Shown here: piece after piece, positions 1 through 64,000 of the stretch
Layout of the letters: each line of letters starts with the position of its first letter
How positions within the stretch are numbered: the first letter of the stretch is position 1
NCBI RefSeq assembly: GCF_001263395.1
Contig: NZ_CP011786.1
Span: forward strand, 1,240,001 to 1,304,000
Direction of reading: 5' to 3'
Origin: Bifidobacterium actinocoloniiforme DSM 22766
GTDB lineage: Bacteria > Actinomycetota > Actinomycetes > Actinomycetales > Bifidobacteriaceae
DNA length: 64,000 nt
Notes under the pieces: model-generated
What the model saw: the letters and a program-made list of their open reading frames with translations, nothing else
Database searches by the model: none
What the model was told of the DNA's origin: nothing
Translations under genes and position numbers: made by a program

Positions 1-450
1 CTTGCCAGCCGCCTCGGCGTCGCGGGAGCGATGGACGATGACCTGGGTGGCACCCAGACGCCGCCATTGCCGGGCTTGCTCGGGGTCGTACTTCTCCCCC
101 AGCTCAATCTGGACTTCGCCGCCGAACTCGTTGGCGACCTTGACCACCTGCTCGACTGTGGTCATGCTGGCGCCGGCCACGACCGAGACCCAGCTGGCCC
201 CAGCCTCGAAGCAAGCCCGGGAGATGACCGCTCCGGCCTCGGCGATGCGCACATCGGCCAGGATGGTCTTATCGGGGTAGAGGGCGCGAATCTCGCGAAC
301 CGCCCTGAGCCCTTCGGCGATGATCAGCACGGTGCCGCATTCGATCACGTCGATTTTGGAAATCGCCGCGTTAAGCGGACGCAGGGCGGACGGCATGTCG
401 AAGGTGTCGAGCGCTATCTGCAGCTGGGGACGCTCAAGTTGCTCCGCCAT
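1..450 (-). CDS. ulaD: 3-keto-L-gulonate-6-phosphate decarboxylase, 3' end outside window
   Basis: The visible 150 N-terminal residues match the orotidine-5'-phosphate-decarboxylase superfamily branch of UlaD/SgbH. They show QIALDTFDMPSA, the core IECGT, the metal/catalytic segment ILADVRIAEAG, and HRSRDAEAAGK near the window edge. The family decarboxylates 3-keto-L-gulonate-6-phosphate to L-xylulose-5-phosphate in ascorbate/gulonate catabolism; hexulose-6-phosphate synthase is the closest alternative. The start at 450 is preceded by AAGGAGG with a 10-nt spacer. An earlier ATG at 457-459 overlaps the upstream stop but lies almost on the ribosome site. The gene is the second of an operon with the lactonase upstream. 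Family assignment is good; exact substrate is inferred. Confidence 0.85.
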   Translation of the reverse strand, partial: MAEQLERPQLQIALDTFDMPSALRPLNAAISKIDVIECGTVLIIAEGLRAVREIRALYPDKTILADVRIAEAGAVISRACFEAGASWVSVVAGASMTTVEQVVKVANEFGGEVQIELGEKYDPEQARQWRRLGATQVIVHRSRDAEAAGK

Positions 451-455
451 GGGTC

Positions 456-1445
456 TCATGCCTCCTTACGCAGGGTGAAGAAGCGCTGAGCGTTGGTCAT
501 CAGCAACTTGTCGACGTATGCGGGGTCGAAGCCTTCGGCGATCATGCGGGGGCCGTCGACGGCGGGATTGTAGTCCACGCCGCTGACCGAGCCATAGACC
601 TTCTGGTAGGAGCGCTTGCCGGAGTCAGTGCCCAGGAGGATGCGGTCTTCGAAACCGTCCTTCTTGAAGGCGGCCAGCTCCATGAAGCGGTTGGAGTCGG
701 GCTGGTACTTGATGCGGTTGGTGCCGTCGATCTCCAGGTAGACGCCCAGGTCGAGGATCTGCTCCAGGTAGTAGACATCGGCGTTGCGCTGGATGTGGCC
801 GATGGCGATCTGGTCGGCGGGCACGCCCATGTCGATCAGGGTCTGGGCCTGCTCAAGGCCGCAAGTGCCATAGGTGGTGTGGGTGTTGATGGGGGCGCCG
901 GTCTCGATGGAGGCCATGGCGGCCGCTTCCATGCACTTATGCTCGAAGGGCGTGATCTCGCCATACGCGGTCCCGACCTTGATGACGCCGGCCTTGTAGG
1001 GGGAGCGCTCGACGATGGGGCCGGAGTAATCGTTCTGGTCAATGCCCTCGCGGATGTCGGCGATCACGAGCTCGGCGATCTGGTCGGGGGTGTAACGGTT
1101 GATCCAGTGCGACTGAGTCTCCAGGTAGACATGCTCGCGGTGGAAACCGGTGGCCGCGATGACCTGCAGGTGGTCCACGGAACGGGCCACCTCGGACAGC
1201 TTGCGGGGATCACGACCGCAGTTGATCGGGCACATATCGACGACCGTGCCGCCATTCTTGCTCCAATTCAGGGAGGCCTGCGCGAAGTAGCCAGCCTCGG
1301 TCTCGGCCTTCTCGACCGAATCCAACTGGTGGTCGCCATCGATGTAGACCTCGCCAGCGCCCACGCGGATCAGGTGGTCGTGGCTGTCGACGACACCGAG
1401 GGTTGAAGGATCCACGTCACCGAGGATTGTACGTGCGATTGCCAT
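456..1445 (-). CDS. Phosphotriesterase-family (furanose-phosphate) lactonase-like hydrolase
   Basis: This 329-residue amidohydrolase-superfamily protein has the full binuclear metal site of the phosphotriesterase family: H22 and H24 (DSHDHL), the carbamylated-lysine candidate K156 (VIKVG), H189 (INTHTT), H217 (IGHIQRN) and D274 (LLGTDSG). Characterised relatives encoded next to sugar-acid genes hydrolyse phosphorylated furanose lactones. The adjacent UlaD homologue makes a sugar-lactone-phosphate ring-opening step the likeliest role, upstream of ketogulonate-phosphate decarboxylation. It is cytoplasmic, with no signal peptide. It is the first gene of the operon, divergent from the SorC regulator across about 240 bp. 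Substrate is inference; a true phosphotriesterase activity is unlikely. Confidence 0.8.
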   Translation of the reverse strand: MAIARTILGDVDPSTLGVVDSHDHLIRVGAGEVYIDGDHQLDSVEKAETEAGYFAQASLNWSKNGGTVVDMCPINCGRDPRKLSEVARSVDHLQVIAATGFHREHVYLETQSHWINRYTPDQIAELVIADIREGIDQNDYSGPIVERSPYKAGVIKVGTAYGEITPFEHKCMEAAAMASIETGAPINTHTTYGTCGLEQAQTLIDMGVPADQIAIGHIQRNADVYYLEQILDLGVYLEIDGTNRIKYQPDSNRFMELAAFKKDGFEDRILLGTDSGKRSYQKVYGSVSGVDYNPAVDGPRMIAEGFDPAYVDKLLMTNAQRFFTLRKEA

Positions 1446-1559
1446 GTGAACTCCTTTGTTGTGCTTGGTCTGCCACCATGCCGCGGACCCAGGTAGGCGC
1501 TCGCGGCCTTGGTAGTTGTAAACCTAGGGGAGTTCTAGCAAAAAGTATAGCTTCGTTAT

Positions 1560-1692
1560 GAACATATGCTCAGAAAGTGGAAATCATCATTCGATCCCAT
1601 GCGAGAATAAACATTGTTTCGAGCAATATGTCAGAACAAACATGAAACAAATACGCATCAGTTGGGTCATGATATAACATGAACATATGTTC
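1560..1692. promoter_or_regulatory. Divergent promoter with two operator-like palindromes
   Basis: GAACATATGTTC at 1681-1692 is a perfect 12-bp palindrome. A copy with one mismatch, GAACATATGCTC, lies at 1560-1571, 121 bp away, and a looser relative (GAGCAATATGTC) starts at 1621. A -10-like TATAAC sits at 1673-1678. The two strong copies flank the divergent promoters of the lactonase operon and the SorC gene, the arrangement expected for an autoregulated sugar repressor or activator. Binding by the neighbouring SorC protein is inference. Confidence 0.6.
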
Positions 1693-2691
1693 AACAATGA
1701 CGCCTCGCTGACATCATCGGACGAACGCCAGCGAATCTCCGAGATCCTCGACGTTGCACGCATGTATTACCAGCGAAACATGACCCAACTGCAAATCGCC
1801 AAGACCGTGGGCTACTCCAGGCCCACAGTCTCACGCATGCTCCAGGAGGCCCTGGGCCGTGGAATCGTCCGCATCACCATCTCCGACCCCCTGGAGCGCC
1901 TGCAGAATCTGGAATCGCAGCTGGTGAGCCGGTTTGGCCTGATGTACGCGCGGGTGGCCGAGCCTCCCGCCGGTGGAGGGCCCATCGACGTAATCCCCCG
2001 CTGCGCCGCCTCCATCCTGGTCGAGCACGCCTCGTCGGACTCACTGGTCACCGTCTCCAACGGACGGGCGGTGGCCGCCACGGTGAGGGAGGTGCCCGTC
2101 CAGGATTGGAAGAAGAGCACCGTGGCCCAGATGATCGGGTCCCTCTCGCCCGCGAACCCCATGACCGATTCGCCGGAGATCTGCCGCATGCTGGCGCAAC
2201 GCCTCGGCGGCTCTTACACCACCCTGCCCGTGCCGATGATCCTTTCCTCAGCGCCGATGGCCAGGGCCATGCTCAAGGAGAAGCAGATCGCCGCCACCCT
2301 GGCCCTAGGAGGACGGGCGGATGCGGCCATCGTCGGCGTGGGAGCCGTAAACAACGGACGCAGCGGGCACATCTTCACCGACTACGAAGACGCCGGCGTC
2401 GTCGAGGAAATCACCTCCCTGGGCGCGGTCGGCCACATCTGCGGGCATCACATCGACGATTACGGACGGCATATCCGCACCAGCTTATGCGACCGGACCG
2501 TGTCGATAGATTTCAACCGGCTCAAGCGCATACCGCTGGTCATCGGTGTGGCTTGGGGGCATGCCAAGGTTCGGGCCATCCGGGCCTGCATGCGCGGCGG
2601 CCTCATCTCCGCCCTGGCCACCGACCGCTCCACCGCCGAAGAAATCCTCGCCCTGGATAACACCGGCAAGACCGCCGACGATGAGCGATGA
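1687..2691 (+). CDS. SorC/DeoR-family sugar-binding transcriptional regulator
   Basis: The 334-residue protein has an N-terminal helix-turn-helix (residues about 20-60, MTQLQIAKTVGYSRPTVSRMLQEA) followed by the long effector domain typical of SorC regulators, which bind phosphorylated sugars. It is divergent from the lactonase-ulaD operon and is its likely regulator. The start codon lies inside the GAACATATGTTC palindrome with no Shine-Dalgarno upstream, but a TATAAC box ends 8 nt before it, so the mRNA is probably leaderless and occupancy of the site would block its own expression. The next in-frame Met falls within the HTH, which supports this start. Confidence 0.85.
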   Translation: MFNNDASLTSSDERQRISEILDVARMYYQRNMTQLQIAKTVGYSRPTVSRMLQEALGRGIVRITISDPLERLQNLESQLVSRFGLMYARVAEPPAGGGPIDVIPRCAASILVEHASSDSLVTVSNGRAVAATVREVPVQDWKKSTVAQMIGSLSPANPMTDSPEICRMLAQRLGGSYTTLPVPMILSSAPMARAMLKEKQIAATLALGGRADAAIVGVGAVNNGRSGHIFTDYEDAGVVEEITSLGAVGHICGHHIDDYGRHIRTSLCDRTVSIDFNRLKRIPLVIGVAWGHAKVRAIRACMRGGLISALATDRSTAEEILALDNTGKTADDER

Positions 2692-2694
2692 ACC

Positions 2695-2721
2695 CGGCGG
2701 GAGAACAACGAGAACCCGCCG
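2695..2721. terminator. Hairpin between convergent sorC-type regulator and recR
   Basis: CGGCGGG at 2695-2701 pairs perfectly with CCCGCCG at 2715-2721 across a 13-nt loop, exactly in the 36-bp gap between two converging genes. There is no clear T-tract on either side, so it may be a weak bidirectional terminator. Confidence 0.45.
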
Positions 2722-2727
2722 CGCGTC

Positions 2728-3330
2728 CTACACCTCGCTGCGGCCTGTGAGAGCACGGCCCAGGGTGATTTCGTCGGCGTATTCCAAGTCGGAACCGACC
2801 GGCAACCCGGAGGCCAAACGGGTGAGTTTGAGGTCGAGCGGCCCCAGCAGGCGGCTCAGATAGGTGGTGGTTGCCTCACCCTCGATGTTGGGGTCCAGGG
2901 CCATGATGACCTCTTTGACCTCGTCGCTCTTCAAACGCTCCAGGAGGCCAGGAATGCGCAGGTCCGAAGGCGCCACGTCGGCCATAGGGTTGATCGCGCC
3001 GCCCAGCACATGGTACAGGCCCCGGTACTCGCGGGTGCGCTCGATGCTCATCACATCCTTGGGTTCCTCCACCACGCAGATGATGGAGCGGTCGCGGCGG
3101 GGGTCCTGACAGATGGGGCACGGGCTGACCTCGCACACGTTCCCGCAAATTTCGCAGAAACGCACTTTCGCTTTGGCGGTCATGACCGCGTCAGCCAGCT
3201 CCTGGGCCTGGCTTTCATCCGCTCCCAGGATGTAGAAAGCGATGCGTTGGGCGCCCTTGGGCCCAATCCCTGGAAGGCGCGCGAAAGCGTCGATCAGGTC
3301 CTGGATCGCTCCGTCATATGCCACTGCCAT
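2728..3330 (-). CDS. recR: Recombination mediator protein RecR
   Basis: At 200 residues it is full length for RecR. It contains the N-terminal helix-hairpin-helix ([20 protein letters not shown]-type, residues about 13-36), a zinc finger with C59, C62, C71 and C74, and a TOPRIM domain starting [14 protein letters not shown]. RecR works with RecO and RecF to load RecA on gapped DNA. Its ATG overlaps the dnaX stop by one base (TAATG), so the two are translationally coupled, the classic dnaX-recR arrangement. Confidence 0.95.
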
Positions 3331-5954
3331 TACTGCTCAAATCCTTGCTGCCGCTTGCGTTTGTTAATGTTCAGAGGGTTCTTTGGATCGTCTGCGCTCA
3401 AATCCTCCACTTTTTTAACATCGAACATCTTGGCCAGCTCTTTCGGCCCCATCAGCGATTCCTCGCCCTGCCTGGCGTCATTGAGGGAATACTCATCCTC
3501 GTCAGGAGGCACCTGCGGGTCGGACTGGGGACGATCCGGCGGCACGAAGCTCCCGTGATCGCCGTCGGGGCCCGGCGAGGCAGGGGTGTCCGCCACGGGC
3601 GCGGCGGGCGCCTCGACCGGCGCTGACTGCGGCGCGTCCTCGATAGGCGTTGGATGGTCGACGACCCTCGACGTCTCGGCCGAGGCCTCCGCTGCTTGAG
3701 CTGAGTCTTGCCTTAGGACCGGGGTCTGATCCGGGGCTTGGGTCTGGACTGAGGCAGGGTTCGATGCTAAGTGACTGGCCCAGGGATCGTCCTGGTCGCT
3801 GAGGTCGGGCAAGCCCATCTTGCGGGCCTTGCGCTCGGCCTCAGCCTCCTCTTGGTCTTGGCTCTGCGACCCGTCAGCACCGCCGTGAGGCCCTAAATCC
3901 ACGGTGGGTGACGAAGGGGTGGCCCACGGGTCATCATCATCCAGCTCGTCCGGCCTGACATACGACTCGGTCGAAGCGAAACCAGCGGCAGACAAGGGCG
4001 ACGACCCCTGGATGGGGCCGCCGGAAGGGCCTGCACCCTGATCTACCGGCTCGCTGCCCGACGCATTACGGCCAGCGTCCGAACCCGGACCACTGGCGTG
4101 GTGAGCGTCGGAGTCGGAGGCGTCTCCAGCGGACTCCCCTTCCTGCGCGGAACCCTGGCTTGAGTGCTGCTGGCCTCTGGCATGGGGCTGCCCGGCGGCC
4201 TCACTAGCTGTGTGGGGAGCGACGCCGACGCCCAGGTTCATCGCGGACATGTTGGTCCGGGCCAGGGCTATCCGCTTCTTCACTTCAGAGCGGCGCTCGG
4301 GGCTCATCCTGGCCACCGACTCCACCTTCTCACCGTTTGCGGCCACGCCCGACGGGGCGATCATCGTGTCGGGGCCAAACTCCTGGCGGGCCCGGACCAT
4401 CACGATGTTGGGCACCTTGGTCTCACCGTCCACCGCTCGTGCGGCGACGGCCAGAGCGAAAGCGTGCTGGCTCAACGGCTGGTCGAAGGTCAATGCCAGG
4501 ACCAAGCGCCCTTTCGGATTTCGACGCAGGGCCACCCGGGGCACTTTCTCCCGAACCACGTATTCCTTGACGCCATCAGGCAGGGCCGCTACTAGAGCGT
4601 CCCAGCGCTGGTCAACGCTCTGATCCGCGTGGCCGGAGGGCTGCGCCTGAACCTGGGGCGCGGGCCGCGGTGCGCCGGATTGCGTCGGCCCCTGGGCCAC
4701 CGGACTTGGCCCAGGCGCTTGCTCTTGCCTGCCATCGCCCCGAGGCGCAGATGGGTTCTGCCGTTTCGCCCCGATGAAGCCAGCGCCAGCAGGAGCCCCA
4801 ACCATGGAAGTGCCCGCCCGCCCATCACTAGCCGCGGTAGGCGCCAGCTCCGAGTCCGGCACCAAGAGGCGGGCCGCCAGCAGCTCCAACCTCATACGTG
4901 GCGAAATTGCCCCAGACATCGAAGCCAACGCGTCGTCGATGATGTCGGCTATCCGTGTGAGCCTGCCCATGCCGAGGGCCTTGGCCTGCCGCTCCATGTC
5001 GCCGGTTCCCTCGACGCCCGCATCCTCGCTCAGCACGCCTTCGGCCTTGGCCCCAGCCAAGGTCAGGACCAGAAGGTCGCGCACCCGTTGCAGGAGGTCC
5101 TCAACGAAGCGCTTGGGCTCGAACCCACCAATCACAACATGCTGTACAACCCCATAGAGCTTGGGACCGTCCCCCTCGATGACAGCGTCGATGGCCTCAC
5201 CGATCAGACTCTCGGGCGTGTACCCCAGGAGCGTCACGGCCGCGTCGTAGGTGATTTCGCCCTGGTCGGCGCCCACCATCAGCTGGTCGAGTACAGAGAG
5301 GGTGTCGCGCACCGAACCGCCCCCGGCCCGCATGGCCAACTTGAGCACGCCAGGCTCGGCTTCGATCTTCTCATCCTCGCAAATGCTCTCCAGATACGGC
5401 TCCATGACCTCTTGGGGCACCAGGCGGAAGGGGTAGTGGTGGGTGCGGGAGCGGATGGTCGAGATGACCTTCTCCGGCTCGGTGGTGGCGAAGATGAACA
5501 TCACATGCTCGGGGGGCTCCTCCACGATCTTGAGCAGGGCGTTGAATCCTTGCTGAGTGACCATGTGGGCCTCATCGAGGATGAAAATCTTGTAGCGGTC
5601 GCGCACCGGGGCGAATCCGGCCCTCTCACGCAGTTCGCGCGCGTCATCTACCCCGTTGTGGCTGGCCGCGTCGATCTCCACCACGTCGATGGAGCCTGGA
5701 CCGCCGGTCGCCAGGTCCCGGCAGCTATCGCACTCGCCGCACGGATGGCTGGTGGGTCCCTTGACGCAGTTGACGCCGCGGGCGAAGATGCGGGCACTGG
5801 AGGTCTTACCGCACCCCCGGGGCCCGGAGAACAAGTAGGCGTGGGTCAGCTTTCCCGCATCCAAGGCGCGGGAAAGGGGGACGGTGACCTGCTTCTGGCC
5901 GATTACCCCGTCAAAGGTGTCCGGGCGATACCGGCGATACAGTGCTAGTGCCAT
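3330..5954 (-). CDS. dnaX: DNA polymerase III subunit gamma/tau
   Basis: The 874-residue clamp-loader ATPase has Walker A GPRGCGKT (residues 44-51), a zinc module (C63, C72, C75, C78), Walker B ILDEAH (126-129) and sensor motifs. A long low-complexity tail from about residue 400 is rich in Pro, Ala, Gln and Asp, corresponding to the tau extension. The frame is open 30 codons further upstream, but the conserved start [11 protein letters not shown] is at 5954. No Shine-Dalgarno precedes it, while TACCTT lies 6 nt upstream, suggesting a leaderless transcript. I saw no A-rich slippery site for a gamma frameshift. It is the first gene of the dnaX-recR operon. Confidence 0.93.
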
Positions 5955-6040
5955 AGTTCTAAGGTATCCATTTCTTGCGACACAGGCCAACGCCCCTCCC
6001 ACAGGTCCGGCGGCGCCGGCCCATTGCCCCAAGGGCGCGT

Positions 6041-6430
6041 TCACGGGCAGTCACGCGGCCCGGCCCTGGCCTCTTTGGACACTTGCGTGGCGAAAGGCAC
6101 CTGGGTGGCCACTTCCACGCGCACGAGCGCATCCTGCCCTTCCACCTGGCAGGAGGCCAAGCTGGCCTTGTTGGCCGTCGCTACTGTAGTCGCAGCGGAG
6201 CATGGCGCGCCCGAACCTTCGTCCAGGGCGGACGCGGCCGCCAGGGCCGAGGCATCGGCGGCGGTCCTCGCCCGCGACTGGCAGACCAGGATGTTGCCCA
6301 GCGTAGCCACTAAAACCAACCCCAGCGCCACGATGGCGACCAGCATGACCCCCATCGCGGTACCGGAGCCCCGGTCGGCCCGACGCAGGACGGCGGGCAG
6401 GCGGCCGGTTGGGAGGTTGGCGCTACTCAT
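6041..6430 (-). CDS. TadE-like protein of the actinobacterial secretion/helicase neighbourhood
   Basis: This 129-residue protein has one membrane helix at residues about 24-46 (GTAMGVMLVAIVALGLVLVATLG) followed by a pseudopilin-like segment (ADASALAAASAL) and a small periplasmic-type domain with two cysteines. It matches the short TadE-like proteins that close actinobacterial tad clusters. Its start overlaps the end of the TadE gene by 8 bp, so it is the last gene of the pilin-TadE-TadE-like unit. It probably acts as a minor pilin or assembly factor; that role is inferred from position. Confidence 0.75.
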   Translation of the reverse strand: MSSANLPTGRLPAVLRRADRGSGTAMGVMLVAIVALGLVLVATLGNILVCQSRARTAADASALAAASALDEGSGAPCSAATTVATANKASLASCQVEGQDALVRVEVATQVPFATQVSKEARAGPRDCP

Positions 6431-6884
6431 CGAGCATCGCCACCGCTGAGCCGTTGACCCGTCCGGGCAGGACGCCCAGCGGGGTGGACAGGACCGGGCA
6501 GGAGACGGATACCTTGACCTGCTGGTCGGAACGCTCCAAGGAGGTCGCCGCCGAACCTCCCGCCACCCTGCTGGCCACGCCTGAGGGATCCCCCTCGCCC
6601 CGGTGGATGACCACCTCCCGGGCAGCCGACCGGGCCGCGTCCTGGCAGCTCAGCGAGACGCAGACCGTCTGGGTGAGGCCTAGAAGGAGGGCGGCGACAG
6701 CCACGACCGCCGGCAGGACCACCGCGAACTCCGCTGTCACCGACCCGCTGTCTCCACGGCTCAACCACGCCCGGACCCGCCGCCAACCTCCCAGGAGACC
6801 AAAGCGTCCGTCGGGCGGCCGCCGCCAGCCCAGCCAGGTAGGGCGAAGCCGCTCGAAAGCTCCCGACCGCAACCGGTCCATCAT
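6423..6884 (-). CDS. TadE-family pseudopilin
   Basis: The 153-residue protein carries the type IV-like prepilin motif GSVTAEF, with the processing Gly followed by the Glu at +5, then a hydrophobic helix (AVVLPAVVAVAALLLGLTQ). A short exported domain containing two cysteines follows. TadE proteins are minor pilins processed by the TadV-type prepilin peptidase, which is not encoded in this window. Its ATG overlaps the stop of the upstream pilin-like gene, indicating coupling in one operon. Confidence 0.8.
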   Translation of the reverse strand: MMDRLRSGAFERLRPTWLGWRRPPDGRFGLLGGWRRVRAWLSRGDSGSVTAEFAVVLPAVVAVAALLLGLTQTVCVSLSCQDAARSAAREVVIHRGEGDPSGVASRVAGGSAATSLERSDQQVKVSVSCPVLSTPLGVLPGRVNGSAVAMLDE

Positions 6885-7288
6885 CAGGCCACACTGAGCG
6901 CCCGCTTGACCAAAGCCAGCAGAAGCTCACGAGCGGTGCCGGATTTGAGGATGGCCAGAAGGAGCCCAGCGAATGCTGTGGCGGCGATCAGGACGACCGC
7001 GTACTCGGCGGTGGCGGCGCCGGACTCAGGTTCGGCAGCCAACGCATGGACGCGGGATTGGAGGGAGCAGACCAGCCGTAGGGCCTTGTCCGAGAGCCGG
7101 CGACCCAGCCTGCGCAGCGGGATGGAGATCCTGCGCAAGGGTCGGACGCAGGCCAGGTAAACCGTCATAGCGACGAAGCGGAGACCCGCCCAGACCGTTT
7201 CCCGAGCCGCTTGCTCACGATGCATGGGGACGAGGGTCATGGCTGGTTGGGTTGCGATGGCAACTGGGATGAAATGCGAGACTGACAT
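6884..7288 (-). CDS. Flp-type (DUF4244-like) pilin precursor
   Basis: The start at 7288 is chosen because GGAAAGG lies 8 nt upstream; the frame remains open for 73 further codons but without such support. The C-terminal 45 residues form a Flp-type pilin: GAATAEY processing motif at residues 90-96, a hydrophobic helix and a short basic tail (LVKRALSVA). The leader before the processing Gly would be 90 residues long, far longer than ordinary Flp leaders, and contains a membrane-like stretch (VWAGLRFVAMTVYLACV). This is the probable structural subunit of the Tad pilus, first gene of the pilin operon. Confidence 0.75.
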   Translation of the reverse strand: MSVSHFIPVAIATQPAMTLVPMHREQAARETVWAGLRFVAMTVYLACVRPLRRISIPLRRLGRRLSDKALRLVCSLQSRVHALAAEPESGAATAEYAVVLIAATAFAGLLLAILKSGTARELLLALVKRALSVA

Positions 7289-7471
7289 GTGCAATACCTT
7301 TCCGTTTGCCTGCCGCGATGCGGCAGATGGTTCACTCCGATTCCTCCGGCCCGGGCGGGCCACGCGGTCCGCCGACGCCTCCCCCAGGTGCAGCGGCCCG
7401 ACAGGGCCTCTCGTTGCGGGGTGCTTCCAACTGTGCCCCTCGGATGCTTTCGGTCGAAGCCGTACCATCTC

Positions 7472-7500
7472 ATGTGGTCGAACGTGGTACTTGTGGATAA
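7472..7500 (-). promoter_or_regulatory. Tad-associated motif plus DnaA box upstream of the pilin operon
   Basis: On the + strand ATGTGGTCGAACGTGG (7472-7487) recurs almost unchanged at 11011-11026 upstream of the other tad unit. It is immediately followed by TGTGGATAA (7492-7500), a perfect DnaA-box consensus on the minus strand. Both lie 185-210 bp upstream of the pilin start. The 7289-7537 gap otherwise shows no gene. Confidence 0.4.
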
Positions 7501-7537
7501 GTGCCACGAACCGGGGCGGGGCGGCCCCACAGGCGCA

Positions 7538-8101
7538 TCAGAAAGACAAGCCTCCAGCGAAAGAAGCGATGCACGGCAGGACCCCAATCAAGATGAAGGC
7601 CGGAAGGATGCACAGGCCGGTTGGCAGGAGGATTTTGACGGTCAGCCCGGCTGAGGCCTCGTCCAAACGCCGACGCTGGGTCTGGTCCACCTGCTCTATG
7701 GTGGTTTCGATCCGCCCCAGCGGCGAGACGCCATGCCTCCAGGAGGACTCCAGGCAGTCCCGCATGAGCGCGAACCGGGGCCCATAGCGGGGGTGGGAGC
7801 AGGCCTGGGTCCAGGCGGAATACCAGTCGGTCCCCTGGTTGAGCAGACGGGCCACCTGCTTCAGAGGGGTACCCAGGCCCGGCTGGACCACCGCTCCAAT
7901 CCGGTCCAAGGCGTGGGGCACTGACGCCCCCTGCCGCACGCAGACCGCCAGCATCTCCAGCAAAAGCGTCAACGGTATGTCCAGATTCCGCTCCGCAGCG
8001 TCGAGCTCGTCCAAGGCCCTAGACGGGCGGGATAGGACCAAGCCCAGGGAGGTGGAGCCGAAGGCGGCGCACAAGACGGCGGACATGGGAAGGCTCACCA
8101 T
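7538..8101 (-). CDS. tadC: Tad secretion inner-membrane protein TadC-like
   Basis: The 187-residue type II secretion F-domain protein has a conserved cytoplasmic core (LTLLLEMLAVCVRQGASVPHALDRIG) and C-terminal membrane helices (VKILLPTGLCILPAFILIGVLP). With TadB it forms the inner-membrane platform driven by TadA. Only one base separates it from tadB. It is short relative to proteobacterial TadC, as is usual in actinobacterial tad loci. A 249-bp gap follows before the pilin genes. Confidence 0.85.
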   Translation of the reverse strand: MVSLPMSAVLCAAFGSTSLGLVLSRPSRALDELDAAERNLDIPLTLLLEMLAVCVRQGASVPHALDRIGAVVQPGLGTPLKQVARLLNQGTDWYSAWTQACSHPRYGPRFALMRDCLESSWRHGVSPLGRIETTIEQVDQTQRRRLDEASAGLTVKILLPTGLCILPAFILIGVLPCIASFAGGLSF

Positions 8102-8102
8102 C

Positions 8103-8762
8103 TCACTGCGCCGCCTTATCGTCCAAGTCCCTCAGCAGGGCCCGCATCCAGAGCAGACCCAGCAGGTAGCATGACCCTCCCAAAGCCAGACAGAGCGTGC
8201 CGGCCCCCGGTTTGAGCAGGAAGGACAGGGGACGGGCGCCCAGGAGGGAACCGAAGGCCAGCGTCAGCAAGGGCAAGGCGGTCAGGAGCTTAACCGTGGC
8301 CTTAGGCATGGCGAACGCAGCCGCCTTGGCCTGGGCCAGTCGGGCCATCCTGCGATAAGCCGACCCAACCGCCTCCAGGCAACGCGAGGCTTCGCAGCCT
8401 AAGGTCACGCTCAACCGGCAGGCGACGACCAGCGCATAAGCGACCGCCTCGACCTGGTCGTTCGTCTCCTGAGGAAGGCGGCGCTCATCTAACATGGCGC
8501 GAGCCCGGGCATAGCTGACCCTGCGCGTAGCGAAGGACCGCCCGGCCTGTTCCTCGAAGGCGCCCACCAGACCACCGCCGTTGCGCAGGTAAGCGGAGAG
8601 GGAGGAGATGACCGCCGCCAAGCCAATGCGAACCAGCCCTCCCTGCCCACTGGCGCCCAGGCCCATCAGCCGGGAGCAGGAGGCGCTCCGGGCGGGCTGA
8701 CGCAGGGCCAGGGCCAGAACGGTCCACGCTGCGGCCCAGAAGGGCGCTAATGAGCCCATCAT
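8103..8762 (-). CDS. tadB: Tad secretion inner-membrane protein TadB-like
   Basis: The 219-residue protein has an N-terminal hydrophobic segment, a T2SF-type cytoplasmic domain (AVISSLSAYLRNGGGLVGAFEEQAG) and two membrane helices near the C-terminus (LLTALPLLTLAFGSLLG and a following segment). It partners TadC in the pilus assembly platform. Its start overlaps the tadA end by 4 bp (8759-8762), indicating a single operon with translational coupling. Confidence 0.82.
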   Translation of the reverse strand: MMGSLAPFWAAAWTVLALALRQPARSASCSRLMGLGASGQGGLVRIGLAAVISSLSAYLRNGGGLVGAFEEQAGRSFATRRVSYARARAMLDERRLPQETNDQVEAVAYALVVACRLSVTLGCEASRCLEAVGSAYRRMARLAQAKAAAFAMPKATVKLLTALPLLTLAFGSLLGARPLSFLLKPGAGTLCLALGGSCYLLGLLWMRALLRDLDDKAAQ

Positions 8763-10066
8763 CGCGCTCGCCCGACTTGCATGCGAATCGGACTGGTCTG
8801 CGCGGGCGGATGGGGACGCGGACGGGCCATGCCTCGCGCAGGGCCTGACGACGGACCAGCGGGCGGTGGCGCGGACGAACGAACCATTTCCTGCGCCTCA
8901 GCCGAGTGGGCCGGCCCAGCCGCCTTCTCCAAACCAGGCAGCCCAACTCCGTTAGGCACTTTCGTCACCTGACGCAAGGTCGCCGGATTGCCCGGACACT
9001 GACCCGTCGGCCCGACCCCCTCAATCCCCCAACGCCGGGCGAAACCGGGCCATAGAGGGCTATAGAGGGCCGGCCCGCCGCCATCCCAGACGCACACTGG
9101 CCGCCCCCGCAAACGCCCACGCCCATCGAGACCCAGCAGGCCGATCTGGGCTATGCGTCGGTGACTCCCGACGCGCTCCAGATGGATGACCGCGTCGAAA
9201 GCCCCCTCAACCAGGGCAGCGAGCGCCAGCGGGTCCAACCCCGCCAACAAGCCCAGGGTGGCCAAGCGCGCGGGCACCCGCCCCACACTGTCAGCGTGGA
9301 GGGTGACCATGCCGCCGTGGTGGCCGGAGTTGAAGGCGCGCAGCAGGTCGGCCACCTCCTCCCCCCGGCATTCCCCTAAGACGATTCGGTCAGGCCGCAT
9401 CCGCAGCGTGGCCTTGATCAGCTCCGGCAGCCCCACCGCGCCCGCCCCCTCCACATTCGCTTCACGCACCGCCATGGAGACGTGGTCTCCATGGCCCTGC
9501 AAAGCCCCCAATTCGCGCACCTCCTCCACAGACACGATCCGCTCGTCCGACCCGCACTGGCCCAGGAGCGCCTTGAGGAGCGTGGTCTTACCCGAGCCGG
9601 TGCCCCCGGTGATCATCAACGTGGCCCTCCCAGCCACCAGCGCCTTGAGCACGCGCACCCAGCCGGCGGGACACAGCCCACCCGCCGCCAGCCCCTCCAG
9701 GCCAGGTCGGGCCCGATCAGGCAGGCGGATGGAGATGGAAGCGCCCGAAGCCACAAGCGGCGGGATAACCGCGTGGACACGCACCCCGCCCTCCGTGGAA
9801 GCGTCGGCGATGGGGCAGGAATCGTCCAAGCGCTTGCCTAACTGGGAGCACAGTTGAACCGCGTACTCGCGCACCATAGCGGGCCCAGTGAAGCCCGGCC
9901 GCACCCGTCGCTCCTGCATGCCCGAGCCCGTGTCCGCCCAGACCCGCCCGTCGCCGGTGACCGCGATATCCGTGACCGCAGGGTCAGCGGCCAGCGCCTG
10001 CAAGTAGCCGAACGCCAGACCCCGGTCGGCGTCCGTCCCCGCCGTCCGTCTTGCCCTCATGTCCAA
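8759..10066 (-). CDS. tadA: Tad pilus assembly ATPase TadA/CpaF
   Basis: The 435-residue secretion ATPase has Walker A GGTGSGKT (residues 154-161), the Asp box region SVEEVREL, Walker B RPDRIVLGECRGEE (catalytic E232 region) and the His box GHHGGMVTLHADS. It would power Flp pilus assembly at the cytoplasmic face. The last 90 residues are a Pro/Arg-rich extension beyond the usual domain. The start overlaps the end of the cpaE-like gene by 10 bp. Confidence 0.92.
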   Translation of the reverse strand: MDMRARRTAGTDADRGLAFGYLQALAADPAVTDIAVTGDGRVWADTGSGMQERRVRPGFTGPAMVREYAVQLCSQLGKRLDDSCPIADASTEGGVRVHAVIPPLVASGASISIRLPDRARPGLEGLAAGGLCPAGWVRVLKALVAGRATLMITGGTGSGKTTLLKALLGQCGSDERIVSVEEVRELGALQGHGDHVSMAVREANVEGAGAVGLPELIKATLRMRPDRIVLGECRGEEVADLLRAFNSGHHGGMVTLHADSVGRVPARLATLGLLAGLDPLALAALVEGAFDAVIHLERVGSHRRIAQIGLLGLDGRGRLRGRPVCVWDGGGPALYSPLWPGFARRWGIEGVGPTGQCPGNPATLRQVTKVPNGVGLPGLEKAAGPAHSAEAQEMVRSSAPPPAGPSSGPARGMARPRPHPPAQTSPIRMQVGRAR

Positions 10067-10962
10067 ACCCCCTTGGGGGAGCCGAGCCCAGCCAAGGCTT
10101 CTGCCCGATCCCCTATAGCAGCCAAGGGCTTGCGGTAGGAGCGGGGGATGCGCTCGACGCCCAAGCCCTCTAATATGCCCGTCGCCAGCTTGGCTCGCGG
10201 CTTGAGGACCGCCAGCAGCGGCCGCCCCAAGAAGTCCTCGGCCTCCCCCTGACTGACCGGCGGCGCGCCCCTCACCCCTCGCGGCGCCACGCCAACCACT
10301 TCCACAGGGCCGCTGGACCCCTCCTCGACGCGCCCCAGCAGGGCCCTTGTGCGGGCCACGCCCAGCACGCTCAGCTCAGCGAGCACCAGGCGAGGCTGCC
10401 CAGCCAGGGCCTCCAACCCCTCCAGCCCTTGCCCTCCGGCGCCGTCGACCAACAGCAAGTCGGACCGGGCGCCCATCGCCGCCAGGGCCGCATCCAGATC
10501 CCAAGCCTGCGGCGGCGCACCCTTCCAAGGGTCGGAACTCAGCACGGCGATTCCCTCCCACTTAGGCAGCTCGTGGGTCAGCGCGTCCGGGTCCATCCGC
10601 CCTAGCGGCGCCTCCAGCTCGCTCAAGCGCAAGCCCGGATCGGTCTCCAGCCCCAGCAATACATCCATGCCGCCGGCGGCGAGATCCGCGTCCACAATCG
10701 CGCAGCGCCAGCCCCGCCCAGCCAGAATCTTGGCGCACAGGGCCAAGCAGGTGGACAAGCCGACGCCCCCGCAAGCCGACAAGAAGACCAGGGCCGCCGG
10801 GACGTTCCCCTCCCCCGGCGGCCTGACGTCTGAAACCTCTTGCCCGCGCCTGCCCGGGTCCATGTAGAGCATCCGGCGGTCGGGCCGCCCGTGGCGGGCG
10901 GCAGGCTGCTGCCCCGCAGGCATTCGGGCGGCCCGCCCGCTTTGTTCATGCGTATATGTCAT
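10057..10962 (-). CDS. CpaE-like MinD/ParA-fold protein of the tad locus
   Basis: The chosen start (10962, MTYTHEQ) gives 301 residues. The frame is open further upstream, but that part is arginine-rich and lies in the promoter region. The fold is that of ParA/MinD proteins: CGGVGLST at residues 64-71 sits where the deviant Walker A should be, followed by CAIVDADLAAGGMDVLLGL and LLLVDGAGG. The P-loop lysine is replaced by Leu, so ATP hydrolysis is doubtful. CpaE-like proteins localise Tad machinery at the pole. It heads the cpaE-tadA-tadB-tadC operon; TGTAAT lies 6 nt before the ATG, suggesting a leaderless transcript. Confidence 0.8.
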   Translation of the reverse strand: MTYTHEQSGRAARMPAGQQPAARHGRPDRRMLYMDPGRRGQEVSDVRPPGEGNVPAALVFLSACGGVGLSTCLALCAKILAGRGWRCAIVDADLAAGGMDVLLGLETDPGLRLSELEAPLGRMDPDALTHELPKWEGIAVLSSDPWKGAPPQAWDLDAALAAMGARSDLLLVDGAGGQGLEGLEALAGQPRLVLAELSVLGVARTRALLGRVEEGSSGPVEVVGVAPRGVRGAPPVSQGEAEDFLGRPLLAVLKPRAKLATGILEGLGVERIPRSYRKPLAAIGDRAEALAGLGSPKGVWT

Positions 10963-11010
10963 GTTTTGATTACACGCGCTCGCCTCTGACGCCGCCAACT
11001 TACGCGAGCA

Positions 11011-11030
11011 ATGTGGTCGAATGTGGGCAC
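11011..11030 (-). promoter_or_regulatory. Tad-associated motif upstream of cpaE
   Basis: ATGTGGTCGAATGTGG (11011-11026, + strand) matches the sequence at 7472-7487 at 15 of 16 positions, 49 bp upstream of the cpaE-like start. The rest of the 495-bp gap 10963-11457 holds a perfect 10-bp palindrome TGTGCGCACA at 11091-11100, the hairpin at 11378 and the ppk promoter; I see no gene in it. Confidence 0.4.
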
Positions 11031-11377
11031 CAACCGCGACACGCCGCGAATTCCGCCATTTTCCCTCCGGCCCCATCCCCAAAAGCAACATGTGCGCACA
11101 ATTCTCCGGCCCAAGCGCACAAAACCCGCAAAGCCCCCTGTTCATCCGCACGCCACCGCACACTTCCGCACCGCCGCGCACGCTCCCCCGCCCCGCTTGC
11201 CAAGCCCGAAAAGCCTGCGATAATAGGAGTTGCAAGGCAAATTGAACAGAGCGGAAGCCCACAAAAGTGTATGGTCACAAGGACCGATACGTTGAACGGG
11301 GGCATGTGAAGAATGGCACTTACCGTTGCAACGATGAAGTTGTGAAGAGTTCCGCTCAGGGATACGAGCCTTGTGAG

Positions 11378-11399
11378 AACGGCTCCTTCGGGGGCCGTT
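11378..11399 (+). terminator. Hairpin with UUCG loop upstream of ppk
   Basis: AACGGCTCC (11378-11386) pairs with GGGGCCGTT (11391-11399), with one G-T pair, around a TTCG tetraloop. A pyrimidine-rich run follows but no strong T-tract. It sits 20 bp before the ppk -35 box and could insulate ppk from upstream transcription. Confidence 0.4.
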
Positions 11400-11420
11400 T
11401 CTCTTTGTGGTCCCTTGTGT

Positions 11421-11449
11421 TTGCAAGCCGGGAGCCCAGGGCATACAGT
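11421..11449 (+). promoter_or_regulatory. Promoter of ppk
   Basis: TTGCAA (11421-11426) and TACAGT (11444-11449) are separated by exactly 17 bp. The expected start point falls within a few bases of the ppk ATG at 11458, so the transcript should have little or no leader. Confidence 0.6.
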
Positions 11450-11457
11450 ACAATAGT

Positions 11458-13695
11458 ATGGTTCAGAAATTCGATGCGCCCTCCCAGGCGATTCTCAAAC
11501 GTCAAATCGCCGAGCACATAGCGGAGAGCGATAAGCCCAGCCGAAGCCCAGCCGAGCCCGGCGACGACAAGCCCTTGCCCAAAGACCGCTACTTCGACCG
11601 GGAGATCTCCTGGCTCAAGTTCAACAAGCGGGTGCTGGAAATGGCCCAGGACGAATCCCTCCCCTTGCTGGAGCGAGCCAATTTCGCTGCCATCTTCGCC
11701 TCGAACTTGGACGAGTTCTTCATGGTGCGCGTCGCCGGCCTCAAGCGCCGCGTCGACACCGGCATCGCGGTGCCCGCCCCCAGTGGCATGAGCCCCCGCC
11801 AGCAGCTGCGAGCCATCTCCGAGCAGGCCCACAAGCTCCAGAACGAGCACGCGCACTACGCGATCGACACGATCCTGCCGGCCCTGGCCGCCGAACGCAT
11901 CGTGCTGCTCAAGTGGGACCACCTGACCGCCCCCGAGCAGGAGCGACTCTCCCGCTTCTTCCACCGGCAGGTCTTCCCGGTCCTGACCCCGCTGGCCGTG
12001 GACCCGGCCCATCCCTTCCCCTACATCTCCGGCAACTCACTGAACCTGGCCGTGCTGGTGGAGAACCCGACCTCGGGCAAGACCCACTTCGCCCGGGTCA
12101 AAATCCCCGACAACCTCCCCCGCCTGGTGGCCGTGGACGATCTGACGGACGAGGAAGGACGCGAGGAGCGCTACGGCTTCATCACGATGGAGAACCTGAT
12201 CATCGCCCACCTGGAGTCCCTCTTCCCCGGCATGAGGATCAAGGAGGCGCGTTCCTTCCGCGTGACCCGTAACGAGGACATCGACGTGGAGGAGGACGAC
12301 GCTGAGAACCTGCTCAACGCCATGGAAAAGGAGCTGCTCCAGCGCCGTTTCGGTCCGCCCATCCGCCTGGAGATCTCCGACACCGCTTCCCCCTTCCTCT
12401 CCCAGCTGCTGGCCAGCAAGCTGCGCGTGACCAATGAAGAGGTCTACCGCCTGCCCACCCCCCTGGATATGACCGTCTTGTACGAGCTCCAATCCATCGA
12501 CCGCCCGGACTTGAAGCTACGCCCCTTCGTCCCCACCACCAACCGCCAAATCGCCCAAGTGGAGTCCAGCCAGGCGCAAGACGTGTTCGCCTCGATCCGC
12601 GAGGGCGACATCCTCCTGCACCACCCTTACGACTCCTTCTCCACCTCGGTCCAGGCCTTCCTGGCCCAGGCCGCCGCCGACCCGCAAGTGCTGGCCATCA
12701 AGCAGACCCTCTACCGCACCTCCGGCAATTCGCCGATCATCGACGCCCTGGTGGACGCGGCCCACGCCGGCAAGCAGGTCCTGGCCCTGGTCGAGATCAA
12801 GGCCCGGTTCGACGAGGAGGCCAACATCGCCTGGGCCCGAAAGCTGGAGCGCGCCGGGGTCCACGTCGTCTACGGAATCGTGGGCCTCAAGACCCACTGC
12901 AAGCTCTCGCTGGTGGTGCGCCAGGAGACGGACGGCCTGCGCCGCTACTGCCACGTGGGCACCGGCAACTACAACCCGAAGACCGCCCGCTCCTACACGG
13001 ACTTGGGCCTGCTGACCTGCGACCCGGTGGTGGGTCAGGACTTGACCCGCCTGTTCAACCAGCTCTCCGGCTACGCGCCCAAGTCCAGCTTCCACCGGCT
13101 CCTAGTGGCCCCCCGCACCGTGCGCACCGGGCTGATCGCCCGCATCCAGCGCGAGGAGCGGGCCGCGCGCGAAGGCCACGAGGCGTGGATCAAAATCAAA
13201 GTCAACTCCATTGTGGACGAGCGGACGATCGACGCCCTCTACCGGGCCAGCCAGGCCGGGGTCAAGGTGGACATCGTGGAGCGGGGCATCTGCTCCCTGA
13301 AACCCGGGGTGCCAGGCCTGAGCGAGAACATCCGCGTGCGCTCCATCCTGGGACGTTTCCTGGAGCACTCCCGCGTCTTCGCCTTCGCCAACTCCCAGGG
13401 TCCGCAAATCGGCGAGGGCCCCATATCCGGCCCGGAGGTATGGATTGGCTCGGCCGACCTGATGCACCGGAACCTGGACCGGCGAGTCGAGGCCCTGGTG
13501 CGCATCACCGCCCCCGACGAGGTGGATTCGCTGATCAAGTACCTAGACCTGCAAATGGCCGACACGACCGCGTCCTGGCATATGCAGGCGGACGGCACCT
13601 ACGTGCGGCACTCGCGCGACGACCAAGGGCGGCCGCTGGTTGACTGCCAGGAGTACCTGATAGACCGTCATTCGCGCGGCGGCAGGAACCGCTAG
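11458..13695 (+). CDS. ppk: Polyphosphate kinase
   Basis: The 745-residue PPK1 is full length. The N-terminal domain begins [21 protein letters not shown], followed by the head domain and two phospholipase-D-like C-terminal domains. The autophosphorylated His lies in [14 protein letters not shown], and the second catalytic region contains [16 protein letters not shown]. The enzyme reversibly polymerises the gamma-phosphate of ATP into polyphosphate. The ATG at 11458 is favoured over the upstream GTG/TTG options because the promoter ends just before it. The Nudix/phosphatase fusion follows after 52 bp. Confidence 0.95.
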
Positions 13696-13747
13696 GCGCA
13701 GGCTCAAGCGCAGCGACTACAGCGGACGCGCAAGGTTGGGAGGACCG

Positions 13748-14809
13748 ATGAGCAAGACAGTCGAAGCAGCCGGTGCCATCCTCTACCGTTGGCGGCAGGG
13801 TGACCCCTCAAGCGGGCAGGGCGTGCAGGCCGACCCCCACGCCCTGCTCAAGCGCCTGGAGCTGTGCATGGTCCACCGGCCCAAATACGACGACTGGTCC
13901 TGGCCCAAGGGCAAGCTCGAAGCCCATGAGACCCACGCCCATGCGGCCGCCCGCGAGGTGAGCGAAGAGACCGGTCGAGTGGTCCGCCTGGGCCCCTACT
14001 TGGGCGAATCCGAATACCCGCTGTCCAACGAGGGCAAGAGCAAGGGGTCGCACGGACTCGGCCGACGCAAGCACATCGTCTACTGGATGGCCAGCCTGGC
14101 TGGTCATGCCCGAGCCGACCGCCTCCAGGCCGTAATCGGCCACGTGAGCATCCCCGACCCGGACGAGGTCGACCAGGTGGCCTGGCTGAGCCCCAAGCAG
14201 GCGCGCTCCTGGCTCACCCACTCGTCCGACAAGCAGATCCTGGACCTCTTCGTCGACCAAGTTGAACAGGGCGCTCTGACTGGCGCGACCCTGATCATTG
14301 TGCGTCACGGCAAGTCCATCTCCCGCAAGGAGTGGAGCGGGGAGGACGCCCAGCGCCCCCTGACCCCCCGTGGCGCGGCAGCCGCCTATGCGCTGAATCG
14401 GGAGCTGGCCTGCTGGGCCCCGGACGACCTGTTCTCCTCCCCCTGGACCCGCTGCTTGCAGACCGTGCGCCCCTACGCCGCCGAGACCGGTCAGCCGATA
14501 GAAGAGGTGGATTGCCTGACCGAGACCGCCTTCGCCGCCCAGCCAGACCATGCTTACGCTTGGCTCGATGCGCTGATAGAGGACGCCTTGACCGCCAGGT
14601 CCACTAAACTGGTGTGTATGCACCGGCCGGTGCTAGGCGGCGTTTTCGACCACCTGCGCGGCCTGTGCGCCTCCAAGAGCATAGCCCGGCTCCTCGCCAA
14701 GAGTTCCCCCTACATGCCCACCGGCACGGCGCTGGCGCTCCACTTCGCGCGCGGAGCGGACAGCCCACGAATCATCGACATACAGAAGGCGATACCCATT
14801 GTCTACTAA
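13748..14809 (+). CDS. Nudix hydrolase fused to histidine phosphatase (MutT1-like)
   Basis: The 353-residue protein combines an N-terminal Nudix domain (Nudix box GKLEAHETHAHAAAREVSEETG, overlapping residues about 58-80) with a C-terminal phosphoglycerate-mutase-type domain (IIVRHGKSISRKEW, then MHRPVLGG). Such fusions are known in actinobacteria, where mycobacterial MutT1 degrades 8-oxo-dGTP and diadenosine polyphosphates. The second catalytic region reads CMHRPVLG, as in MutT1 relatives. GGGAGG lies 4 nt before the ATG. It is downstream of ppk, a pairing that suggests linked phosphate or nucleotide housekeeping. Confidence 0.85.
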   Translation: MSKTVEAAGAILYRWRQGDPSSGQGVQADPHALLKRLELCMVHRPKYDDWSWPKGKLEAHETHAHAAAREVSEETGRVVRLGPYLGESEYPLSNEGKSKGSHGLGRRKHIVYWMASLAGHARADRLQAVIGHVSIPDPDEVDQVAWLSPKQARSWLTHSSDKQILDLFVDQVEQGALTGATLIIVRHGKSISRKEWSGEDAQRPLTPRGAAAAYALNRELACWAPDDLFSSPWTRCLQTVRPYAAETGQPIEEVDCLTETAFAAQPDHAYAWLDALIEDALTARSTKLVCMHRPVLGGVFDHLRGLCASKSIARLLAKSSPYMPTGTALALHFARGADSPRIIDIQKAIPIVY

Positions 14810-15542
14810 CGGCTCCAGCTTCGGCTCCTCCTCCATCCTGCCCTCCCGCACCGGCTTCGTAGCCGCGCACGGCGCCTCCCGCCCCTCCCGGCCCGGCCAG
14901 CTGGACCCGGCGATCGCCGAGCAGGTCTCCGGCGGCGTGGACCCTCAGGAAGTCAATGAGATGAGCCATGTCTCCGCCGCCTCATTACTTGATAAAGTCC
15001 ACCACACGACCGATCCGGAAGTAGTGGAGCGGGTGGTGACGCTAATCGACCGCGAGGGCGTGGACATCGTGGCCGAGCTCTGGTCCGACTCCGCCCCGGA
15101 CACCCTGCCCGGCACCCTTTGGCGGCTCTACCTTCTGCGTTCCTGGATGCGCCGGCAGGGCGACCAGATCAGCCGCCTGTGGCGGATCGGCGAGCCCAGG
15201 GACACGGCCGCCTCCGCCATCGCCGGCGTGGACGCGGCCCCCGATGCCGCCGCCATGGCTCGCACCGCCGACTCTATCCTCTCCGGCGCTTTCACCGGCG
15301 ATTTCGCCCTGGCCCTGGAGCGCGCCGCCGCCTTCTGCGAGGTCATCGCCCGCGGCCTTCAAGCCGGCATTCCCACCTTCGACCAGGCCCCACAGTCGGT
15401 CCAGCACCTCCAGGCCGCTCAGTCAGCCGGCAAGGCCGGTAAGGCCCAGTCCGCCGACCGCAAGACCGTCTCCTCCCTCATGACCACCTCCCGGGACTTC
15501 ACCCGAGCCGCCGGACTCTGGCGTCAGGGCCGCTTAGAGTAA
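14799..15542 (+). CDS. Conserved actinobacterial-type protein of unknown function
   Basis: I do not recognise this 247-residue protein. The first 50 residues are Ser/Pro-rich and disordered. Residues about 55-160 are mostly helical and contain ELWSDSAPDTLPGTLWRLYLLRSWMRRQ, and a second helical block (ADSILSGAFTGDFALALERAAAFCEVIARGL) follows. No signal peptide or membrane helix is seen. It starts with TTG, overlapping the end of the Nudix gene by 11 bp, with AGAAGG upstream; the next in-frame Met is at residue 55. Codon use resembles its neighbours, so it is probably real. Confidence 0.65.
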   Translation: MSTNGSSFGSSSILPSRTGFVAAHGASRPSRPGQLDPAIAEQVSGGVDPQEVNEMSHVSAASLLDKVHHTTDPEVVERVVTLIDREGVDIVAELWSDSAPDTLPGTLWRLYLLRSWMRRQGDQISRLWRIGEPRDTAASAIAGVDAAPDAAAMARTADSILSGAFTGDFALALERAAAFCEVIARGLQAGIPTFDQAPQSVQHLQAAQSAGKAGKAQSADRKTVSSLMTTSRDFTRAAGLWRQGRLE

Positions 15543-15819
15543 CGTCGTTACTTAAGTCGACTAAACCCACCCCATCCACCCTCGCCAACCGCCCCGGCTC
15601 CACCTCATCCGGCACCTTTACCGCGCCCCAGCGCTTGCGGCGCTGAGCGTAACACCCCACACAACTGGCGGCCGCGTAGAATAGGTAGTGCGTCGGGCCG
15701 TGCTTAAGCCCCGGGCTCCATTTATTGCCGCCGCGAGCGGCGTTTGCGCCGACAGGCGCTTTCGCGGTCCGACGTTTCACCCCTTTTTCCAACGTTCGCG
15801 GTCCCTCCTGGACACCGGT

Positions 15820-15847
15820 TTGACGGATATGTTGCAAGCGTTATCAT
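15820..15847 (+). promoter_or_regulatory. Promoter of the sugar-phosphate antiporter operon
   Basis: TTGACG (15820-15825) and TATCAT (15842-15847) are spaced by 16 bp, giving a leader of about 150 nt before the GTG at 16008. The rest of 15543-16007 holds nested GC hairpins (for example GCCGCCGCGAGCGGC at 15729-15743) but no convincing gene. Confidence 0.5.
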
Positions 15848-16007
15848 TAAAAGCTATTGACAGGCTCGCATCCCCATGAACCCGGAGGCATTGGATTCAC
15901 AGCGCTTGCAATCGACTAGGGAGCCGAAGGCCAGCAGACGTCCACAGTCGGACGCCGAAGCCCGTCATGTACCCAAGATATTGGTGTTTACAAGGAGGTT
16001 GACCCCC

Positions 16008-17420
16008 GTGTCAAAATACACGTTCGATTTGGCGTTCGATAAGCACGTCCCCAAGGTGGACCTGCCGCTGTCGGACCAGCGCAAGCGCTGGTTCACCGAG
16101 TTCATGAAGCCCTTCCTCATGGTGACCTTGCTGTACAGCACCATGTACTTCGTGCGCGACGACTTCAAAGCCGCCCAGCCCCTGCTCAAACAGCAGATGG
16201 GCCTGACCACCCAGCAGCTCGGCCTCATCGGTTTCGCCTTCTCGGTGGCGTACGGCATCGGCAAGATCATCGTCGGCTACATCGTCACGAACAAGGACAA
16301 CAAAAAAGTCGCCTCCATCATGCTGCTGGCCGCCTCGATCCTGGTGCTGTGCGTGGGCTTCCTACTCACCATGAACAGCGTGCCGTTCGGCTGGTTCCTG
16401 TCCCTGTGGGCGGTCAACGGCGTCATCCAGTGCGCCGCTGGCCCCGCCTGTGCCGGCACCATCCTCAACTGGACCACCTCCAAGAACTACGGCCGCTACT
16501 ACGGCGCCTGGTCCGCCTCCCACAACATCGGCGGCGGCCTGGCTGGCATCTTCTCCCTCTGGTGCGCCCAGACCTTCTTCGGCGGTCACGTCTACGGCAT
16601 GTTCATAGCCCCGGCGATCGTGGCATTCGTGGTGGCCTTCATCTGCTTCTTCGTAGGCAAGAACCGGCCCGAGGACCTGGGTTGGGGCACCGCCGAGCAG
16701 ATCTTCGGCGAACCGCCGAAGGTCGAGGACGAGGAATCCACCAACGACTCCACCTGGGAGCTCTTCCGCAAGTACCTGCTCACCAACCCGCTCGTGTGGG
16801 TCCTGTGCTTCTCGGATGTGTTCGCCTACGTGCTGCGCGTGGGCATCGACAACTGGTCCTCCTTGCGCGTCACCGAGCAGCTGGGCTTCTCCAACCAGGT
16901 CGGCGCCCAGGCAATCTTCTACTTCGGCATGGGCTCGCTGGTCGGCTGCCTGATCTGGGGCGCCATCTCCGACGCCTTCGGTGGCCGCCCCGGCCTGGTC
17001 TCCCTGATCGACCTGGGCCTTGCCGCCATCCCTCTGGCCGTCTACCAGGCCGCCAAGACCCCATTCACGGTCATGGTCTCCCTCTTCTTCCTCGGCATGT
17101 TCGCGTTCGGCCCCCAGGTGCTGATCGCCATCTCCCAGTTCGCGGTCGTCCCCAAGAAGGCGGCTGCCCTGGCTGGCGGCATCCTGGGCGCGTTCGCCTA
17201 CCTGCTCGGTGATTCCACCGGAAAGCTGGTCCTGGCCCGCATCGCCGATTCCACCGCCTCCGGCATCACCCTGTTCGGACACAACTTCCACGGCTGGAAC
17301 GACACCTTCGCCCTCCTCTACCTGGCCGTCGCCTGTTCCTTCGTGTTGCAGATCTTCGTGGCCATCCACGAGGAGAAGAAGATTCGCGCCCGCAAAAAAC
17401 TCGCCGCCACCGATAAGTAA
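16008..17420 (+). CDS. Organophosphate:phosphate antiporter (UhpT/GlpT family)
   Basis: The 470-residue major facilitator has the features of the sugar-phosphate/inorganic-phosphate antiporters: MVTLLYSTMYFVRDDFKAAQPLL, a Gly-rich second segment (GLIGFAFSVAYGIGKIIVGY), NWTTSKNYGRYYGAWSASHNIGGG and about 12 membrane helices. GTG at 16008 is chosen because AAGGAGG lies 9 nt upstream; the frame extends 44 codons further without an SD and with poor composition. Hexose phosphate or glycerol-3-phosphate are possible substrates. A histidine-phosphatase-like gene follows after 12 bp in the same operon. Confidence 0.88.
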   Translation: MSKYTFDLAFDKHVPKVDLPLSDQRKRWFTEFMKPFLMVTLLYSTMYFVRDDFKAAQPLLKQQMGLTTQQLGLIGFAFSVAYGIGKIIVGYIVTNKDNKKVASIMLLAASILVLCVGFLLTMNSVPFGWFLSLWAVNGVIQCAAGPACAGTILNWTTSKNYGRYYGAWSASHNIGGGLAGIFSLWCAQTFFGGHVYGMFIAPAIVAFVVAFICFFVGKNRPEDLGWGTAEQIFGEPPKVEDEESTNDSTWELFRKYLLTNPLVWVLCFSDVFAYVLRVGIDNWSSLRVTEQLGFSNQVGAQAIFYFGMGSLVGCLIWGAISDAFGGRPGLVSLIDLGLAAIPLAVYQAAKTPFTVMVSLFFLGMFAFGPQVLIAISQFAVVPKKAAALAGGILGAFAYLLGDSTGKLVLARIADSTASGITLFGHNFHGWNDTFALLYLAVACSFVLQIFVAIHEEKKIRARKKLAATDK

Positions 17421-17432
17421 GGGTCACCCAAT

Positions 17433-18164
17433 ATGACTACAGCATCCCAGCCGGTCACCATCTACCTGGCCCGGCACACACAGACCACGTCCAACATCAT
17501 GGACATCATGCAGGGCTGGTCCGATTTCCCGGTCACCCAGGAGGGGCGGGGCATCATCCGCCGCCTGGGCCGGGGCATGCGCGGCATCGAGTTCTCCGCC
17601 GCCTACTGCGGCACCCTGCCCCGCCATTACGAGACCGCCCGCGGCGTGCTCGACGGCTCGGGCAACGAGGGTGTGTCCATCCAGATGGACCCGGACCTAC
17701 GTGAGGACAATTTCGGCTCCTTCGAGGGTCACAGCACCTCGGGCTCCATGCAGGCGGCGATCGAGCACATGGGGTACAAGACCATGGAGGAGGGCGAGGC
17801 GGACCGCGGCAGCAAGGTCCATCTCGACATCCAGGACGCCCTGTATGAGATGGACCAGGCGGACGTGCTCAAGACCACGCTGGCCGCCCAGGACCGCGCC
17901 GAGACCTCCGCCCAGGTGCAGGAGCGCATGAACGCGGCCATGACCCGCATCGCGCGCAAGGGCGAGCAGGAGGGCTGGGGCAACGTCCTGGTCATCAGCT
18001 CCGGCCTGAGCATCCGCCAGTTCCTCTACGTGGTGGACCACGGCACGGACTTCTCCGACCCCACCAACGCCACGGTCACCAAGCTGACCTACCAGGATGG
18101 CGCCTTCACCATCCACGGCCGCGTGTGCTCCTCGGAGTACTACGACCGCGGTGGCGAGGAGTAA
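17433..18164 (+). CDS. Histidine-phosphatase-fold protein lacking the second catalytic His
   Basis: The 243-residue protein has the phosphoglycerate-mutase fold. R14-H15 lies in YLARHTQTTSN, R64 in TLPRHYETA, and E91 in LREDNFGSFEG. The usual VSHG motif, whose His completes the active site, reads ISSG with Ser at position 190, and the RHG motif is RHT. Phosphatase or mutase activity is therefore doubtful, or chemistry is altered. It lies 12 bp after the sugar-phosphate antiporter, suggesting a role with imported sugar phosphates, possibly as a sensor. A strong terminator follows. Confidence 0.75.
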   Translation: MTTASQPVTIYLARHTQTTSNIMDIMQGWSDFPVTQEGRGIIRRLGRGMRGIEFSAAYCGTLPRHYETARGVLDGSGNEGVSIQMDPDLREDNFGSFEGHSTSGSMQAAIEHMGYKTMEEGEADRGSKVHLDIQDALYEMDQADVLKTTLAAQDRAETSAQVQERMNAAMTRIARKGEQEGWGNVLVISSGLSIRQFLYVVDHGTDFSDPTNATVTKLTYQDGAFTIHGRVCSSEYYDRGGEE

Positions 18165-18181
18165 CCCAAGCCGATCCCAGA

Positions 18182-18220
18182 CCCCGGCGGTCCGCTACCA
18201 GGCGGACTGGCCGGGGTTTT
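18182..18220 (+). terminator. Rho-independent terminator after the antiporter operon
   Basis: CCCCGG (18182-18187) pairs with CCGGGG and GTCCGC pairs with GCGGAC inside it, giving a nested GC-rich stem that ends in TTTT. Confidence 0.75.
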
Positions 18221-18308
18221 GGCTTATTACCAGCGTCTTCACCTGGATCTCCCACAAGCCGGGCCGGGGCTGTGTCCCAAGCGCATGCCGTGCGCTAGGC
18301 TGGGAGGT

Positions 18309-18947
18309 ATGGAACTCCACGTATTACAGCACCCGCTGATTGAGCACAAACTCACCGTTTTGCGGGACAAGAACACACCTTCCAACACCTTCCGCGAGCT
18401 GACCAGCGAGTTGGTCATGCTTGAGGCCTATGAAGCCACGCGCAACCTGGAAATCGAGGACGCGGCGATTGAAACCCCCGTGGCTCCGATGGTCGGCAAG
18501 AAGCTTGCCGCCCCCCGGCCTATGGTCGTGCCGGTCCTGCGCGCCGGACTGGGGATGCTCGATGGCATGACCCGCCTCCTGCCAACGGCGGAGGTCGGCT
18601 TCCTGGGCATGAAGCGAGACGAATCCACGCTCGACATCATCACCTACGCCAACCGCCTGCCCGAGGACCTCTCCGGCCGCCAGTGCTTCCTGCTCGACCC
18701 GATGCTGGCCACCGGCGGCACCTTGATCGCCGCGACCAACTACCTGGCCGAGCGCGGCGCCAAGGACGTCACCTCAATCAACATCCTGGCCGCCCCTGAG
18801 GGCCTTGAGCACCTGAAAGCCGAGATGGACCCGAAGATCAACCTGAAGGTCGTGGTGTGCGCGGTGGACGAAAAGCTCAACGAGCACGCCTACATCGTGC
18901 CCGGCCTAGGCGACGCCGGCGACCGCCTCTACGGCGTCATCAACTGA
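18309..18947 (+). CDS. upp: Uracil phosphoribosyltransferase
   Basis: The 212-residue enzyme is full length. It starts [16 protein letters not shown] and has the PRPP-binding loop [11 protein letters not shown] and the uracil-binding C-terminus PGLGDAGDR. It salvages uracil to UMP. GGGAGG lies only 1 nt before the ATG, too close for normal use, while TAGGCT ends 7 nt upstream, so the transcript may be leaderless. It is monocistronic, between two terminator-like structures. Confidence 0.95.
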
Positions 18948-18987
18948 ACTCAGTAAGACCAACCCGCCCCCGCGCGGGGCTTGAGCG

Positions 18988-19017
18988 GGCCCGGACTCCC
19001 AGCGGAGACCAGGCCCG
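18988..19017 (+). terminator. Terminator-like hairpin after upp
   Basis: CGGGCC and GGCCCG flank an 18-nt loop and the second arm runs into GTTTGTCGTTT. A smaller hairpin GCCCC-cgcg-GGGGC lies just before it near 18966. Confidence 0.5.
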
Positions 19018-19106
19018 TTTGTCGTTTCCCCGCCTATGCCTTGGAACCGTGCCACCCCAGGCCTTGATTGCGGCCCGAAAACGCCCTGAGCGCACAGGAC
19101 CGCGCC

Positions 19107-20156
19107 TCAACCGACCGAGACAACCTGAGGCCGGGGCTTGCGCTTGGGCACAAGGTGGCTGAAGCGGACCACCGAGAGTAGAATCGCGCAGAAAATCAGC
19201 GCGAAGCCCACCATAGACGTGGAAGTGATTCGCTCGCCCATGAAGAGGGCCGAGAAGGCCACCGAGAAGAGCGATTCAGTGCACAGGATAATCGAAGCCG
19301 ATGAAGCGGAGACATGCGCCAGGCCCACGTTCTGCATCACCTGCGCAGCGAATGTCGCGCCGAAGAGCAGGTAGACGAAGCTCAGCACCACCGGCGTCTG
19401 GAACCAGGAAGCCGAGGGGAGCGGCTCGGTGAACAGGGCGCCGACCAGGAAGCAAACCCCAGCCACAGCGAACTGCATGAAGGTCATCGACAAGGGTGAG
19501 AACACGCGGGTGAAGTGGCCCATCAGCGCCAGGTTAACCGCGTAGAAGGCCGCGCAGCCCAGGGTCATCAAATCGCCGGAGGACAGCGAAAGGGAGGCCG
19601 AACCTGGTTTCAGCGCCACGAAGCCCACGCCGACCAGGCAAATCACCGCCGCGACCAGGTTCACCAGCCGGGGCCGACGACGGAACATGGCCCAAATGGC
19701 GAATGGCGTCAGCACGCAGTAAGAGGCTGTCAGGAATGCGGAGCGGCCGGGCTCGATCATGCGCAAACCCTCGGTCTGCAAAAGCATGTTCACGTAATAG
19801 GTACCGCCAACCGCGAGCGCAGGCAGGATAATCGCGCGCGTCAGGCGGGGGGTGATCCGCTTGTGGAAGAGGAGCATCATCAGCAGACAGGCGCCAGTCA
19901 TCCTCAGCCCCATCAGCCACTGGGGCGATATGGCGCGAATGGCGACTTTGGCCATCAGGTAGGAGCCGCCCCACAAGGCCGCGCAGCACATGAGCAGCAC
20001 CCGCGCCAAGTTAGGCGGGAAAGACAGGAGCACGTACCGGTACAGCTTGCGAAAACCAGCTTTCAGCAGGCGGTAGCGTCCGCCCATCCCGGTCCCATCC
20101 CCTTGGAGCGCGCGCATACCGCTCTTGACAATCCGTACGCCTGATTGAAAACTCAT
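19107..20156 (-). CDS. EamA-type drug/metabolite transporter (DMT superfamily)
   Basis: The 349-residue protein contains two EamA repeats and about ten membrane helices, starting near residue 50 (VLLMCCAALWGGSYLMAKVAI) and ending with GFALIFCAILLSVVRF. The first 45 residues are basic and cytoplasmic and longer than usual, so the start may be further in; a weak AGG precedes the chosen ATG. Substrate cannot be assigned; members export amino acids, nucleotides or other metabolites. It converges on upp. Confidence 0.85.
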   Translation of the reverse strand: MSFQSGVRIVKSGMRALQGDGTGMGGRYRLLKAGFRKLYRYVLLSFPPNLARVLLMCCAALWGGSYLMAKVAIRAISPQWLMGLRMTGACLLMMLLFHKRITPRLTRAIILPALAVGGTYYVNMLLQTEGLRMIEPGRSAFLTASYCVLTPFAIWAMFRRRPRLVNLVAAVICLVGVGFVALKPGSASLSLSSGDLMTLGCAAFYAVNLALMGHFTRVFSPLSMTFMQFAVAGVCFLVGALFTEPLPSASWFQTPVVLSFVYLLFGATFAAQVMQNVGLAHVSASSASIILCTESLFSVAFSALFMGERITSTSMVGFALIFCAILLSVVRFSHLVPKRKPRPQVVSVG

Positions 20157-20366
20157 CTACGCCCAACCTGTTCGCTGCAATCGGTTGACTCGTGGCACCC
20201 CTCGCGGAGTAGCTTCACTATAGGCAAAACCAAGTAACAACATGCCGCCTCCCTTGGTAAAGATTACGTACAGTTTCACCGTGGCCAAAGATCGATAAAA
20301 TAGCTGGCCTCGAACAGGGAGAAAGGGGAGGCTAAGGCAGGTTGAAGCCGCTGCAATCTGGGGCGT

Positions 20367-21641
20367 TTAACGCGGACCGGCAAGGGGCAGCGGGCGCGCA
20401 GGAACGTAGGACTCGAAGATGAAACGATCGAAATTGGCGCGGGATTGGCTCTGAGCTTCCGCGGAGCGTAGCGTCCATGCTACTGACTCGCCCCCTAGGG
20501 CGCGGAAGAGGCGCAGGGGCGGGGCAGCGCCGCCGTGCCACTCGTAGGCGGCGAAATCAGGACGGCCCAGCCAGTCCAGCAACAGGTTTCCAGCCAGCGC
20601 ACGGGCCAAATCAGCGGATGACCGCACTTTGCCGTGGTAGGGGACGGCCAACTGCCCACGGCAGACGGTGGGACGGTGGCGGCGGTACCATGCCAGCGCC
20701 AACGGGTTGAAGGATTCAATCAGGTACGGACCCGGGTAAGCGGACAGGAGGGCATCCGTCCGCTCCATCAGCTCCCAGTCCAGCGCGCTGCCCATCTTGT
20801 ACTCCACCAAAATCGGCACACGGCCATCCACGAGGGCCAGCACGTCGGACAGCAAGGGCACATGAATGGGTTCAGACCGTCCCGCATGCCTGGCGTGGTA
20901 GCGGTGCCCCGTCGCGCGCATGGGGGACGACCCGACGGAAGCGTTGGAAGCAACGGGAGCAGGCCCCAACGTCACCTCCCGAAGCTGCGCATATGTCAGA
21001 TCAGCGACCTTCCGCTGGTCGCCGGCCACCCTGCGCAAATCGTCGTCGTGGACCACCACCACCTGCTTGTCCTTGGTCAGGCGCACATCCAGCTCTATCC
21101 CGTAGCCGGCCTGGCAGGCAGCCGCGAAGGCGGGCAGCGAGTTCTCCGGCGCTAGGGGCGCTTGCGCCGCCGGGCCACCGCCGGCTTCAGGGTCAACGCC
21201 CAGGCCAGCTGCTGTCCCATCAGCGCTCCGGGCATGAGCCGCGTCAGGGTTCAATCCAACCAGGGCCAATTCCTGAGTGACCGCCTCGGACTGCGAGGTC
21301 CTCCGCGCCCCCGCCCCGCGCGGACTGCGGTCAGCGAGCCCCCTGGGCACCGCCTTATGCCCGCTGACGCGCCTCGCCCCATCCCCACCAACAATCCTGC
21401 GGGCCAGAGCCACGTACTCACGCTCACCAGCGTCGTCCTTGGACGGGTCAGCCTCCAACCCGGACCCAGCATCGTGCAGCCCCCGGTGGGCGTAGCAAGC
21501 TTGAGGCAGCCCAAGGGCCCCTTGCAGCCGGCGCGCGGCCTCGGGCCGGGGGGCCAAAGCCCACACCCCGACCGCGCCCACAGCCAAGCCGACCCCTGCT
21601 AATGCTTTCCCCGCCGAGACGATCCGTGCAACACTCCCCAT
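20367..21641 (-). CDS. Glycerophosphodiester phosphodiesterase with a large internal insertion
   Basis: The 424-residue protein has an N-terminal membrane anchor and a GDPD TIM barrel. The catalytic HRG is in CYAHRGLHD (residues about 50-57), and the following conserved motif PENSLPAF and YGIELDVRLTKDKQVVVVHDDDLRR are present. In ordinary GDPDs HRG and PEN are only a few residues apart; here about 110 residues rich in Ala, Gly, Asp and Arg separate them. A second smaller insertion (SNASVGSSPMRATGHRYH) occurs later. GGAGGT lies 6 nt before the ATG. It releases glycerol-3-phosphate from phosphodiesters. It follows the AarF gene on the same strand. Confidence 0.82.
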   Translation of the reverse strand: MGSVARIVSAGKALAGVGLAVGAVGVWALAPRPEAARRLQGALGLPQACYAHRGLHDAGSGLEADPSKDDAGEREYVALARRIVGGDGARRVSGHKAVPRGLADRSPRGAGARRTSQSEAVTQELALVGLNPDAAHARSADGTAAGLGVDPEAGGGPAAQAPLAPENSLPAFAAACQAGYGIELDVRLTKDKQVVVVHDDDLRRVAGDQRKVADLTYAQLREVTLGPAPVASNASVGSSPMRATGHRYHARHAGRSEPIHVPLLSDVLALVDGRVPILVEYKMGSALDWELMERTDALLSAYPGPYLIESFNPLALAWYRRHRPTVCRGQLAVPYHGKVRSSADLARALAGNLLLDWLGRPDFAAYEWHGGAAPPLRLFRALGGESVAWTLRSAEAQSQSRANFDRFIFESYVPARPLPLAGPR

Positions 21642-21723
21642 TGCGCACCTCCGTTCCCATCCTAGCGAACGGCGACGGCAGCCCAGCCGGCAACCTGGCA
21701 GGCCGCTTGGCCCGGTCCGGAAT

Positions 21724-23487
<1,764 letters not shown>

Positions 23488-23682
23488 GGCTTGACCCCTT
23501 CCTACGCGTAGCCGCCGCCTACGTTCACTACCTACTACCTGCCACTGGTTCGCGGCCTGGGCTCGCCTGGCGGGTTCCGTCTGGCTCCCGGCCGTTTCAA
23601 GCAGCGCTCATTCGCGCGGCCCGCCCTTCCTGGCCGCGCGAACCGCCGCGCCCCAGCCGACGCTCTTGTCAGTACTCGGTTA

Positions 23683-23985
23683 TCAGCACCCGGTCTTGAT
23701 GTTGTAGACCGCGCCGGGCGTCGGCGTGGGCATCGAACCCCCGGACTGAGTCTCCGCCTGGGCCTTGGCGTCAGCCGCGGCCCGCTCGTCCTTGGCTTCC
23801 TGGCGGTTGGCCGCTGCCTTGCGCTTGAGCTCGGTGTTGAGTTCCTTGCCCTGGTTCACGGTCAGCTCGCCTTTTTCGACCAGCTGGTCCACGATTTCCT
23901 GGCTCTTTTCCACGCCGGTCGCCAGCGCGCCGATGCCCGCCAGCATCACCTTGCGCAGCCCATCCCCTAAATTCAATTCGCTCAT
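23683..23985 (-). CDS. Phasin-like coiled-coil protein
   Basis: The 100-residue protein has an N-terminal amphipathic segment (LRKVMLAGIGALATGVEKSQEIVDQLVEKGELTVNQG) followed by a charged coiled coil and a Pro/Thr-rich tail ending in Cys. Short phasin-like proteins beside AarF kinases recur in actinobacteria. GGAGG lies 6 nt before ATG 23985, preferred over GTG at 23988. It does not imply polyhydroxyalkanoate storage, since no synthase is present. Confidence 0.7.
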   Translation of the reverse strand: MSELNLGDGLRKVMLAGIGALATGVEKSQEIVDQLVEKGELTVNQGKELNTELKRKAAANRQEAKDERAAADAKAQAETQSGGSMPTPTPGAVYNIKTGC

Positions 23986-24101
23986 CACAGACCTCCTCGA
24001 TTACCGCCGCGCGCCTTAGACCCGCAGCCCGTTCCTCCAGTCTAGCCGCTCCCAACCCCCTCACCCGTTTCAGCCCTCCCCATCCTCACCACCAGCCCAT
24101 A

Positions 24102-24150
24102 CCCTTGATTTCGTGAAAATTTGCCGGATTCAAACCCCTGATTTCGTGAA
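24102..24150. repeat. Two direct repeats, three helical turns apart, in an 820-bp gene-poor gap
   Basis: CCCTTGATTTCGTGAA (24102-24117) and CCCCTGATTTCGTGAA (24135-24150) match at 15 of 16 positions with starts 33 bp apart, placing them on the same face of the helix. They lie about 120 bp upstream of the phasin-like gene. The gap 23986-24806 has several open frames but none with a convincing start, composition or motif, and I recognise no RNA gene. Confidence 0.45.
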
Positions 24151-24806
24151 CGTATGGGCTGCATGGAGTGGAATCCAGCGGGAAACGGATTCCACCCGCC
24201 CGTCGGTGAAAATGAATAGGGACTCGACAAAAGCGGACAAAGACCCGGGCCAGGTCCAAGGCACGAGGGTATGTAACAGGTCCGCCGCAAGGGGACATTA
24301 CCGTTTTGAACCACGGCCCGCCGGTCGAGGACGAGCAGATTCAACCGTCGCGGCACCTGCGGATGGTCGGCCCAATCGCCAGATCCAACAACGGCTTTCC
24401 CGCCACCCGCGCGTTGGCGGCGGCGCGCTCGACCCCCCCGGACGACCCTGTACGATTACCGGTTTGACGCAGACCGAACGGGTGAGGCCTTAGGCCCCGA
24501 GGTCGGCAGACCAGCCGCATGGGCGGGCTCTCCCCCGCTTTACGCAAGCCCTGGACGCGCCCCTACTCTCCTGCCTGCCCTGAACCGACCACCAGTCGAA
24601 CGCAGGCAAATGGCCGCTTGAAGCACGCGGGCAATGCGCGCGTAAGAGCCTCATGAATGACAGATTCACATGGTTCTATCGGTAATGAACGGACATGTTC
24701 GCTGGCATGGAGACGCGGCGTTCAAGGGCTCTCGCGCCGCCGCGCGCCGGCGAGCACAAGCAAATCTTCCAACAGCCGCCCGGAGCCAGCTCATCGACCC
24801 GCGCGC

Positions 24807-25694
24807 TCAGCGCGGACGGGCGGAGGCCGCCTGGCGAGCCTGGGCGGCGGCCTCGTCCAGGCGGGCGAGCTCGGCGGAACCGGGGGCGGCGGCAGGGTCG
24901 AAGGAACCTTGACCGTAACGGGCCTCCACGGCGGTGCGGATAAGGAAATCGGAGATGGCGGGGTTTTTGGGCAGGAGGGAGCCGTGCAGGTAGGTGCCGA
25001 TGACGTTGTGCACGCGAGCGCCCTCGGTGCGGTCCTCGCCGTTGTTGCCGCAACCATCCGCGTCCACCCGCCCCAGGGGCTCGACGCCTGGGTCGAGGAA
25101 GGTCTGCCCGGAGTGGTTTTCGTAGCCGATCGCGTCGCCGAATGAGTCCGTATGCTCCACCAGGTTGCCGATCATGCGCACCGGGCGGCCCAGGCTGTAG
25201 GCGCCGATGATGCCGATGCCGTCCAGCCGCTCGCCGTCGATGGTCTCGAAATAATGCCCGAAGAGCTGGTAGAGCCCGCAGACCATCAGCATGGGCACGC
25301 CCGCTTCCGCCGCCGCCCTCAGTGTGTCAGCCCGCTCGAACAGGTCGTCGATAATCCGCCCCTGACCGTGGTCCTGGCCGCCTCCGCCCAGGATCATGTC
25401 CACCTGGTCGGGCCAGGCGTCGCCCTGGTTGATACGGTGGATGCGCGGCTGGTAGCCGTAGAGCGCCAATCGCCGGCTGACCGTGAGCACATTGCCTGAG
25501 TCGCCGTAAATGTTCATATCCTGCGGGTACAAGGAGACCAGGTCGATGGCGCGCTCAGGCGCTTCCTGACCAGCCTGCGCCGCTTCGGACCTGTCAGCAG
25601 CCTCGTTCACCATCTCGACGCCCTTCCTATTCGCAGCCGCCCCGCTGGCTTCCCGCCCGCTGGTCCGGTCTTCCTCCGTAGTCGTTTCCGTCAT
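24807..25694 (-). CDS. gatD: Lipid II isoglutaminyl synthase, glutaminase subunit GatD
   Basis: The 295-residue class-I amidotransferase of the CobB/CobQ type has VSLYPQDMNIYGDSGNVL near the start of the core, ILGGGGQDHGQ, the nucleophile C139 in LMVCGLYQLFG, and NVIGTYLHG with the catalytic His. With MurT it amidates the D-Glu of lipid II peptide. The first 50 residues are a charged extension, so a start at residue 28 (AAGGG 8 nt upstream) is possible. It follows murT by 67 bp in one operon; the C-terminal tail is Ala-rich. Confidence 0.9.
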   Translation of the reverse strand: MTETTTEEDRTSGREASGAAANRKGVEMVNEAADRSEAAQAGQEAPERAIDLVSLYPQDMNIYGDSGNVLTVSRRLALYGYQPRIHRINQGDAWPDQVDMILGGGGQDHGQGRIIDDLFERADTLRAAAEAGVPMLMVCGLYQLFGHYFETIDGERLDGIGIIGAYSLGRPVRMIGNLVEHTDSFGDAIGYENHSGQTFLDPGVEPLGRVDADGCGNNGEDRTEGARVHNVIGTYLHGSLLPKNPAISDFLIRTAVEARYGQGSFDPAAAPGSAELARLDEAAAQARQAASARPR

Positions 25695-25761
25695 TCGTCA
25701 CCCTCACCAACCGCCGGCCGCCGGCTCGTGTTCCCGGCGGTTCCAACCTGAGCTTGCCGCC

Positions 25762-27210
25762 TTATGCCCCCACGCCAGCGTCCGCCACCTGCGTCATCCT
25801 GCCCAGCTCGGCCCGCAGGCGCAGCATGGCCGTGTAGGTGCAGTAGACGCGCTTGGGGGTGCCCGCGTGGGCGCCCGCGAACCGATGCAGGGCCTCCTCC
25901 AAGTCAGGCTCGACCGCGCCCACCCGCACCTGGTCATAATCCAGGCGCAGGGCCATGTCCCAGGCGCGCGTGCCGGACACCATGGCCACGCCGCCGGGGC
26001 GCAGGGAGGCGAAGTCCACATCCCACAGCCAGCTCATGTCCCTCCCGTCCGCGTATTCGTCGCGGATGGCGATCATCGTGTCGCTTCCAGCGGGATTGAA
26101 GGAGGACAAGGCCAAGCGGAATCCCATTGGGTTCTTGACCAGCACCAGCTCGATCGGAGCGCCCTGGTACTCAATCACCTCGCCCCGCCCAAAAGCCGGG
26201 GTCACCTGCGCCAAAGCCCGCATGAGCCGCTGGTCCGAAGGCATGGGTTGGCCACCCGTCGCCTGCCGGTCGGACAGCACCGCCCGCACCAGGGCCAGCG
26301 CGGCCGCCGCATTGTAGAGATTGTAGACGCCCTCCAGTTTGACCTGGGTGGACAGCGCCTGACCGTCCACCTGGAAGGACGCCGTATGGTCACCCACCGC
26401 CGTGAGCACGACATCGGCCGCCAGAGCGTGCTCGGGCCGGGCGGCCAGACGCGCCGCCAGAGCTTGCGTCGAATCCGTACCCGCCCCGGAGCCCGCCAGA
26501 TCCGCATCGTGCATTTCGTCGTCCGAGGGGAAGTAGGAAAGGAGGGAATCAGCCAAGCCAAAGTAGCGCACTGAGGCGGTGGCGGCGGTCAAACCAGCAA
26601 GCCCAGCCACTCGTGGATCCTCCCGGTTGAGCACCACGGTGCCGCTCGTGGCCTTGGCGACGGAGCCGAGCAGGCGGGCGGTGTTGTCTATCTCGCCGAA
26701 GCGGTCCAGCTGGTCGCGCATCACGTTGAGCAGCAGCGCGTAACGCGGTCGAACCTGTTGCACGAAATGCACCGCGTAGGCCTCGTCAAGCTCGAGCACC
26801 GCTATATCGGCGTCCAGCCCCCCACCGCCCGCGCCGGATCCCAGCTCGGTGACCAGGGCCGAAACCACGCCCCGGGTGAAATTGGAGCCGGTAGGATTCG
26901 TAAAGACCTTGAGCCCCAGCTCCTCCAGCATGGAGGCCACCATACGGGTGGTGGTCGTCTTGCCGTTGGTGCCTGAGACCAGCACCACGCCCATCGGCAG
27001 CTGGGCCAGGGTGCGGGCCAAGAACGTGGGGTCCAGGCGTTCCACCACCTTACCCGGCAGGGCCGAGCCGCCGTGGTGGGTCAGCCGGGACAGGGCGCGC
27101 GCCGCCTTGCCCGCTGGTAAGGCCAGGAAGCCATACCAGGGCCGCCGCCGGGGCTTTGGGGCCGCCGCCTGCTTGGGGTGCCCGCCTCGCGTCGTTTCGC
27201 CGGATGCCAT
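25762..27210 (-). CDS. murT: Lipid II isoglutaminyl synthase, Mur-ligase subunit MurT
   Basis: The 482-residue Mur ligase-like protein has the ATP loop VVLVSGTNGKTTTTRM (residues about 78-93), NVMRDQLDRFGEIDN and the C-terminal DUF1727 domain beginning LVKNPMGFRLAL, with WLWDVDF carrying the likely triad Asp. The Cys4 zinc ribbon found in staphylococcal and pneumococcal MurT is missing; only one Cys occurs in the whole protein. GGGAGG lies 9 nt before ATG 27210; a GTG two codons upstream would overlap the dnaB stop. Confidence 0.9.
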   Translation of the reverse strand: MASGETTRGGHPKQAAAPKPRRRPWYGFLALPAGKAARALSRLTHHGGSALPGKVVERLDPTFLARTLAQLPMGVVLVSGTNGKTTTTRMVASMLEELGLKVFTNPTGSNFTRGVVSALVTELGSGAGGGGLDADIAVLELDEAYAVHFVQQVRPRYALLLNVMRDQLDRFGEIDNTARLLGSVAKATSGTVVLNREDPRVAGLAGLTAATASVRYFGLADSLLSYFPSDDEMHDADLAGSGAGTDSTQALAARLAARPEHALAADVVLTAVGDHTASFQVDGQALSTQVKLEGVYNLYNAAAALALVRAVLSDRQATGGQPMPSDQRLMRALAQVTPAFGRGEVIEYQGAPIELVLVKNPMGFRLALSSFNPAGSDTMIAIRDEYADGRDMSWLWDVDFASLRPGGVAMVSGTRAWDMALRLDYDQVRVGAVEPDLEEALHRFAGAHAGTPKRVYCTYTAMLRLRAELGRMTQVADAGVGA

Positions 27211-27212
27211 GC

Positions 27213-28625
27213 TCACACGCCTCCCTGCTGGTCTTGCGGCATGTCCTTGAACTTGGATTTCTCGCCAATGAAAGCCAGGGTGAAGGTGTCCGTGGGGCCG
27301 TTGCGGTGCTTGGCCAGGATGATGTCCGCCTCGCCGGGCCGGTCTTCCTTGTCATAGAAGTCCGGGCGGTTGACCAGAAAGACCACGTCGGCGTCCTGCT
27401 CGATCGAGCCGGACTCTCGCAGGTCGGAGAGCATGGGGCGCTTATCGTTACGCGCCTCGGGCCCACGGTTCAGCTGGCTCAACGCCACGACCGGCACCTC
27501 CAACTCCTTGGCCAGGAGCTTCAGGGCGCGGGAGAACTCGGAGACCTCCTGCTGGCGAGATTCGACCTGCCGGCCCGAGGTCATGAGCTGCAGGTAGTCG
27601 ATGACCACCAGGCGTAGTTCGTTGGTCTGCTTGAGCCGACGGCACTTGGCGCGGATCTCCATCAGGCTCAAGTTGGGCGAATCATCGATGAAGAGCGGGG
27701 CGTCCTGGAGCTGACCCCAGAAGTTGTTCAGCACCTTCCACCGCTCCGGGGTGATGTCGTCGGCCCGGCGCAGCGCCACCAGCGGTATGTCGGTCTCGGC
27801 GGAGATGATGCGCTGGGCCAGCTCGGTCTTGCTCATCTCCAGGGAGAAGATCACGGTGGTCATCTTGTTGTGGAGCGCGGCGGCGCGGGCGAAATCCACG
27901 CCCAGGGTGGACTTTCCCATAGCCGGGCGGCCCGCCACCACGACCATCTGCCCCGGCTGCAGGCCCTGGGTCACGTCGTCAATGGACTTGAACCCTGTAG
28001 GCACGCCCTTCTGCAGGTCCCCGGACTGCATCTTGTCCAACTGCTCCAGGGTGGATTGGACCACCGGCCCAATCGCCTCATAATCTTGGCGGACCTTGCC
28101 CACACTCATCTCGTAGACCTCGGCCTGGGCCAGATTCACGATCTCCTCGGCCTGGGAGCCCTCGGCGGAGTAGCCCATCTGGGCGATCTTGGTGCCAGCG
28201 GCGATCACATTGCGCAGGACGGCCCGCTGGTGGACGATGTCCGCGTAATAGGTGGCGTTGGCGGCCGTGGGCACCGAGGCCACCAGGGAGTGCAGGTAGT
28301 CCGTGCCGCCCACTTTCTCCAGGTCGCCGTGTTTGAGCAGCTGGTTGGCGACCAGGACCGCGTCCACCGGCTGGGAGGCCGCGAAGAGGGTGATGATGGC
28401 GTCGTAGATGGTCTGGTGCTTGGGCTGATAGAAGTCGGTCACGTCGATCATCTGCGAGACCTCGCCGATCGCGTCCTTGCTCATCAACATGCCGCCCAGC
28501 ACGGCCATCTCCGCATCGTCGTCATGCGGGGGCACGCGGTCGAAGAGCATGTCCCGCGAGCCCTGGCCGCCGCGACCGTCCTCCCGCTCTGGGTGCGAGA
28601 AGTCCCTGTAATCATCTGAAGCCAT
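27213..28625 (-). CDS. dnaB: Replicative DNA helicase DnaB
   Basis: The 470-residue helicase has an N-terminal primase-interacting domain (PPHDDDAEMAVLGGMLMSKDA), Walker A AGRPAMGKST, VIFSLEMSKTELAQRI, Walker B LVVIDYLQLM and the arginine-finger region. The long upstream open frame is rejected because MASDDYRDFSH at 28625 begins the conserved length. No SD precedes it, but TAGAAT ends 7 nt upstream, pointing to a leaderless mRNA. murT follows after 2 bp, so replication and cell-wall genes share a transcript. Two DnaA boxes lie about 180-220 bp upstream. Confidence 0.95.
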   Translation of the reverse strand: MASDDYRDFSHPEREDGRGGQGSRDMLFDRVPPHDDDAEMAVLGGMLMSKDAIGEVSQMIDVTDFYQPKHQTIYDAIITLFAASQPVDAVLVANQLLKHGDLEKVGGTDYLHSLVASVPTAANATYYADIVHQRAVLRNVIAAGTKIAQMGYSAEGSQAEEIVNLAQAEVYEMSVGKVRQDYEAIGPVVQSTLEQLDKMQSGDLQKGVPTGFKSIDDVTQGLQPGQMVVVAGRPAMGKSTLGVDFARAAALHNKMTTVIFSLEMSKTELAQRIISAETDIPLVALRRADDITPERWKVLNNFWGQLQDAPLFIDDSPNLSLMEIRAKCRRLKQTNELRLVVIDYLQLMTSGRQVESRQQEVSEFSRALKLLAKELEVPVVALSQLNRGPEARNDKRPMLSDLRESGSIEQDADVVFLVNRPDFYDKEDRPGEADIILAKHRNGPTDTFTLAFIGEKSKFKDMPQDQQGGV

Positions 28626-28800
28626 ACGCCCGATTCTAAAGGCTGGTCGGTATCTGCAGCCCAGCCTCCGACCGTTTCCGCCCAAGGCGTTTACAGGGCC
28701 GCTTCCGGGTCGCGCGGGCACTTTCTTCACATCTTCACGTTTGACGGTCACCCATTCACGATGGAACGAGGTCGCCCCCGTATGTGGACGAGGAAAAAAG

Positions 28801-28851
28801 TTATCCACAATATAGGCGTGTCTGCGGGGAGAACCGACTGACTTATCCACA
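28801..28851 (+). promoter_or_regulatory. Pair of consensus DnaA boxes between dnaB and the MATE gene
   Basis: TTATCCACA occurs perfectly at 28801-28809 and 28843-28851, 42 bp apart in the same orientation. TGTGGACGA at 28783-28791 is a weaker inverted copy. The surrounding 28626-29096 gap is A+T-richer than its flanks and holds no gene. Confidence 0.65.
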
Positions 28852-29096
28852 CGGTGGGTACAACTATGTGCAAAACCTGGGGACAGACATAGGCGCAACT
28901 TGGACGGGTTGCGTCAGCGGGCGCTCTATGGTATCGAGCGTCCTCCCTTCACAAGTGTGCACAAAGACGACGCCAGACTCCGCTTTTCGACGACCATCAC
29001 CAGCGGCGATGCCTCCCCTATATAGAATCAACTGAGCGGCGCGCGGCGCCGAGGGCACGACAGGGGCGCGGCTGCGCCCGGACAGAGGAGAGCGGG

Positions 29097-30527
29097 ATGC
29101 AGGAGCAGGCGGGCGAGGGACAGAATCAGGCAGCGAGCGCGGGCACAGCCGGACCGGGCGCCGTCACCGAGGCCGGTACCGGGACCGGAGCGGACAAGCG
29201 CTCGGTCTACCGGCAAATCGCCGCCCTGGCCGTGCCCACCTTCGGCCAGCTAATCGCCGAACCAGCATTCGTGATGATCGACACCGCGATTGTCGGCCAC
29301 ATATCCGACGCCGCCCTGGCCGGCTTGTCAATCGGCTCCACCGTCGTGCTGACCACTGTGGGCCTGTGCGTCTTCCTGGCCTACGGCACGACCTCCCAGG
29401 TGGCCCGGCTCATGGGCGCTGGCAAGCGCAAGGAGGGCATGGAGGTCGGCGTCGATGGCATGTGGCTGGCTTTCGCGATCGGCATCCTGGTCTGCGCGGC
29501 CCTGGTAGCCGCGAGCGAACCTTTGTGCTGGCTGATGGGGGCGCGCGGGCCCGTGCTAGCCGCGGCCCGGGTCTATCTGAACGCGACGATCTTCGGCCTG
29601 CCCGCCATGCTCCTGGTCTACGCGGCGAACGGCATCTTCCGCGGTCTGCAAAAGGTCAGAATCACGCTATTCGCGGCGGTCTCCGGCGCCGTGCTCAACA
29701 CCGTCCTGGAAGTCCTGCTCGTCTTCGGCCTGCGCTGGGGAATCGCCGGATCGGGCGCCGCCACGCTCATCGCCGAATGGTACATGGGACTGTTCTTAAC
29801 CATACCGGCGCTGGTCTGGGCCAAGCGGGAGGGCGCCTCCTGGAAGCCCCGCCTGGCCGGCATCCTCAGCTCGGCGGGCGACGGCCTGCCGCTCTTCCTG
29901 CGCACACTGGCCCTGCGCGTGTGCTTGGCCGGCACGGTAGTGGCGGCGGCGCACCTGGGCGAACAGGTGCTGGCAGCATACCAGGGAGTGAATTCGGCTT
30001 GGAATTTCGGACTGAACATGCTGGACGCGGTGGGCATCGCCGGGCAGTCGCTGGTGGCCACTGAGCTGGGCGCCCGCCACAAGCCCCGGGCCCGCATGAT
30101 GACCGGCCTGTCCGCCAAGGCCGGCATGGTGATGGGCGTGCTGGTCGGCCTGGTCATGATCGCGCTAGGTCTGTTCGCCGCTCCACTGTTCAGCCCCACG
30201 CCCGCCGTGCGCTCCCTGATTACCGTGGGCATGGCGGTGGAGGGGGTCTTCATGCCGATCGCCGGCTGGATGTGGGCCCTGGATGGCATCCTGATCGGTG
30301 CGGGCGACTACCGCTACCTGGCGGCCACCTGCTCGTCCACCGCCCTCATCTATGTGGCGGCGCTGACCCCGCTGACCCTGTGGGCCCAAACCTGGGCCAG
30401 CCAGACCTGGCGAATCGTCATGCTCTGGTCCGCCATCAACTTCCTCTTCATCGGCGCCCGCGCCATCTTCAACGGCTTGCGCGCCCGGGGCGACGCCTGG
30501 ATGGACCGAGCCTTGGCTTCCGTCTGA
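29097..30527 (+). CDS. MATE-family efflux transporter (DinF-like)
   Basis: The 476-residue protein has two MATE repeats and 12 predicted helices starting after a 35-residue Gly/Ala-rich N-terminus (RQIAALAVPTFGQLIAEPAFVMIDTAIVGHI). The second repeat begins near LPLFLRTLALRVCLAGTVVAA. Cation-driven export of toxic compounds is the family role; the substrate is unknown. An AGAGGAG ribosome site precedes the ATG. Its transcript converges on ftsY. Confidence 0.9.
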   Translation: MQEQAGEGQNQAASAGTAGPGAVTEAGTGTGADKRSVYRQIAALAVPTFGQLIAEPAFVMIDTAIVGHISDAALAGLSIGSTVVLTTVGLCVFLAYGTTSQVARLMGAGKRKEGMEVGVDGMWLAFAIGILVCAALVAASEPLCWLMGARGPVLAAARVYLNATIFGLPAMLLVYAANGIFRGLQKVRITLFAAVSGAVLNTVLEVLLVFGLRWGIAGSGAATLIAEWYMGLFLTIPALVWAKREGASWKPRLAGILSSAGDGLPLFLRTLALRVCLAGTVVAAAHLGEQVLAAYQGVNSAWNFGLNMLDAVGIAGQSLVATELGARHKPRARMMTGLSAKAGMVMGVLVGLVMIALGLFAAPLFSPTPAVRSLITVGMAVEGVFMPIAGWMWALDGILIGAGDYRYLAATCSSTALIYVAALTPLTLWAQTWASQTWRIVMLWSAINFLFIGARAIFNGLRARGDAWMDRALASV

Positions 30528-30566
30528 CCCTGCCTGGCCTGGGGTTTGTGGACCGCTCCGGGCGTC

Positions 30567-30614
30567 AAAAAAGCCCTGCGCCCCTTCTCGCTGTTGCGCA
30601 AGGGACGCAGGGCT
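30567..30614 (-). terminator. Intrinsic terminator of ftsY
   Basis: AGCCCTGCG (30572-30580) pairs with CGCAGGGCT (30606-30614), with extra pairing CCCTT/AAGGG inside. On the minus strand the stem is followed by TTTTTT (complement of 30567-30572), so it ends ftsY transcription; it may also act on the MATE transcript. Confidence 0.75.
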
Positions 30615-30626
30615 GGGCGGCAACGC

Positions 30627-31817
30627 TTATTCGCCGCCCAAAATCCCATCCACGAAGGATTCGGGGTCGAAGGATGACAGGTCATCCGGCCCCTCGCCCA
30701 GTCCCACCAGCTTGACCGGCACGCCAAGCTCCCGCTGGACGGACACGACGATGCCGCCCCTTGCCGAGCCATCGAGCTTGGTGAGCACAATGCCGGTGAC
30801 GCCGATAGCTTCCGCGAAGACCTTGGCCTGCACCATGCCGTTCTGCCCGGTCGTCGCGTCCAGGACCAGGAGCACCTCGTCCACCGACAGGTTCTTCTCC
30901 ACCACCCGCCGGATCTTGCCCAGCTCATCCATCAGGTTGGCCTTGTTCTGCAAGCGCCCGGCGGTGTCGACAATCAGCAGGTCGGCGCCGGACTCCTTAG
31001 CTTGCTGAGCGGCCTCGAAAGCCACAGAAGCCGGGTCCGCACCCTCCCGCTCGGCGCGCACGACCTGTACGCCCACCTTCGACGCCCAGGTCTGTAGCTG
31101 GGCGGCGGCCGCCGCACGGAAGGTGTCCGCCGCTCCCATGACCACGGACTTGCCCTCGGCCACGAACAGGCGGGCCAGTTTGCCAGCGGTCGTGGTCTTA
31201 CCGGTGCCGTTGACCCCTACCATGATGATGACCGACGGTTTGGCCGCACCCGGCCGGGAAGCCGCCAGGGAGCGGTCTTGGCCGGTGTCGACCAGGGCCA
31301 AGAGCTTCTCCCGCAACATGGCGCGGACCGCTTGAGGGTCTTTTTCACCCCGCACGCGCGCGTCAGCCCTGAGCTCGTCCACCAGCTGCTCGGAAGCCTC
31401 GGCGCCCACGTCCGCCCGCAGAAGGGTGTCCTCGACATCCTCCCAGTCGGACTCGCTCAGGTGGTCCTTGGTCAGGATCGAGAAGAGGGCCTTGCCGAAG
31501 GGGTTCGGGGACTTGGCTAGCTTCGCCTTGAGCCGGGTCATGCTAGATGACGAGGACTCCGGCTTCTCCGCGGCCTTGGATGCCACCGACCCGGCTTGCA
31601 CGGGCTCCGCCTGCCGTTCATCGGACCCGGAAGAGCCAAGCTGCGCGGCTTGCCCTCCTTCTTCCGCCTCCCTCTGGGCCGGTTGGGACTTTGCCTGCGC
31701 CTGGGATTGCCCGGAAGGACGCGAATCGTTGCCGCGCCTGCGCATACCGATGAAGATGCCCGCTGCTATCAGGACGACAACGACGCAGATCAGGGCGATG
31801 ATGGCGTAAGTGTTCAT
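30627..31817 (-). CDS. ftsY: Signal recognition particle receptor FtsY
   Basis: The 396-residue protein has an N-terminal membrane helix (YAIIALICVVVVLIAAGIFIGM), a 75-residue acidic/Gln-rich A region, then the NG domain with G1 GVNGTGKTTTAGKLA, DTFRAAAAAQL, DTAGRLQNKANLM and TKLDGSARGG. It receives SRP-ribosome complexes at the membrane. The ATG at 31817 is preceded by GAAGG only 1 nt away, but TACTCT ends 7 nt upstream, again indicating a leaderless start. Confidence 0.95.
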   Translation of the reverse strand: MNTYAIIALICVVVVLIAAGIFIGMRRRGNDSRPSGQSQAQAKSQPAQREAEEGGQAAQLGSSGSDERQAEPVQAGSVASKAAEKPESSSSSMTRLKAKLAKSPNPFGKALFSILTKDHLSESDWEDVEDTLLRADVGAEASEQLVDELRADARVRGEKDPQAVRAMLREKLLALVDTGQDRSLAASRPGAAKPSVIIMVGVNGTGKTTTAGKLARLFVAEGKSVVMGAADTFRAAAAAQLQTWASKVGVQVVRAEREGADPASVAFEAAQQAKESGADLLIVDTAGRLQNKANLMDELGKIRRVVEKNLSVDEVLLVLDATTGQNGMVQAKVFAEAIGVTGIVLTKLDGSARGGIVVSVQRELGVPVKLVGLGEGPDDLSSFDPESFVDGILGGE

Positions 31818-31892
31818 ACCTTCAAGAGTAAAGTCGCTAACGGACACCCCCGCGCAGCGCTCTACGGCCGCAAGGGCCAGAAGACGAGCGGG

Positions 31893-32396
31893 TCACTCCC
31901 CCTGGCGGGACAGCGTATCCAACGTCGCGGCCTTGGGTTCAGTCGCCTGACCGCCAACCGTTTCCTTGCCGGGCGCTTCGGATGACCGAGCCACTTCATC
32001 CTCGTCGCTCCCGTCCTGTCCGCCCTGTCCGTCAGCTGCTTGCGCGCCCGAGCCCGGAATCAGGAGGGAACGCATCTGAACGACGGAGGAGTCGTTGACA
32101 TAGACCGGGTGCTCCATCGTGTCCTCATCGTCGATGTAGGGTTGGGCTCGCCGGAGCGGCTGCCGGGGCTCTTGAGGGGTGAAGGACGGGGCCGTCCCGG
32201 CGATTCGCGGCAGGAGCTTCGGGGTGGCCTCCTTCGATTGCCCAGCGCGATCCCGCCGGGCAGCCCGCCGTCGGGTCCGTTCATTCACCGCCTCGGAGAA
32301 GGCGCGGTCGTGGGACTCACCCCTGGCCAAGCGCAGGACGAAGACCACCAGCGCCACAACCACGGCTATCCACACAAGCAGAATGACCCAGACCAT
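31893..32396 (-). CDS. Small single-span membrane protein of unknown function
   Basis: The start at 32396 gives 167 residues: one N-terminal helix (VWVILLVWIAVVVALVVFVLRLA), a basic segment (RTRRRAARRDRAGQ) and an acidic, low-complexity C-terminus. The frame opens 21 codons earlier but without support. GACAAT ends 6 nt before the ATG, fitting the leaderless pattern of this region. It is 75 bp upstream of ftsY on the same strand, hinting at an envelope role, which is inference only. Confidence 0.65.
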   Translation of the reverse strand: MVWVILLVWIAVVVALVVFVLRLARGESHDRAFSEAVNERTRRRAARRDRAGQSKEATPKLLPRIAGTAPSFTPQEPRQPLRRAQPYIDDEDTMEHPVYVNDSSVVQMRSLLIPGSGAQAADGQGGQDGSDEDEVARSSEAPGKETVGGQATEPKAATLDTLSRQGE

Positions 32397-32485
32397 ATAT
32401 CTATTGTCGCAGGGAGCGCCCATTCGCGTAAGCCCCACCCGCAAACATCCCAAGCTCATTCACAAGCGCGGGCAGGCAGGGCCCC

Positions 32486-33061
32486 TCAGTGCCCAAGCTG
32501 CACATAGTAGCGCTCATACGCCGCCCCATCCGAGTCCACCCGGGTGTCCTCCAAGACCCCTCCGCAGGACAGGATGGTCCTCCGGCTGGCTTCGTTCGAA
32601 CCGTCGCAGGTGAGCAAGACCCGGCTCATCCCCTGCTGGCGGGCCTGGCTCAAGCACCGCCGCAACAGGAGTCCGGCATAACCGCGCCGACGGAAATCAG
32701 GATGCACCGAGTAGCCTATGTGCCCACCACGGTCGAGCAGGGCATCGTTCAGCGCCAACCGCAGTTGGGCCATGCCCACCACTTGGTCGCCTGGACCGAG
32801 CGCGCAGAACTCAACGGAGGGCACCCAACCTTCAGGCAGGCCCTCGCCCGCAGCCTCGGCGAGCGCCTGACCCGCCCAACCCCGTTCGGCCTCATCGGCG
32901 TTGGCGAAGCCCTCCAGGCAGCCCAGGCCCGCAGTGTGGCCACCATCCGCCGCCTTACAGGCGCGCATGTGCTCCCAAGCCGAGCGCGCATAACGCCGTG
33001 AGTCAGCCCCGACCTGCTCGATCCTGACCTCGCCCATCGCGCCCCCACCGATTTCGCCCAT
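32486..33061 (-). CDS. GNAT-family acetyltransferase
   Basis: At 191 residues it shows the GNAT core: VVGMAQLRLALND, then the motif A loop IGYSVHPDFRRRGYAGLLLRRCL (R/Q-x-x-G-x-G/A type) and VLLTCDGSNEASRRTILSCGG. The acetyl-CoA site is intact; the substrate is unknown. AAGGGG lies 6 nt before ATG 33061, preferred over a GTG five codons upstream. It is the last intact gene before tRNA-Lys and the decayed region. Confidence 0.85.
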   Translation of the reverse strand: MGEIGGGAMGEVRIEQVGADSRRYARSAWEHMRACKAADGGHTAGLGCLEGFANADEAERGWAGQALAEAAGEGLPEGWVPSVEFCALGPGDQVVGMAQLRLALNDALLDRGGHIGYSVHPDFRRRGYAGLLLRRCLSQARQQGMSRVLLTCDGSNEASRRTILSCGGVLEDTRVDSDGAAYERYYVQLGH

Positions 33062-33177
33062 GCCAATCCCCTTCACGAAAGTGCTTGCATTTTAGCAACC
33101 CCGGCCACCTCCGGCAACCGCCATCCCCAAAACGCGACTTGCCTTGTGTCAGGCTGGTTGTAGAATGATATGAAGTT

Positions 33178-33250
33178 GCCCCTCTGGCTCAATGGTTAGA
33201 GCAGCGTCCTTTTAAGTCGTGGGTTCTGGGTTCGAATCCCAGGGGGGGCA
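33178..33250 (+). tRNA. tRNA-Lys(TTT)
   Basis: The acceptor arm GCCCCTC (33178-33184) pairs with GGGGGGC (33243-33249), discriminator A33250. The D arm is GGCTCAATGGTTAGAGC and the anticodon loop CTTTTAA has TTT at 33211-33213. The T arm CTGGG-TTCGAAT-CCCAG is perfect. The anticodon stem has one T-T mismatch. CCA is not encoded. Confidence 0.95.
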
Positions 33251-33260
33251 CAGGCTGAAC

Positions 33261-33295
33261 AAGGCACCTCGGTCCGGAACCAATCGAGGTGCCTT
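33261..33295 (+). terminator. Terminator of tRNA-Lys
   Basis: AAGGCACCTCG (33261-33271) pairs perfectly with CGAGGTGCCTT (33285-33295) around a 13-nt loop. Confidence 0.75.
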
Positions 33296-33617
33296 CAGTA
33301 TTCTTGTGCGCCATCTGCTTCATCAGAACGCCATCGGCAACTGCTCCGCCCCGGACATCAGGGCCATCCCTCTGTCGAGGTATTCATAGATTTTATCCTC
33401 ATAATGTCACACACATATCTTAACCAGATGAGAACGATACAAACTGTTCTCGTATTCTTTACTATTCTTTTAGTTGTGTTTTCGTTGTATTTTTCTACGA
33501 TGTGTATGTGCGCATTGCCCATTTGAGGGAAGGGCGGGAACCCAGCACACTGTGGTACGTATAACAAAAGGACAGGATTTGTAGTCAATATCTAGTTTCA
33601 TCCATCCCGGCCGCTCA
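33296..33617. other. A+T-rich gene-free stretch after tRNA-Lys
   Basis: No gene is apparent. Base composition drops sharply from about 33360 to 33600. GAGAAC (33430-33435) and GTTCTC (33446-33451) form an inverted repeat with a 10-nt loop followed by a T-rich run, a possible terminator or operator. No integrase gene or clear copy of the tRNA end was found here. Confidence 0.4.
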
Positions 33618-34586
33618 TTGACGGCAACCGCCCTACTGGTCGGTTTATGTCCGACCGGTGGTAGTGCCGCCTCCGCCGCTACGGGCGAATCTCCGCCATC
33701 CATTTCGACTATTCAGACGCAAACGGCAGGCCAGCAATGGGCCATCGATCTCGACCACGGGCCAGATGCCGGCGGCGCTACCGTTACCCTCACCCCACCT
33801 GAAACCGGTCGAATCACACAGATCAGCGCTGGCAGAAACTACCCCCGTGGCGATCGATTCGAACGGCAACCTCTACACCTGGGGAAACAACTACTACGAC
33901 GAGCTGGGACGCGACACCGACAGCGTCTCCCCGAATGGGAGGTCGGGGCGGGTGGCCTTCCCCGATCAGGTCAGGCTCGCCGGCGTGAGGTTCGACGGAA
34001 TTGCGGGCGTGGACCTGACCGCCAAGACGGACGGCACCTGGAGCGTGTCCACCCCCGCGCATGCGGCCGGCGCGGTCACCGTCACCGTCACCGTCACCTG
34101 GACCCTGAACGGGATGGCCCAGCCTGACGAGCACCTGACTTACACGTATGAGGCCCCGGTGGCCACCCGTACCGTCACCTTCGACCCGGACAGCGGTTCG
34201 GCCCTCTCGGCCCAACGGGTCACGGACGAGCAGAAGGCCGTCAGACCTGCCGACCCGACCGGGGACAGTCACCGGTTTAACGGCTGGTTCAACGGAACGG
34301 GCCCCTACGGCTTCGACCAGCCCGTCACCGGCGACCTGACCTCACCGCCCACTGGACCCGCAATGCCGACGAGAAACCAACCACCCCCACACAGAAACCG
34401 ACCAACCCCACACAAAAGCCAATCGACCATACACAGCAGCCGACCGGCCCGACCGGTAACCCGAATCCGTCCGGTGTCCTGTCCAGCACGGGCAGCGACA
34501 CCGCCCCCATCCTGGCCGCGGGAATCCTGACTCTGGCGAGCATTCGCACAGGACGAAGGATCGCACACGGCTCCTCCGCCAAGTAG
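33618..34586 (+). pseudogene. Frameshifted RCC1/InlB-repeat cell-wall protein
   Basis: Three frames together encode one surface protein. The first has a signal-peptide-like stretch (ALLVGLCPTGGSAASAATG) and GRITQISAGRNY, the start of an RCC1 repeat. The second continues it (VAIDSNGNLYTWGNNYYDELG), followed by a Thr-rich region and an InlB B-repeat (TVTFDPDSGSALSAQRV, HRFNGWF). The third gives DLTAHWTRNADEKP, a Pro/Thr wall linker and LSSTGSDTAPILAAGIL with a basic tail, a degenerate LPxTG anchor. Frame changes fall near the C5 run at 33842-33846 and near 34334-34345. Only one RCC1 repeat remains, so it is also shortened. Confidence 0.7.
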
Positions 34587-34770
34587 AAGAACGGTAACCG
34601 GCCCTCCTCCATACAGACAGACATCGGTTATACGCCCAGCCCCATAAAACCCGACACCGCTCAGCGGTCCCGGGTCCCCTCCCCGACGGAGAGCCGACGC
34701 AGAATCATCAATGTCACAGAAGCGGGCAGAGACACAACATCCCGCATCCAGCAGGACATAATTGCCACCG

Positions 34771-34820
34771 TTTCCTTGTGAATCATGGGTTATGGGCTCG
34801 AGCCCCACGAGAGGCCACCA
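34771..34820 (+). pseudogene. tRNA 3'-half-like remnant
   Basis: The stretch reads like the 3' half of a tRNA: TTGTGAA could be an anticodon loop (GTG), ATGGG-CTCGAGC-CCCAC resembles a T arm with one mismatch and an altered first loop base, and it ends GAGAGGCCACCA. No 5' half with a matching acceptor strand is present upstream. It may be an old attachment-site scar or chance. Confidence 0.3.
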
Positions 34821-35445
34821 GACCGTGTAGGAAACCTTGAGCTTGATACCGACATGAACGCTACGCTTGATTGCCGTCTCCGACGTAGAGGTTCACGCAT
34901 CGATATAGAGCCTATCGGAGGTGCGTACCGATGACATCAGGCGGTACCCTGCCCTTCGCAGGGGCCGCCGCGACGGCTTCGCACTGTGGCCCCACCAGCA
35001 CAGATCGATACATTTCCAGATTCCCCGCGCATATCAGCTTCGGTACCATCGTGGGCTACTCAAGAATCGCAAGAATCCTGTCCCGACTCCTCAAGACCAA
35101 TGCCGACCATCGTCTCTTCCCTATGGCAACTGACCTTGGCAAGCCGAAGTCACGTTTAGGTGTGGTCTTCGCCAATGGCGGTGACAGGCGATTGGAACCC
35201 CCGATCAGCCGTCATGGTGCGCATTCCCATGAAGAGCCTGAAAAAGCTGTGGTCGAACGTATGGATGGTCGCGCCTCTCACCGTTCTGATAGCTGCAATC
35301 TGTACCAGTACGCGTTTGGAGCATACCCGTAACTCTCCGATTGACCGACACGTGCACCTCATCGAAATTCTGGAGGCGTATCCTAGCCCGCTAATCCCAC
35401 AGGATAAACCAGGACATGTCTCCAATACGGAATCGGCGAGGCTTT

Positions 35446-35798
35446 TCAGGAGATGGGCTTGGGTGCGGAATCGGTGTCAAGCTCGTCTCCATTATTGTTG
35501 ATGGCAGCTGTTTCGCCCTTACCTGTCCCCCCGTGTTGGTCGGCGTCCTTTACGGCGAATTCAGTATGGGTATGCTCCGCAGACGCAGCTGCATCGGCGG
35601 TGAATCCACACCTCGCCCATCGACGTTCTCCTTGAACAGGCCAGATATGTCGACCAGGGTTGTGCAGCCCGGATTATTCGACCGCGAGTAGGCGGCGCTT
35701 ACCGTACCCTTCAGTTTGCTGTTGTCCCCCCGGGTATCCTTGATAAGCACCTGTCGGTGTTCCGTATGCGGTCCGGTCATTATGGACAGGCTCTTCAT
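35446..35798 (-). pseudogene. Decayed gene of unknown, possibly surface-protein, origin
   Basis: One frame gives TRGDNSKLKGTVSAAYSRSNNPG and TTLVDISGLFKENVDGRG. After a shift near 35610 another frame gives EFAVKDADQHGGTGKGETAA and INNNGDELDTDSAPKPIS, then a stop. The hydrophilic, repeat-like composition resembles secreted actinobacterial proteins, but I cannot name a family. The remaining sequence in 34821-36220 has a C10 tract at 35819-35828 and no gene I can support. Confidence 0.35.
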
Positions 35799-36220
35799 AC
35801 CCTATTGAGTCCCCGATGCCCCCCCCCCGAGAAAACCGGCACCGAAAAAATTCACAGCCAGAATGCCCTCCCTTCGGACAAACCGTCCTCGAAACCTGCG
35901 AGGCTGATACATCGCCCACAGGGTCAGCTACCTTCACCAATCTACGATCAGGAAGGCACCGGGGTTCCGGCATTAGCGATTGACGCAATCGATTTGTCGC
36001 AGGTCTGCAAGCGCATCAGATGCCTTTGGCCTGTATTGTCAAACACCCGTGAGTGCAGTTCCTCACGCCACATGCCAGGCACCATCGCTTATGGTGGGGT
36101 GGCTTGATGCTCCTCGTTCCACATGTTTGGTACCTCACTGAAGCGGTGCAGCGGAAATCGGCATTCACGCATATCCGTGGTTGGATCCAATTGCCCACAA
36201 GAGGGGCAGGAACCGGAATA

Positions 36221-37204
36221 CTAGAGCTGGCGGTTTTTGCTACGGTAATCATCGGGGGTCGCACCCAGATATTTGTTGAACAGCCGAAAGAGCGATGTCA
36301 CATTGCGGTAGCCGATCGCCTCGCTGATTTCCTGGTTCGAACAGTCGGTGCCGTTCATCATTTTCTGCGCCTCGATCAGTCTGCGGCGATCCAACAGCTC
36401 CTGGAAACCTTCCCCCGTGGCCTTTTTCAGTTTGTTGCTCAGGTAGTTGGGGTTGTAACCGAACCGGTCGGCGACGGATACCAGACTCACCGTGGCATAG
36501 TGCCGGTTGATATATGAGATAATCGGAGCCACCTGCTCGGCCTGGATGTTGCCGAAATCGATGACACTCTTGGAAATCAATGCTTTCAATTCAATGACCA
36601 GTGCGGAAAGCACCAGCTCCATGGCCCGGTTCCGGCCAACGGTCGGCCGGCCAGCCAACCCTTGCTCGATGAGCACCTCAATCAGGTTGGTGGGCACGGC
36701 GTGCCCTTGCAGGTCGAAGACGATGAGGTTGTCATGCAGGGTCGAGGCGTTGCCCACGTTGGCGATGAGCTGGGAGATGACATTGAGGGACTCTGGAGCC
36801 ATGGTGAACATGGAGGCGATGTCCGCATTCTCCTGAACGAGGATGTTCACCAGGATATCGTCTTCATCGGTATAGGAGATTCTATGGGGCACTGCCTTGT
36901 CGAGCATGACCAGACTGCCCTGATGCAGCTCGACCAGCTCGTTGTTGATGTATTGCGTGCACCGCCCGGAATACATGTAGTTCATCTCGATGAAGCTGTG
37001 GGTATGCTCGGGCACGTATGAAAAACGGTTGTTCTTGGTTACGGCGATGCTGCCATCCTTGAAAAAGATCCACTCCGGCATCTGCGGCACGGCATCGTTG
37101 GAGAAATCCAGGTTCATGTAATTAAAATTGCTGACCGTGCTGAGCTGCTGGCGTTCAACATCATTGTGCTCATGCAGGATGCAATCAAGTCGCTGTGAAA
37201 ACAT
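36221..37204 (-). CDS. AraC-family transcriptional regulator
   Basis: The 327-residue protein has an N-terminal cupin-like sensing domain (EHTHSFIEMNYMYSGRCTQYI, a metal/sugar-binding cupin motif) and a C-terminal double HTH (VSVADRFGYNPNYLSNKLKKATGEGFQELLDRRRL, then EISEAIGYRNVTSLFRLFNKYLGATPDDYRS). GGGAGGG lies 4-5 nt before the ATG. It is divergent from an MFS transporter and GH78-like gene and presumably activates them in response to the imported sugar. Confidence 0.9.
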   Translation of the reverse strand: MFSQRLDCILHEHNDVERQQLSTVSNFNYMNLDFSNDAVPQMPEWIFFKDGSIAVTKNNRFSYVPEHTHSFIEMNYMYSGRCTQYINNELVELHQGSLVMLDKAVPHRISYTDEDDILVNILVQENADIASMFTMAPESLNVISQLIANVGNASTLHDNLIVFDLQGHAVPTNLIEVLIEQGLAGRPTVGRNRAMELVLSALVIELKALISKSVIDFGNIQAEQVAPIISYINRHYATVSLVSVADRFGYNPNYLSNKLKKATGEGFQELLDRRRLIEAQKMMNGTDCSNQEISEAIGYRNVTSLFRLFNKYLGATPDDYRSKNRQL

Positions 37205-37408
37205 GACACCCTCCCGGAATCAGGCATACGGGGACAGCCGGTTGAATCAATATCCTGTCATTCGTCTAAGCCGACCATACCACGATGGCAAGAACCTGTG
37301 GATTTGCAATTAAAGAGCGATTGGCTGCCTCTTGTAGCCCTGATTCTCCGCCGTTACGATGAATCTACGTTTGAAAATTCAGTTTCTCAATCAACGAGGA
37401 AAGGGAAC

Positions 37409-38704
37409 ATGGAACAGATATCGGAATTCAGCAAGTACCGGCCTCTGGCCATTGCTGCGGGAATCGGCTCGATTCTCGGATCAGGAATCATCGTGGGCCT
37501 CTCGGCCACCATCACCGTCTGGCAGCAAGGGCTGGGTCTTACCAATGGCCAGGTGGGCATCATTTCCGGTGCCTTAACATTCGCCATTGCAGCCGGATCA
37601 TTGCTCTCAGGCCAGATCACCAAGTATGTGGGCCTCATCCGCTCATTCAACTGGCTCAACTTCCTCTATGCCATCGGTGCACTGGTCTGCGTATTCTCCG
37701 GAAGTTACGCCATGCTGCTGGTGGGTGTCATCATCACCGGCTTCGCATCGGGCGCCGATCTGCCGATCAGCCTGACCGTCGTCTCTCACGATTCCCCCAA
37801 CGAGAAGACCTCTGCCCAGCTCGTTTCATCCACCCAGATCTTCTGGCAGGTCGGCGTGCTCAGCTCCTACGTGGCCGCCTTCCTGGTCTCCAGAGTCAGC
37901 GGCGCCACCGGGGCCCGGATCGTCTTCACCCTCCTGGCCATCGTTGCCGTGGCCACCTGGCTCTGGCGCCTTTTGTCCGCCAGGTTCCGCACCTTCCATG
38001 AAGAGGCCGACCAACGCATCGCCCAGGTGCGCGAGGCCGAGGCAGCCAGCGGTCACACTGTGGTCAGCGAAGGCAGCGAGGTCAGCATCCGCAGCGTCTT
38101 CTTCAGTAAAGGCAGCTCCAAGTATGTCCTCTTCTTCACCTGCATCATGGTCTTCTACCTGGCATGGAACCTTCTGGCCAACACCTTCGGCCAGTTCCAG
38201 ACCTTCACCCTGGTCCAGGCCCACGCCAGCCAGACTTTCGCCACCGGTGCCGGCATCGTTCTCAACCTGCTCGGTCTGGTGACCACCTCCATCTTCGCCT
38301 CCATCTCCGGCGGCAAGTGGCGCAACACCGTCTTCGTCATCGCCCAGATCATCCAGATCGCCGCCATGCTGGGCCTGGCCCTGAGCAGCTCCTCCCTCTG
38401 GCCCATCGTCATCGCCATCGGCTTCTACAACATCGGCAATAACCTCGCCGGCGAGGCCATGTACAAGGTCTGGACCCAGGAGTCCTTCCCGGTGGAGGTC
38501 CGCGCCTCGGTCCAGGGCTTCATCAACGGTTTCTCCCGTTTCTGCTGTGGTCTCTTCGCCCTGATCACCCCGGCCCTGGTCGTCCCCTCGGCCATCCGCG
38601 TAACCATGTTCGGGTTTGCGGCCCTCCTGACCGTCGGCCTGATCGGCGGTCTGATCATGATTGCCATGCAGAAGAAGTACGGCGTCCGCGAGGCGGAAGT
38701 CTGA
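37409..38704 (+). CDS. Major facilitator superfamily sugar transporter
   Basis: The 431-residue transporter has about 12 helices, beginning LAIAAGIGSILGSGIIVGLSATITVW. It shows the sugar-porter-like PISLTVVSHDSPNEKTSAQL loop and VWTQESFPVEVRASVQG in the second half, a variant of the PESPRW/PAE type loops. AAAGGG lies upstream of ATG 37409. It probably imports the product or substrate of the GH78-like enzyme encoded next. A terminator-like hairpin separates the two genes. Confidence 0.87.
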   Translation: MEQISEFSKYRPLAIAAGIGSILGSGIIVGLSATITVWQQGLGLTNGQVGIISGALTFAIAAGSLLSGQITKYVGLIRSFNWLNFLYAIGALVCVFSGSYAMLLVGVIITGFASGADLPISLTVVSHDSPNEKTSAQLVSSTQIFWQVGVLSSYVAAFLVSRVSGATGARIVFTLLAIVAVATWLWRLLSARFRTFHEEADQRIAQVREAEAASGHTVVSEGSEVSIRSVFFSKGSSKYVLFFTCIMVFYLAWNLLANTFGQFQTFTLVQAHASQTFATGAGIVLNLLGLVTTSIFASISGGKWRNTVFVIAQIIQIAAMLGLALSSSSLWPIVIAIGFYNIGNNLAGEAMYKVWTQESFPVEVRASVQGFINGFSRFCCGLFALITPALVVPSAIRVTMFGFAALLTVGLIGGLIMIAMQKKYGVREAEV

Positions 38705-38716
38705 CGGGACGATGCC

Positions 38717-38771
38717 ATGCAGGGGTGTGAAGGCGGCCGCTTCGACCACCTCCCTACGCCCCTGCATTTTT
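38717..38771 (+). terminator. Intergenic hairpin with T-tract between transporter and hydrolase
   Basis: ATGCAGGGG (38717-38725) pairs with CCCCTGCAT (38759-38767) and runs into TTTTT (38767-38771), 14 bp before the next ATG. It is a complete intrinsic terminator inside an apparent operon and may lower expression of the downstream gene. Confidence 0.65.
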
Positions 38772-38784
38772 GAAAGGTAAGACA

Positions 38785-40356
38785 ATGGGATTCACGTTCC
38801 AGATCAACAACGACGTCACATTCAATCACGACGAGCGTCTGCTCGCCAAGGCCGAGGCACTGCGCCCCAAGCTCCGTACCGGCACCATGGAACCGGTAGG
38901 CGAAGGCACCTTGACCGCCAACTCCGAATCATTGGGCGGGGTGACCGTGACAACGGACACCTCCACAGCCAGACAATCCAAGCCCATGAAGCGAAGGAAT
39001 TCGCTGATCCTGGACTTCGGCGACCATATGGTCGGACACTTCTCCATCCACATCGAGTCGGTCGGCTCCCCCATGGACGCACCTTTGACCCTGCGCCTCA
39101 AATTCGCCGAGCTCCCCGTTGAGCTCTCCCAGGAAAGCTCAACCTACGACGGCTGGCTGAGCAAGTCCTGGATCCAGGAGGAAACCATCCACCTGGACAC
39201 CCTTCCCGTCGACCTCGAAATGCCCAGACGATACAGCTTCCGTTATGCGGAGATCAAGGTGGTCGACACCTCCCCCAAGTGGCAAGCCGTTTTCAGCGAT
39301 GCCAGGGTGCAGACCGTCAGCGCCGTCGAATCCATGCCCCGGGAAACCGTAAGTGACGACCCGGAAATCCAGAGAATCTACCAGGTTGGCTGCAAAACCC
39401 TCCAGGACTGCATGCAGGAGGTCTTCGAGGACGGCCCCAAACGCGATCGCAGGCTGTGGACCGGCGATCTGCGCCTCCAGGCCCTGGCCGACTATGTCAC
39501 CTTCAACGACACCACCCTGATCAAGCGCTGCCTCTACCTTTTCGCCGGCATGAACACCACGGATGGACGCATCTCGGCCAACGTCTTCGTCGACCCCAAC
39601 ACCCCTGATGACACCTTCCTTTTCGACTATGGTCTCTTCTTCATCTCCACCCTGAGCGACCTCATGAACCATGAGCAGGACATGGAGGTGCTCCACGATC
39701 TGTATCCGATCGCCAAGAAACAGATGGATGTGGATCTGGATCTGGTAGGCGATGATGGTGAACTCAAGCTTGGCGACACCCCGGTCTTCGTGGACTGGTC
39801 CAATGATTTCGATAAGACCACGGCCATCCACGGGATCCTGGTCTATGCGCTCCGCCAGTTCATCGACCTTACCGTCAAGGCCGGCGAGGACGCACAGCCC
39901 TACGAAGCCAAGTTGTCCGCCCTGGTCCAGTACGCCCAGGACCACCTCTTCGACAAGGAGAGGGGACTCTTCGCCTCCGGCCCCGAGCACGAATTCAACA
40001 TCGCCAGCCAGACCTGGATGGTCCTGGCCCGGGTCCTGGACAACCAGGGTAACCACGACCTCATGACCGCAGCGGTGCGCGAACTCTTCCCGGTCACCGG
40101 CATCGCCACACCCTATATGTACCACCATATCGTCGAGGCGCTCTTCATCGCGGGTCTCAAGGAGGAGGCCATCAAGCTCCTGAAGTCCTACTGGGGCAAG
40201 ATGATCACCCTGGGCGCCGACACCTACTGGGAGGCCTTCGACCCCGACCAGCCGGAGTACTCCCCCTACGGCAGCACCCTCATCAACAGCTACTGCCACG
40301 CCTGGAGCTGCACCCCCGTCTACCTGATCAAGAAGTACCTGCCCATGGGCAGGTGA
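38785..40356 (+). CDS. GH78-like (alpha-L-rhamnosidase-type) six-hairpin hydrolase
   Basis: The 523-residue protein has an N-terminal beta domain (to about residue 185) and an (alpha/alpha)6 barrel. The GH78 signature appears as EDGPKRDRRLWTGD (residues 215-228), compared with DCPQRDERLGWTGD in classical rhamnosidases: the proposed acid Glu position is Arg and a Gly is missing. It lacks the extra N-terminal and C-terminal beta domains of the 949-residue rhamnosidase at 56744. AAAGG is 7 nt before ATG 38785. No signal peptide, so it acts on imported glycosides. Substrate uncertain. Confidence 0.78.
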   Translation: MGFTFQINNDVTFNHDERLLAKAEALRPKLRTGTMEPVGEGTLTANSESLGGVTVTTDTSTARQSKPMKRRNSLILDFGDHMVGHFSIHIESVGSPMDAPLTLRLKFAELPVELSQESSTYDGWLSKSWIQEETIHLDTLPVDLEMPRRYSFRYAEIKVVDTSPKWQAVFSDARVQTVSAVESMPRETVSDDPEIQRIYQVGCKTLQDCMQEVFEDGPKRDRRLWTGDLRLQALADYVTFNDTTLIKRCLYLFAGMNTTDGRISANVFVDPNTPDDTFLFDYGLFFISTLSDLMNHEQDMEVLHDLYPIAKKQMDVDLDLVGDDGELKLGDTPVFVDWSNDFDKTTAIHGILVYALRQFIDLTVKAGEDAQPYEAKLSALVQYAQDHLFDKERGLFASGPEHEFNIASQTWMVLARVLDNQGNHDLMTAAVRELFPVTGIATPYMYHHIVEALFIAGLKEEAIKLLKSYWGKMITLGADTYWEAFDPDQPEYSPYGSTLINSYCHAWSCTPVYLIKKYLPMGR

Positions 40357-40458
40357 ACCATCGTGATGGTCATGTGCTCTATCGCCTAAAATCAGACCTT
40401 CTGGATTACCCCCCATTACCCCACACTAAACAGTGGCTGACAGAGAAATTCAAAGCAT

Positions 40459-40519
40459 GGGGCCCTGAACCAACGCACTATTCAAACCGGCACAAATAGG
40501 AACAGGGCCCCTTCTTTTT
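40459..40519 (+). terminator. Rho-independent terminator after the GH78-like gene
   Basis: GGGGCCCT (40459-40466) pairs perfectly with AGGGCCCC (40504-40511) around a 37-nt loop and is followed by TTCTTTTTT. Confidence 0.7.
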
Positions 40520-40651
40520 TCTGCTCAGTTCTTGCATATGTTTAGGAAATTTACACAATCAACATTGCGAACCATATTCTGCTTTTGTTCTGTATAGTCT
40601 CTCTATTCACATGTATGCATATGACATTAGCAATCACATTGCATTCAAGAA

Positions 40652-41135
40652 TCACCCATACAGAAGTGAGTTCTGCACATACTTATAAATCGCTGTTGCA
40701 TCGCAGTAGGCGGTGGCTTCTTCATAAAAGCCGTCCTTGCAAAGTTCGCCGATCTACTTTGCCTCTGATACGAGCTCATTCAGATGCCGAAATAACTGAT
40801 CCAGCTCAGCCTTGGCTGCAATGACCTTCTATATGAGAGGACATTGTCCAAGATAGAATCCTGATGCGAGCAGGTGCCCGTTCTCATTCTAGCTCTCATA
40901 ATCAAGGGGAAGCATGTCTCCAGCTCGGCGGAACTCGCAAGCAAGGCTGTCCCTGCCGTAGAGCCAGAACTTGTTCTCTGAGTAAGCACACTGTTCATAC
41001 AGCTGATGACACTTGCGGAATGGATCATAGTTAAGCAGTAGTGCTCCCTGTAGGTTCCCTAGGTAATATCACCTTCTGATAAGTAAATTTGAAATAGGTA
41101 CGGCATTGCTTGCTGCAATTGTCGTTGTCTGTCAT
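40652..41135 (-). pseudogene. Decayed gene with three in-frame amber codons
   Basis: From 41135 an ATG with GGAGG 8 nt upstream begins a frame that shifts near 41040. After that a coherent reading continues for about 120 codons to a TGA at 40652: LNYDPFRKCHQLYEQCAY, SENKFWLYGRDSLACEF, RRAGDMLPLDYES, then HLLASGFYLGQCPLI, AAKAELDQLFRHLNELVSEA and DGFYEEATAYCDATAIYKYV. Three TAG codons interrupt it. I do not recognise the family; the style is that of small plasmid or mobile-element proteins. Confidence 0.45.
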
Positions 41136-41699
41136 GCTCGATTCCTCCGTGCGCTTCTCCCGAACCAGAGGCACAACCGTGCGAAAGAGCACCGCCGATC
41201 GTCCAGAACGGGAAATCGGTTCTGTCACAAGCAGCCGCTCTCGTGGACAGGCGTTGCTCAGCCATCATCACTACAGCAGCACGAGTCACCTTTGTGCGCT
41301 TGTGTAAATGACCGTAAGGGTGGGCAGTTTACCGGCATGCTTGAATCAGTTCAAACTTTAGTTGTCACCAATCATTATGTCGAAAGCCCAAAAATCTCCA
41401 CGTAATAGCAAGGATTAAAATCATCGAAACACATCCATCCCACAGCTGTGGAAAACAGGCTCAACTACGTCATAGACATACAGGGCACAAACGTGGCAGA
41501 GCCATTCTCAATTTTGATCTGCCAGATTTACGCATCGTTGTAGTTCATGCACTAACTTCCAACAGTTTACCTGTTTTACCATTTAATACACCCTAGAGCT
41601 GATAAAAGGTGCTCTGATTCTTGCAAGTCAATTTCATCAATGTTGGAAGTGTATGTTAGCTATCTTCAGGTCTCTTCTGATCAACTGCCTTTGTTGCCA

Positions 41700-41711
41700 G
41701 GGGGGGGGGGG
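41700..41711 (+). repeat. G12 homopolymer tract
   Basis: Twelve consecutive G in a locally A+T-rich gene-free stretch (41136-42569). The rest of that stretch holds no gene I can support. Similar C10 tracts occur at 35819-35828 and 49271-49280. Confidence 0.9.
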
Positions 41712-42569
41712 CATCAGGCACTGGAAAACTTGAGAGAACGCGCAAACCAGATACCGTCGGTACCAAATTAGACATAAAAGTGGTCGCCATCAAAAGCAAC
41801 GGGCGTATTTATCATCAAGTTATTCAGCGTAAAGGAAAACAGCCGTTTCGCGATGTCCTATCCCCATCAAGGTCAAACTAACGAAACTTCAAAACCAAAA
41901 AAGGGTACGAAAATGACCGTCAAATAATTAATTGGATAAAAATTCTTCCCCTCCCCGATAGATTCTGAAGCCTCATCGCTTTTATCACAATAATCTCAGT
42001 AACGGCACTTTCCCACTAGCTATGTCGATTCGAATTACCTTTCAGCACTACTAAAGATTGAGAAGATACTCATTCAATTTCTTCATGAAATTCAATGGCC
42101 TGCCGAAATACCCCTTGAGGATGTACCAATATAATATAGATGTTTTTCAGTTACTTCTCAATGGCCCTCAGAGAACATTGGAGAGGGGGCTCAGTAGTCC
42201 GCAGTATCTAGCTGATTATGTCTTAGGCGAATACGAGGCAGTCGGCAAGGGGCAGACCGATGAAATCGCCCGTCACGAATGGCAATTGCGGAACCGAGGA
42301 TCTCAGAAATGACATTGCCGAAAATTGTGTGCAAATACCTACAGACACTGATGCTCGTGGGTCCGAGAGAGACTCCAATCGTAAATGAAAGACGCAGGAC
42401 ATCAATGGCGAGAGCTGCTTTCCGAGCAACGGGTGGGATTCCAATACTAAAGATATGAGAGAAGTTCCATAAAATGGCGGGGAAAGGAAGTGGATAAGAA
42501 TATAGAGGAGTGGCCGCCAATGAAAGAAGTGCAGGAAGACCTCAAAGCAGGCCGCGAGAGCAATATGCA

Positions 42570-42671
42570 ATGGAACAAAGTAACTTGCCTGCCGGCAAAA
42601 TCGGACGTCTATGGAAGTCCAAGCTCAGCGAGATCGACGAACACCCCCGGCAACAACACAGAGGATATTGA
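42570..42671 (+). pseudogene. C-terminal remnant of an excisionase-type HTH protein
   Basis: The 33-codon segment reads MEQSNLPAGKIGRLWKSK and LSEIDEHPRQQHRGY, matching the end of the excisionase-like HTH family (LPAHKVGRLWKFKxSEVDEWV). Such genes often precede type I hsdM genes. The HTH helices upstream are not readable, so only debris remains, 110 bp before hsdM. Confidence 0.55.
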
Positions 42672-42781
42672 GGAAAACTACAACTGACCAGTTGGCCCAG
42701 ACAGATGGTAATACTGTCGGTTATACAATATTGAATAAATGGAAAGCCGTTGCAACTGTACAGCGGGTGCGGAGAGACTTA

Positions 42782-44788
42782 ATGGACAATCAGGAGTACA
42801 ACTCAATAGTCAGCTTCATATGGGGAATCGCGGATGATTGCCTTCGCGATGTGTACGTTCGCGGCAAATACCGTGATGTCATCCTCCCGATGACAGTCAT
42901 CCGTCGCCTTGACGCAATGCTCAAGGAAACGAAACCAGCGGTGCTTGAAAGGAAGAAACAACTGGACGCCGCGAAGATCGACAATCAGTGGCCCGCACTG
43001 TGCAATGAAGCCGGGCAGGCATTCTGTAACGCATCTCCATTCCTGCTAAAGGACCTCACAAGTCGGGGAAAGAAGCAGACACTCGAAGCGGACTTCAAGG
43101 CATACCTGGACGGGTTCTCCCCGAATGTTCAAGAGATTCTCGACAAGTTCAAGTTCCGCGACCAGATCAGAACGATGGTCGACGCGGACATCCTCGGCGC
43201 GGTCATCAACAAGTTCACCTCAGCAGATATCAATCTCAGTCCGAATCCAATCTATAAGGACGCGGAGAAGAAGATCGTCAAGCTCCCTGGGCTCGATAAC
43301 CATGGCATGGGAACCATCTTTGAGGAACTCATCCGCCGTTTCAATGAAGAGAACAACGAGGAAGCGGGCGAACACTGGACCCCGCGTGACGTCGTCGAAC
43401 TCATGGCCGATTTGGCATTCTATCCGGTCAAGAATAAGATCAAGGACGCTACCTATTCTTGCTATGACGGGGCATGCGGCACAGGTGGAATGCTCACGGT
43501 AGCGCAGTCACGGCTCCTGACGCTCGCGGGCAATCGCGGCAAGAACGTCTCGATCCACCTGTTCGGGCAGGAGGTCAACCCGGAGACATATGCAATCTGC
43601 AAGGCGGATATGCTCCTGAAAGGCGACGGTGAGGAAGCCGAGCACATTATCTATGGATCAACACTGTCGTTCGATGGGAATCCTTCACGGCAGTTTGACT
43701 TCATGCTCTCCAATCCTCCCTATGGGAAGAGTTGGAAAACGGATGCTGACAAGATGGGTGGAAAGAACGAGATCCTCGACACCCGCTTCGACGCATATCT
43801 TTCGGATGGCGAAGAACTGAAGATGATTCCGCGCACAAGCGACGGGCAGCTCCTCTTCCTATTGAATAACGTGTCAAAGATGAAAACGGACACAGAACTC
43901 GGCAGCCGCATCATCGAAGTCCATAACGGCTCGTCCCTGTTCACCGGTGGCGCCGGGAGCGGTGAGAGCAACGCCCGTCGGTACATGATTGAGCACGACC
44001 TCGTCGAAGCAATCATCGCATTACCGGACAACATGTTCTACAACACCGGCATCGGTACATATATCTGGGTTCTTTCCAACAAGAAAGACGACCGCCGCAG
44101 GGGAAAGATCCAGCTTATCGACGCAACAAACATGAAATCCTCGTTGCGCAAGAACATGGGCAACAAGAACTGCGAGTTTACACCAGAGATCCGCAAGGAA
44201 ATCGTCCGCATTTTTCTCGACATGGAAGAAAGCAACATCAGTAAAATCTTCGACAACAGTGAGTTTGGCTACTGGAACGTGACAGTTGAGCGGCCTCTAC
44301 GCCTCCGAGTATTCCCGGAGAGAGAGATTCCGGAAAACGCCTTCAAGAAACAAGCTGATTTGGACACTATCAGGAAAGCTATATCAGGTGTTCCTGTAAG
44401 TACACCACATGATGATTGGGATACCTTTGCTGACGCAACAGAGCTTAAGAAAACGCAGCTGAAGAAGATCCGCCCATATATCACGGAAACGGACCCCAGA
44501 GCGAAAGAGGTAGAAGGGGAATCCGATCAGGAACTCCGCGACTCTGAGATTATTCCGTTCAACTATGAGGGCGGCATCGAGGCCTTCATCGATAAAGAAG
44601 TCAAACCCTATGCTCCAGATGCCTATGTAGACAAGAGCAAGACAAAGATCGGCTACGAAATAAGCTTCACGAAGTATTTTTACGAGCCGGTAAAGCTGCG
44701 TGACATGAAAGACATCCTCGCTTCTCTTGCTGAACTGGAAAAGGAATCGGACGGTGTAATTGACGAGATCATAAAGGGGCTGAAGTGA
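42782..44788 (+). CDS. hsdM: Type I restriction-modification DNA methyltransferase subunit
   Basis: The 668-residue N6-adenine methyltransferase has an N-terminal HsdM helical domain (IVSFIWGIADDCLRDVYVRGKYRDVILPM), the SAM motif DGACGTGG (residues 229-236) and the catalytic motif NPPYG (311-315). The frame is open 57 codons upstream, but GGAGAG precedes ATG 42782 and the family begins there. With HsdS it methylates an asymmetric target. Its TGA overlaps the hsdS ATG by one base. GC is clearly lower than in the core genome, suggesting acquisition. Confidence 0.95.
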   Translation: MDNQEYNSIVSFIWGIADDCLRDVYVRGKYRDVILPMTVIRRLDAMLKETKPAVLERKKQLDAAKIDNQWPALCNEAGQAFCNASPFLLKDLTSRGKKQTLEADFKAYLDGFSPNVQEILDKFKFRDQIRTMVDADILGAVINKFTSADINLSPNPIYKDAEKKIVKLPGLDNHGMGTIFEELIRRFNEENNEEAGEHWTPRDVVELMADLAFYPVKNKIKDATYSCYDGACGTGGMLTVAQSRLLTLAGNRGKNVSIHLFGQEVNPETYAICKADMLLKGDGEEAEHIIYGSTLSFDGNPSRQFDFMLSNPPYGKSWKTDADKMGGKNEILDTRFDAYLSDGEELKMIPRTSDGQLLFLLNNVSKMKTDTELGSRIIEVHNGSSLFTGGAGSGESNARRYMIEHDLVEAIIALPDNMFYNTGIGTYIWVLSNKKDDRRRGKIQLIDATNMKSSLRKNMGNKNCEFTPEIRKEIVRIFLDMEESNISKIFDNSEFGYWNVTVERPLRLRVFPEREIPENAFKKQADLDTIRKAISGVPVSTPHDDWDTFADATELKKTQLKKIRPYITETDPRAKEVEGESDQELRDSEIIPFNYEGGIEAFIDKEVKPYAPDAYVDKSKTKIGYEISFTKYFYEPVKLRDMKDILASLAELEKESDGVIDEIIKGLK

Positions 44789-46053
44789 TGACACCATTCG
44801 CCCATACGGACAGATGGTCTTCTCAAAGGCTTGGATTACTGTTTCAAGAGCAGAAAGAAAAGAACACTGACTTTTCAAGGAAGACTGCACTAAAATTCGT
44901 CTATGGATCGATAGAAGAAAAACCAGAATATAAGATTAATGCTTCACTCGTGGACACTTATTCCAAGTATACAAAAGTTAATACCGGTGACATCATTATC
45001 AATTGTTTGAACCTGAATTACGATTTTGCCTCTCAGCGGGTCGCGATTGTGAAAGAAAATGGCATTATCACTTCTGCATACATCAGCCTGAGGGCAAGAA
45101 CTTCGGAAGTTAATCCCACATACTATTGTTATTACTTCAAAGCTATGGATTCCAAAAAGATGCTCCATGGAATGGGGACAGGCATTCGACTGACTCTTTC
45201 TTACAACGAATTAAGGAATATATCTGTCCCTGTTCCTTCCCACGCGGAACAGGACCAGATCGTGCGATTTCTCGACTGGAAGGTTTCGGAGATCCGGAAA
45301 ATAATATTGTCTAAAAGAAATTCGTTGCACTTACTTACGGAATTAATCAAAACTGCGTTTGCTTCTCTTATTGCTGAGTCAACTGAGAAAGTGCGGTTGA
45401 AGCGAGTGGTATCGCTTGATAACGATTTTATGGAAATTGACCCAAATGATTATTATCAGAAAGCTGGTATGTATAACCGCGGAAGGGGAATCTTCTTACG
45501 CAAACCAGTTAAGGGCTCTGACATGGGTGATTCTAAGTTTCAACACATCTATAGAAACCGGTTGATGATCAGTGGACAATTTGCATGGGAAGATGCGGTT
45601 TTTGTCACTGACGATAAGGATGAGCAAGGACTAGCTTCACATCGATATTATCTATTGAAAAGTCAAAGTACTGATGTTCCGGTGGAATACCTATTTGGAT
45701 ATTTTATATCTCAAAAAGGACTGGCAGATTTGCAAATATGCTCGCACGGTTCAGCAGGCAGAAATCGCCCTCTGAACATAAATGAGTTGCTCAGAGTCGA
45801 AATTCCGATAGTACATAACACAGAGGCAATTTCGAGATTTTGTAAACTGATACGTTCATATATAAAAATGCGCCCATTGGTATTAAAAGAAGAAGAAACA
45901 TTAGAAGAGCTTCAAAATAAGATCATTACCGATGTCGTCACAGGAAAAATCGATATCCGTGATATCACTGTTCCCGAATATGAACATGCTGACGATATCA
46001 TCAAGAACGGAAATACTGATGAAAACAATAACGCTATTGATCAGGAGGCGTAA
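44788..46053 (+). CDS. hsdS: Type I restriction-modification specificity subunit
   Basis: The 421-residue protein has two target-recognition domains separated by a coiled-coil conserved region (PVPSHAEQDQIVRFLDWKVSEIRKIILSKRNSLHLLTELI) and ends with a second one (EEETLEELQNKIITDVVTGKIDIRDI). ATG 44788 forms TGATG with the hsdM stop; AAGGGG lies 8-9 nt upstream. A GTG one codon earlier is possible. It is the most A+T-rich gene of the operon, as usual for variable HsdS. No inverted second hsdS for shuffling is present. Confidence 0.93.
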   Translation: MTPFAHTDRWSSQRLGLLFQEQKEKNTDFSRKTALKFVYGSIEEKPEYKINASLVDTYSKYTKVNTGDIIINCLNLNYDFASQRVAIVKENGIITSAYISLRARTSEVNPTYYCYYFKAMDSKKMLHGMGTGIRLTLSYNELRNISVPVPSHAEQDQIVRFLDWKVSEIRKIILSKRNSLHLLTELIKTAFASLIAESTEKVRLKRVVSLDNDFMEIDPNDYYQKAGMYNRGRGIFLRKPVKGSDMGDSKFQHIYRNRLMISGQFAWEDAVFVTDDKDEQGLASHRYYLLKSQSTDVPVEYLFGYFISQKGLADLQICSHGSAGRNRPLNINELLRVEIPIVHNTEAISRFCKLIRSYIKMRPLVLKEEETLEELQNKIITDVVTGKIDIRDITVPEYEHADDIIKNGNTDENNNAIDQEA

Positions 46054-46055
46054 TC

Positions 46056-49049
46056 ATGGCCTTTACAGATAAAACTGAAGAAGGCTTTGAGACGATTATT
46101 GTGAACTGGCTCGTGGGCCAGAATGGCTATGAGCAAGGGACGAATGGCGACTACAGTAACGAGTATGCTCTCGACGAGACGCGTCTTTTCCGCTTTCTGA
46201 ATGACACACAGCCAAAGAAGATGGAAATGCTGGGTGTGAACAATAGTGACCAGAAAAAGAGGCTGTTCCTCAACCGTCTCTCCAGAGAAATCACCAAGCA
46301 AGGCATTATCAAAGTGCTGCGCAATGGCATGGAGATGTACCCTGCGAACCACATTGAGCTGTTCTACCTGACACCGAGCGAGAACAATGGGACGGCTGAG
46401 GAGCTGTTCCAGAAGAATAGTTTCAGCGTAATACGACAACTCAGATACTCTTCGGATGCTACCAAACTTGCTCTGGATCTGTGTATTTTTATCAATGGCC
46501 TGCCGATCATCACGATTGAGCTCAAGAACCATTTCACCGGGCAAACGACATCAGATGCAGTGGAGCAGTACAAGGAAGATCGAAATCCCAGAGATATCCT
46601 CTTCTCTTTCAAGCGATGCATGGTACATCTCGCTGTTGATGACCAGACGATCATGTTCTGCACCAAACTGTCAGGCAAGGACAGCTGGTTCCTGCCTTTC
46701 AACAAGGGCTACAATGACGGAGCAGGCAATCCACCGAATCCGGACGGCATCATGACGGACTACCTTTGGAAGGACATCCTGACCAAATGTAAACTCTCGC
46801 GCATCATCGAAAACTATGCGCAGGTAGTGGACGATGAGGACCATGACACGAAGAAGAAAACCGAGAAGCAGATATGGCCGCGCTACCATCAATTGGATTG
46901 CGTGGAGAAGCTGCTGGCAGATGTGAAAGAGAACGGCGTCGGCAAGCGGTATCTCATCCAGCACAGCGCGGGTTCCGGTAAATCGAACTCCATTGCATGG
47001 CTTGCCTACCAGCTGATTGGACTAGAGCAGAATGGTCATCCGATGATCGACTCGGTCATCGTCGTTACTGATCGCAAGATCCTCGACAAGCAGATTCGCG
47101 ACACGATTAATCAGTTCATGCAGGTAAAGAACACCGTTGTGTGGGCGGAGCATTCCGGCGGCCTAAAGAAGGCGATTGAAGATGGCAGGCGAATCATCAT
47201 CACTACAGTTGAGAAGTTCCCATTCATCTCGCAGGAAATTGGGCAGGATCACATCAACAACAAGTTCGCCATCATCATTGATGAAGCGCATTCCGGCCAG
47301 AGTGGCCGAAACGCCGCGAATATGAATCTCGCGCTTTCGGGCATGGCTTCTGACAGTACAGTGGACAACGAAGACAAGATCAATGCCATTGTCGAGGGGC
47401 GAAAACTTGTGAAGACCGCGAGCTACTTTGCCTTCACAGCCACGCCAAAGAATAAGACAGAGGAAGTTTTCGGCAGCCCATACGAAGAGGACGGCGCTAT
47501 CAAACACAGGCCCTTCCACGTCTATACGATGAAGCAGGCGATCCAGGAAGGCTTCATTCTTGACGTTCTGAAGAACTACACGACCGTCGACAGCTGGTAC
47601 AAGATCGCTAAGAAGGTCGAGGACGATCCGATGTTCGACAAGAAACGCGCTCGGAAGAAGCTCCGTTCCTTCGTAGAAGGCAATCCGGATGTCATCACCA
47701 AGAAGGCCGCCATGATGGTGGATCATTTCCACGAGCAGATCATCGCCAAGAAAAAGCTCAACGGGAAATCACGCGCTATGGTTGTGACCGCCAGCATTCC
47801 CCGTTGCATAGAGACCTATTACTCTATCAACAAAAGTCTGGCTGAGCGTCACAGCCCATACAAAGCAATCATTGCATTCTCCGGAGAATGCAAGTACAAC
47901 GGGCAGGAGCCCGCTCTGACATCTTCTGAAATGAACGGATTCTCTAACATGAAGATACCAGAGGAGTTCAAGAAGGATCCCTATAGGCTTCTTGTTGTCG
48001 CGGACATGTTCCAGACGGGATTCGACGAGCCATTGCTCCAGACGATGTACGTGGACAAGCCGCTCTACGATATAGCAGCTGTACAAACCTTGTCCAGGTT
48101 GAACAGAGCGTGCCCAGGCAAGGATGAAGTCTATGTGCTGGATTTTGCCAACAAGACAGCGACGATCGAGGAAGCGTTCTCGAAGTTCTACCGGACTACC
48201 ATCCTTTCCAGCGAAACGAACCCGGACAAGCTTCACGATCTGATAAATGTCATAGAAAGCTATCAGGTATACGACAGTGATGACGTGGAACACGTTGTTG
48301 ACCTGTTCCTTAACGGCGCTGAGCGGGATCGGCTTGACCCGCTGCTTGACCCATGTGTCTCCGTATACAACGAGCTGGAAGTGGATGATCAGATTGAGTT
48401 CAAGAGCGCGGCAAAGTCATTTGTGCGCACTTACGGATTCCTTGGTTCCATTCTCCCTTATGGGAACGTGGAGTGGGAGAGGCGGTCCATTTTCCTGAAC
48501 CTCCTGATTCCGAAGCTTCCGTCACCGTGCGAGGGCGACCTATCAGAAGGAATTCTGTCCGCAATTGACCTGGACAGCTATCGCAATGAAGCGCAGGGGG
48601 CGGTAGATATCAAGCTTGAGGACGAGGACGCGGAAATAGACCCGGTTCCCGCCGGGATAGTGGGTCATATCACCGAACCGGAGTTGGATCCGCTATCGGA
48701 GATTATCTCTGAATTCAACGACCTGTTCGGAAACATCCAGTGGAATGACGCAGACAACGCGCAAAGACAGATCCTTCAGATTCCGACCATGGTATCGCGA
48801 GACAAGAAGTACCAGAACGCCATGCGAAATTCAGATGAGCAAGAGGCCCGGACCGAAAGCGAACGTGCCCTACAGAATGTCATCTTTTCTATCATGTCAG
48901 ACAACATGGAATTGTTTAAGCAGTTCCAAGACAATTCATCATTCAAGAAATGGTTGACCAACATGGTGTTCAACCAGACATACAACAAGCAAGGCAAACC
49001 ACTCGAAGCGCCGGACAACGTTCCACAAGTAGAAAGGCAAACCGACTAA
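46056..49049 (+). CDS. hsdR: Type I restriction endonuclease subunit
   Basis: The 997-residue motor/nuclease has an N-terminal PD-(D/E)xK nuclease (D141, E155, K157 in LALDLCIFINGLPIITIELK-type sequence), Walker A AGSGKSN (305-311), DEAH box (409-412), FTATPK, and a C-terminal helical domain ending NMELFKQFQDNSSFKKWLTNMVF. It starts 2 bp after hsdS with GGAGG upstream. All key motifs are intact, so the system may be active. Its C-terminal family differs from the HsdR remnant at 49563-50012. Confidence 0.95.
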   Translation: MAFTDKTEEGFETIIVNWLVGQNGYEQGTNGDYSNEYALDETRLFRFLNDTQPKKMEMLGVNNSDQKKRLFLNRLSREITKQGIIKVLRNGMEMYPANHIELFYLTPSENNGTAEELFQKNSFSVIRQLRYSSDATKLALDLCIFINGLPIITIELKNHFTGQTTSDAVEQYKEDRNPRDILFSFKRCMVHLAVDDQTIMFCTKLSGKDSWFLPFNKGYNDGAGNPPNPDGIMTDYLWKDILTKCKLSRIIENYAQVVDDEDHDTKKKTEKQIWPRYHQLDCVEKLLADVKENGVGKRYLIQHSAGSGKSNSIAWLAYQLIGLEQNGHPMIDSVIVVTDRKILDKQIRDTINQFMQVKNTVVWAEHSGGLKKAIEDGRRIIITTVEKFPFISQEIGQDHINNKFAIIIDEAHSGQSGRNAANMNLALSGMASDSTVDNEDKINAIVEGRKLVKTASYFAFTATPKNKTEEVFGSPYEEDGAIKHRPFHVYTMKQAIQEGFILDVLKNYTTVDSWYKIAKKVEDDPMFDKKRARKKLRSFVEGNPDVITKKAAMMVDHFHEQIIAKKKLNGKSRAMVVTASIPRCIETYYSINKSLAERHSPYKAIIAFSGECKYNGQEPALTSSEMNGFSNMKIPEEFKKDPYRLLVVADMFQTGFDEPLLQTMYVDKPLYDIAAVQTLSRLNRACPGKDEVYVLDFANKTATIEEAFSKFYRTTILSSETNPDKLHDLINVIESYQVYDSDDVEHVVDLFLNGAERDRLDPLLDPCVSVYNELEVDDQIEFKSAAKSFVRTYGFLGSILPYGNVEWERRSIFLNLLIPKLPSPCEGDLSEGILSAIDLDSYRNEAQGAVDIKLEDEDAEIDPVPAGIVGHITEPELDPLSEIISEFNDLFGNIQWNDADNAQRQILQIPTMVSRDKKYQNAMRNSDEQEARTESERALQNVIFSIMSDNMELFKQFQDNSSFKKWLTNMVFNQTYNKQGKPLEAPDNVPQVERQTD

Positions 49050-49148
49050 ATACCGGTGTTCCCAAGAGCCCGTAAACTCGTATAGCACGGTTGCTGAAGG
49101 CAAAAAGACGCCTACGGCCAAAGAACGATTCTGAGAAGAGAATTGAGA

Positions 49149-49280
49149 CCCGCCGAAGCAGGCGGGAAGCAAGCGAATTAGAGTTATCACAGCATAAATA
49201 GACCAAAACTCAATGCTCGCTTAACCAAAGTGAAGGATTCCGAGGAATGCTTCACTTGAGCTCTATGAGACCCCCCCCCC
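49149..49280 (+). repeat. Hairpin and C10 tract downstream of hsdR
   Basis: CCCGCC (49149-49154) and GGCGGG (49161-49166) form a small hairpin after hsdR without a T-tract. Ten consecutive C lie at 49271-49280, between TTGAG and CTCAA arms. The stretch 49050-49562 has no gene. Confidence 0.5.
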
Positions 49281-49562
49281 AATCTCAAGAACGGACACGT
49301 TAAAACAGCGGACTCTGAAAGTACTCCACGCCTAGCATCGGTAATATCTCTCCTAGCCTGCCAATCAGTGAGACGAGAAGAATACTGACATCTCAATCTT
49401 GTGACGAAGCAAACGTTGAGGGCAATGAGGGAATGGAAGCCCCTGCCATTCAGCATAATCAAACTGTTCAAGTGTTATAAGGGGTAAGTAGGCAAAGTTA
49501 CTAGACTATTTGATCCCTATCCCCTCTATTGGTCAACCACTTTTAGAAGAACAGGAGCAGAA

Positions 49563-50012
49563 GTACTTTATCTACCTCTTCGTGAACACTCTCAGGCTGC
49601 AGACATCCTCAACAGCTTCAATGACTTCGTAGGCACCGAGATCAATAAGGCTGTCTCGGCAAGCCCCTCCCTGCGCAACAAGAAGGACCTGATCGACGAT
49701 TTCGTCGACACAGTTTCGATGAAGGGGACCGTGGATGACCAATGGCGGGAGTTCATCGACCATAGACGCGATGAGGAATTACAGACCATCATCAGAGAGG
49801 AAGGACTCAAACTCCAGCCGACTGAACGGTTCATGGACGAGGCATTCCGCGATGGATTATTGCAGACCAGCGGCACGGCGATCACCACCATTCTTCCACC
49901 TGTGTCCAGGTTCATCTCTCAAGGCGGTCATGGCGAAAAGAAGCAACAGGTAATCGACAAACTATCCAGATTCTTCGGACGATTCAGAGGATTAGGGGAA
50001 AACCAGGACTAG
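49563..50012 (+). pseudogene. C-terminal remnant of a second, unrelated HsdR
   Basis: About 148 codons continue to a TAG at 50012. They read FNDFVGTEINKAVSASPSL, KKDLIDDFVDTVS, VDDQWREFIDHRRDEELQTI, EEGLKLQPTERFMDEAFRDG and TAITTILPPVSRF, then KKQQVIDKLSRFFGRFRGL. This is the conserved C-terminal domain of the EcoR124-type HsdR branch, not a duplication of the intact hsdR nearby. No start, nuclease or motor domain is present. It indicates replacement of one type I system by another. The following 50013-50336 shows no feature. Confidence 0.75.
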
Positions 50013-50336
50013 TCTTTTCAAACGCGGTAGATTCCGCGAGACAGGCCTGGAACGGCTGCGCACTGATTTTGAACACACCGTCATACCACTGTTGCCTTGA
50101 GGGAAATCGGGATTCGGTCATTCATAACACTGCACAAGCGCTCAAACCATGGGGAATAAAAATCGACTGATGCCTCTTCGGTCACCTATCATGTCCAACT
50201 CACGATTCAGGCCCGCATACGGGCAACCCTCCAATATTGCTCGATACCGAATAGCTGTAATCAATCGTCGCCTTGCCCAATACCCAGATGATCTTGGACC
50301 AGGCCTTCCTCGGGCATAATCTTCAAACCGAGTGTT

Positions 50337-50693
50337 TCACTGCTTCTCCAACATGCCGAGATACACCTGTATCTTCTGATCCAGGAAGCCCATCTGCTCC
50401 TGCAATTCCTTCATCCTGGCCTCAAGTGCGCCACGATGCTTGTAGAGCATTTCCAGACGCTGCGGAACGGTTGAGTCGCCCTCATGCCTGAGTCGGGCAT
50501 ACTCCTGAACCTGGGCCAGGGGCATACCGGTCGCCAGCAATCTCTGGACGAAGGCTATCCACGCCAGGTCCTGCTCCATGTAGTCCCGATACCACTCCGG
50601 CGAGCGCCCGGGCCGGATGATTCCCCTCCGTTCGTAATATCGAAACGTGGATATGGGAAGCCCCACTCTTTCCGATACCTGCCCGATTCTCAT
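50337..50693 (-). CDS. MerR-family transcriptional regulator
   Basis: The 118-residue protein starts with the MerR winged HTH (MRIGQVSERVGLPISTFRYYERRGIIRPGRSPEWYRDY), then a dimerisation coiled coil (EMLYKHRGALEARMKELQEQMGFLDQKIQVYLGML). There are no Cys metal ligands, so it is of the organic-ligand or redox-insensitive type. GGAGGTGAAC precedes ATG 50693. It is divergent from a carboxymuconolactone-decarboxylase-family gene and surely controls it through the operator between them. Confidence 0.9.
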   Translation of the reverse strand: MRIGQVSERVGLPISTFRYYERRGIIRPGRSPEWYRDYMEQDLAWIAFVQRLLATGMPLAQVQEYARLRHEGDSTVPQRLEMLYKHRGALEARMKELQEQMGFLDQKIQVYLGMLEKQ

Positions 50694-50705
50694 GTTCACC
50701 TCCAC

Positions 50706-50736
50706 TTGCCCTGAACCATGGTTCATACTTTACGCT
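50706..50736 (+). promoter_or_regulatory. MerR-type promoter with 19-bp spacer and central palindrome
   Basis: TTGCCC (50706-50711) and TACGCT (50731-50736) are separated by 19 bp. The spacer begins with the perfect 14-bp palindrome TGAACCATGGTTCA (50712-50725). An over-long spacer carrying the operator is the hallmark of promoters untwisted by MerR proteins. Confidence 0.7.
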
Positions 50737-50773
50737 CAGAATCATTCAATCTTCTACCGAAAAGGAGCAGGCT

Positions 50774-51172
50774 ATGGCGGAGTCACGATTCGAGCGAGGT
50801 TCAAGGATACTGGCATCGATCGATGGAGAGGGCGGTCAGGCGGTTGTCGAATCCCTGCAGGACATTGCGCCCGACCTGGGCAAGTGGATCGTCGAGTTCG
50901 CCTTTGGCGACGTGTATGCCGACCCGACCCTGGACGCACGGCAGCGGGAACTGGTCACCTTGGGCAGCCTGGTGACCCAGGGAGATACCACTCCCCAGCT
51001 CAGGGTGCATATAGCCGCTGCCCTGCATGTGGGCCTCACCAAGTCGGAGGTGGTTCAGGCCGTTCTCCAGACGGCTCCCTATGTAGGTTTCCCCAGGGTC
51101 ATCAACGCCGTCAACGTTGCCAGGGAAGTCTTCCGGAATCAAGAGGCCGGTGACGCACCCACCCAAAGCTGA
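50774..51172 (+). CDS. Carboxymuconolactone decarboxylase family protein
   Basis: The 132-residue protein matches the CMD family (TLDARQRELVTLGSLVTQGDTTPQLRVHIAAALHVGLTKSEVVQAVLQTAPYVGFPRVINAV). It lacks the AhpD CxxC pair, so peroxidase activity is not expected; it resembles gamma-carboxymuconolactone decarboxylase-like proteins of unknown substrate. GGAGC lies upstream of ATG 50774. It is controlled by the divergent MerR gene and converges on the amidotransferase gene 12 bp away. Confidence 0.85.
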   Translation: MAESRFERGSRILASIDGEGGQAVVESLQDIAPDLGKWIVEFAFGDVYADPTLDARQRELVTLGSLVTQGDTTPQLRVHIAAALHVGLTKSEVVQAVLQTAPYVGFPRVINAVNVAREVFRNQEAGDAPTQS

Positions 51173-51184
51173 CGGCGACCCCGG

Positions 51185-51763
51185 TCACCGGCTACAGTAC
51201 TGGTCGAAGAAGTTGCCGATCAGTTGGTGTCCGTATTGGCTCCCGATGCTCTCGGGGCGGAACTGCACGCCCTCCATGGGGACACGGGTGTTCCGCAGTC
51301 CCATAACGTACCCGTCCAGGAGGGAGCGGGCGCTCACCTCCAGATCGGATGCGGCTTCGGACGAAGCCTCATCGGCGACCGGGGAGCGGTAGCGGGTCAC
51401 CTCGAAGGTATCGGGCAGCCCCGTGAAGCAACCCTTCCCGTCGTTCCTGATCAGACTCACCTTGCCGTGCTGACGGCTGGAGGCCCTGACCACGTCGGCA
51501 CCGGCATACCGGACGATGGCCTGCATGCCCAGGCAGATGCCGAATACAGGCTTCCGGCCCGCCACCCGCTCCAGGACCTCCAGGTAACCGCAGTCCTCGG
51601 GGCGGCCCGGACCGGGACCCAGAATCACCGCATCGTAGGCAAGCGGATCCACCCCATCCAGGCGGTTGACCCGAACGATGGTCGTATCCACGCCCAGCAG
51701 GTCCACATAGTTCTTGACCACATAGACGAAACTGTCGAAGGCGTCAATCAGCAAGGCGTTCAT
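51185..51763 (-). CDS. TrpG/PabA-type glutamine amidotransferase with lost catalytic His
   Basis: The 192-residue class-I amidotransferase has the oxyanion motif LGPGPGRPED, nucleophile C77 in GICLGMQAI and E171 in FRPES. The catalytic His, in FHPES of all active relatives, is R169 here, and a second conserved His (RYHS) is also Arg. Glutaminase activity is probably lost. AAGGAG lies 8 nt before ATG 51763. The gene overlaps the end of the broken large-subunit gene, so the pair once formed anthranilate or aminodeoxychorismate synthase. Confidence 0.85.
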   Translation of the reverse strand: MNALLIDAFDSFVYVVKNYVDLLGVDTTIVRVNRLDGVDPLAYDAVILGPGPGRPEDCGYLEVLERVAGRKPVFGICLGMQAIVRYAGADVVRASSRQHGKVSLIRNDGKGCFTGLPDTFEVTRYRSPVADEASSEAASDLEVSARSLLDGYVMGLRNTRVPMEGVQFRPESIGSQYGHQLIGNFFDQYCSR

Positions 51764-53446
51764 GGGCCAACTCCTTTCCACTGATGGCCAGGTAGGCCGA
51801 ACTCATCTTCTTCATGGTCTCCTGCCATTCGCTCTCAGGCTGCGAATCCTCGACAATCCCGGCCGAGGCACGCAGGTGGTAGCTGCTCGAGTGGATAGGA
51901 GGCTGTCCGTATGCAGAGGGCGGTCAGGACCATCCCGTCGAAGCCCAGGAAGCCTACCGAACCGGCGTAGAGCCCGCGGGAGCTGACCTCGGTCTCCTCG
52001 GTAATCTCCACCGCACGGACCTTGGGGGTTCCGGTCATGGTGCCGGCCGGGAAGGCGGCCGCGAAAAACGTCGTACTTGTCCAGGCCGGGCCGGATTCGA
52101 ACGACCACATCCGAAACCATATGAATGACGTGGGAGTAGACTTCGGTGGTCATCAACCGGTCGAACTTCAGGGACTCCAGGGTGCAGCACCTGGCCACAT
52201 CGTTCCGGCCCAGGTCCACCAGCATCAGGCGTTAGGCCCGCTCCTTGGGGTCTCCGGTCAGCTGTCTGATGGCCGCCTGGCGCGCCTCCCCCTCACCAGG
52301 ATTGCCGACCGTCCCGGCGATGGGCCGCAAGGTGATGTCGCCGTCAGGGGTCAGTCCGATGAAAAGCTCGGGACTGGCACCGATGACATGCACACCCTGT
52401 GGGGTCACGAAGTAATACATATAGGGCGACGGGTCCTGGTGCCGCAGGCACCGGTAGCCCTGGAAGGGCGGAATCCGGGAATCCACCTGGATCTCATGCC
52501 CAAGTTGAAGCTGATACACATCGCCCTGGGCTATATGCTCCTTGCCCTTGGCGAACCACCGATAAAAGCGGTCACGATCAATCGTGTCATGGGCACTGTA
52601 TGGATAGTCCGGCCCAATCCCATCCGAATTCGCGTGACCGGTCAAACCAAAATCGGCAACCCCTGCGTGCTCGAAATCATGCGAGCCTGCAACTTCTTCA
52701 GCGAGCGCATCGGATTGGAGCAACCCCAGTACATCCTCAAGCAGATCGGATTCGCGACCGGAATCCTCCCTGCCGGTCTGCGCGTCGAATCCGTCGCACG
52801 CTTCCACAGCATTGCGGCCATCCATTTCACCCTCCGTGGCGCGGCCATCGTCCTGCTGACCATTGCAGGCGCTCTCCCGTCCGCCTCGCTCATCAGAGTC
52901 GTCTTCCAGGTGAATCACGGTGGCGGAATGCCCGCCGGCCTTCAGATCCAGGTTGATGATCCCCCGGTAGAGGGTCAGCGAGATGACAGGCAGGGCGGCA
53001 TCCCTGGGTATGCGCTCCTCCAGGTCCTCAATCATGAAGATGGTGTCATACCCGAAGCAGCCGAACCAGCCCATCCCGAAAGGCCCTGCATGGCCACCGC
53101 TGATGACGAAGGAGGACTCGATCCGCCTCAGCACCGCGAAGATCTCCTGGATGTCCGGGACCGGGTGGCGAATCACCCCCTGCTCAATCTGTCCAAAGGG
53201 CTCCAGGACGCTGGTCAGCTGACCATTGCCCAGGGGGTCGATGGTCATGACATGGTCCGTCACGCTCAGGGTCAGGATTGGCTCGAATCCGATCACGGGA
53301 CGGTTCCGGTCCGGGTCTGGGCCGCTCAGGGACTCCAGGAGGAAGAGCTGGTCCTCCCGGTACCTGGTTCGCAGACGCCTGTAGATGGCCAGGGCGTCAA
53401 GGTCGCTGGCGAACCGACGGGATTCCATGGATGCGTTGATGGTCAT
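51744..53446 (-). pseudogene. TrpE/PabB-type chorismate-utilising large subunit, broken
   Basis: From ATG 53446 (AAAGGAAG upstream) 404 codons run to an in-frame TAA at 52232-52234, inside the motif ERA-LMLVDLGRND. The same frame continues until an A5 run (52064-52068), where a shift is needed to read [21 protein letters not shown] second shift near 51885-51895 restores [20 protein letters not shown] and the end at 51744. Also seen are RPIAGTVGNP and, between the two halves, a poorly conserved acidic insertion of about 110 residues. One nonsense and two frameshifts make it inactive. Confidence 0.88.
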
Positions 53447-53895
53447 ACCGATACTTCCTTTGTCGGATGCTGCGGTTCGAAAACGGGAATGGACCTTCAC
53501 CCGGTGCCGAACGTACCCAGACCAAGCCAGCTATACGGCGTTCCAGGGGATGAATCATCCGTTAGGTCATGCCCGCAGCTGATAAGAAAAGGGAGCCTCA
53601 AAAATGAGACGGATATGCGAATCAGAAGAAGAACCGAATCGGTTCTGGCCCTTCAGGCCGGAAGCATCAACGCCATCAAGCATCGACATAGAAAAAGACA
53701 CCCTTGGGCAACCAGACCTGCCGTGATGTCGCTTTCTTCATGGGCACCATGCTAGAGCATGCGGATGCCTCCACACAATCGACATCCACCATGCGGACTT
53801 AACCCTGTCCGAGCACTTCCAATCTGGCCGCATAGCAGTATCCTGAAAAGCATCAGGCTTCCGCGCAACACGTGCGCATATACAAAGAAGAACCC
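53447..53895. other. Intergenic region upstream of the broken synthase
   Basis: No gene is supported. CATGCT-AG-AGCATG (53748-53761) is an interrupted palindrome about 300 bp upstream of the broken gene and 135 bp before the VOC gene; its role is unknown. Confidence 0.3.
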
Positions 53896-54290
53896 ATGCA
53901 ACCCATGTCCGCATTCACCACAGACCTCCAGCACTCGGGCATAATCGCCCGGAATCTGGATGAGACCATCGCTTTCTACACTCGGAAGCTCGGCTTCGAG
54001 GTGGCCGGCATCTTTCCCAAAGGAAAAAACCGATGCGCCTTCCTGCGGTACGGGCATCTGACCATTGAAACCCGGGAGGGGAGGAGGCTCCCATGATCAC
54101 GGGAGCCATCAACCACCTGGCCTTGGATGCCACGGATATCGAGGCCGCCTACCGGAACGCCCAGGAGTTGGGACTGGAGATCAAGGAGGATGGCATCCAG
54201 TCCATTCCCGCTTTCTGGAACAAGGGCATCCGCTACTTCAACATCTTCGAGTCCAACAGGGAAACAATCGAATTCTGCCAGATTCTCTGA
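53896..54290 (+). pseudogene. VOC (glyoxalase/bleomycin-resistance) family protein split by a frameshift
   Basis: The first part reads LQHSGIIARNLDETIAFY, TRKLGFEVAGIF and FLRYGHLTIETRE, then a TGA at 54094-54096. The second, in another frame from ATG 54093, reads GAINHLALDATDIEAAY, ELGLEIKEDGI and NKGIRYFNIFESNRETIEFC. Together they form one complete VOC domain of about 130 residues. The shift lies in the G-rich run near 54073-54087 and looks like a 1-bp deletion. The ATGA overlap could allow coupled translation of two halves, but this is less likely. Confidence 0.75.
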
Positions 54291-54477
54291 ACCCGACCGC
54301 GATCAGCCGTGTCGGTGCGTGGTAAATGCTACGCATAATCGCCTGCAATACTCTCAAAAGACTGAAAAACAGCGGATTTCCAACTTAACGCGACGATTAT
54401 TCGAATCTGGAATACCACTATCATTGTTGGTGTACCCAACGGGGGGTACCAACCAAGAAAAAGATTCCTCATAACGA

Positions 54478-55365
54478 ACATTGCGAAAGTCACAGTGGCC
54501 GGCGGTGGTGTTGCCGGGGAGCCAGATCACCTTCCAATCAGCCTTCAAGGGCAAGAAAGTTACCGTTTACGAGATCAATGACGACGCCGTTGCAGCAGCG
54601 GAGAAGCGCATCGGGGCCAGGTGGGATGCCTATAAGCACGACGCCAATGCCACCGACGAACAGTTCGATGCCGGTCTGAAGAATCTGAACTACACAGCTG
54701 ATATGGCCGAAGCCGTCAAAGATGCTGACCTCGTCATCGAAGCCGTTCCGGAGTAACTGACCATCAAGCATCACTTCTACCAGAACCTCGCCAAACTGAC
54801 GCCAGTAGGGACCATCTTCGCCAGCAATTCATCGACCTATGCGCCCATCGTCTTCGCGCCGGACACCGGCAGACCAGACAAGTTCCTCAACCTCCGCTTC
54901 GCCAACAAGGTCTGGCTCTACAACACCGCGGAAATCATGGGCACCGACCAGACCGACCCCCAGGTCTTCCAGACGGTCGTCGAATGCGCCAAGGAAATCG
55001 GCATGGTTCCAATCATCCTCAAGAAGGAGCAACCCTGTTACGTTCTCAGCACCCTGCTGATTCCGCTTCTGAACGTGGCAGGTTACCTCTGGGGCCACGA
55101 CATCGCCGACCCGGAGACCATCGACAGGACCTGGATGATCACCACCGGAGCCTCCACCGGCCCCTTCGGCATCTTCGATACGGTTGGGCTGCGCACCGCT
55201 TTGAATATCACAACGGAACAGCAGGGCAGCAGCCCTGATTTCAAGCCGTTCCTGGACAAAATCCAAAAGATAATCGACGCGAATAAGGTTGGCATCGAGA
55301 CAGGCCAGGGCTTCTACCAGTATCCGAATCCCGAGTTCGAGAACCCCGACTTCCTGAAAGCCTGA
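54478..55365 (+). pseudogene. 3-hydroxyacyl-CoA dehydrogenase, broken
   Basis: The Rossmann start AKVTVAGGGV shifts frame at the G4 run 54516-54519 into GSQITFQSAFKGKKVTVYEI. The reading continues DLVIEAVPE to an in-frame TAA at 54754-54756, then without break TIFASNSSTYAP, FANKVWLYNTAEIMGT, KKEQPCYVLSTLLIPLL, ETIDRTWMITTGASTGPFGI and GFYQYPNPEFENPDFLKA. The full protein would be about 295 residues, the size of 3-hydroxybutyryl-CoA-type dehydrogenases common in lactobacilli and bifidobacteria. No intact start codon is evident. Confidence 0.8.
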
Positions 55366-55392
55366 GAGTCATCAGGCTGCTCTACCTATACG

Positions 55393-55446
55393 TCGAGTTC
55401 CACAGGCTTCTCACGGGAAATCTATGGAACTCGACATTGGTTTTTC
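55393..55446 (+). terminator. Terminator after the dehydrogenase pseudogene
   Basis: GTCGAGTTCCA (55393-55403) pairs perfectly with TGGAACTCGAC (55426-55436), followed by ATTGGTTTTT, in the gap between converging genes. Confidence 0.75.
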
Positions 55447-55463
55447 GCGAGTCCTAACGGCCG

Positions 55464-56708
55464 TCAGAGGACAGTGGAGGCCACGATGTCGCGGTAGACC
55501 GCGGCGCTTCCCTTGGGCTTGCGGTCATAGGTGCCGTTCTCGCGCTCAACCGAGCACAGCCCGAAGTGAACGTCGAAGGCGCTGATCCACTCGTAGTTAT
55601 CCATGAGCGACCAGTGGAAGTATCCGAGTACGGGCACATTGTCACGGACCAGCTCGACCAGGGGCGGAATCGAAGCCTTGATGAAGCGGCAGCGCAGGTC
55701 GTCATCCGGGGTGGAGACGCCATGCTCGGTCACGACAACGGGAAGACCGGTCAGATGATGGATGTAGGTCACGGAGTTGGCCAGCGACTCGGGATGAAGT
55801 GGGGAGCCGCTCTCATTCACATCCTCGCCGGGCTGAGCCGGAATCGGCCCATTGTCATCGAAGACCTCACGTTCGTAGTTCTGCACACCCACGAAGTCGT
55901 CACCCTGTACTGCTGCAGGCCAGGGTCCATAGCAGGACTCACGCTTGTCCAGGGCCAGCTCCTTGCCCCTTTCGGTCGAGTAACTCTCGTCGATGACTGC
56001 CAGGGAGAGGCCCACGGGTAGGGTCGGGCAGACGGAACGCACCGCTTGAACGGCTGTGCGGTGTGCGCGAATGAAGCCATACTCCAGCTGGGTGACCTCT
56101 TCGGGAATGACGACGTTACCGGAACGATACCGCGCAACGCCGGCCTTCTTGGTGGCTGCATCGATGCAGGCACGCTGCAGGTCGACCGCCTCCTGGGGCA
56201 GACTGCCATTGTCGAGGATACGGGGCAGGTCCGGCTCATTGAAGGTGACGGCAAGGACGGCACGATCACCGATACGATCCAACACACGTACGCACTCGTC
56301 AGCGAACATGGAGGGGGCATCATGGTTCAGCCAGCCGCCCTTGGCCGCAAACCAGCTGGGAAGGGTGAAGTGGCACAGGGTTATGGCCGGGTCAATGCCC
56401 CGCTCCAGGCAGCCGTCAACCATCCGGTCGTAGTGGTCCAGGGCGGACTGGTCGATCTTCCCCTCTTCGGGCTCGATCCGGGCCCACTCCACGGAGAAGC
56501 GGTAGGAATTCAGGCCCATCCCCTTGACCAGGTCGAGGTCATCCTCCCAACGCTCCCAACTGTTGCAGGCCTTGCCGGCAGGCTCTTTGAAGACGCTAGG
56601 GGTCACGCCCTCCAGGAAGGTGGTATCGGCTGCGGTATCGCCGCCATCCACCTGGTGCCCAGCGGTCGAGGCACCCCACAGAAAATGATCGGGCAGAATT
56701 GCTGTCAT
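55464..56708 (-). CDS. GH1 family beta-glucosidase-type glycosidase
   Basis: The 414-residue TIM barrel has the GH1 N-terminal signature (PDHFLWGASTAGHQVDGG), acid/base E158 in VTFNEPD and nucleophile E328 in VVTEHGVST (TEHG in place of the usual TENG). YFHWSLMDNYEWISAF is the conserved aglycone-side motif. It is slightly shorter than typical GH1 enzymes of 440-480 residues. No signal peptide. AAAGGAG lies 7-8 nt before the ATG. Last gene of the MFS-GH78-GH1 operon, so a beta-glucoside exposed after rhamnose removal is the likely substrate. Confidence 0.9.
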   Translation of the reverse strand: MTAILPDHFLWGASTAGHQVDGGDTAADTTFLEGVTPSVFKEPAGKACNSWERWEDDLDLVKGMGLNSYRFSVEWARIEPEEGKIDQSALDHYDRMVDGCLERGIDPAITLCHFTLPSWFAAKGGWLNHDAPSMFADECVRVLDRIGDRAVLAVTFNEPDLPRILDNGSLPQEAVDLQRACIDAATKKAGVARYRSGNVVIPEEVTQLEYGFIRAHRTAVQAVRSVCPTLPVGLSLAVIDESYSTERGKELALDKRESCYGPWPAAVQGDDFVGVQNYEREVFDDNGPIPAQPGEDVNESGSPLHPESLANSVTYIHHLTGLPVVVTEHGVSTPDDDLRCRFIKASIPPLVELVRDNVPVLGYFHWSLMDNYEWISAFDVHFGLCSVERENGTYDRKPKGSAAVYRDIVASTVL

Positions 56709-56743
56709 GTGATTGCTCCTTTTTGTTTGGTTACAGATTGGGT

Positions 56744-59593
56744 CTATTTCTTGTTGGGGAAACCGCGCGATACGGTTTCGCCTGTTGTCCTTTCGGACAG
56801 AAACCTCTTGCAGGCCTCAACGATGTCGCCGGCCCCAGGCACATACCCCTGCTGGGAAGCGACCTCGGGTAGGAGGTCCAGACTTGCGCCCAACCAAGGT
56901 TTTGCAGCCTTGGTGAAGGCGACATCCGCCTGATCGCCCTGATAGATGGGCGACCCGGAGGCAGTCAGCACCTGGACCAGACCGGCCATGGCCTCATCCG
57001 AATCGATAAGGTCACGGATGGTACGAATCAGTCCTAGGCCTGGGCAGACCTGGCTACTGGGCAGGTCCCAGGAATGGTGCCCATGCGCCCAGGCGCGTTC
57101 CTCCTCACCTGGCAGGGACACCCTGGCTTCGACGCCGACCGGTATATCCAAGTCGAGATGGACGGTATCCGCATCCATTCGCCAGGACAGGGCCATCAAC
57201 CCATACGGGGTCTGCTGGCTCATGTCGATACTGGTCAGGGCCGCATCGAAGACCGGTGCGATGCGGACCTTCCGCCACCCCGGCTCCTCCATTGCCACTC
57301 CGGCCAGTCCGGCAAGCATCCAATGCACGATGGCTCCCAGGGCATAGTGGTTGAATGAGGTCATCTCCCCAGGGTTGATGGACCCGTCAGGAAGCATGGA
57401 ATCCCAACGTTCCCAGATGGTGGTGGCACCCATGCTCACTGGATAGAGCCAGCTCGGGCAGTGACGCTGGAGCAGAAGACGGACGGCCAGATGAGGATGC
57501 CCGCTCCTGACCAGGGCGGGGCAGACCAGGGGGGCCCCCAGGAAACCTGTGGAGATGCGGAAACCGCTGACCCGCACGATGTCCGCCAGCCGGTCACCGG
57601 CACCTTTTCGCTCTTGCGGGGTCTCCAGAAGATCCCAGACCAGGGCCATGGCATAGACCGAGGCGCAATCGGAGAGGATGGCTCCATTGTCGGTGACGTA
57701 TTCGTGGCGGAAAGCCTGAGCCACCTTGTCGGCCAGCCGGTCATACCGCTTGGCCTCATCCGTCTGCCCCAGGGCAGCATGGGCCCGAGCCACCAGGCGG
57801 GTGGAATGGGCAAAGTAGGCCGTAGCCACCACGTCGGGATCGGCCTTGGAACCCCCGGGGTTGTCCGGCGGCGCATCCGGATCCAGCCAGTCACCAAATT
57901 GGAAACCTCCCCGCCAGAGGTAGGAGTCGCCGCATCGAGCCTCCACCCCGTTTACGAACCCATCCATCATCGGCAGGAACCGGCGCAGCACACCGGCATC
58001 CCCGGTAGACCGGTAAACGGCCCAGGGCACCAGTACCGCCGCATCACCCCATCCGCAGGTCAGCTTAGGACCGTCCAGCACATCGGGGACTACCACCGGG
58101 ATGCCGCCGTCCTGCGCCTGAGCCTGGGCCATATCGACCAACCAGGAGGAGAGAAAACCGCCGGCATCGAAAAGACTGAGCGCGGTGGGTGCGAACATGG
58201 CGATATCACCCGTCCAACCCAGCCGTTCATCACGCTGCGGACAATCCGTGGGCACCGTGATGAAGTTATCCATGGTGGACCAGCGGGCGTTCTGGAACAG
58301 GCGATTCAGATCGGCATCCGAGGACCGGAAGGTGGCCAGGGGCTCCATCCGGGCCGAAACCAGACAGGCCTGCAGGTCCTCTGCCCGGAAATCGTCAATC
58401 CCCTCCACCTGGACATACCTGAAGCCATGCTGGGTGAACATCGGCTCCAGGTCTTCCTCCTGACCGGAGAGGATGAAACAATCAGTCGCCTTGGCATTAC
58501 GGAGGGGCCGTGTGCCCAGCTCGCCCTTCTCCAGGACCTCCGCATGCTTCAGGACCACACGCTGACCAGCATGTCCGCTACTGACATGCATGCGGACCCA
58601 GCCCGAGAGATTCTGCCCGAAATCCACAATTCGTTTCCCTGAGGGGGTGACGATGATCTCCTGTCCGGGCAGGCGGTCGACGATCTGGGCCGGAGCGGCT
58701 TCCTGGGGCCTGATTCGGGACGACGGCATGGGGAGCTCTCGGACAGGATAGGTCTGTCCCTGGGGATTCAGAAGGGGAAGACGCATATCCTGGGTCTGAC
58801 CATCGTAAAGGTCATTGGCCAGGATCGAGGACGAACGCCAGTTCCAGGCCTGATCCGTCACCAGAGTATGTTCCCCATCCCTGTCATGCCAGAGCAGGTT
58901 GGCCAGGACCCAAAGAGCACTCCCGTAGACGTCGGTACGGCAGGTCCACGAAAGCTGCCCGCGGTACCAGCCATTGCCCAGAATGATCGCCAGCTCATGC
59001 CGACCCGGCGTCAGCATGTGGGTCAGGTCATAGGTCAGGGCGTTCAAACGGTGATTGTAATCGGTCCAGCCCGGAGCCAACTGGTCGGACCCGACACGGC
59101 GCCCATCCAGGTAAACCACGAAAATACCCCCTGCGGTCAGATCCAGGCGAGCCAGGTCGCAGTCCTCCCCCACCATGAAATCACGCACCATGATGGGAGA
59201 GGCCTCTTCACGACCGACTGCAGGATTAGGGGTAATGGGACGACCGCCCCAGTCGGCATTGTCGAGCAGACCGGTCTCCACCATGGCAGGGTCCGACCAG
59301 GCCGACCAGACCCCGTCACCACCCGCGACCCGGACCCGTACACGGCAGGCCTGATGCGAGCCCAGGGGACTGCCTGGCCAAGCCACACAGACCTGATTGG
59401 AACCCTCCAGGTCGTACACCTCCGCCTGGGTATGACCCGACGCGATCTCCACCTGGGCCCTGGTCTGCTCCCAACCCTCAGGGGCCGAAAGAACCTTCCA
59501 GGACAGGGAGGGCCTTGCATCCTCATACCCCAAAACCTGTTCGCCAGCTTGGTGCAAACCAAAACGCGCCTTGGAAACCACCACCGATGTCAT
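56744..59593 (-). CDS. GH78 alpha-L-rhamnosidase
   Basis: The 949-residue enzyme has the standard GH78 order: N-terminal beta domains (FGLHQAGEQVLGYEDARPSLSW; GIFVVYLDGRRVGSDQLAPGWTDYN), a concanavalin-like domain (IVDFGQNLSGWVRMHVSSGHAG), the (alpha/alpha)6 catalytic barrel with DCPQRDERLGWTGD (residues 450-463; D450, E456, D463) and a C-terminal beta domain (TSFNHYALGAIVHWM before it). No signal peptide is seen, so it is cytoplasmic. It is 35 bp upstream of GH1 and 31 bp downstream of the transporter. Confidence 0.93.
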   Translation of the reverse strand: MTSVVVSKARFGLHQAGEQVLGYEDARPSLSWKVLSAPEGWEQTRAQVEIASGHTQAEVYDLEGSNQVCVAWPGSPLGSHQACRVRVRVAGGDGVWSAWSDPAMVETGLLDNADWGGRPITPNPAVGREEASPIMVRDFMVGEDCDLARLDLTAGGIFVVYLDGRRVGSDQLAPGWTDYNHRLNALTYDLTHMLTPGRHELAIILGNGWYRGQLSWTCRTDVYGSALWVLANLLWHDRDGEHTLVTDQAWNWRSSSILANDLYDGQTQDMRLPLLNPQGQTYPVRELPMPSSRIRPQEAAPAQIVDRLPGQEIIVTPSGKRIVDFGQNLSGWVRMHVSSGHAGQRVVLKHAEVLEKGELGTRPLRNAKATDCFILSGQEEDLEPMFTQHGFRYVQVEGIDDFRAEDLQACLVSARMEPLATFRSSDADLNRLFQNARWSTMDNFITVPTDCPQRDERLGWTGDIAMFAPTALSLFDAGGFLSSWLVDMAQAQAQDGGIPVVVPDVLDGPKLTCGWGDAAVLVPWAVYRSTGDAGVLRRFLPMMDGFVNGVEARCGDSYLWRGGFQFGDWLDPDAPPDNPGGSKADPDVVATAYFAHSTRLVARAHAALGQTDEAKRYDRLADKVAQAFRHEYVTDNGAILSDCASVYAMALVWDLLETPQERKGAGDRLADIVRVSGFRISTGFLGAPLVCPALVRSGHPHLAVRLLLQRHCPSWLYPVSMGATTIWERWDSMLPDGSINPGEMTSFNHYALGAIVHWMLAGLAGVAMEEPGWRKVRIAPVFDAALTSIDMSQQTPYGLMALSWRMDADTVHLDLDIPVGVEARVSLPGEEERAWAHGHHSWDLPSSQVCPGLGLIRTIRDLIDSDEAMAGLVQVLTASGSPIYQGDQADVAFTKAAKPWLGASLDLLPEVASQQGYVPGAGDIVEACKRFLSERTTGETVSRGFPNKK

Positions 59594-59624
59594 GGCCGCC
59601 TACCTTCCCCGTTCCGTCGGAATC

Positions 59625-60914
59625 CTACTTGACGCCCTTAATAAGCGGCATGATCAGAACACTGCAGAGGCTGAGTATTGCACCAATCAGCCAGAGCAGG
59701 GGGTAGTTGTTGCCGCTTGCCATGTTGATGATGAAGGGAGCCACCGCCGGAACCAGAACATTGGCACCGTTCAGGGCCAACCCGAAGACGCCCATGTCCT
59801 TGCCGGCGTCCTTGCTCTCGGGAAGAACCGCAGCGCAAAGAGCCAAATCGACAGTCATATACATGGCCTGGCCCACACAGAATATCTCCCAGGCAACCAG
59901 GAACTGGGTGAAGCTATGGGAGGAGCCCGCCAGAATCAGGGCAAAGGCCATAATAACGGCGGCCGCGATCACGAAGGGCTTCTTCCTGCCCAGACGATCG
60001 GTGAGGAAACCAGAGCAGGAGAAGAAGATGACCGAGATGGGGGCCGAGCAGAGGGTGAGCAGACCCGCCTTGTTACCCACCTGGTTCAAGGGGGTGTGCA
60101 GGCCGGAAATCAGGTAATACACGAAATAAGTCTGCATGGAGGCCATGGCCAGGCCCACCAGGAAGCGGGACAACCAGGTCCATCCGAAGTTCGGGTGTTT
60201 CCGGGGATTAACAAAGAATCCACCGAAGAGCTTCTTCACGCTGAGCGAGGGAACCTCGCTGCGGTCCTTGACCGGATCGCGGTACATGAGGAGCAGCGGA
60301 ATTGAGGCAATCAAACCCAGCAGGATTGGTACGGTCATCAGGAGGAGACCATTACCGACCAGGGCACCTGTCAGGTAGGTACCAGCCGAGAAGGCGAGAG
60401 CACCAAAGAGGCCCATCAACCCCATGACCGTGCCGCGACGATTCTCCGGCACACCCTCAACGGCAATGACCGAGTAGGCATTGAAACCGGCCTGCATAGC
60501 CACAACCGAAATGACGTAAGCGGCACCCATCACCCAGGCGTTATCCGACAGACCCACCAAGGCGGCGGTCACCAACGAAACCAGGAGGCAACCGACAATC
60601 CAGGGACGGCGGCGACCGAACCTGCTGGTGGTCCTATCGGAAAGACCTCCGACCAGGGGAATGACGAACAACATCAGCAGGGAGCCCACCGAGGTTATAC
60701 GACTGTAAACGGCATCCTTCTGTTCGGGCATGACGGCTGCCACGCGCAGGGAAAGTGCCGTTCCCAGACTCATGCACATGATGTACAAGCCGACAGCGGC
60801 AATCAGCACCAACGCGATGGTCTTGCCGGGGCTGGGATACTCGGGCGGCAGATAGCCCGGATCGTGGTCTGTCAGACCACTGGCCTCAAGGGTCTGACTG
60901 TCTTGTTCAGTCAT
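59625..60914 (-). CDS. Major facilitator superfamily glycoside transporter
   Basis: The 429-residue protein has about 12 helices, an acidic N-terminal tail, and VPLVGGLSDRTTSRFGRRRPWI-type loop (IPLVGGLSDRTTSRFGRRRPW) characteristic of sucrose/glycoside-pentoside-hexuronide-like porters. AAAGGAGG lies 6 nt before the ATG. It is the first gene of the operon, divergent from the IclR regulator, and probably imports rhamnosyl-glucosides or the disaccharide rutinose. Substrate is inferred. Confidence 0.87.
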   Translation of the reverse strand: MTEQDSQTLEASGLTDHDPGYLPPEYPSPGKTIALVLIAAVGLYIMCMSLGTALSLRVAAVMPEQKDAVYSRITSVGSLLMLFVIPLVGGLSDRTTSRFGRRRPWIVGCLLVSLVTAALVGLSDNAWVMGAAYVISVVAMQAGFNAYSVIAVEGVPENRRGTVMGLMGLFGALAFSAGTYLTGALVGNGLLLMTVPILLGLIASIPLLLMYRDPVKDRSEVPSLSVKKLFGGFFVNPRKHPNFGWTWLSRFLVGLAMASMQTYFVYYLISGLHTPLNQVGNKAGLLTLCSAPISVIFFSCSGFLTDRLGRKKPFVIAAAVIMAFALILAGSSHSFTQFLVAWEIFCVGQAMYMTVDLALCAAVLPESKDAGKDMGVFGLALNGANVLVPAVAPFIINMASGNNYPLLWLIGAILSLCSVLIMPLIKGVK

Positions 60915-61095
60915 GCTGGTCCTCCTTTGGACTGTAAAAACCTGTATTCCCCTTGGTGCATCCGAACGGGGATTCTCAACGAGGATTCAGCCGACGCGGC
61001 TTCGTGCGGAAACTCGCCAAGCGCTCCTTCCGATTCCGACTTCACAAGGGTTACTATTGTTTTTATCCACCTCTCGGCCCGGTCGAAAACTCAAC

Positions 61096-61166
61096 TTCCA
61101 CTCAATGGAAAAGTCATTGGAAAGTCCTATGCCCATTCATTAGCATTTCCCATAGTGGATATGGGA
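61096..61166. promoter_or_regulatory. Two operator-like palindromes in the divergent IclR promoter region
   Basis: TTCCA-ctcaa-TGGAA (61096-61110) and TCCCATA-gtgga-TATGGGA (61148-61166) are perfect inverted repeats with 5-nt centres. The first is followed by the near-repeat TGGAAAGTCC at 61118. The second covers the ribosome site of the IclR gene, so a bound protein would block its expression. They lie in the 262-bp gap facing the MFS-GH78-GH1 operon. Confidence 0.6.
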
Positions 61167-61176
61167 GCATATGGCT

Positions 61177-61983
61177 ATGGCAGCAACTCAAGATTCCGGC
61201 AAAGTCCCGCGGAGTGGCGTACTTAAGCGGGCTTTCGCCATCCTTGACTGCTTCACTTCCGAACAACCGACATTGACCCTGACCCAGATCATGCAACGCA
61301 CTGGCCTCCCGGCCAGTACCACAAGCAGGCTGCTCAAAGAGCTGACCACCAGCCAGGCCCTGACGCGGGACCGGTTCGGAGCCTACTCAATCGGAACCCG
61401 GTTGATGGAAATCGCCCAGTACGCCCAACCCATGCTCAACATCAGGGAATTGGCCTCACCCATCCTCGACAAACTGGCCAGCATGACAGACGAACACATA
61501 CAGCTGGGCACCCTGGATGGTCTGGAGATGACCGTGCTGGACAGGCGGGAGGGAAAACACAAGATACCGATTTATTACCATATCGGTGATCGCCTTCCAT
61601 TGGTGCCCACGGCCGTGGGCAGAACCCTTCTGGCCTATGCCTCCACGGAAACAATCGACCTCATCCTGAATGATGAGCAATTCACCTGGCCCACCTGGCA
61701 GACGCCCAGGCCCCCAGCTGGTCTGGTTCGTCAGGATCTGGAACGCATTCGGCACCAGCAGGTCGCCCTTCTGAAGGTCCCAGATGCTGCCGTTCATTCG
61801 GTCGCCTCTCCCATCTTCGGGAAAACCGGGTCAGTAATCGCCGCAATCGGCATCGTGGTCAACGCCAGCGAACATCAGCTGGAGAGCTACGTGCCCATCA
61901 TCAAGGCAGGCGCCCGTGCGATAACGCGTCGCGTCACCAGTCCGAAGCCCTGCAGGGTCCTGCCGCCCTGGGAAGGAAACTGA
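61177..61983 (+). CDS. IclR-family transcriptional regulator
   Basis: The 268-residue protein has the IclR winged HTH (VLKRAFAILDCFTSEQPTLTLTQIMQRTGLPASTTSRLLKEL) and the C-terminal effector domain (HIQLGTLDGLEMTVLDRREG, YYHIGDRLPLVPTAVGRTLLA, GIVVNASE). ATG 61177 is 9 nt after GGGAG; ATG 61171 two codons earlier is only 3 nt from it. It is divergent from the MFS-GH78-GH1 operon and its likely regulator. Confidence 0.9.
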   Translation: MAATQDSGKVPRSGVLKRAFAILDCFTSEQPTLTLTQIMQRTGLPASTTSRLLKELTTSQALTRDRFGAYSIGTRLMEIAQYAQPMLNIRELASPILDKLASMTDEHIQLGTLDGLEMTVLDRREGKHKIPIYYHIGDRLPLVPTAVGRTLLAYASTETIDLILNDEQFTWPTWQTPRPPAGLVRQDLERIRHQQVALLKVPDAAVHSVASPIFGKTGSVIAAIGIVVNASEHQLESYVPIIKAGARAITRRVTSPKPCRVLPPWEGN

Positions 61984-62157
61984 AGAGGGCGCGTCTCCTG
62001 ACCAGAGATATTCACAGCACTAATCCACCCGCGCATGGCCCCGCTGGATGGCATTCCCCACAGGCGGGGCTCACTCTCAAATAGCTCAAAAACGCCAAAG
62101 CGATACGATCCATTTGTGTACTCATCTTCAATATCCTTGTCCTTGTAGGCCGAATCC

Positions 62158-62545
62158 TCAGCCGCGAACGGCCCCTGCCACCATGCCGGAAATAACCTGC
62201 CTGTTCAGGAAGAAATACAGGATCAGCATCGGCACCATCGACACGACAATGGCGGAATAGGTGGCTCCAAGATCTGTCTGCCCATACATGCCGACAAAAT
62301 CGTTCAGGCCGATCGGGAGGGTCTTCATGTCACTTTGCACCATGAGCGTGTTGGCGAAGACGAACTCGTTCCAGATGAAAACGAAGTTATAGGTCGCCAC
62401 GGTGACCGTCGTATTGCGAGAAAGCGGCATTACGATCCGGGAGAACACCTGCCAGGTCCCGGCCCCATCGATACGGGCGGCCTCCAGTAGGGAATCCGGT
62501 ATCTCCTTCATGTAGCTATAGTCACGAACGCCTAGACGCCCGCTA
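62158..62545 (-). pseudogene. Truncated carbohydrate ABC transporter permease (MalG type)
   Basis: Only the C-terminal 120 or so residues remain: the EAA motif (IPDSLLEAARIDGAGTWQVFSRIVMPL), two membrane helices and the family ending (GLNDFVGMYGQTDLGATYSAIVVSMVPMLILYFFLNRQVISGMVAGAVRG). Upstream codons YSYMKE continue for a few positions before a stop. Normal permeases have 270-300 residues, and no binding protein or second permease is nearby. It is a relic of an older sugar-uptake system. Confidence 0.8.
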
Positions 62546-62963
62546 TGTTAAAAGAAATACTCCTTTCGACCTGCTTAGCCTCTGGCGCCCTACCTTCCTC
62601 CAAGACCGGCATTGAGGAAAGCGCAGCCATCGCAGTCCCTTTACGCTAAAGCCAGCATTACAAAAGCCTTACATTCACTTAATACGACATAAGTAGCGTC
62701 GCGCCACCGGAAACCAGGAGCACAACGACACGGGAATACAGTTTCGCACGAACCTATAAACAAGCGAAAACAGGTCATATCCTGAACGGTCGACTTCCAA
62801 CAAATTGAGCATGGATGCGAGCGGCTGCAGGTAATACGCTCTTGGTGAGGAATAAGTATCTTAGGCAAGAGATTTCGTCTAATAGCAGAATGAATAAAGA
62901 ACATATGGTTACACTTAAACTGTTTATTAATATTCGAAATGTGAGAGAAAGGGGGTTGATTGA
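62546..62963. other. Gene-free A+T-rich stretch before the last gene
   Basis: No gene is supported. A+T content rises towards 62870-62945, where the promoter of the following gene must lie, but no clear -35/-10 pair stands out. Confidence 0.4.
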
Positions 62964-63890
62964 ATGCCTAGCAAGGAGACACGGGACAAGAAAACAGCAT
63001 CCGCATGGAAACGCTGGGGCGCGCCTGCAACCGTGGTGGTCGTCGTCGCATCATTCGCAAGCGGCTGGGGCTTATACCGCTGGAACGTTGAAAAGCACAA
63101 CGAAGCACTGACCGAATGCCGGCAAGCGGAAACACGGTTGACCACTACGGCCAAAACGGGGGAGACGAAACTACTGGCGGAGGCGCGCATGGTGAGGACG
63201 GACCAGGTGGTCGACGCCGGTACGGTGACCGCCTTCCAAAAAGACGCTTTACCAGCTGAGCCGGTCAAGCCTGCGACCTGCCAAGCCTCCCAAGACGAGA
63301 CCGCTTTGCGGGCGGCAGCTGAGCGAATGGACACTCAAGCCGACTCCCGCAAGGCGGCCATAGCCAAGGCGGAGCGGGCTGCGAAGGCTGTGTTGGCTTC
63401 GCGGGATGCGAAGAGTTTGGCGGACGCTAAGGCCGCGTTGAAAGCGAAGCAGGACGAGGGTTCGGCGCGTTTGGCGCAGACCGACGGGCAGGTGGCCGAT
63501 GACGCCACCCGTGAGCGGCTGCTGCAGGCGTTGGACGCGGCGGGCAAGGTCTCCTCCTCGAAGCCGTCCGACTACCAGCAGGCGCAGGCCGCCATCCAGG
63601 CCGCGCTCGACCAGGTCAACGCCAGCGCGCAGGCGAAGGCCGAGGCGGACGCTCAGGCCGCGCAGCAGCCGGCCCCTTCATACGGTGGCGTCGGGAGCGC
63701 GCCCTCCTACCGGCCTCCTGCCAATCGCGGCGGCGGTGGCGGCGGGTACGCTCCGGCGCCAGCCCCCGCGCCCGCGCCGGCGGCGCACGCCGCGCCACAA
63801 GGCGGCGGATCAAGCGCTCAGAGCCGATTGCCTCCATTAGATACAAATCATCATGGTTGTAACCCGGATGGTTCGTGTGGTATTGGCTGA
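62964..63890 (+). CDS. Membrane-anchored coiled-coil protein with C-terminal Cys motif, unknown function
   Basis: I do not recognise this 308-residue protein. A basic N-terminus precedes one membrane helix (PATVVVVVASFASGWGLYRW, residues about 21-40), and the rest would be extracellular. Residues about 45-215 are Ala/Lys/Glu/Asp-rich helices likely to form a coiled coil, then come Ala/Gln and Pro/Gly-rich linkers (APAPAPAPAP). It ends NHHGCNPDGSCGIG, with two Cys spaced by five residues. AAAGGGGG precedes the ATG. The design suggests an envelope or surface structural protein; GC rises to core level within the gene. Confidence 0.75.
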   Translation: MPSKETRDKKTASAWKRWGAPATVVVVVASFASGWGLYRWNVEKHNEALTECRQAETRLTTTAKTGETKLLAEARMVRTDQVVDAGTVTAFQKDALPAEPVKPATCQASQDETALRAAAERMDTQADSRKAAIAKAERAAKAVLASRDAKSLADAKAALKAKQDEGSARLAQTDGQVADDATRERLLQALDAAGKVSSSKPSDYQQAQAAIQAALDQVNASAQAKAEADAQAAQQPAPSYGGVGSAPSYRPPANRGGGGGGYAPAPAPAPAPAAHAAPQGGGSSAQSRLPPLDTNHHGCNPDGSCGIG

Positions 63891-63904
63891 TTGATTAAGA
63901 ATGT

Positions 63905-63952
63905 GCCAGCGGGATTGGCTGGTTTGGACGCTACCTATCCCACTGGCGTTTT
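63905..63952 (+). terminator. Terminator of the coiled-coil protein gene
   Basis: GCCAGCGGGAT (63905-63915) pairs with ATCCCACTGGC (63937-63947) at 10 of 11 positions and is followed by GTTTT. At the window edge AAGGGAAA precedes an ATG at 63998-64000, which may start another gene outside the window. Confidence 0.65.
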
Positions 63953-64000
63953 GAGGACGACCATAACGGTCATCCCCTTCATAGTAAGGGAAAGCATATG

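Follow-up and report, generated by a model that had tools for sequence, protein, structure and literature searches.

Do the bases between two divergent genes of Bifidobacterium actinocoloniiforme DSM 22766, one for a MerR-family regulator and one for a carboxymuconolactone decarboxylase (CMD)-family protein, form a regulatory switch, and if so, what might it sense? The two genes lie in the window, the whole 64-kb stretch of DNA analysed here, and are separated by an 80-bp gap (merR ATG at 50693, minus strand; CMD ATG at 50774, plus strand). The first-pass annotation had described, within an 80-bp divergent gap, a 19-bp spacer holding a perfect 14-bp palindrome between TTGCCC and TACGCT. Direct reading of the coordinates confirmed each of these elements, with the palindrome TGAACCATGGTTCA inside the spacer at 50712-50730 (Table 1).

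Promoter anatomy between merR and the CMD gene

Table 1. Features of the merR-CMD region, in window coordinates
Feature	Position	Strand	Basis
merR, MerR-family regulator, 118 aa, NmlR-like, no cysteine, no separate sensor domain	50337..50693	-	profiles, predicted structure
merR ribosome-binding site GGAGG	50699..50703	-	read directly
-35 element TTGCCC, CMD promoter	50706..50711	+	read directly; TTGC invariant in 12/12 homologous sites
Predicted MerR operator, perfect palindrome TGAACCATGGTTCA	50712..50725	.	mean pairwise identity 0.904 over 12 sites
Candidate merR -10 TATGAA, overlaps operator	50722..50727	-	TATGAA in 11/12 sites; weak
-10 element TACGCT, 19 bp from -35	50731..50736	+	TANNNT at 19 bp in 12/12 sites
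CMD gene ribosome-binding site AGGAG	50763..50767	+	read directly
CMD-family protein, 132 aa, no cysteine	50774..51172	+	Pfam, profiles, structure matches

The mechanical list of open reading frames places the first ATG of merR at 50726; the start at 50693 was adopted instead because that ATG is preceded by GGAGG and is the point from which the MerR family profile aligns. In the CMD direction, agreement of the -10 element with the TATAAT consensus is modest (mean of 3.17 of 6 matches over the 12 homologous sites described below). TANNNT is also found at a 14-bp spacing in 11 of these sites. This is less than a normal promoter would allow, and the motif appears there because it overlaps the conserved TA and the true -10. 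No conserved -35 element was found in the merR direction across the 12 sites, and the candidate merR -10 is therefore considered weak.

Perfect palindromes of 14 bp occur 14 times in the 64-kb window, and thus TGAACCATGGTTCA is not significant by itself. Of the 14, it alone is immediately preceded by TTGNNN and has TANNNT at 19-bp spacing. The combination TTGNNN-19-TANNNT has 10 occurrences in the window, counting both strands, as compared with 11 for a 17-bp spacing. Evidence from the single window is suggestive only; conservation across species, as judged from aligned sites, is what lifts the predicted promoter and operator above chance.

Elsewhere in the window, a perfect 14-bp palindrome, TGAACATATGTTCA, at 1680-1693 overlaps the start (1687) of an open reading frame resembling SorC/DeoR-type sugar regulators, which adjoins a phosphotriesterase-like frame (456-1445); these family names come from reading the sequences, and TGAACATATGTTCA may be the regulator-like frame's own operator. 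The window also contains a type I restriction system (HsdS-like, 44785-46053; HsdR, 46056-49049, with HSDR_N and SWI2_SNF2), after which comes an orphan fragment from the C-terminus of another HsdR (49719-50012, EcoR124_C), likely the remnant of a second restriction system. A 3-hydroxyacyl-CoA dehydrogenase-like gene (54481-55365) is split by a single in-frame stop, its halves sharing one frame (N-terminal domain, 54481-54756; C-terminal domain, 54937-55365).

Conservation of the operator with its regulator

A profile built from five MerR orthologues was applied to 189 Bifidobacteriaceae genomes. Eleven close members (at least 158 bits; the next group scores 97 bits) were found in 10 of the genomes, both copies from the window's genome included, and every one faces a site that departs from TGAACCNNGGTTCA at no more than one position, always with 19-bp spacing. 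The promoter pattern TTGCNNTGAACCNNGGTTCANNNNNTA, run on the same 189 genomes with at most one mismatch allowed, matched 13 places in 11 genomes, whereas the reversed pattern used as a control matched none. Twelve of the 13 matches lie at merR/CMD loci, 11 of them facing MerR and one facing a MerR remnant. The thirteenth, in genome G113, belongs to an unrelated promoter, where it falls on one arm of an inverted repeat. At that locus (G113:C11:611081, L122), inverted repeats AACCGAAGTTCAA / TTGAACTTCGGTT stand before a reading frame that fuses HTH and aminotransferase-like parts, and they look like the operator of that regulator.

Of the 12 sites at merR/CMD loci, 8 are exact and 4 carry one mismatch. 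Mean pairwise identity was 0.904 over the 14-bp palindrome, as opposed to 0.335 and 0.341 in the flanks. The last T of the -10 element, which lies outside the search pattern, was present in all 12 sites; the invariance of TTGC is partly built in, as the search pattern itself favoured it. The sites are also partly redundant (G124, G131 and G064 are nearly identical, likewise G016 and G005a), and by inspection they amount to about eight or nine independent observations.

A search for more sites in the genome had been proposed as a check, and it turned up a second merR-CMD pair. Five places in the 1.83-Mb genome match the operator with at most two mismatches. One of these, at C1:156516, reads TGAACCCTGGTTCA and separates a second merR (67% identical to the window copy) from a second CMD gene (81% identical), in a promoter with the same TTGCCC and the same 19-bp spacing. 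A further exact TGAACCNNGGTTCA match, the third in the genome, is at C1:943333 inside a reading frame that we take, from reading its sequence, to be methionine aminopeptidase-like, and it is probably due to chance. Neither this genome search nor the family-wide pattern search found targets beyond the merR-CMD pair.

The 189 genomes hold 24 intact close CMD orthologues, in 23 genomes. The site accompanies all 9 orthologues whose genomes keep an intact close MerR; eight of them face MerR directly and the ninth is in genome G005. None of the 15 in genomes without an intact close MerR has it, the best candidates within 300 bp showing 3 to 5 mismatches of 12. A split of 9/9 versus 0/15 would arise by chance with a probability of about 8e-7 (calculated by hand) on the assumption of independent genomes, which does not hold here.

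Split and decayed copies are informative in the same respect. In G005, one locus retains the CMD gene and operator with merR present only as a remnant, and a second locus retains MerR and operator facing an apparent remnant of a CMD start (a weak match, E 2.4); if both genes are expressed, regulation would have to act in trans. In G064, the sequence of which is that of Bifidobacterium commune (L070), only the first codons of the CMD gene remain. G041 has a stop in merR, a frame change in the CMD gene and one mismatch in the site, lesions that could be explained by sequencing error. To judge from these sequences, such copies form the pattern that would be expected if the site matters only together with its regulator.

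Taken together, the exact 19-bp spacing in 12/12 sites with diverged flanks, the joint retention and loss of regulator and site, and the second pair with the same site in the genome support the proposal in the first-pass annotation that this is a MerR-type promoter. On these comparisons, we take TGAACCATGGTTCA to be the MerR operator of that promoter.

In a wider sample of 394 genomes from the class, only the window's own genome and G420 passed E 1e-30 for MerR. The G420 gene has another palindrome, GTTGGAGCGCGCTCCAAC, and nothing in the stretch read around it matched CMD. Among 84,980 species genomes, close MerR relatives (51% or more) were found only in Bifidobacteriaceae, by a scan that uses short peptide patterns and misses some relatives; it named Bombiscardovia coagulans, Bifidobacterium commune, Bifidobacterium sp. 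ESL0784 and a Bifidobacterium MAG. Several of these presumably come from bees. A search of viral contigs for the system found nothing. A Lautropia MAG (L074:3001-3794) carries a merR (45%) and CMD (about 50%) pair oriented in the same direction as each other, with the upstream region partly masked; its MerR has Arg at the place of the NmlR cysteine.

A cysteine-free regulator and its probable CMD-family target

The Pfam models MerR_1, MerR and MerR-DNA-bind all matched the regulator above their cut-offs. Its predicted model (mean pLDDT 89.6; helices 3-10, 14-22, 40-54, 59-71 and 76-116) has the winged-helix N-terminal DNA-binding domain and long dimerization helix of the MerR family, and its best fold matches are MerR-family structures; DNA-bound HiNmlR is also among the structures matched. 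The palindrome within a 19-20 bp spacer between -35 and -10, also typical of the family, is found at 50706-50736. The NCBIfam NmlR equivalog was the best-scoring model, yet it reached only 79.7 bits against a cut-off of 175.

Metal-sensing MerR proteins and SoxR use cysteines to bind metal or a 2Fe-2S cluster. Models for the former (MerR, CueR, ZntR, CadR) and for SoxR scored far under their cut-offs, and the earlier remark that the regulator has no metal-binding Cys was correct, as the predicted protein has no cysteine at all. NmlR and AdhR are described as relying on one absolutely conserved cysteine, Cys54 and Cys52, respectively (PMC4776306, accessible text). Arg51 aligns at this place in the window's MerR (mapping from the alignment), and Arg occupies it in 11/11 close members, 7 of which have no cysteine anywhere and the other 4 one or two scattered ones. 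Thiol and soft-metal sensing by this MerR are therefore unlikely. We would guess, with low confidence, that the effector is an organic molecule, small and either reactive or aromatic, or else the substrate of the CMD enzyme itself, and that no cysteine takes part in sensing it.

The target protein matches the Pfam CMD domain (PF02627) at 74.5 bits, well over the gathering score of 23. Its closest solved relative is 2AF7 (E 2.5e-27, 42% identity). Superposition of its model on 2AF7 by Foldseek gave a modest TM-score of 0.59 and a high rmsd of 4.4, and the kinship therefore rests on the sequence match. The statement that the target lacks the AhpD CxxC also held: the protein is free of cysteine, which excludes an AhpD identity, as AhpD catalysis is described as using Cys130/Cys133 with Glu118, His132 and His137 (PMC3141380, accessible text). 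Glu59 and His79 are invariant in 8/8 aligned CMD proteins; they probably match Glu118 and His137 of AhpD, and are natural candidates for catalysis.

A proposed MerR-type switch and its relation to known systems

We consider it highly probable that the pair constitutes a dedicated MerR-type switch, with MerR acting on TGAACCNNGGTTCA in the overlong spacer of the CMD promoter. Genome comparisons strongly support a connection among regulator, site and CMD gene; binding, kinking, induction and autorepression would follow by analogy with the family. MerR promoters are described as having 19-20 bp spacers with a palindrome that binds the dimer, which represses without ligand and activates with ligand by DNA distortion (PMC9909328, accessible text). 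By this scheme, a homodimer of the 118-aa MerR would bind TGAACCNNGGTTCA within the 19-bp spacer and, without effector, keep the CMD promoter in an inactive form. With effector, MerR would bend and untwist the DNA such that RNA polymerase sees normal spacing and the CMD gene is transcribed. The bound protein would also cover the likely merR -10 and so probably limit its own transcription, as suggested by the overlap of TATGAA with the palindrome in 11/12 sites.

That same overlap would suit another arrangement, in which MerR does no more than repress transcription or regulate itself: the site would serve mainly to shut off merR, and the CMD gene would have another promoter. NmlR-like MerR proteins lack a sensor domain (titles of 5D8C, 5D90 and 5E01), and CMD orthologues in 15 genomes do without MerR. 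However, the 19-bp spacer, TTGC and TANNNT are kept in the CMD direction in 12/12 sites, which is unexpected if only the merR direction mattered, and the merR -35 is not conserved; we regard this arrangement as unlikely. The palindrome could also be read as a LexA (SOS) box, since the Gram-positive SOS core, GAAC-N4-GTTC, occurs within TGAACCATGGTTCA. Three SOS-box-like sites, CGAACATTTGTTC, CGAACAGATGTTC and CGAACATTTGTTT, lie about 130-200 bases upstream of lexA in the same genome (L137), and these have A..T inside and C outside, whereas the operator has C..G inside and T/A outside. In addition, the G005b site (TGAATC) breaks the core while MerR is kept, and the site tracks MerR rather than DNA-damage genes. 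A LexA box was rejected, as the lexA promoter of the same genome carries a different one, and we find this reading scarcely credible.

Another possibility concerns the enzyme: the CMD protein might be a genuine 4-carboxymuconolactone decarboxylase and the switch might sense an intermediate of protocatechuate breakdown. The PcaC profile (TIGR02425) does match the protein, and 2AF7 is titled gamma-carboxymuconolactone decarboxylase, but the match, at 62.9 bits, is well under the cut-off of 155.7. Intradiol dioxygenases make the ring-cleaved precursor of the protocatechuate pathway and provide entry to the classical CMD pathway. Their domain (PF00775) was found in 0/27 genomes of the genus, with 4/14 control genomes positive, and PcaB-like matches in the window's own genome were below the cut-off, as in 12/14 controls. 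Classical decarboxylation by this protein is unlikely because of the PcaC score and the count of 0/27 dioxygenases, and an enzyme and switch of this kind are, in our estimate, very improbable. Beyond the dedicated MerR-type switch, a more far-reaching proposal is possible but on balance doubtful: that these proteins form a cysteine-free, NmlR-like MerR branch, found in this analysis in Bifidobacteriaceae alone and having an operator code of its own (TGAACCNNGGTTCA at 19 bp), acting as a private switch for a CMD enzyme by non-thiol sensing of an organic compound, and separable after duplication (in trans in G005).

Several known systems resemble parts of this one. For the CMD protein, the nearest solved relative is from Methanobacterium thermoautotrophicum (2AF7), a structural-genomics entry matched here by sequence. 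For the regulator, Listeria monocytogenes 3GP4 is both the best solved-structure sequence match (E 1.9e-15) and the best Foldseek match, and in the alignment it likewise lacks a Cys where NmlR has one. Haemophilus influenzae NmlR (5D8C, 5D90, 5E01), with structures titled "a MerR family regulator lacking the sensor domain, bound to promoter DNA", shares fold and length and is among the best sequence matches; it differs in its sensing Cys54 (PMC4776306, accessible text), which aligns with Arg51 here, and the Bifidobacterium protein falls far below the NmlR cut-off given above.

Control of a CMD gene by MerR is itself already known, as Bacillus subtilis AdhR (YraB) is described as positively controlling yraC, a gamma-CMD gene (PMC4776306, PMC11577753; accessible text of both). 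The arrangement is alike in that a MerR-family regulator controls a CMD-family gene. According to the same accessible text, AdhR needs Cys52 and also controls adhA-yraA, whereas the Bifidobacterium MerR has no Cys at that place and the merR-CMD pair stands alone, with TGAACCNNGGTTCA as its palindrome. Neither the operator letters, looked for in four forms, nor the combination of MerR, "carboxymuconolactone decarboxylase" and Bifidobacterium was found in the literature searched, which has few subscription papers. What is new relative to AdhR/yraC is thus the absence of cysteine from the regulator, the sequence of the operator and the pairing of merR and CMD gene on their own. As bacterial gene switches go, it is of an ordinary kind, and the general picture of MerR regulation stays unchanged. 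It nonetheless supplies an operator of defined sequence, together with naturally occurring intact, split and decayed copies, for a MerR branch barred from the thiol chemistry of AdhR and NmlR. The inducer thereby becomes directly testable and, by way of it, so does the substrate of this uncharacterised bifidobacterial CMD-family enzyme.
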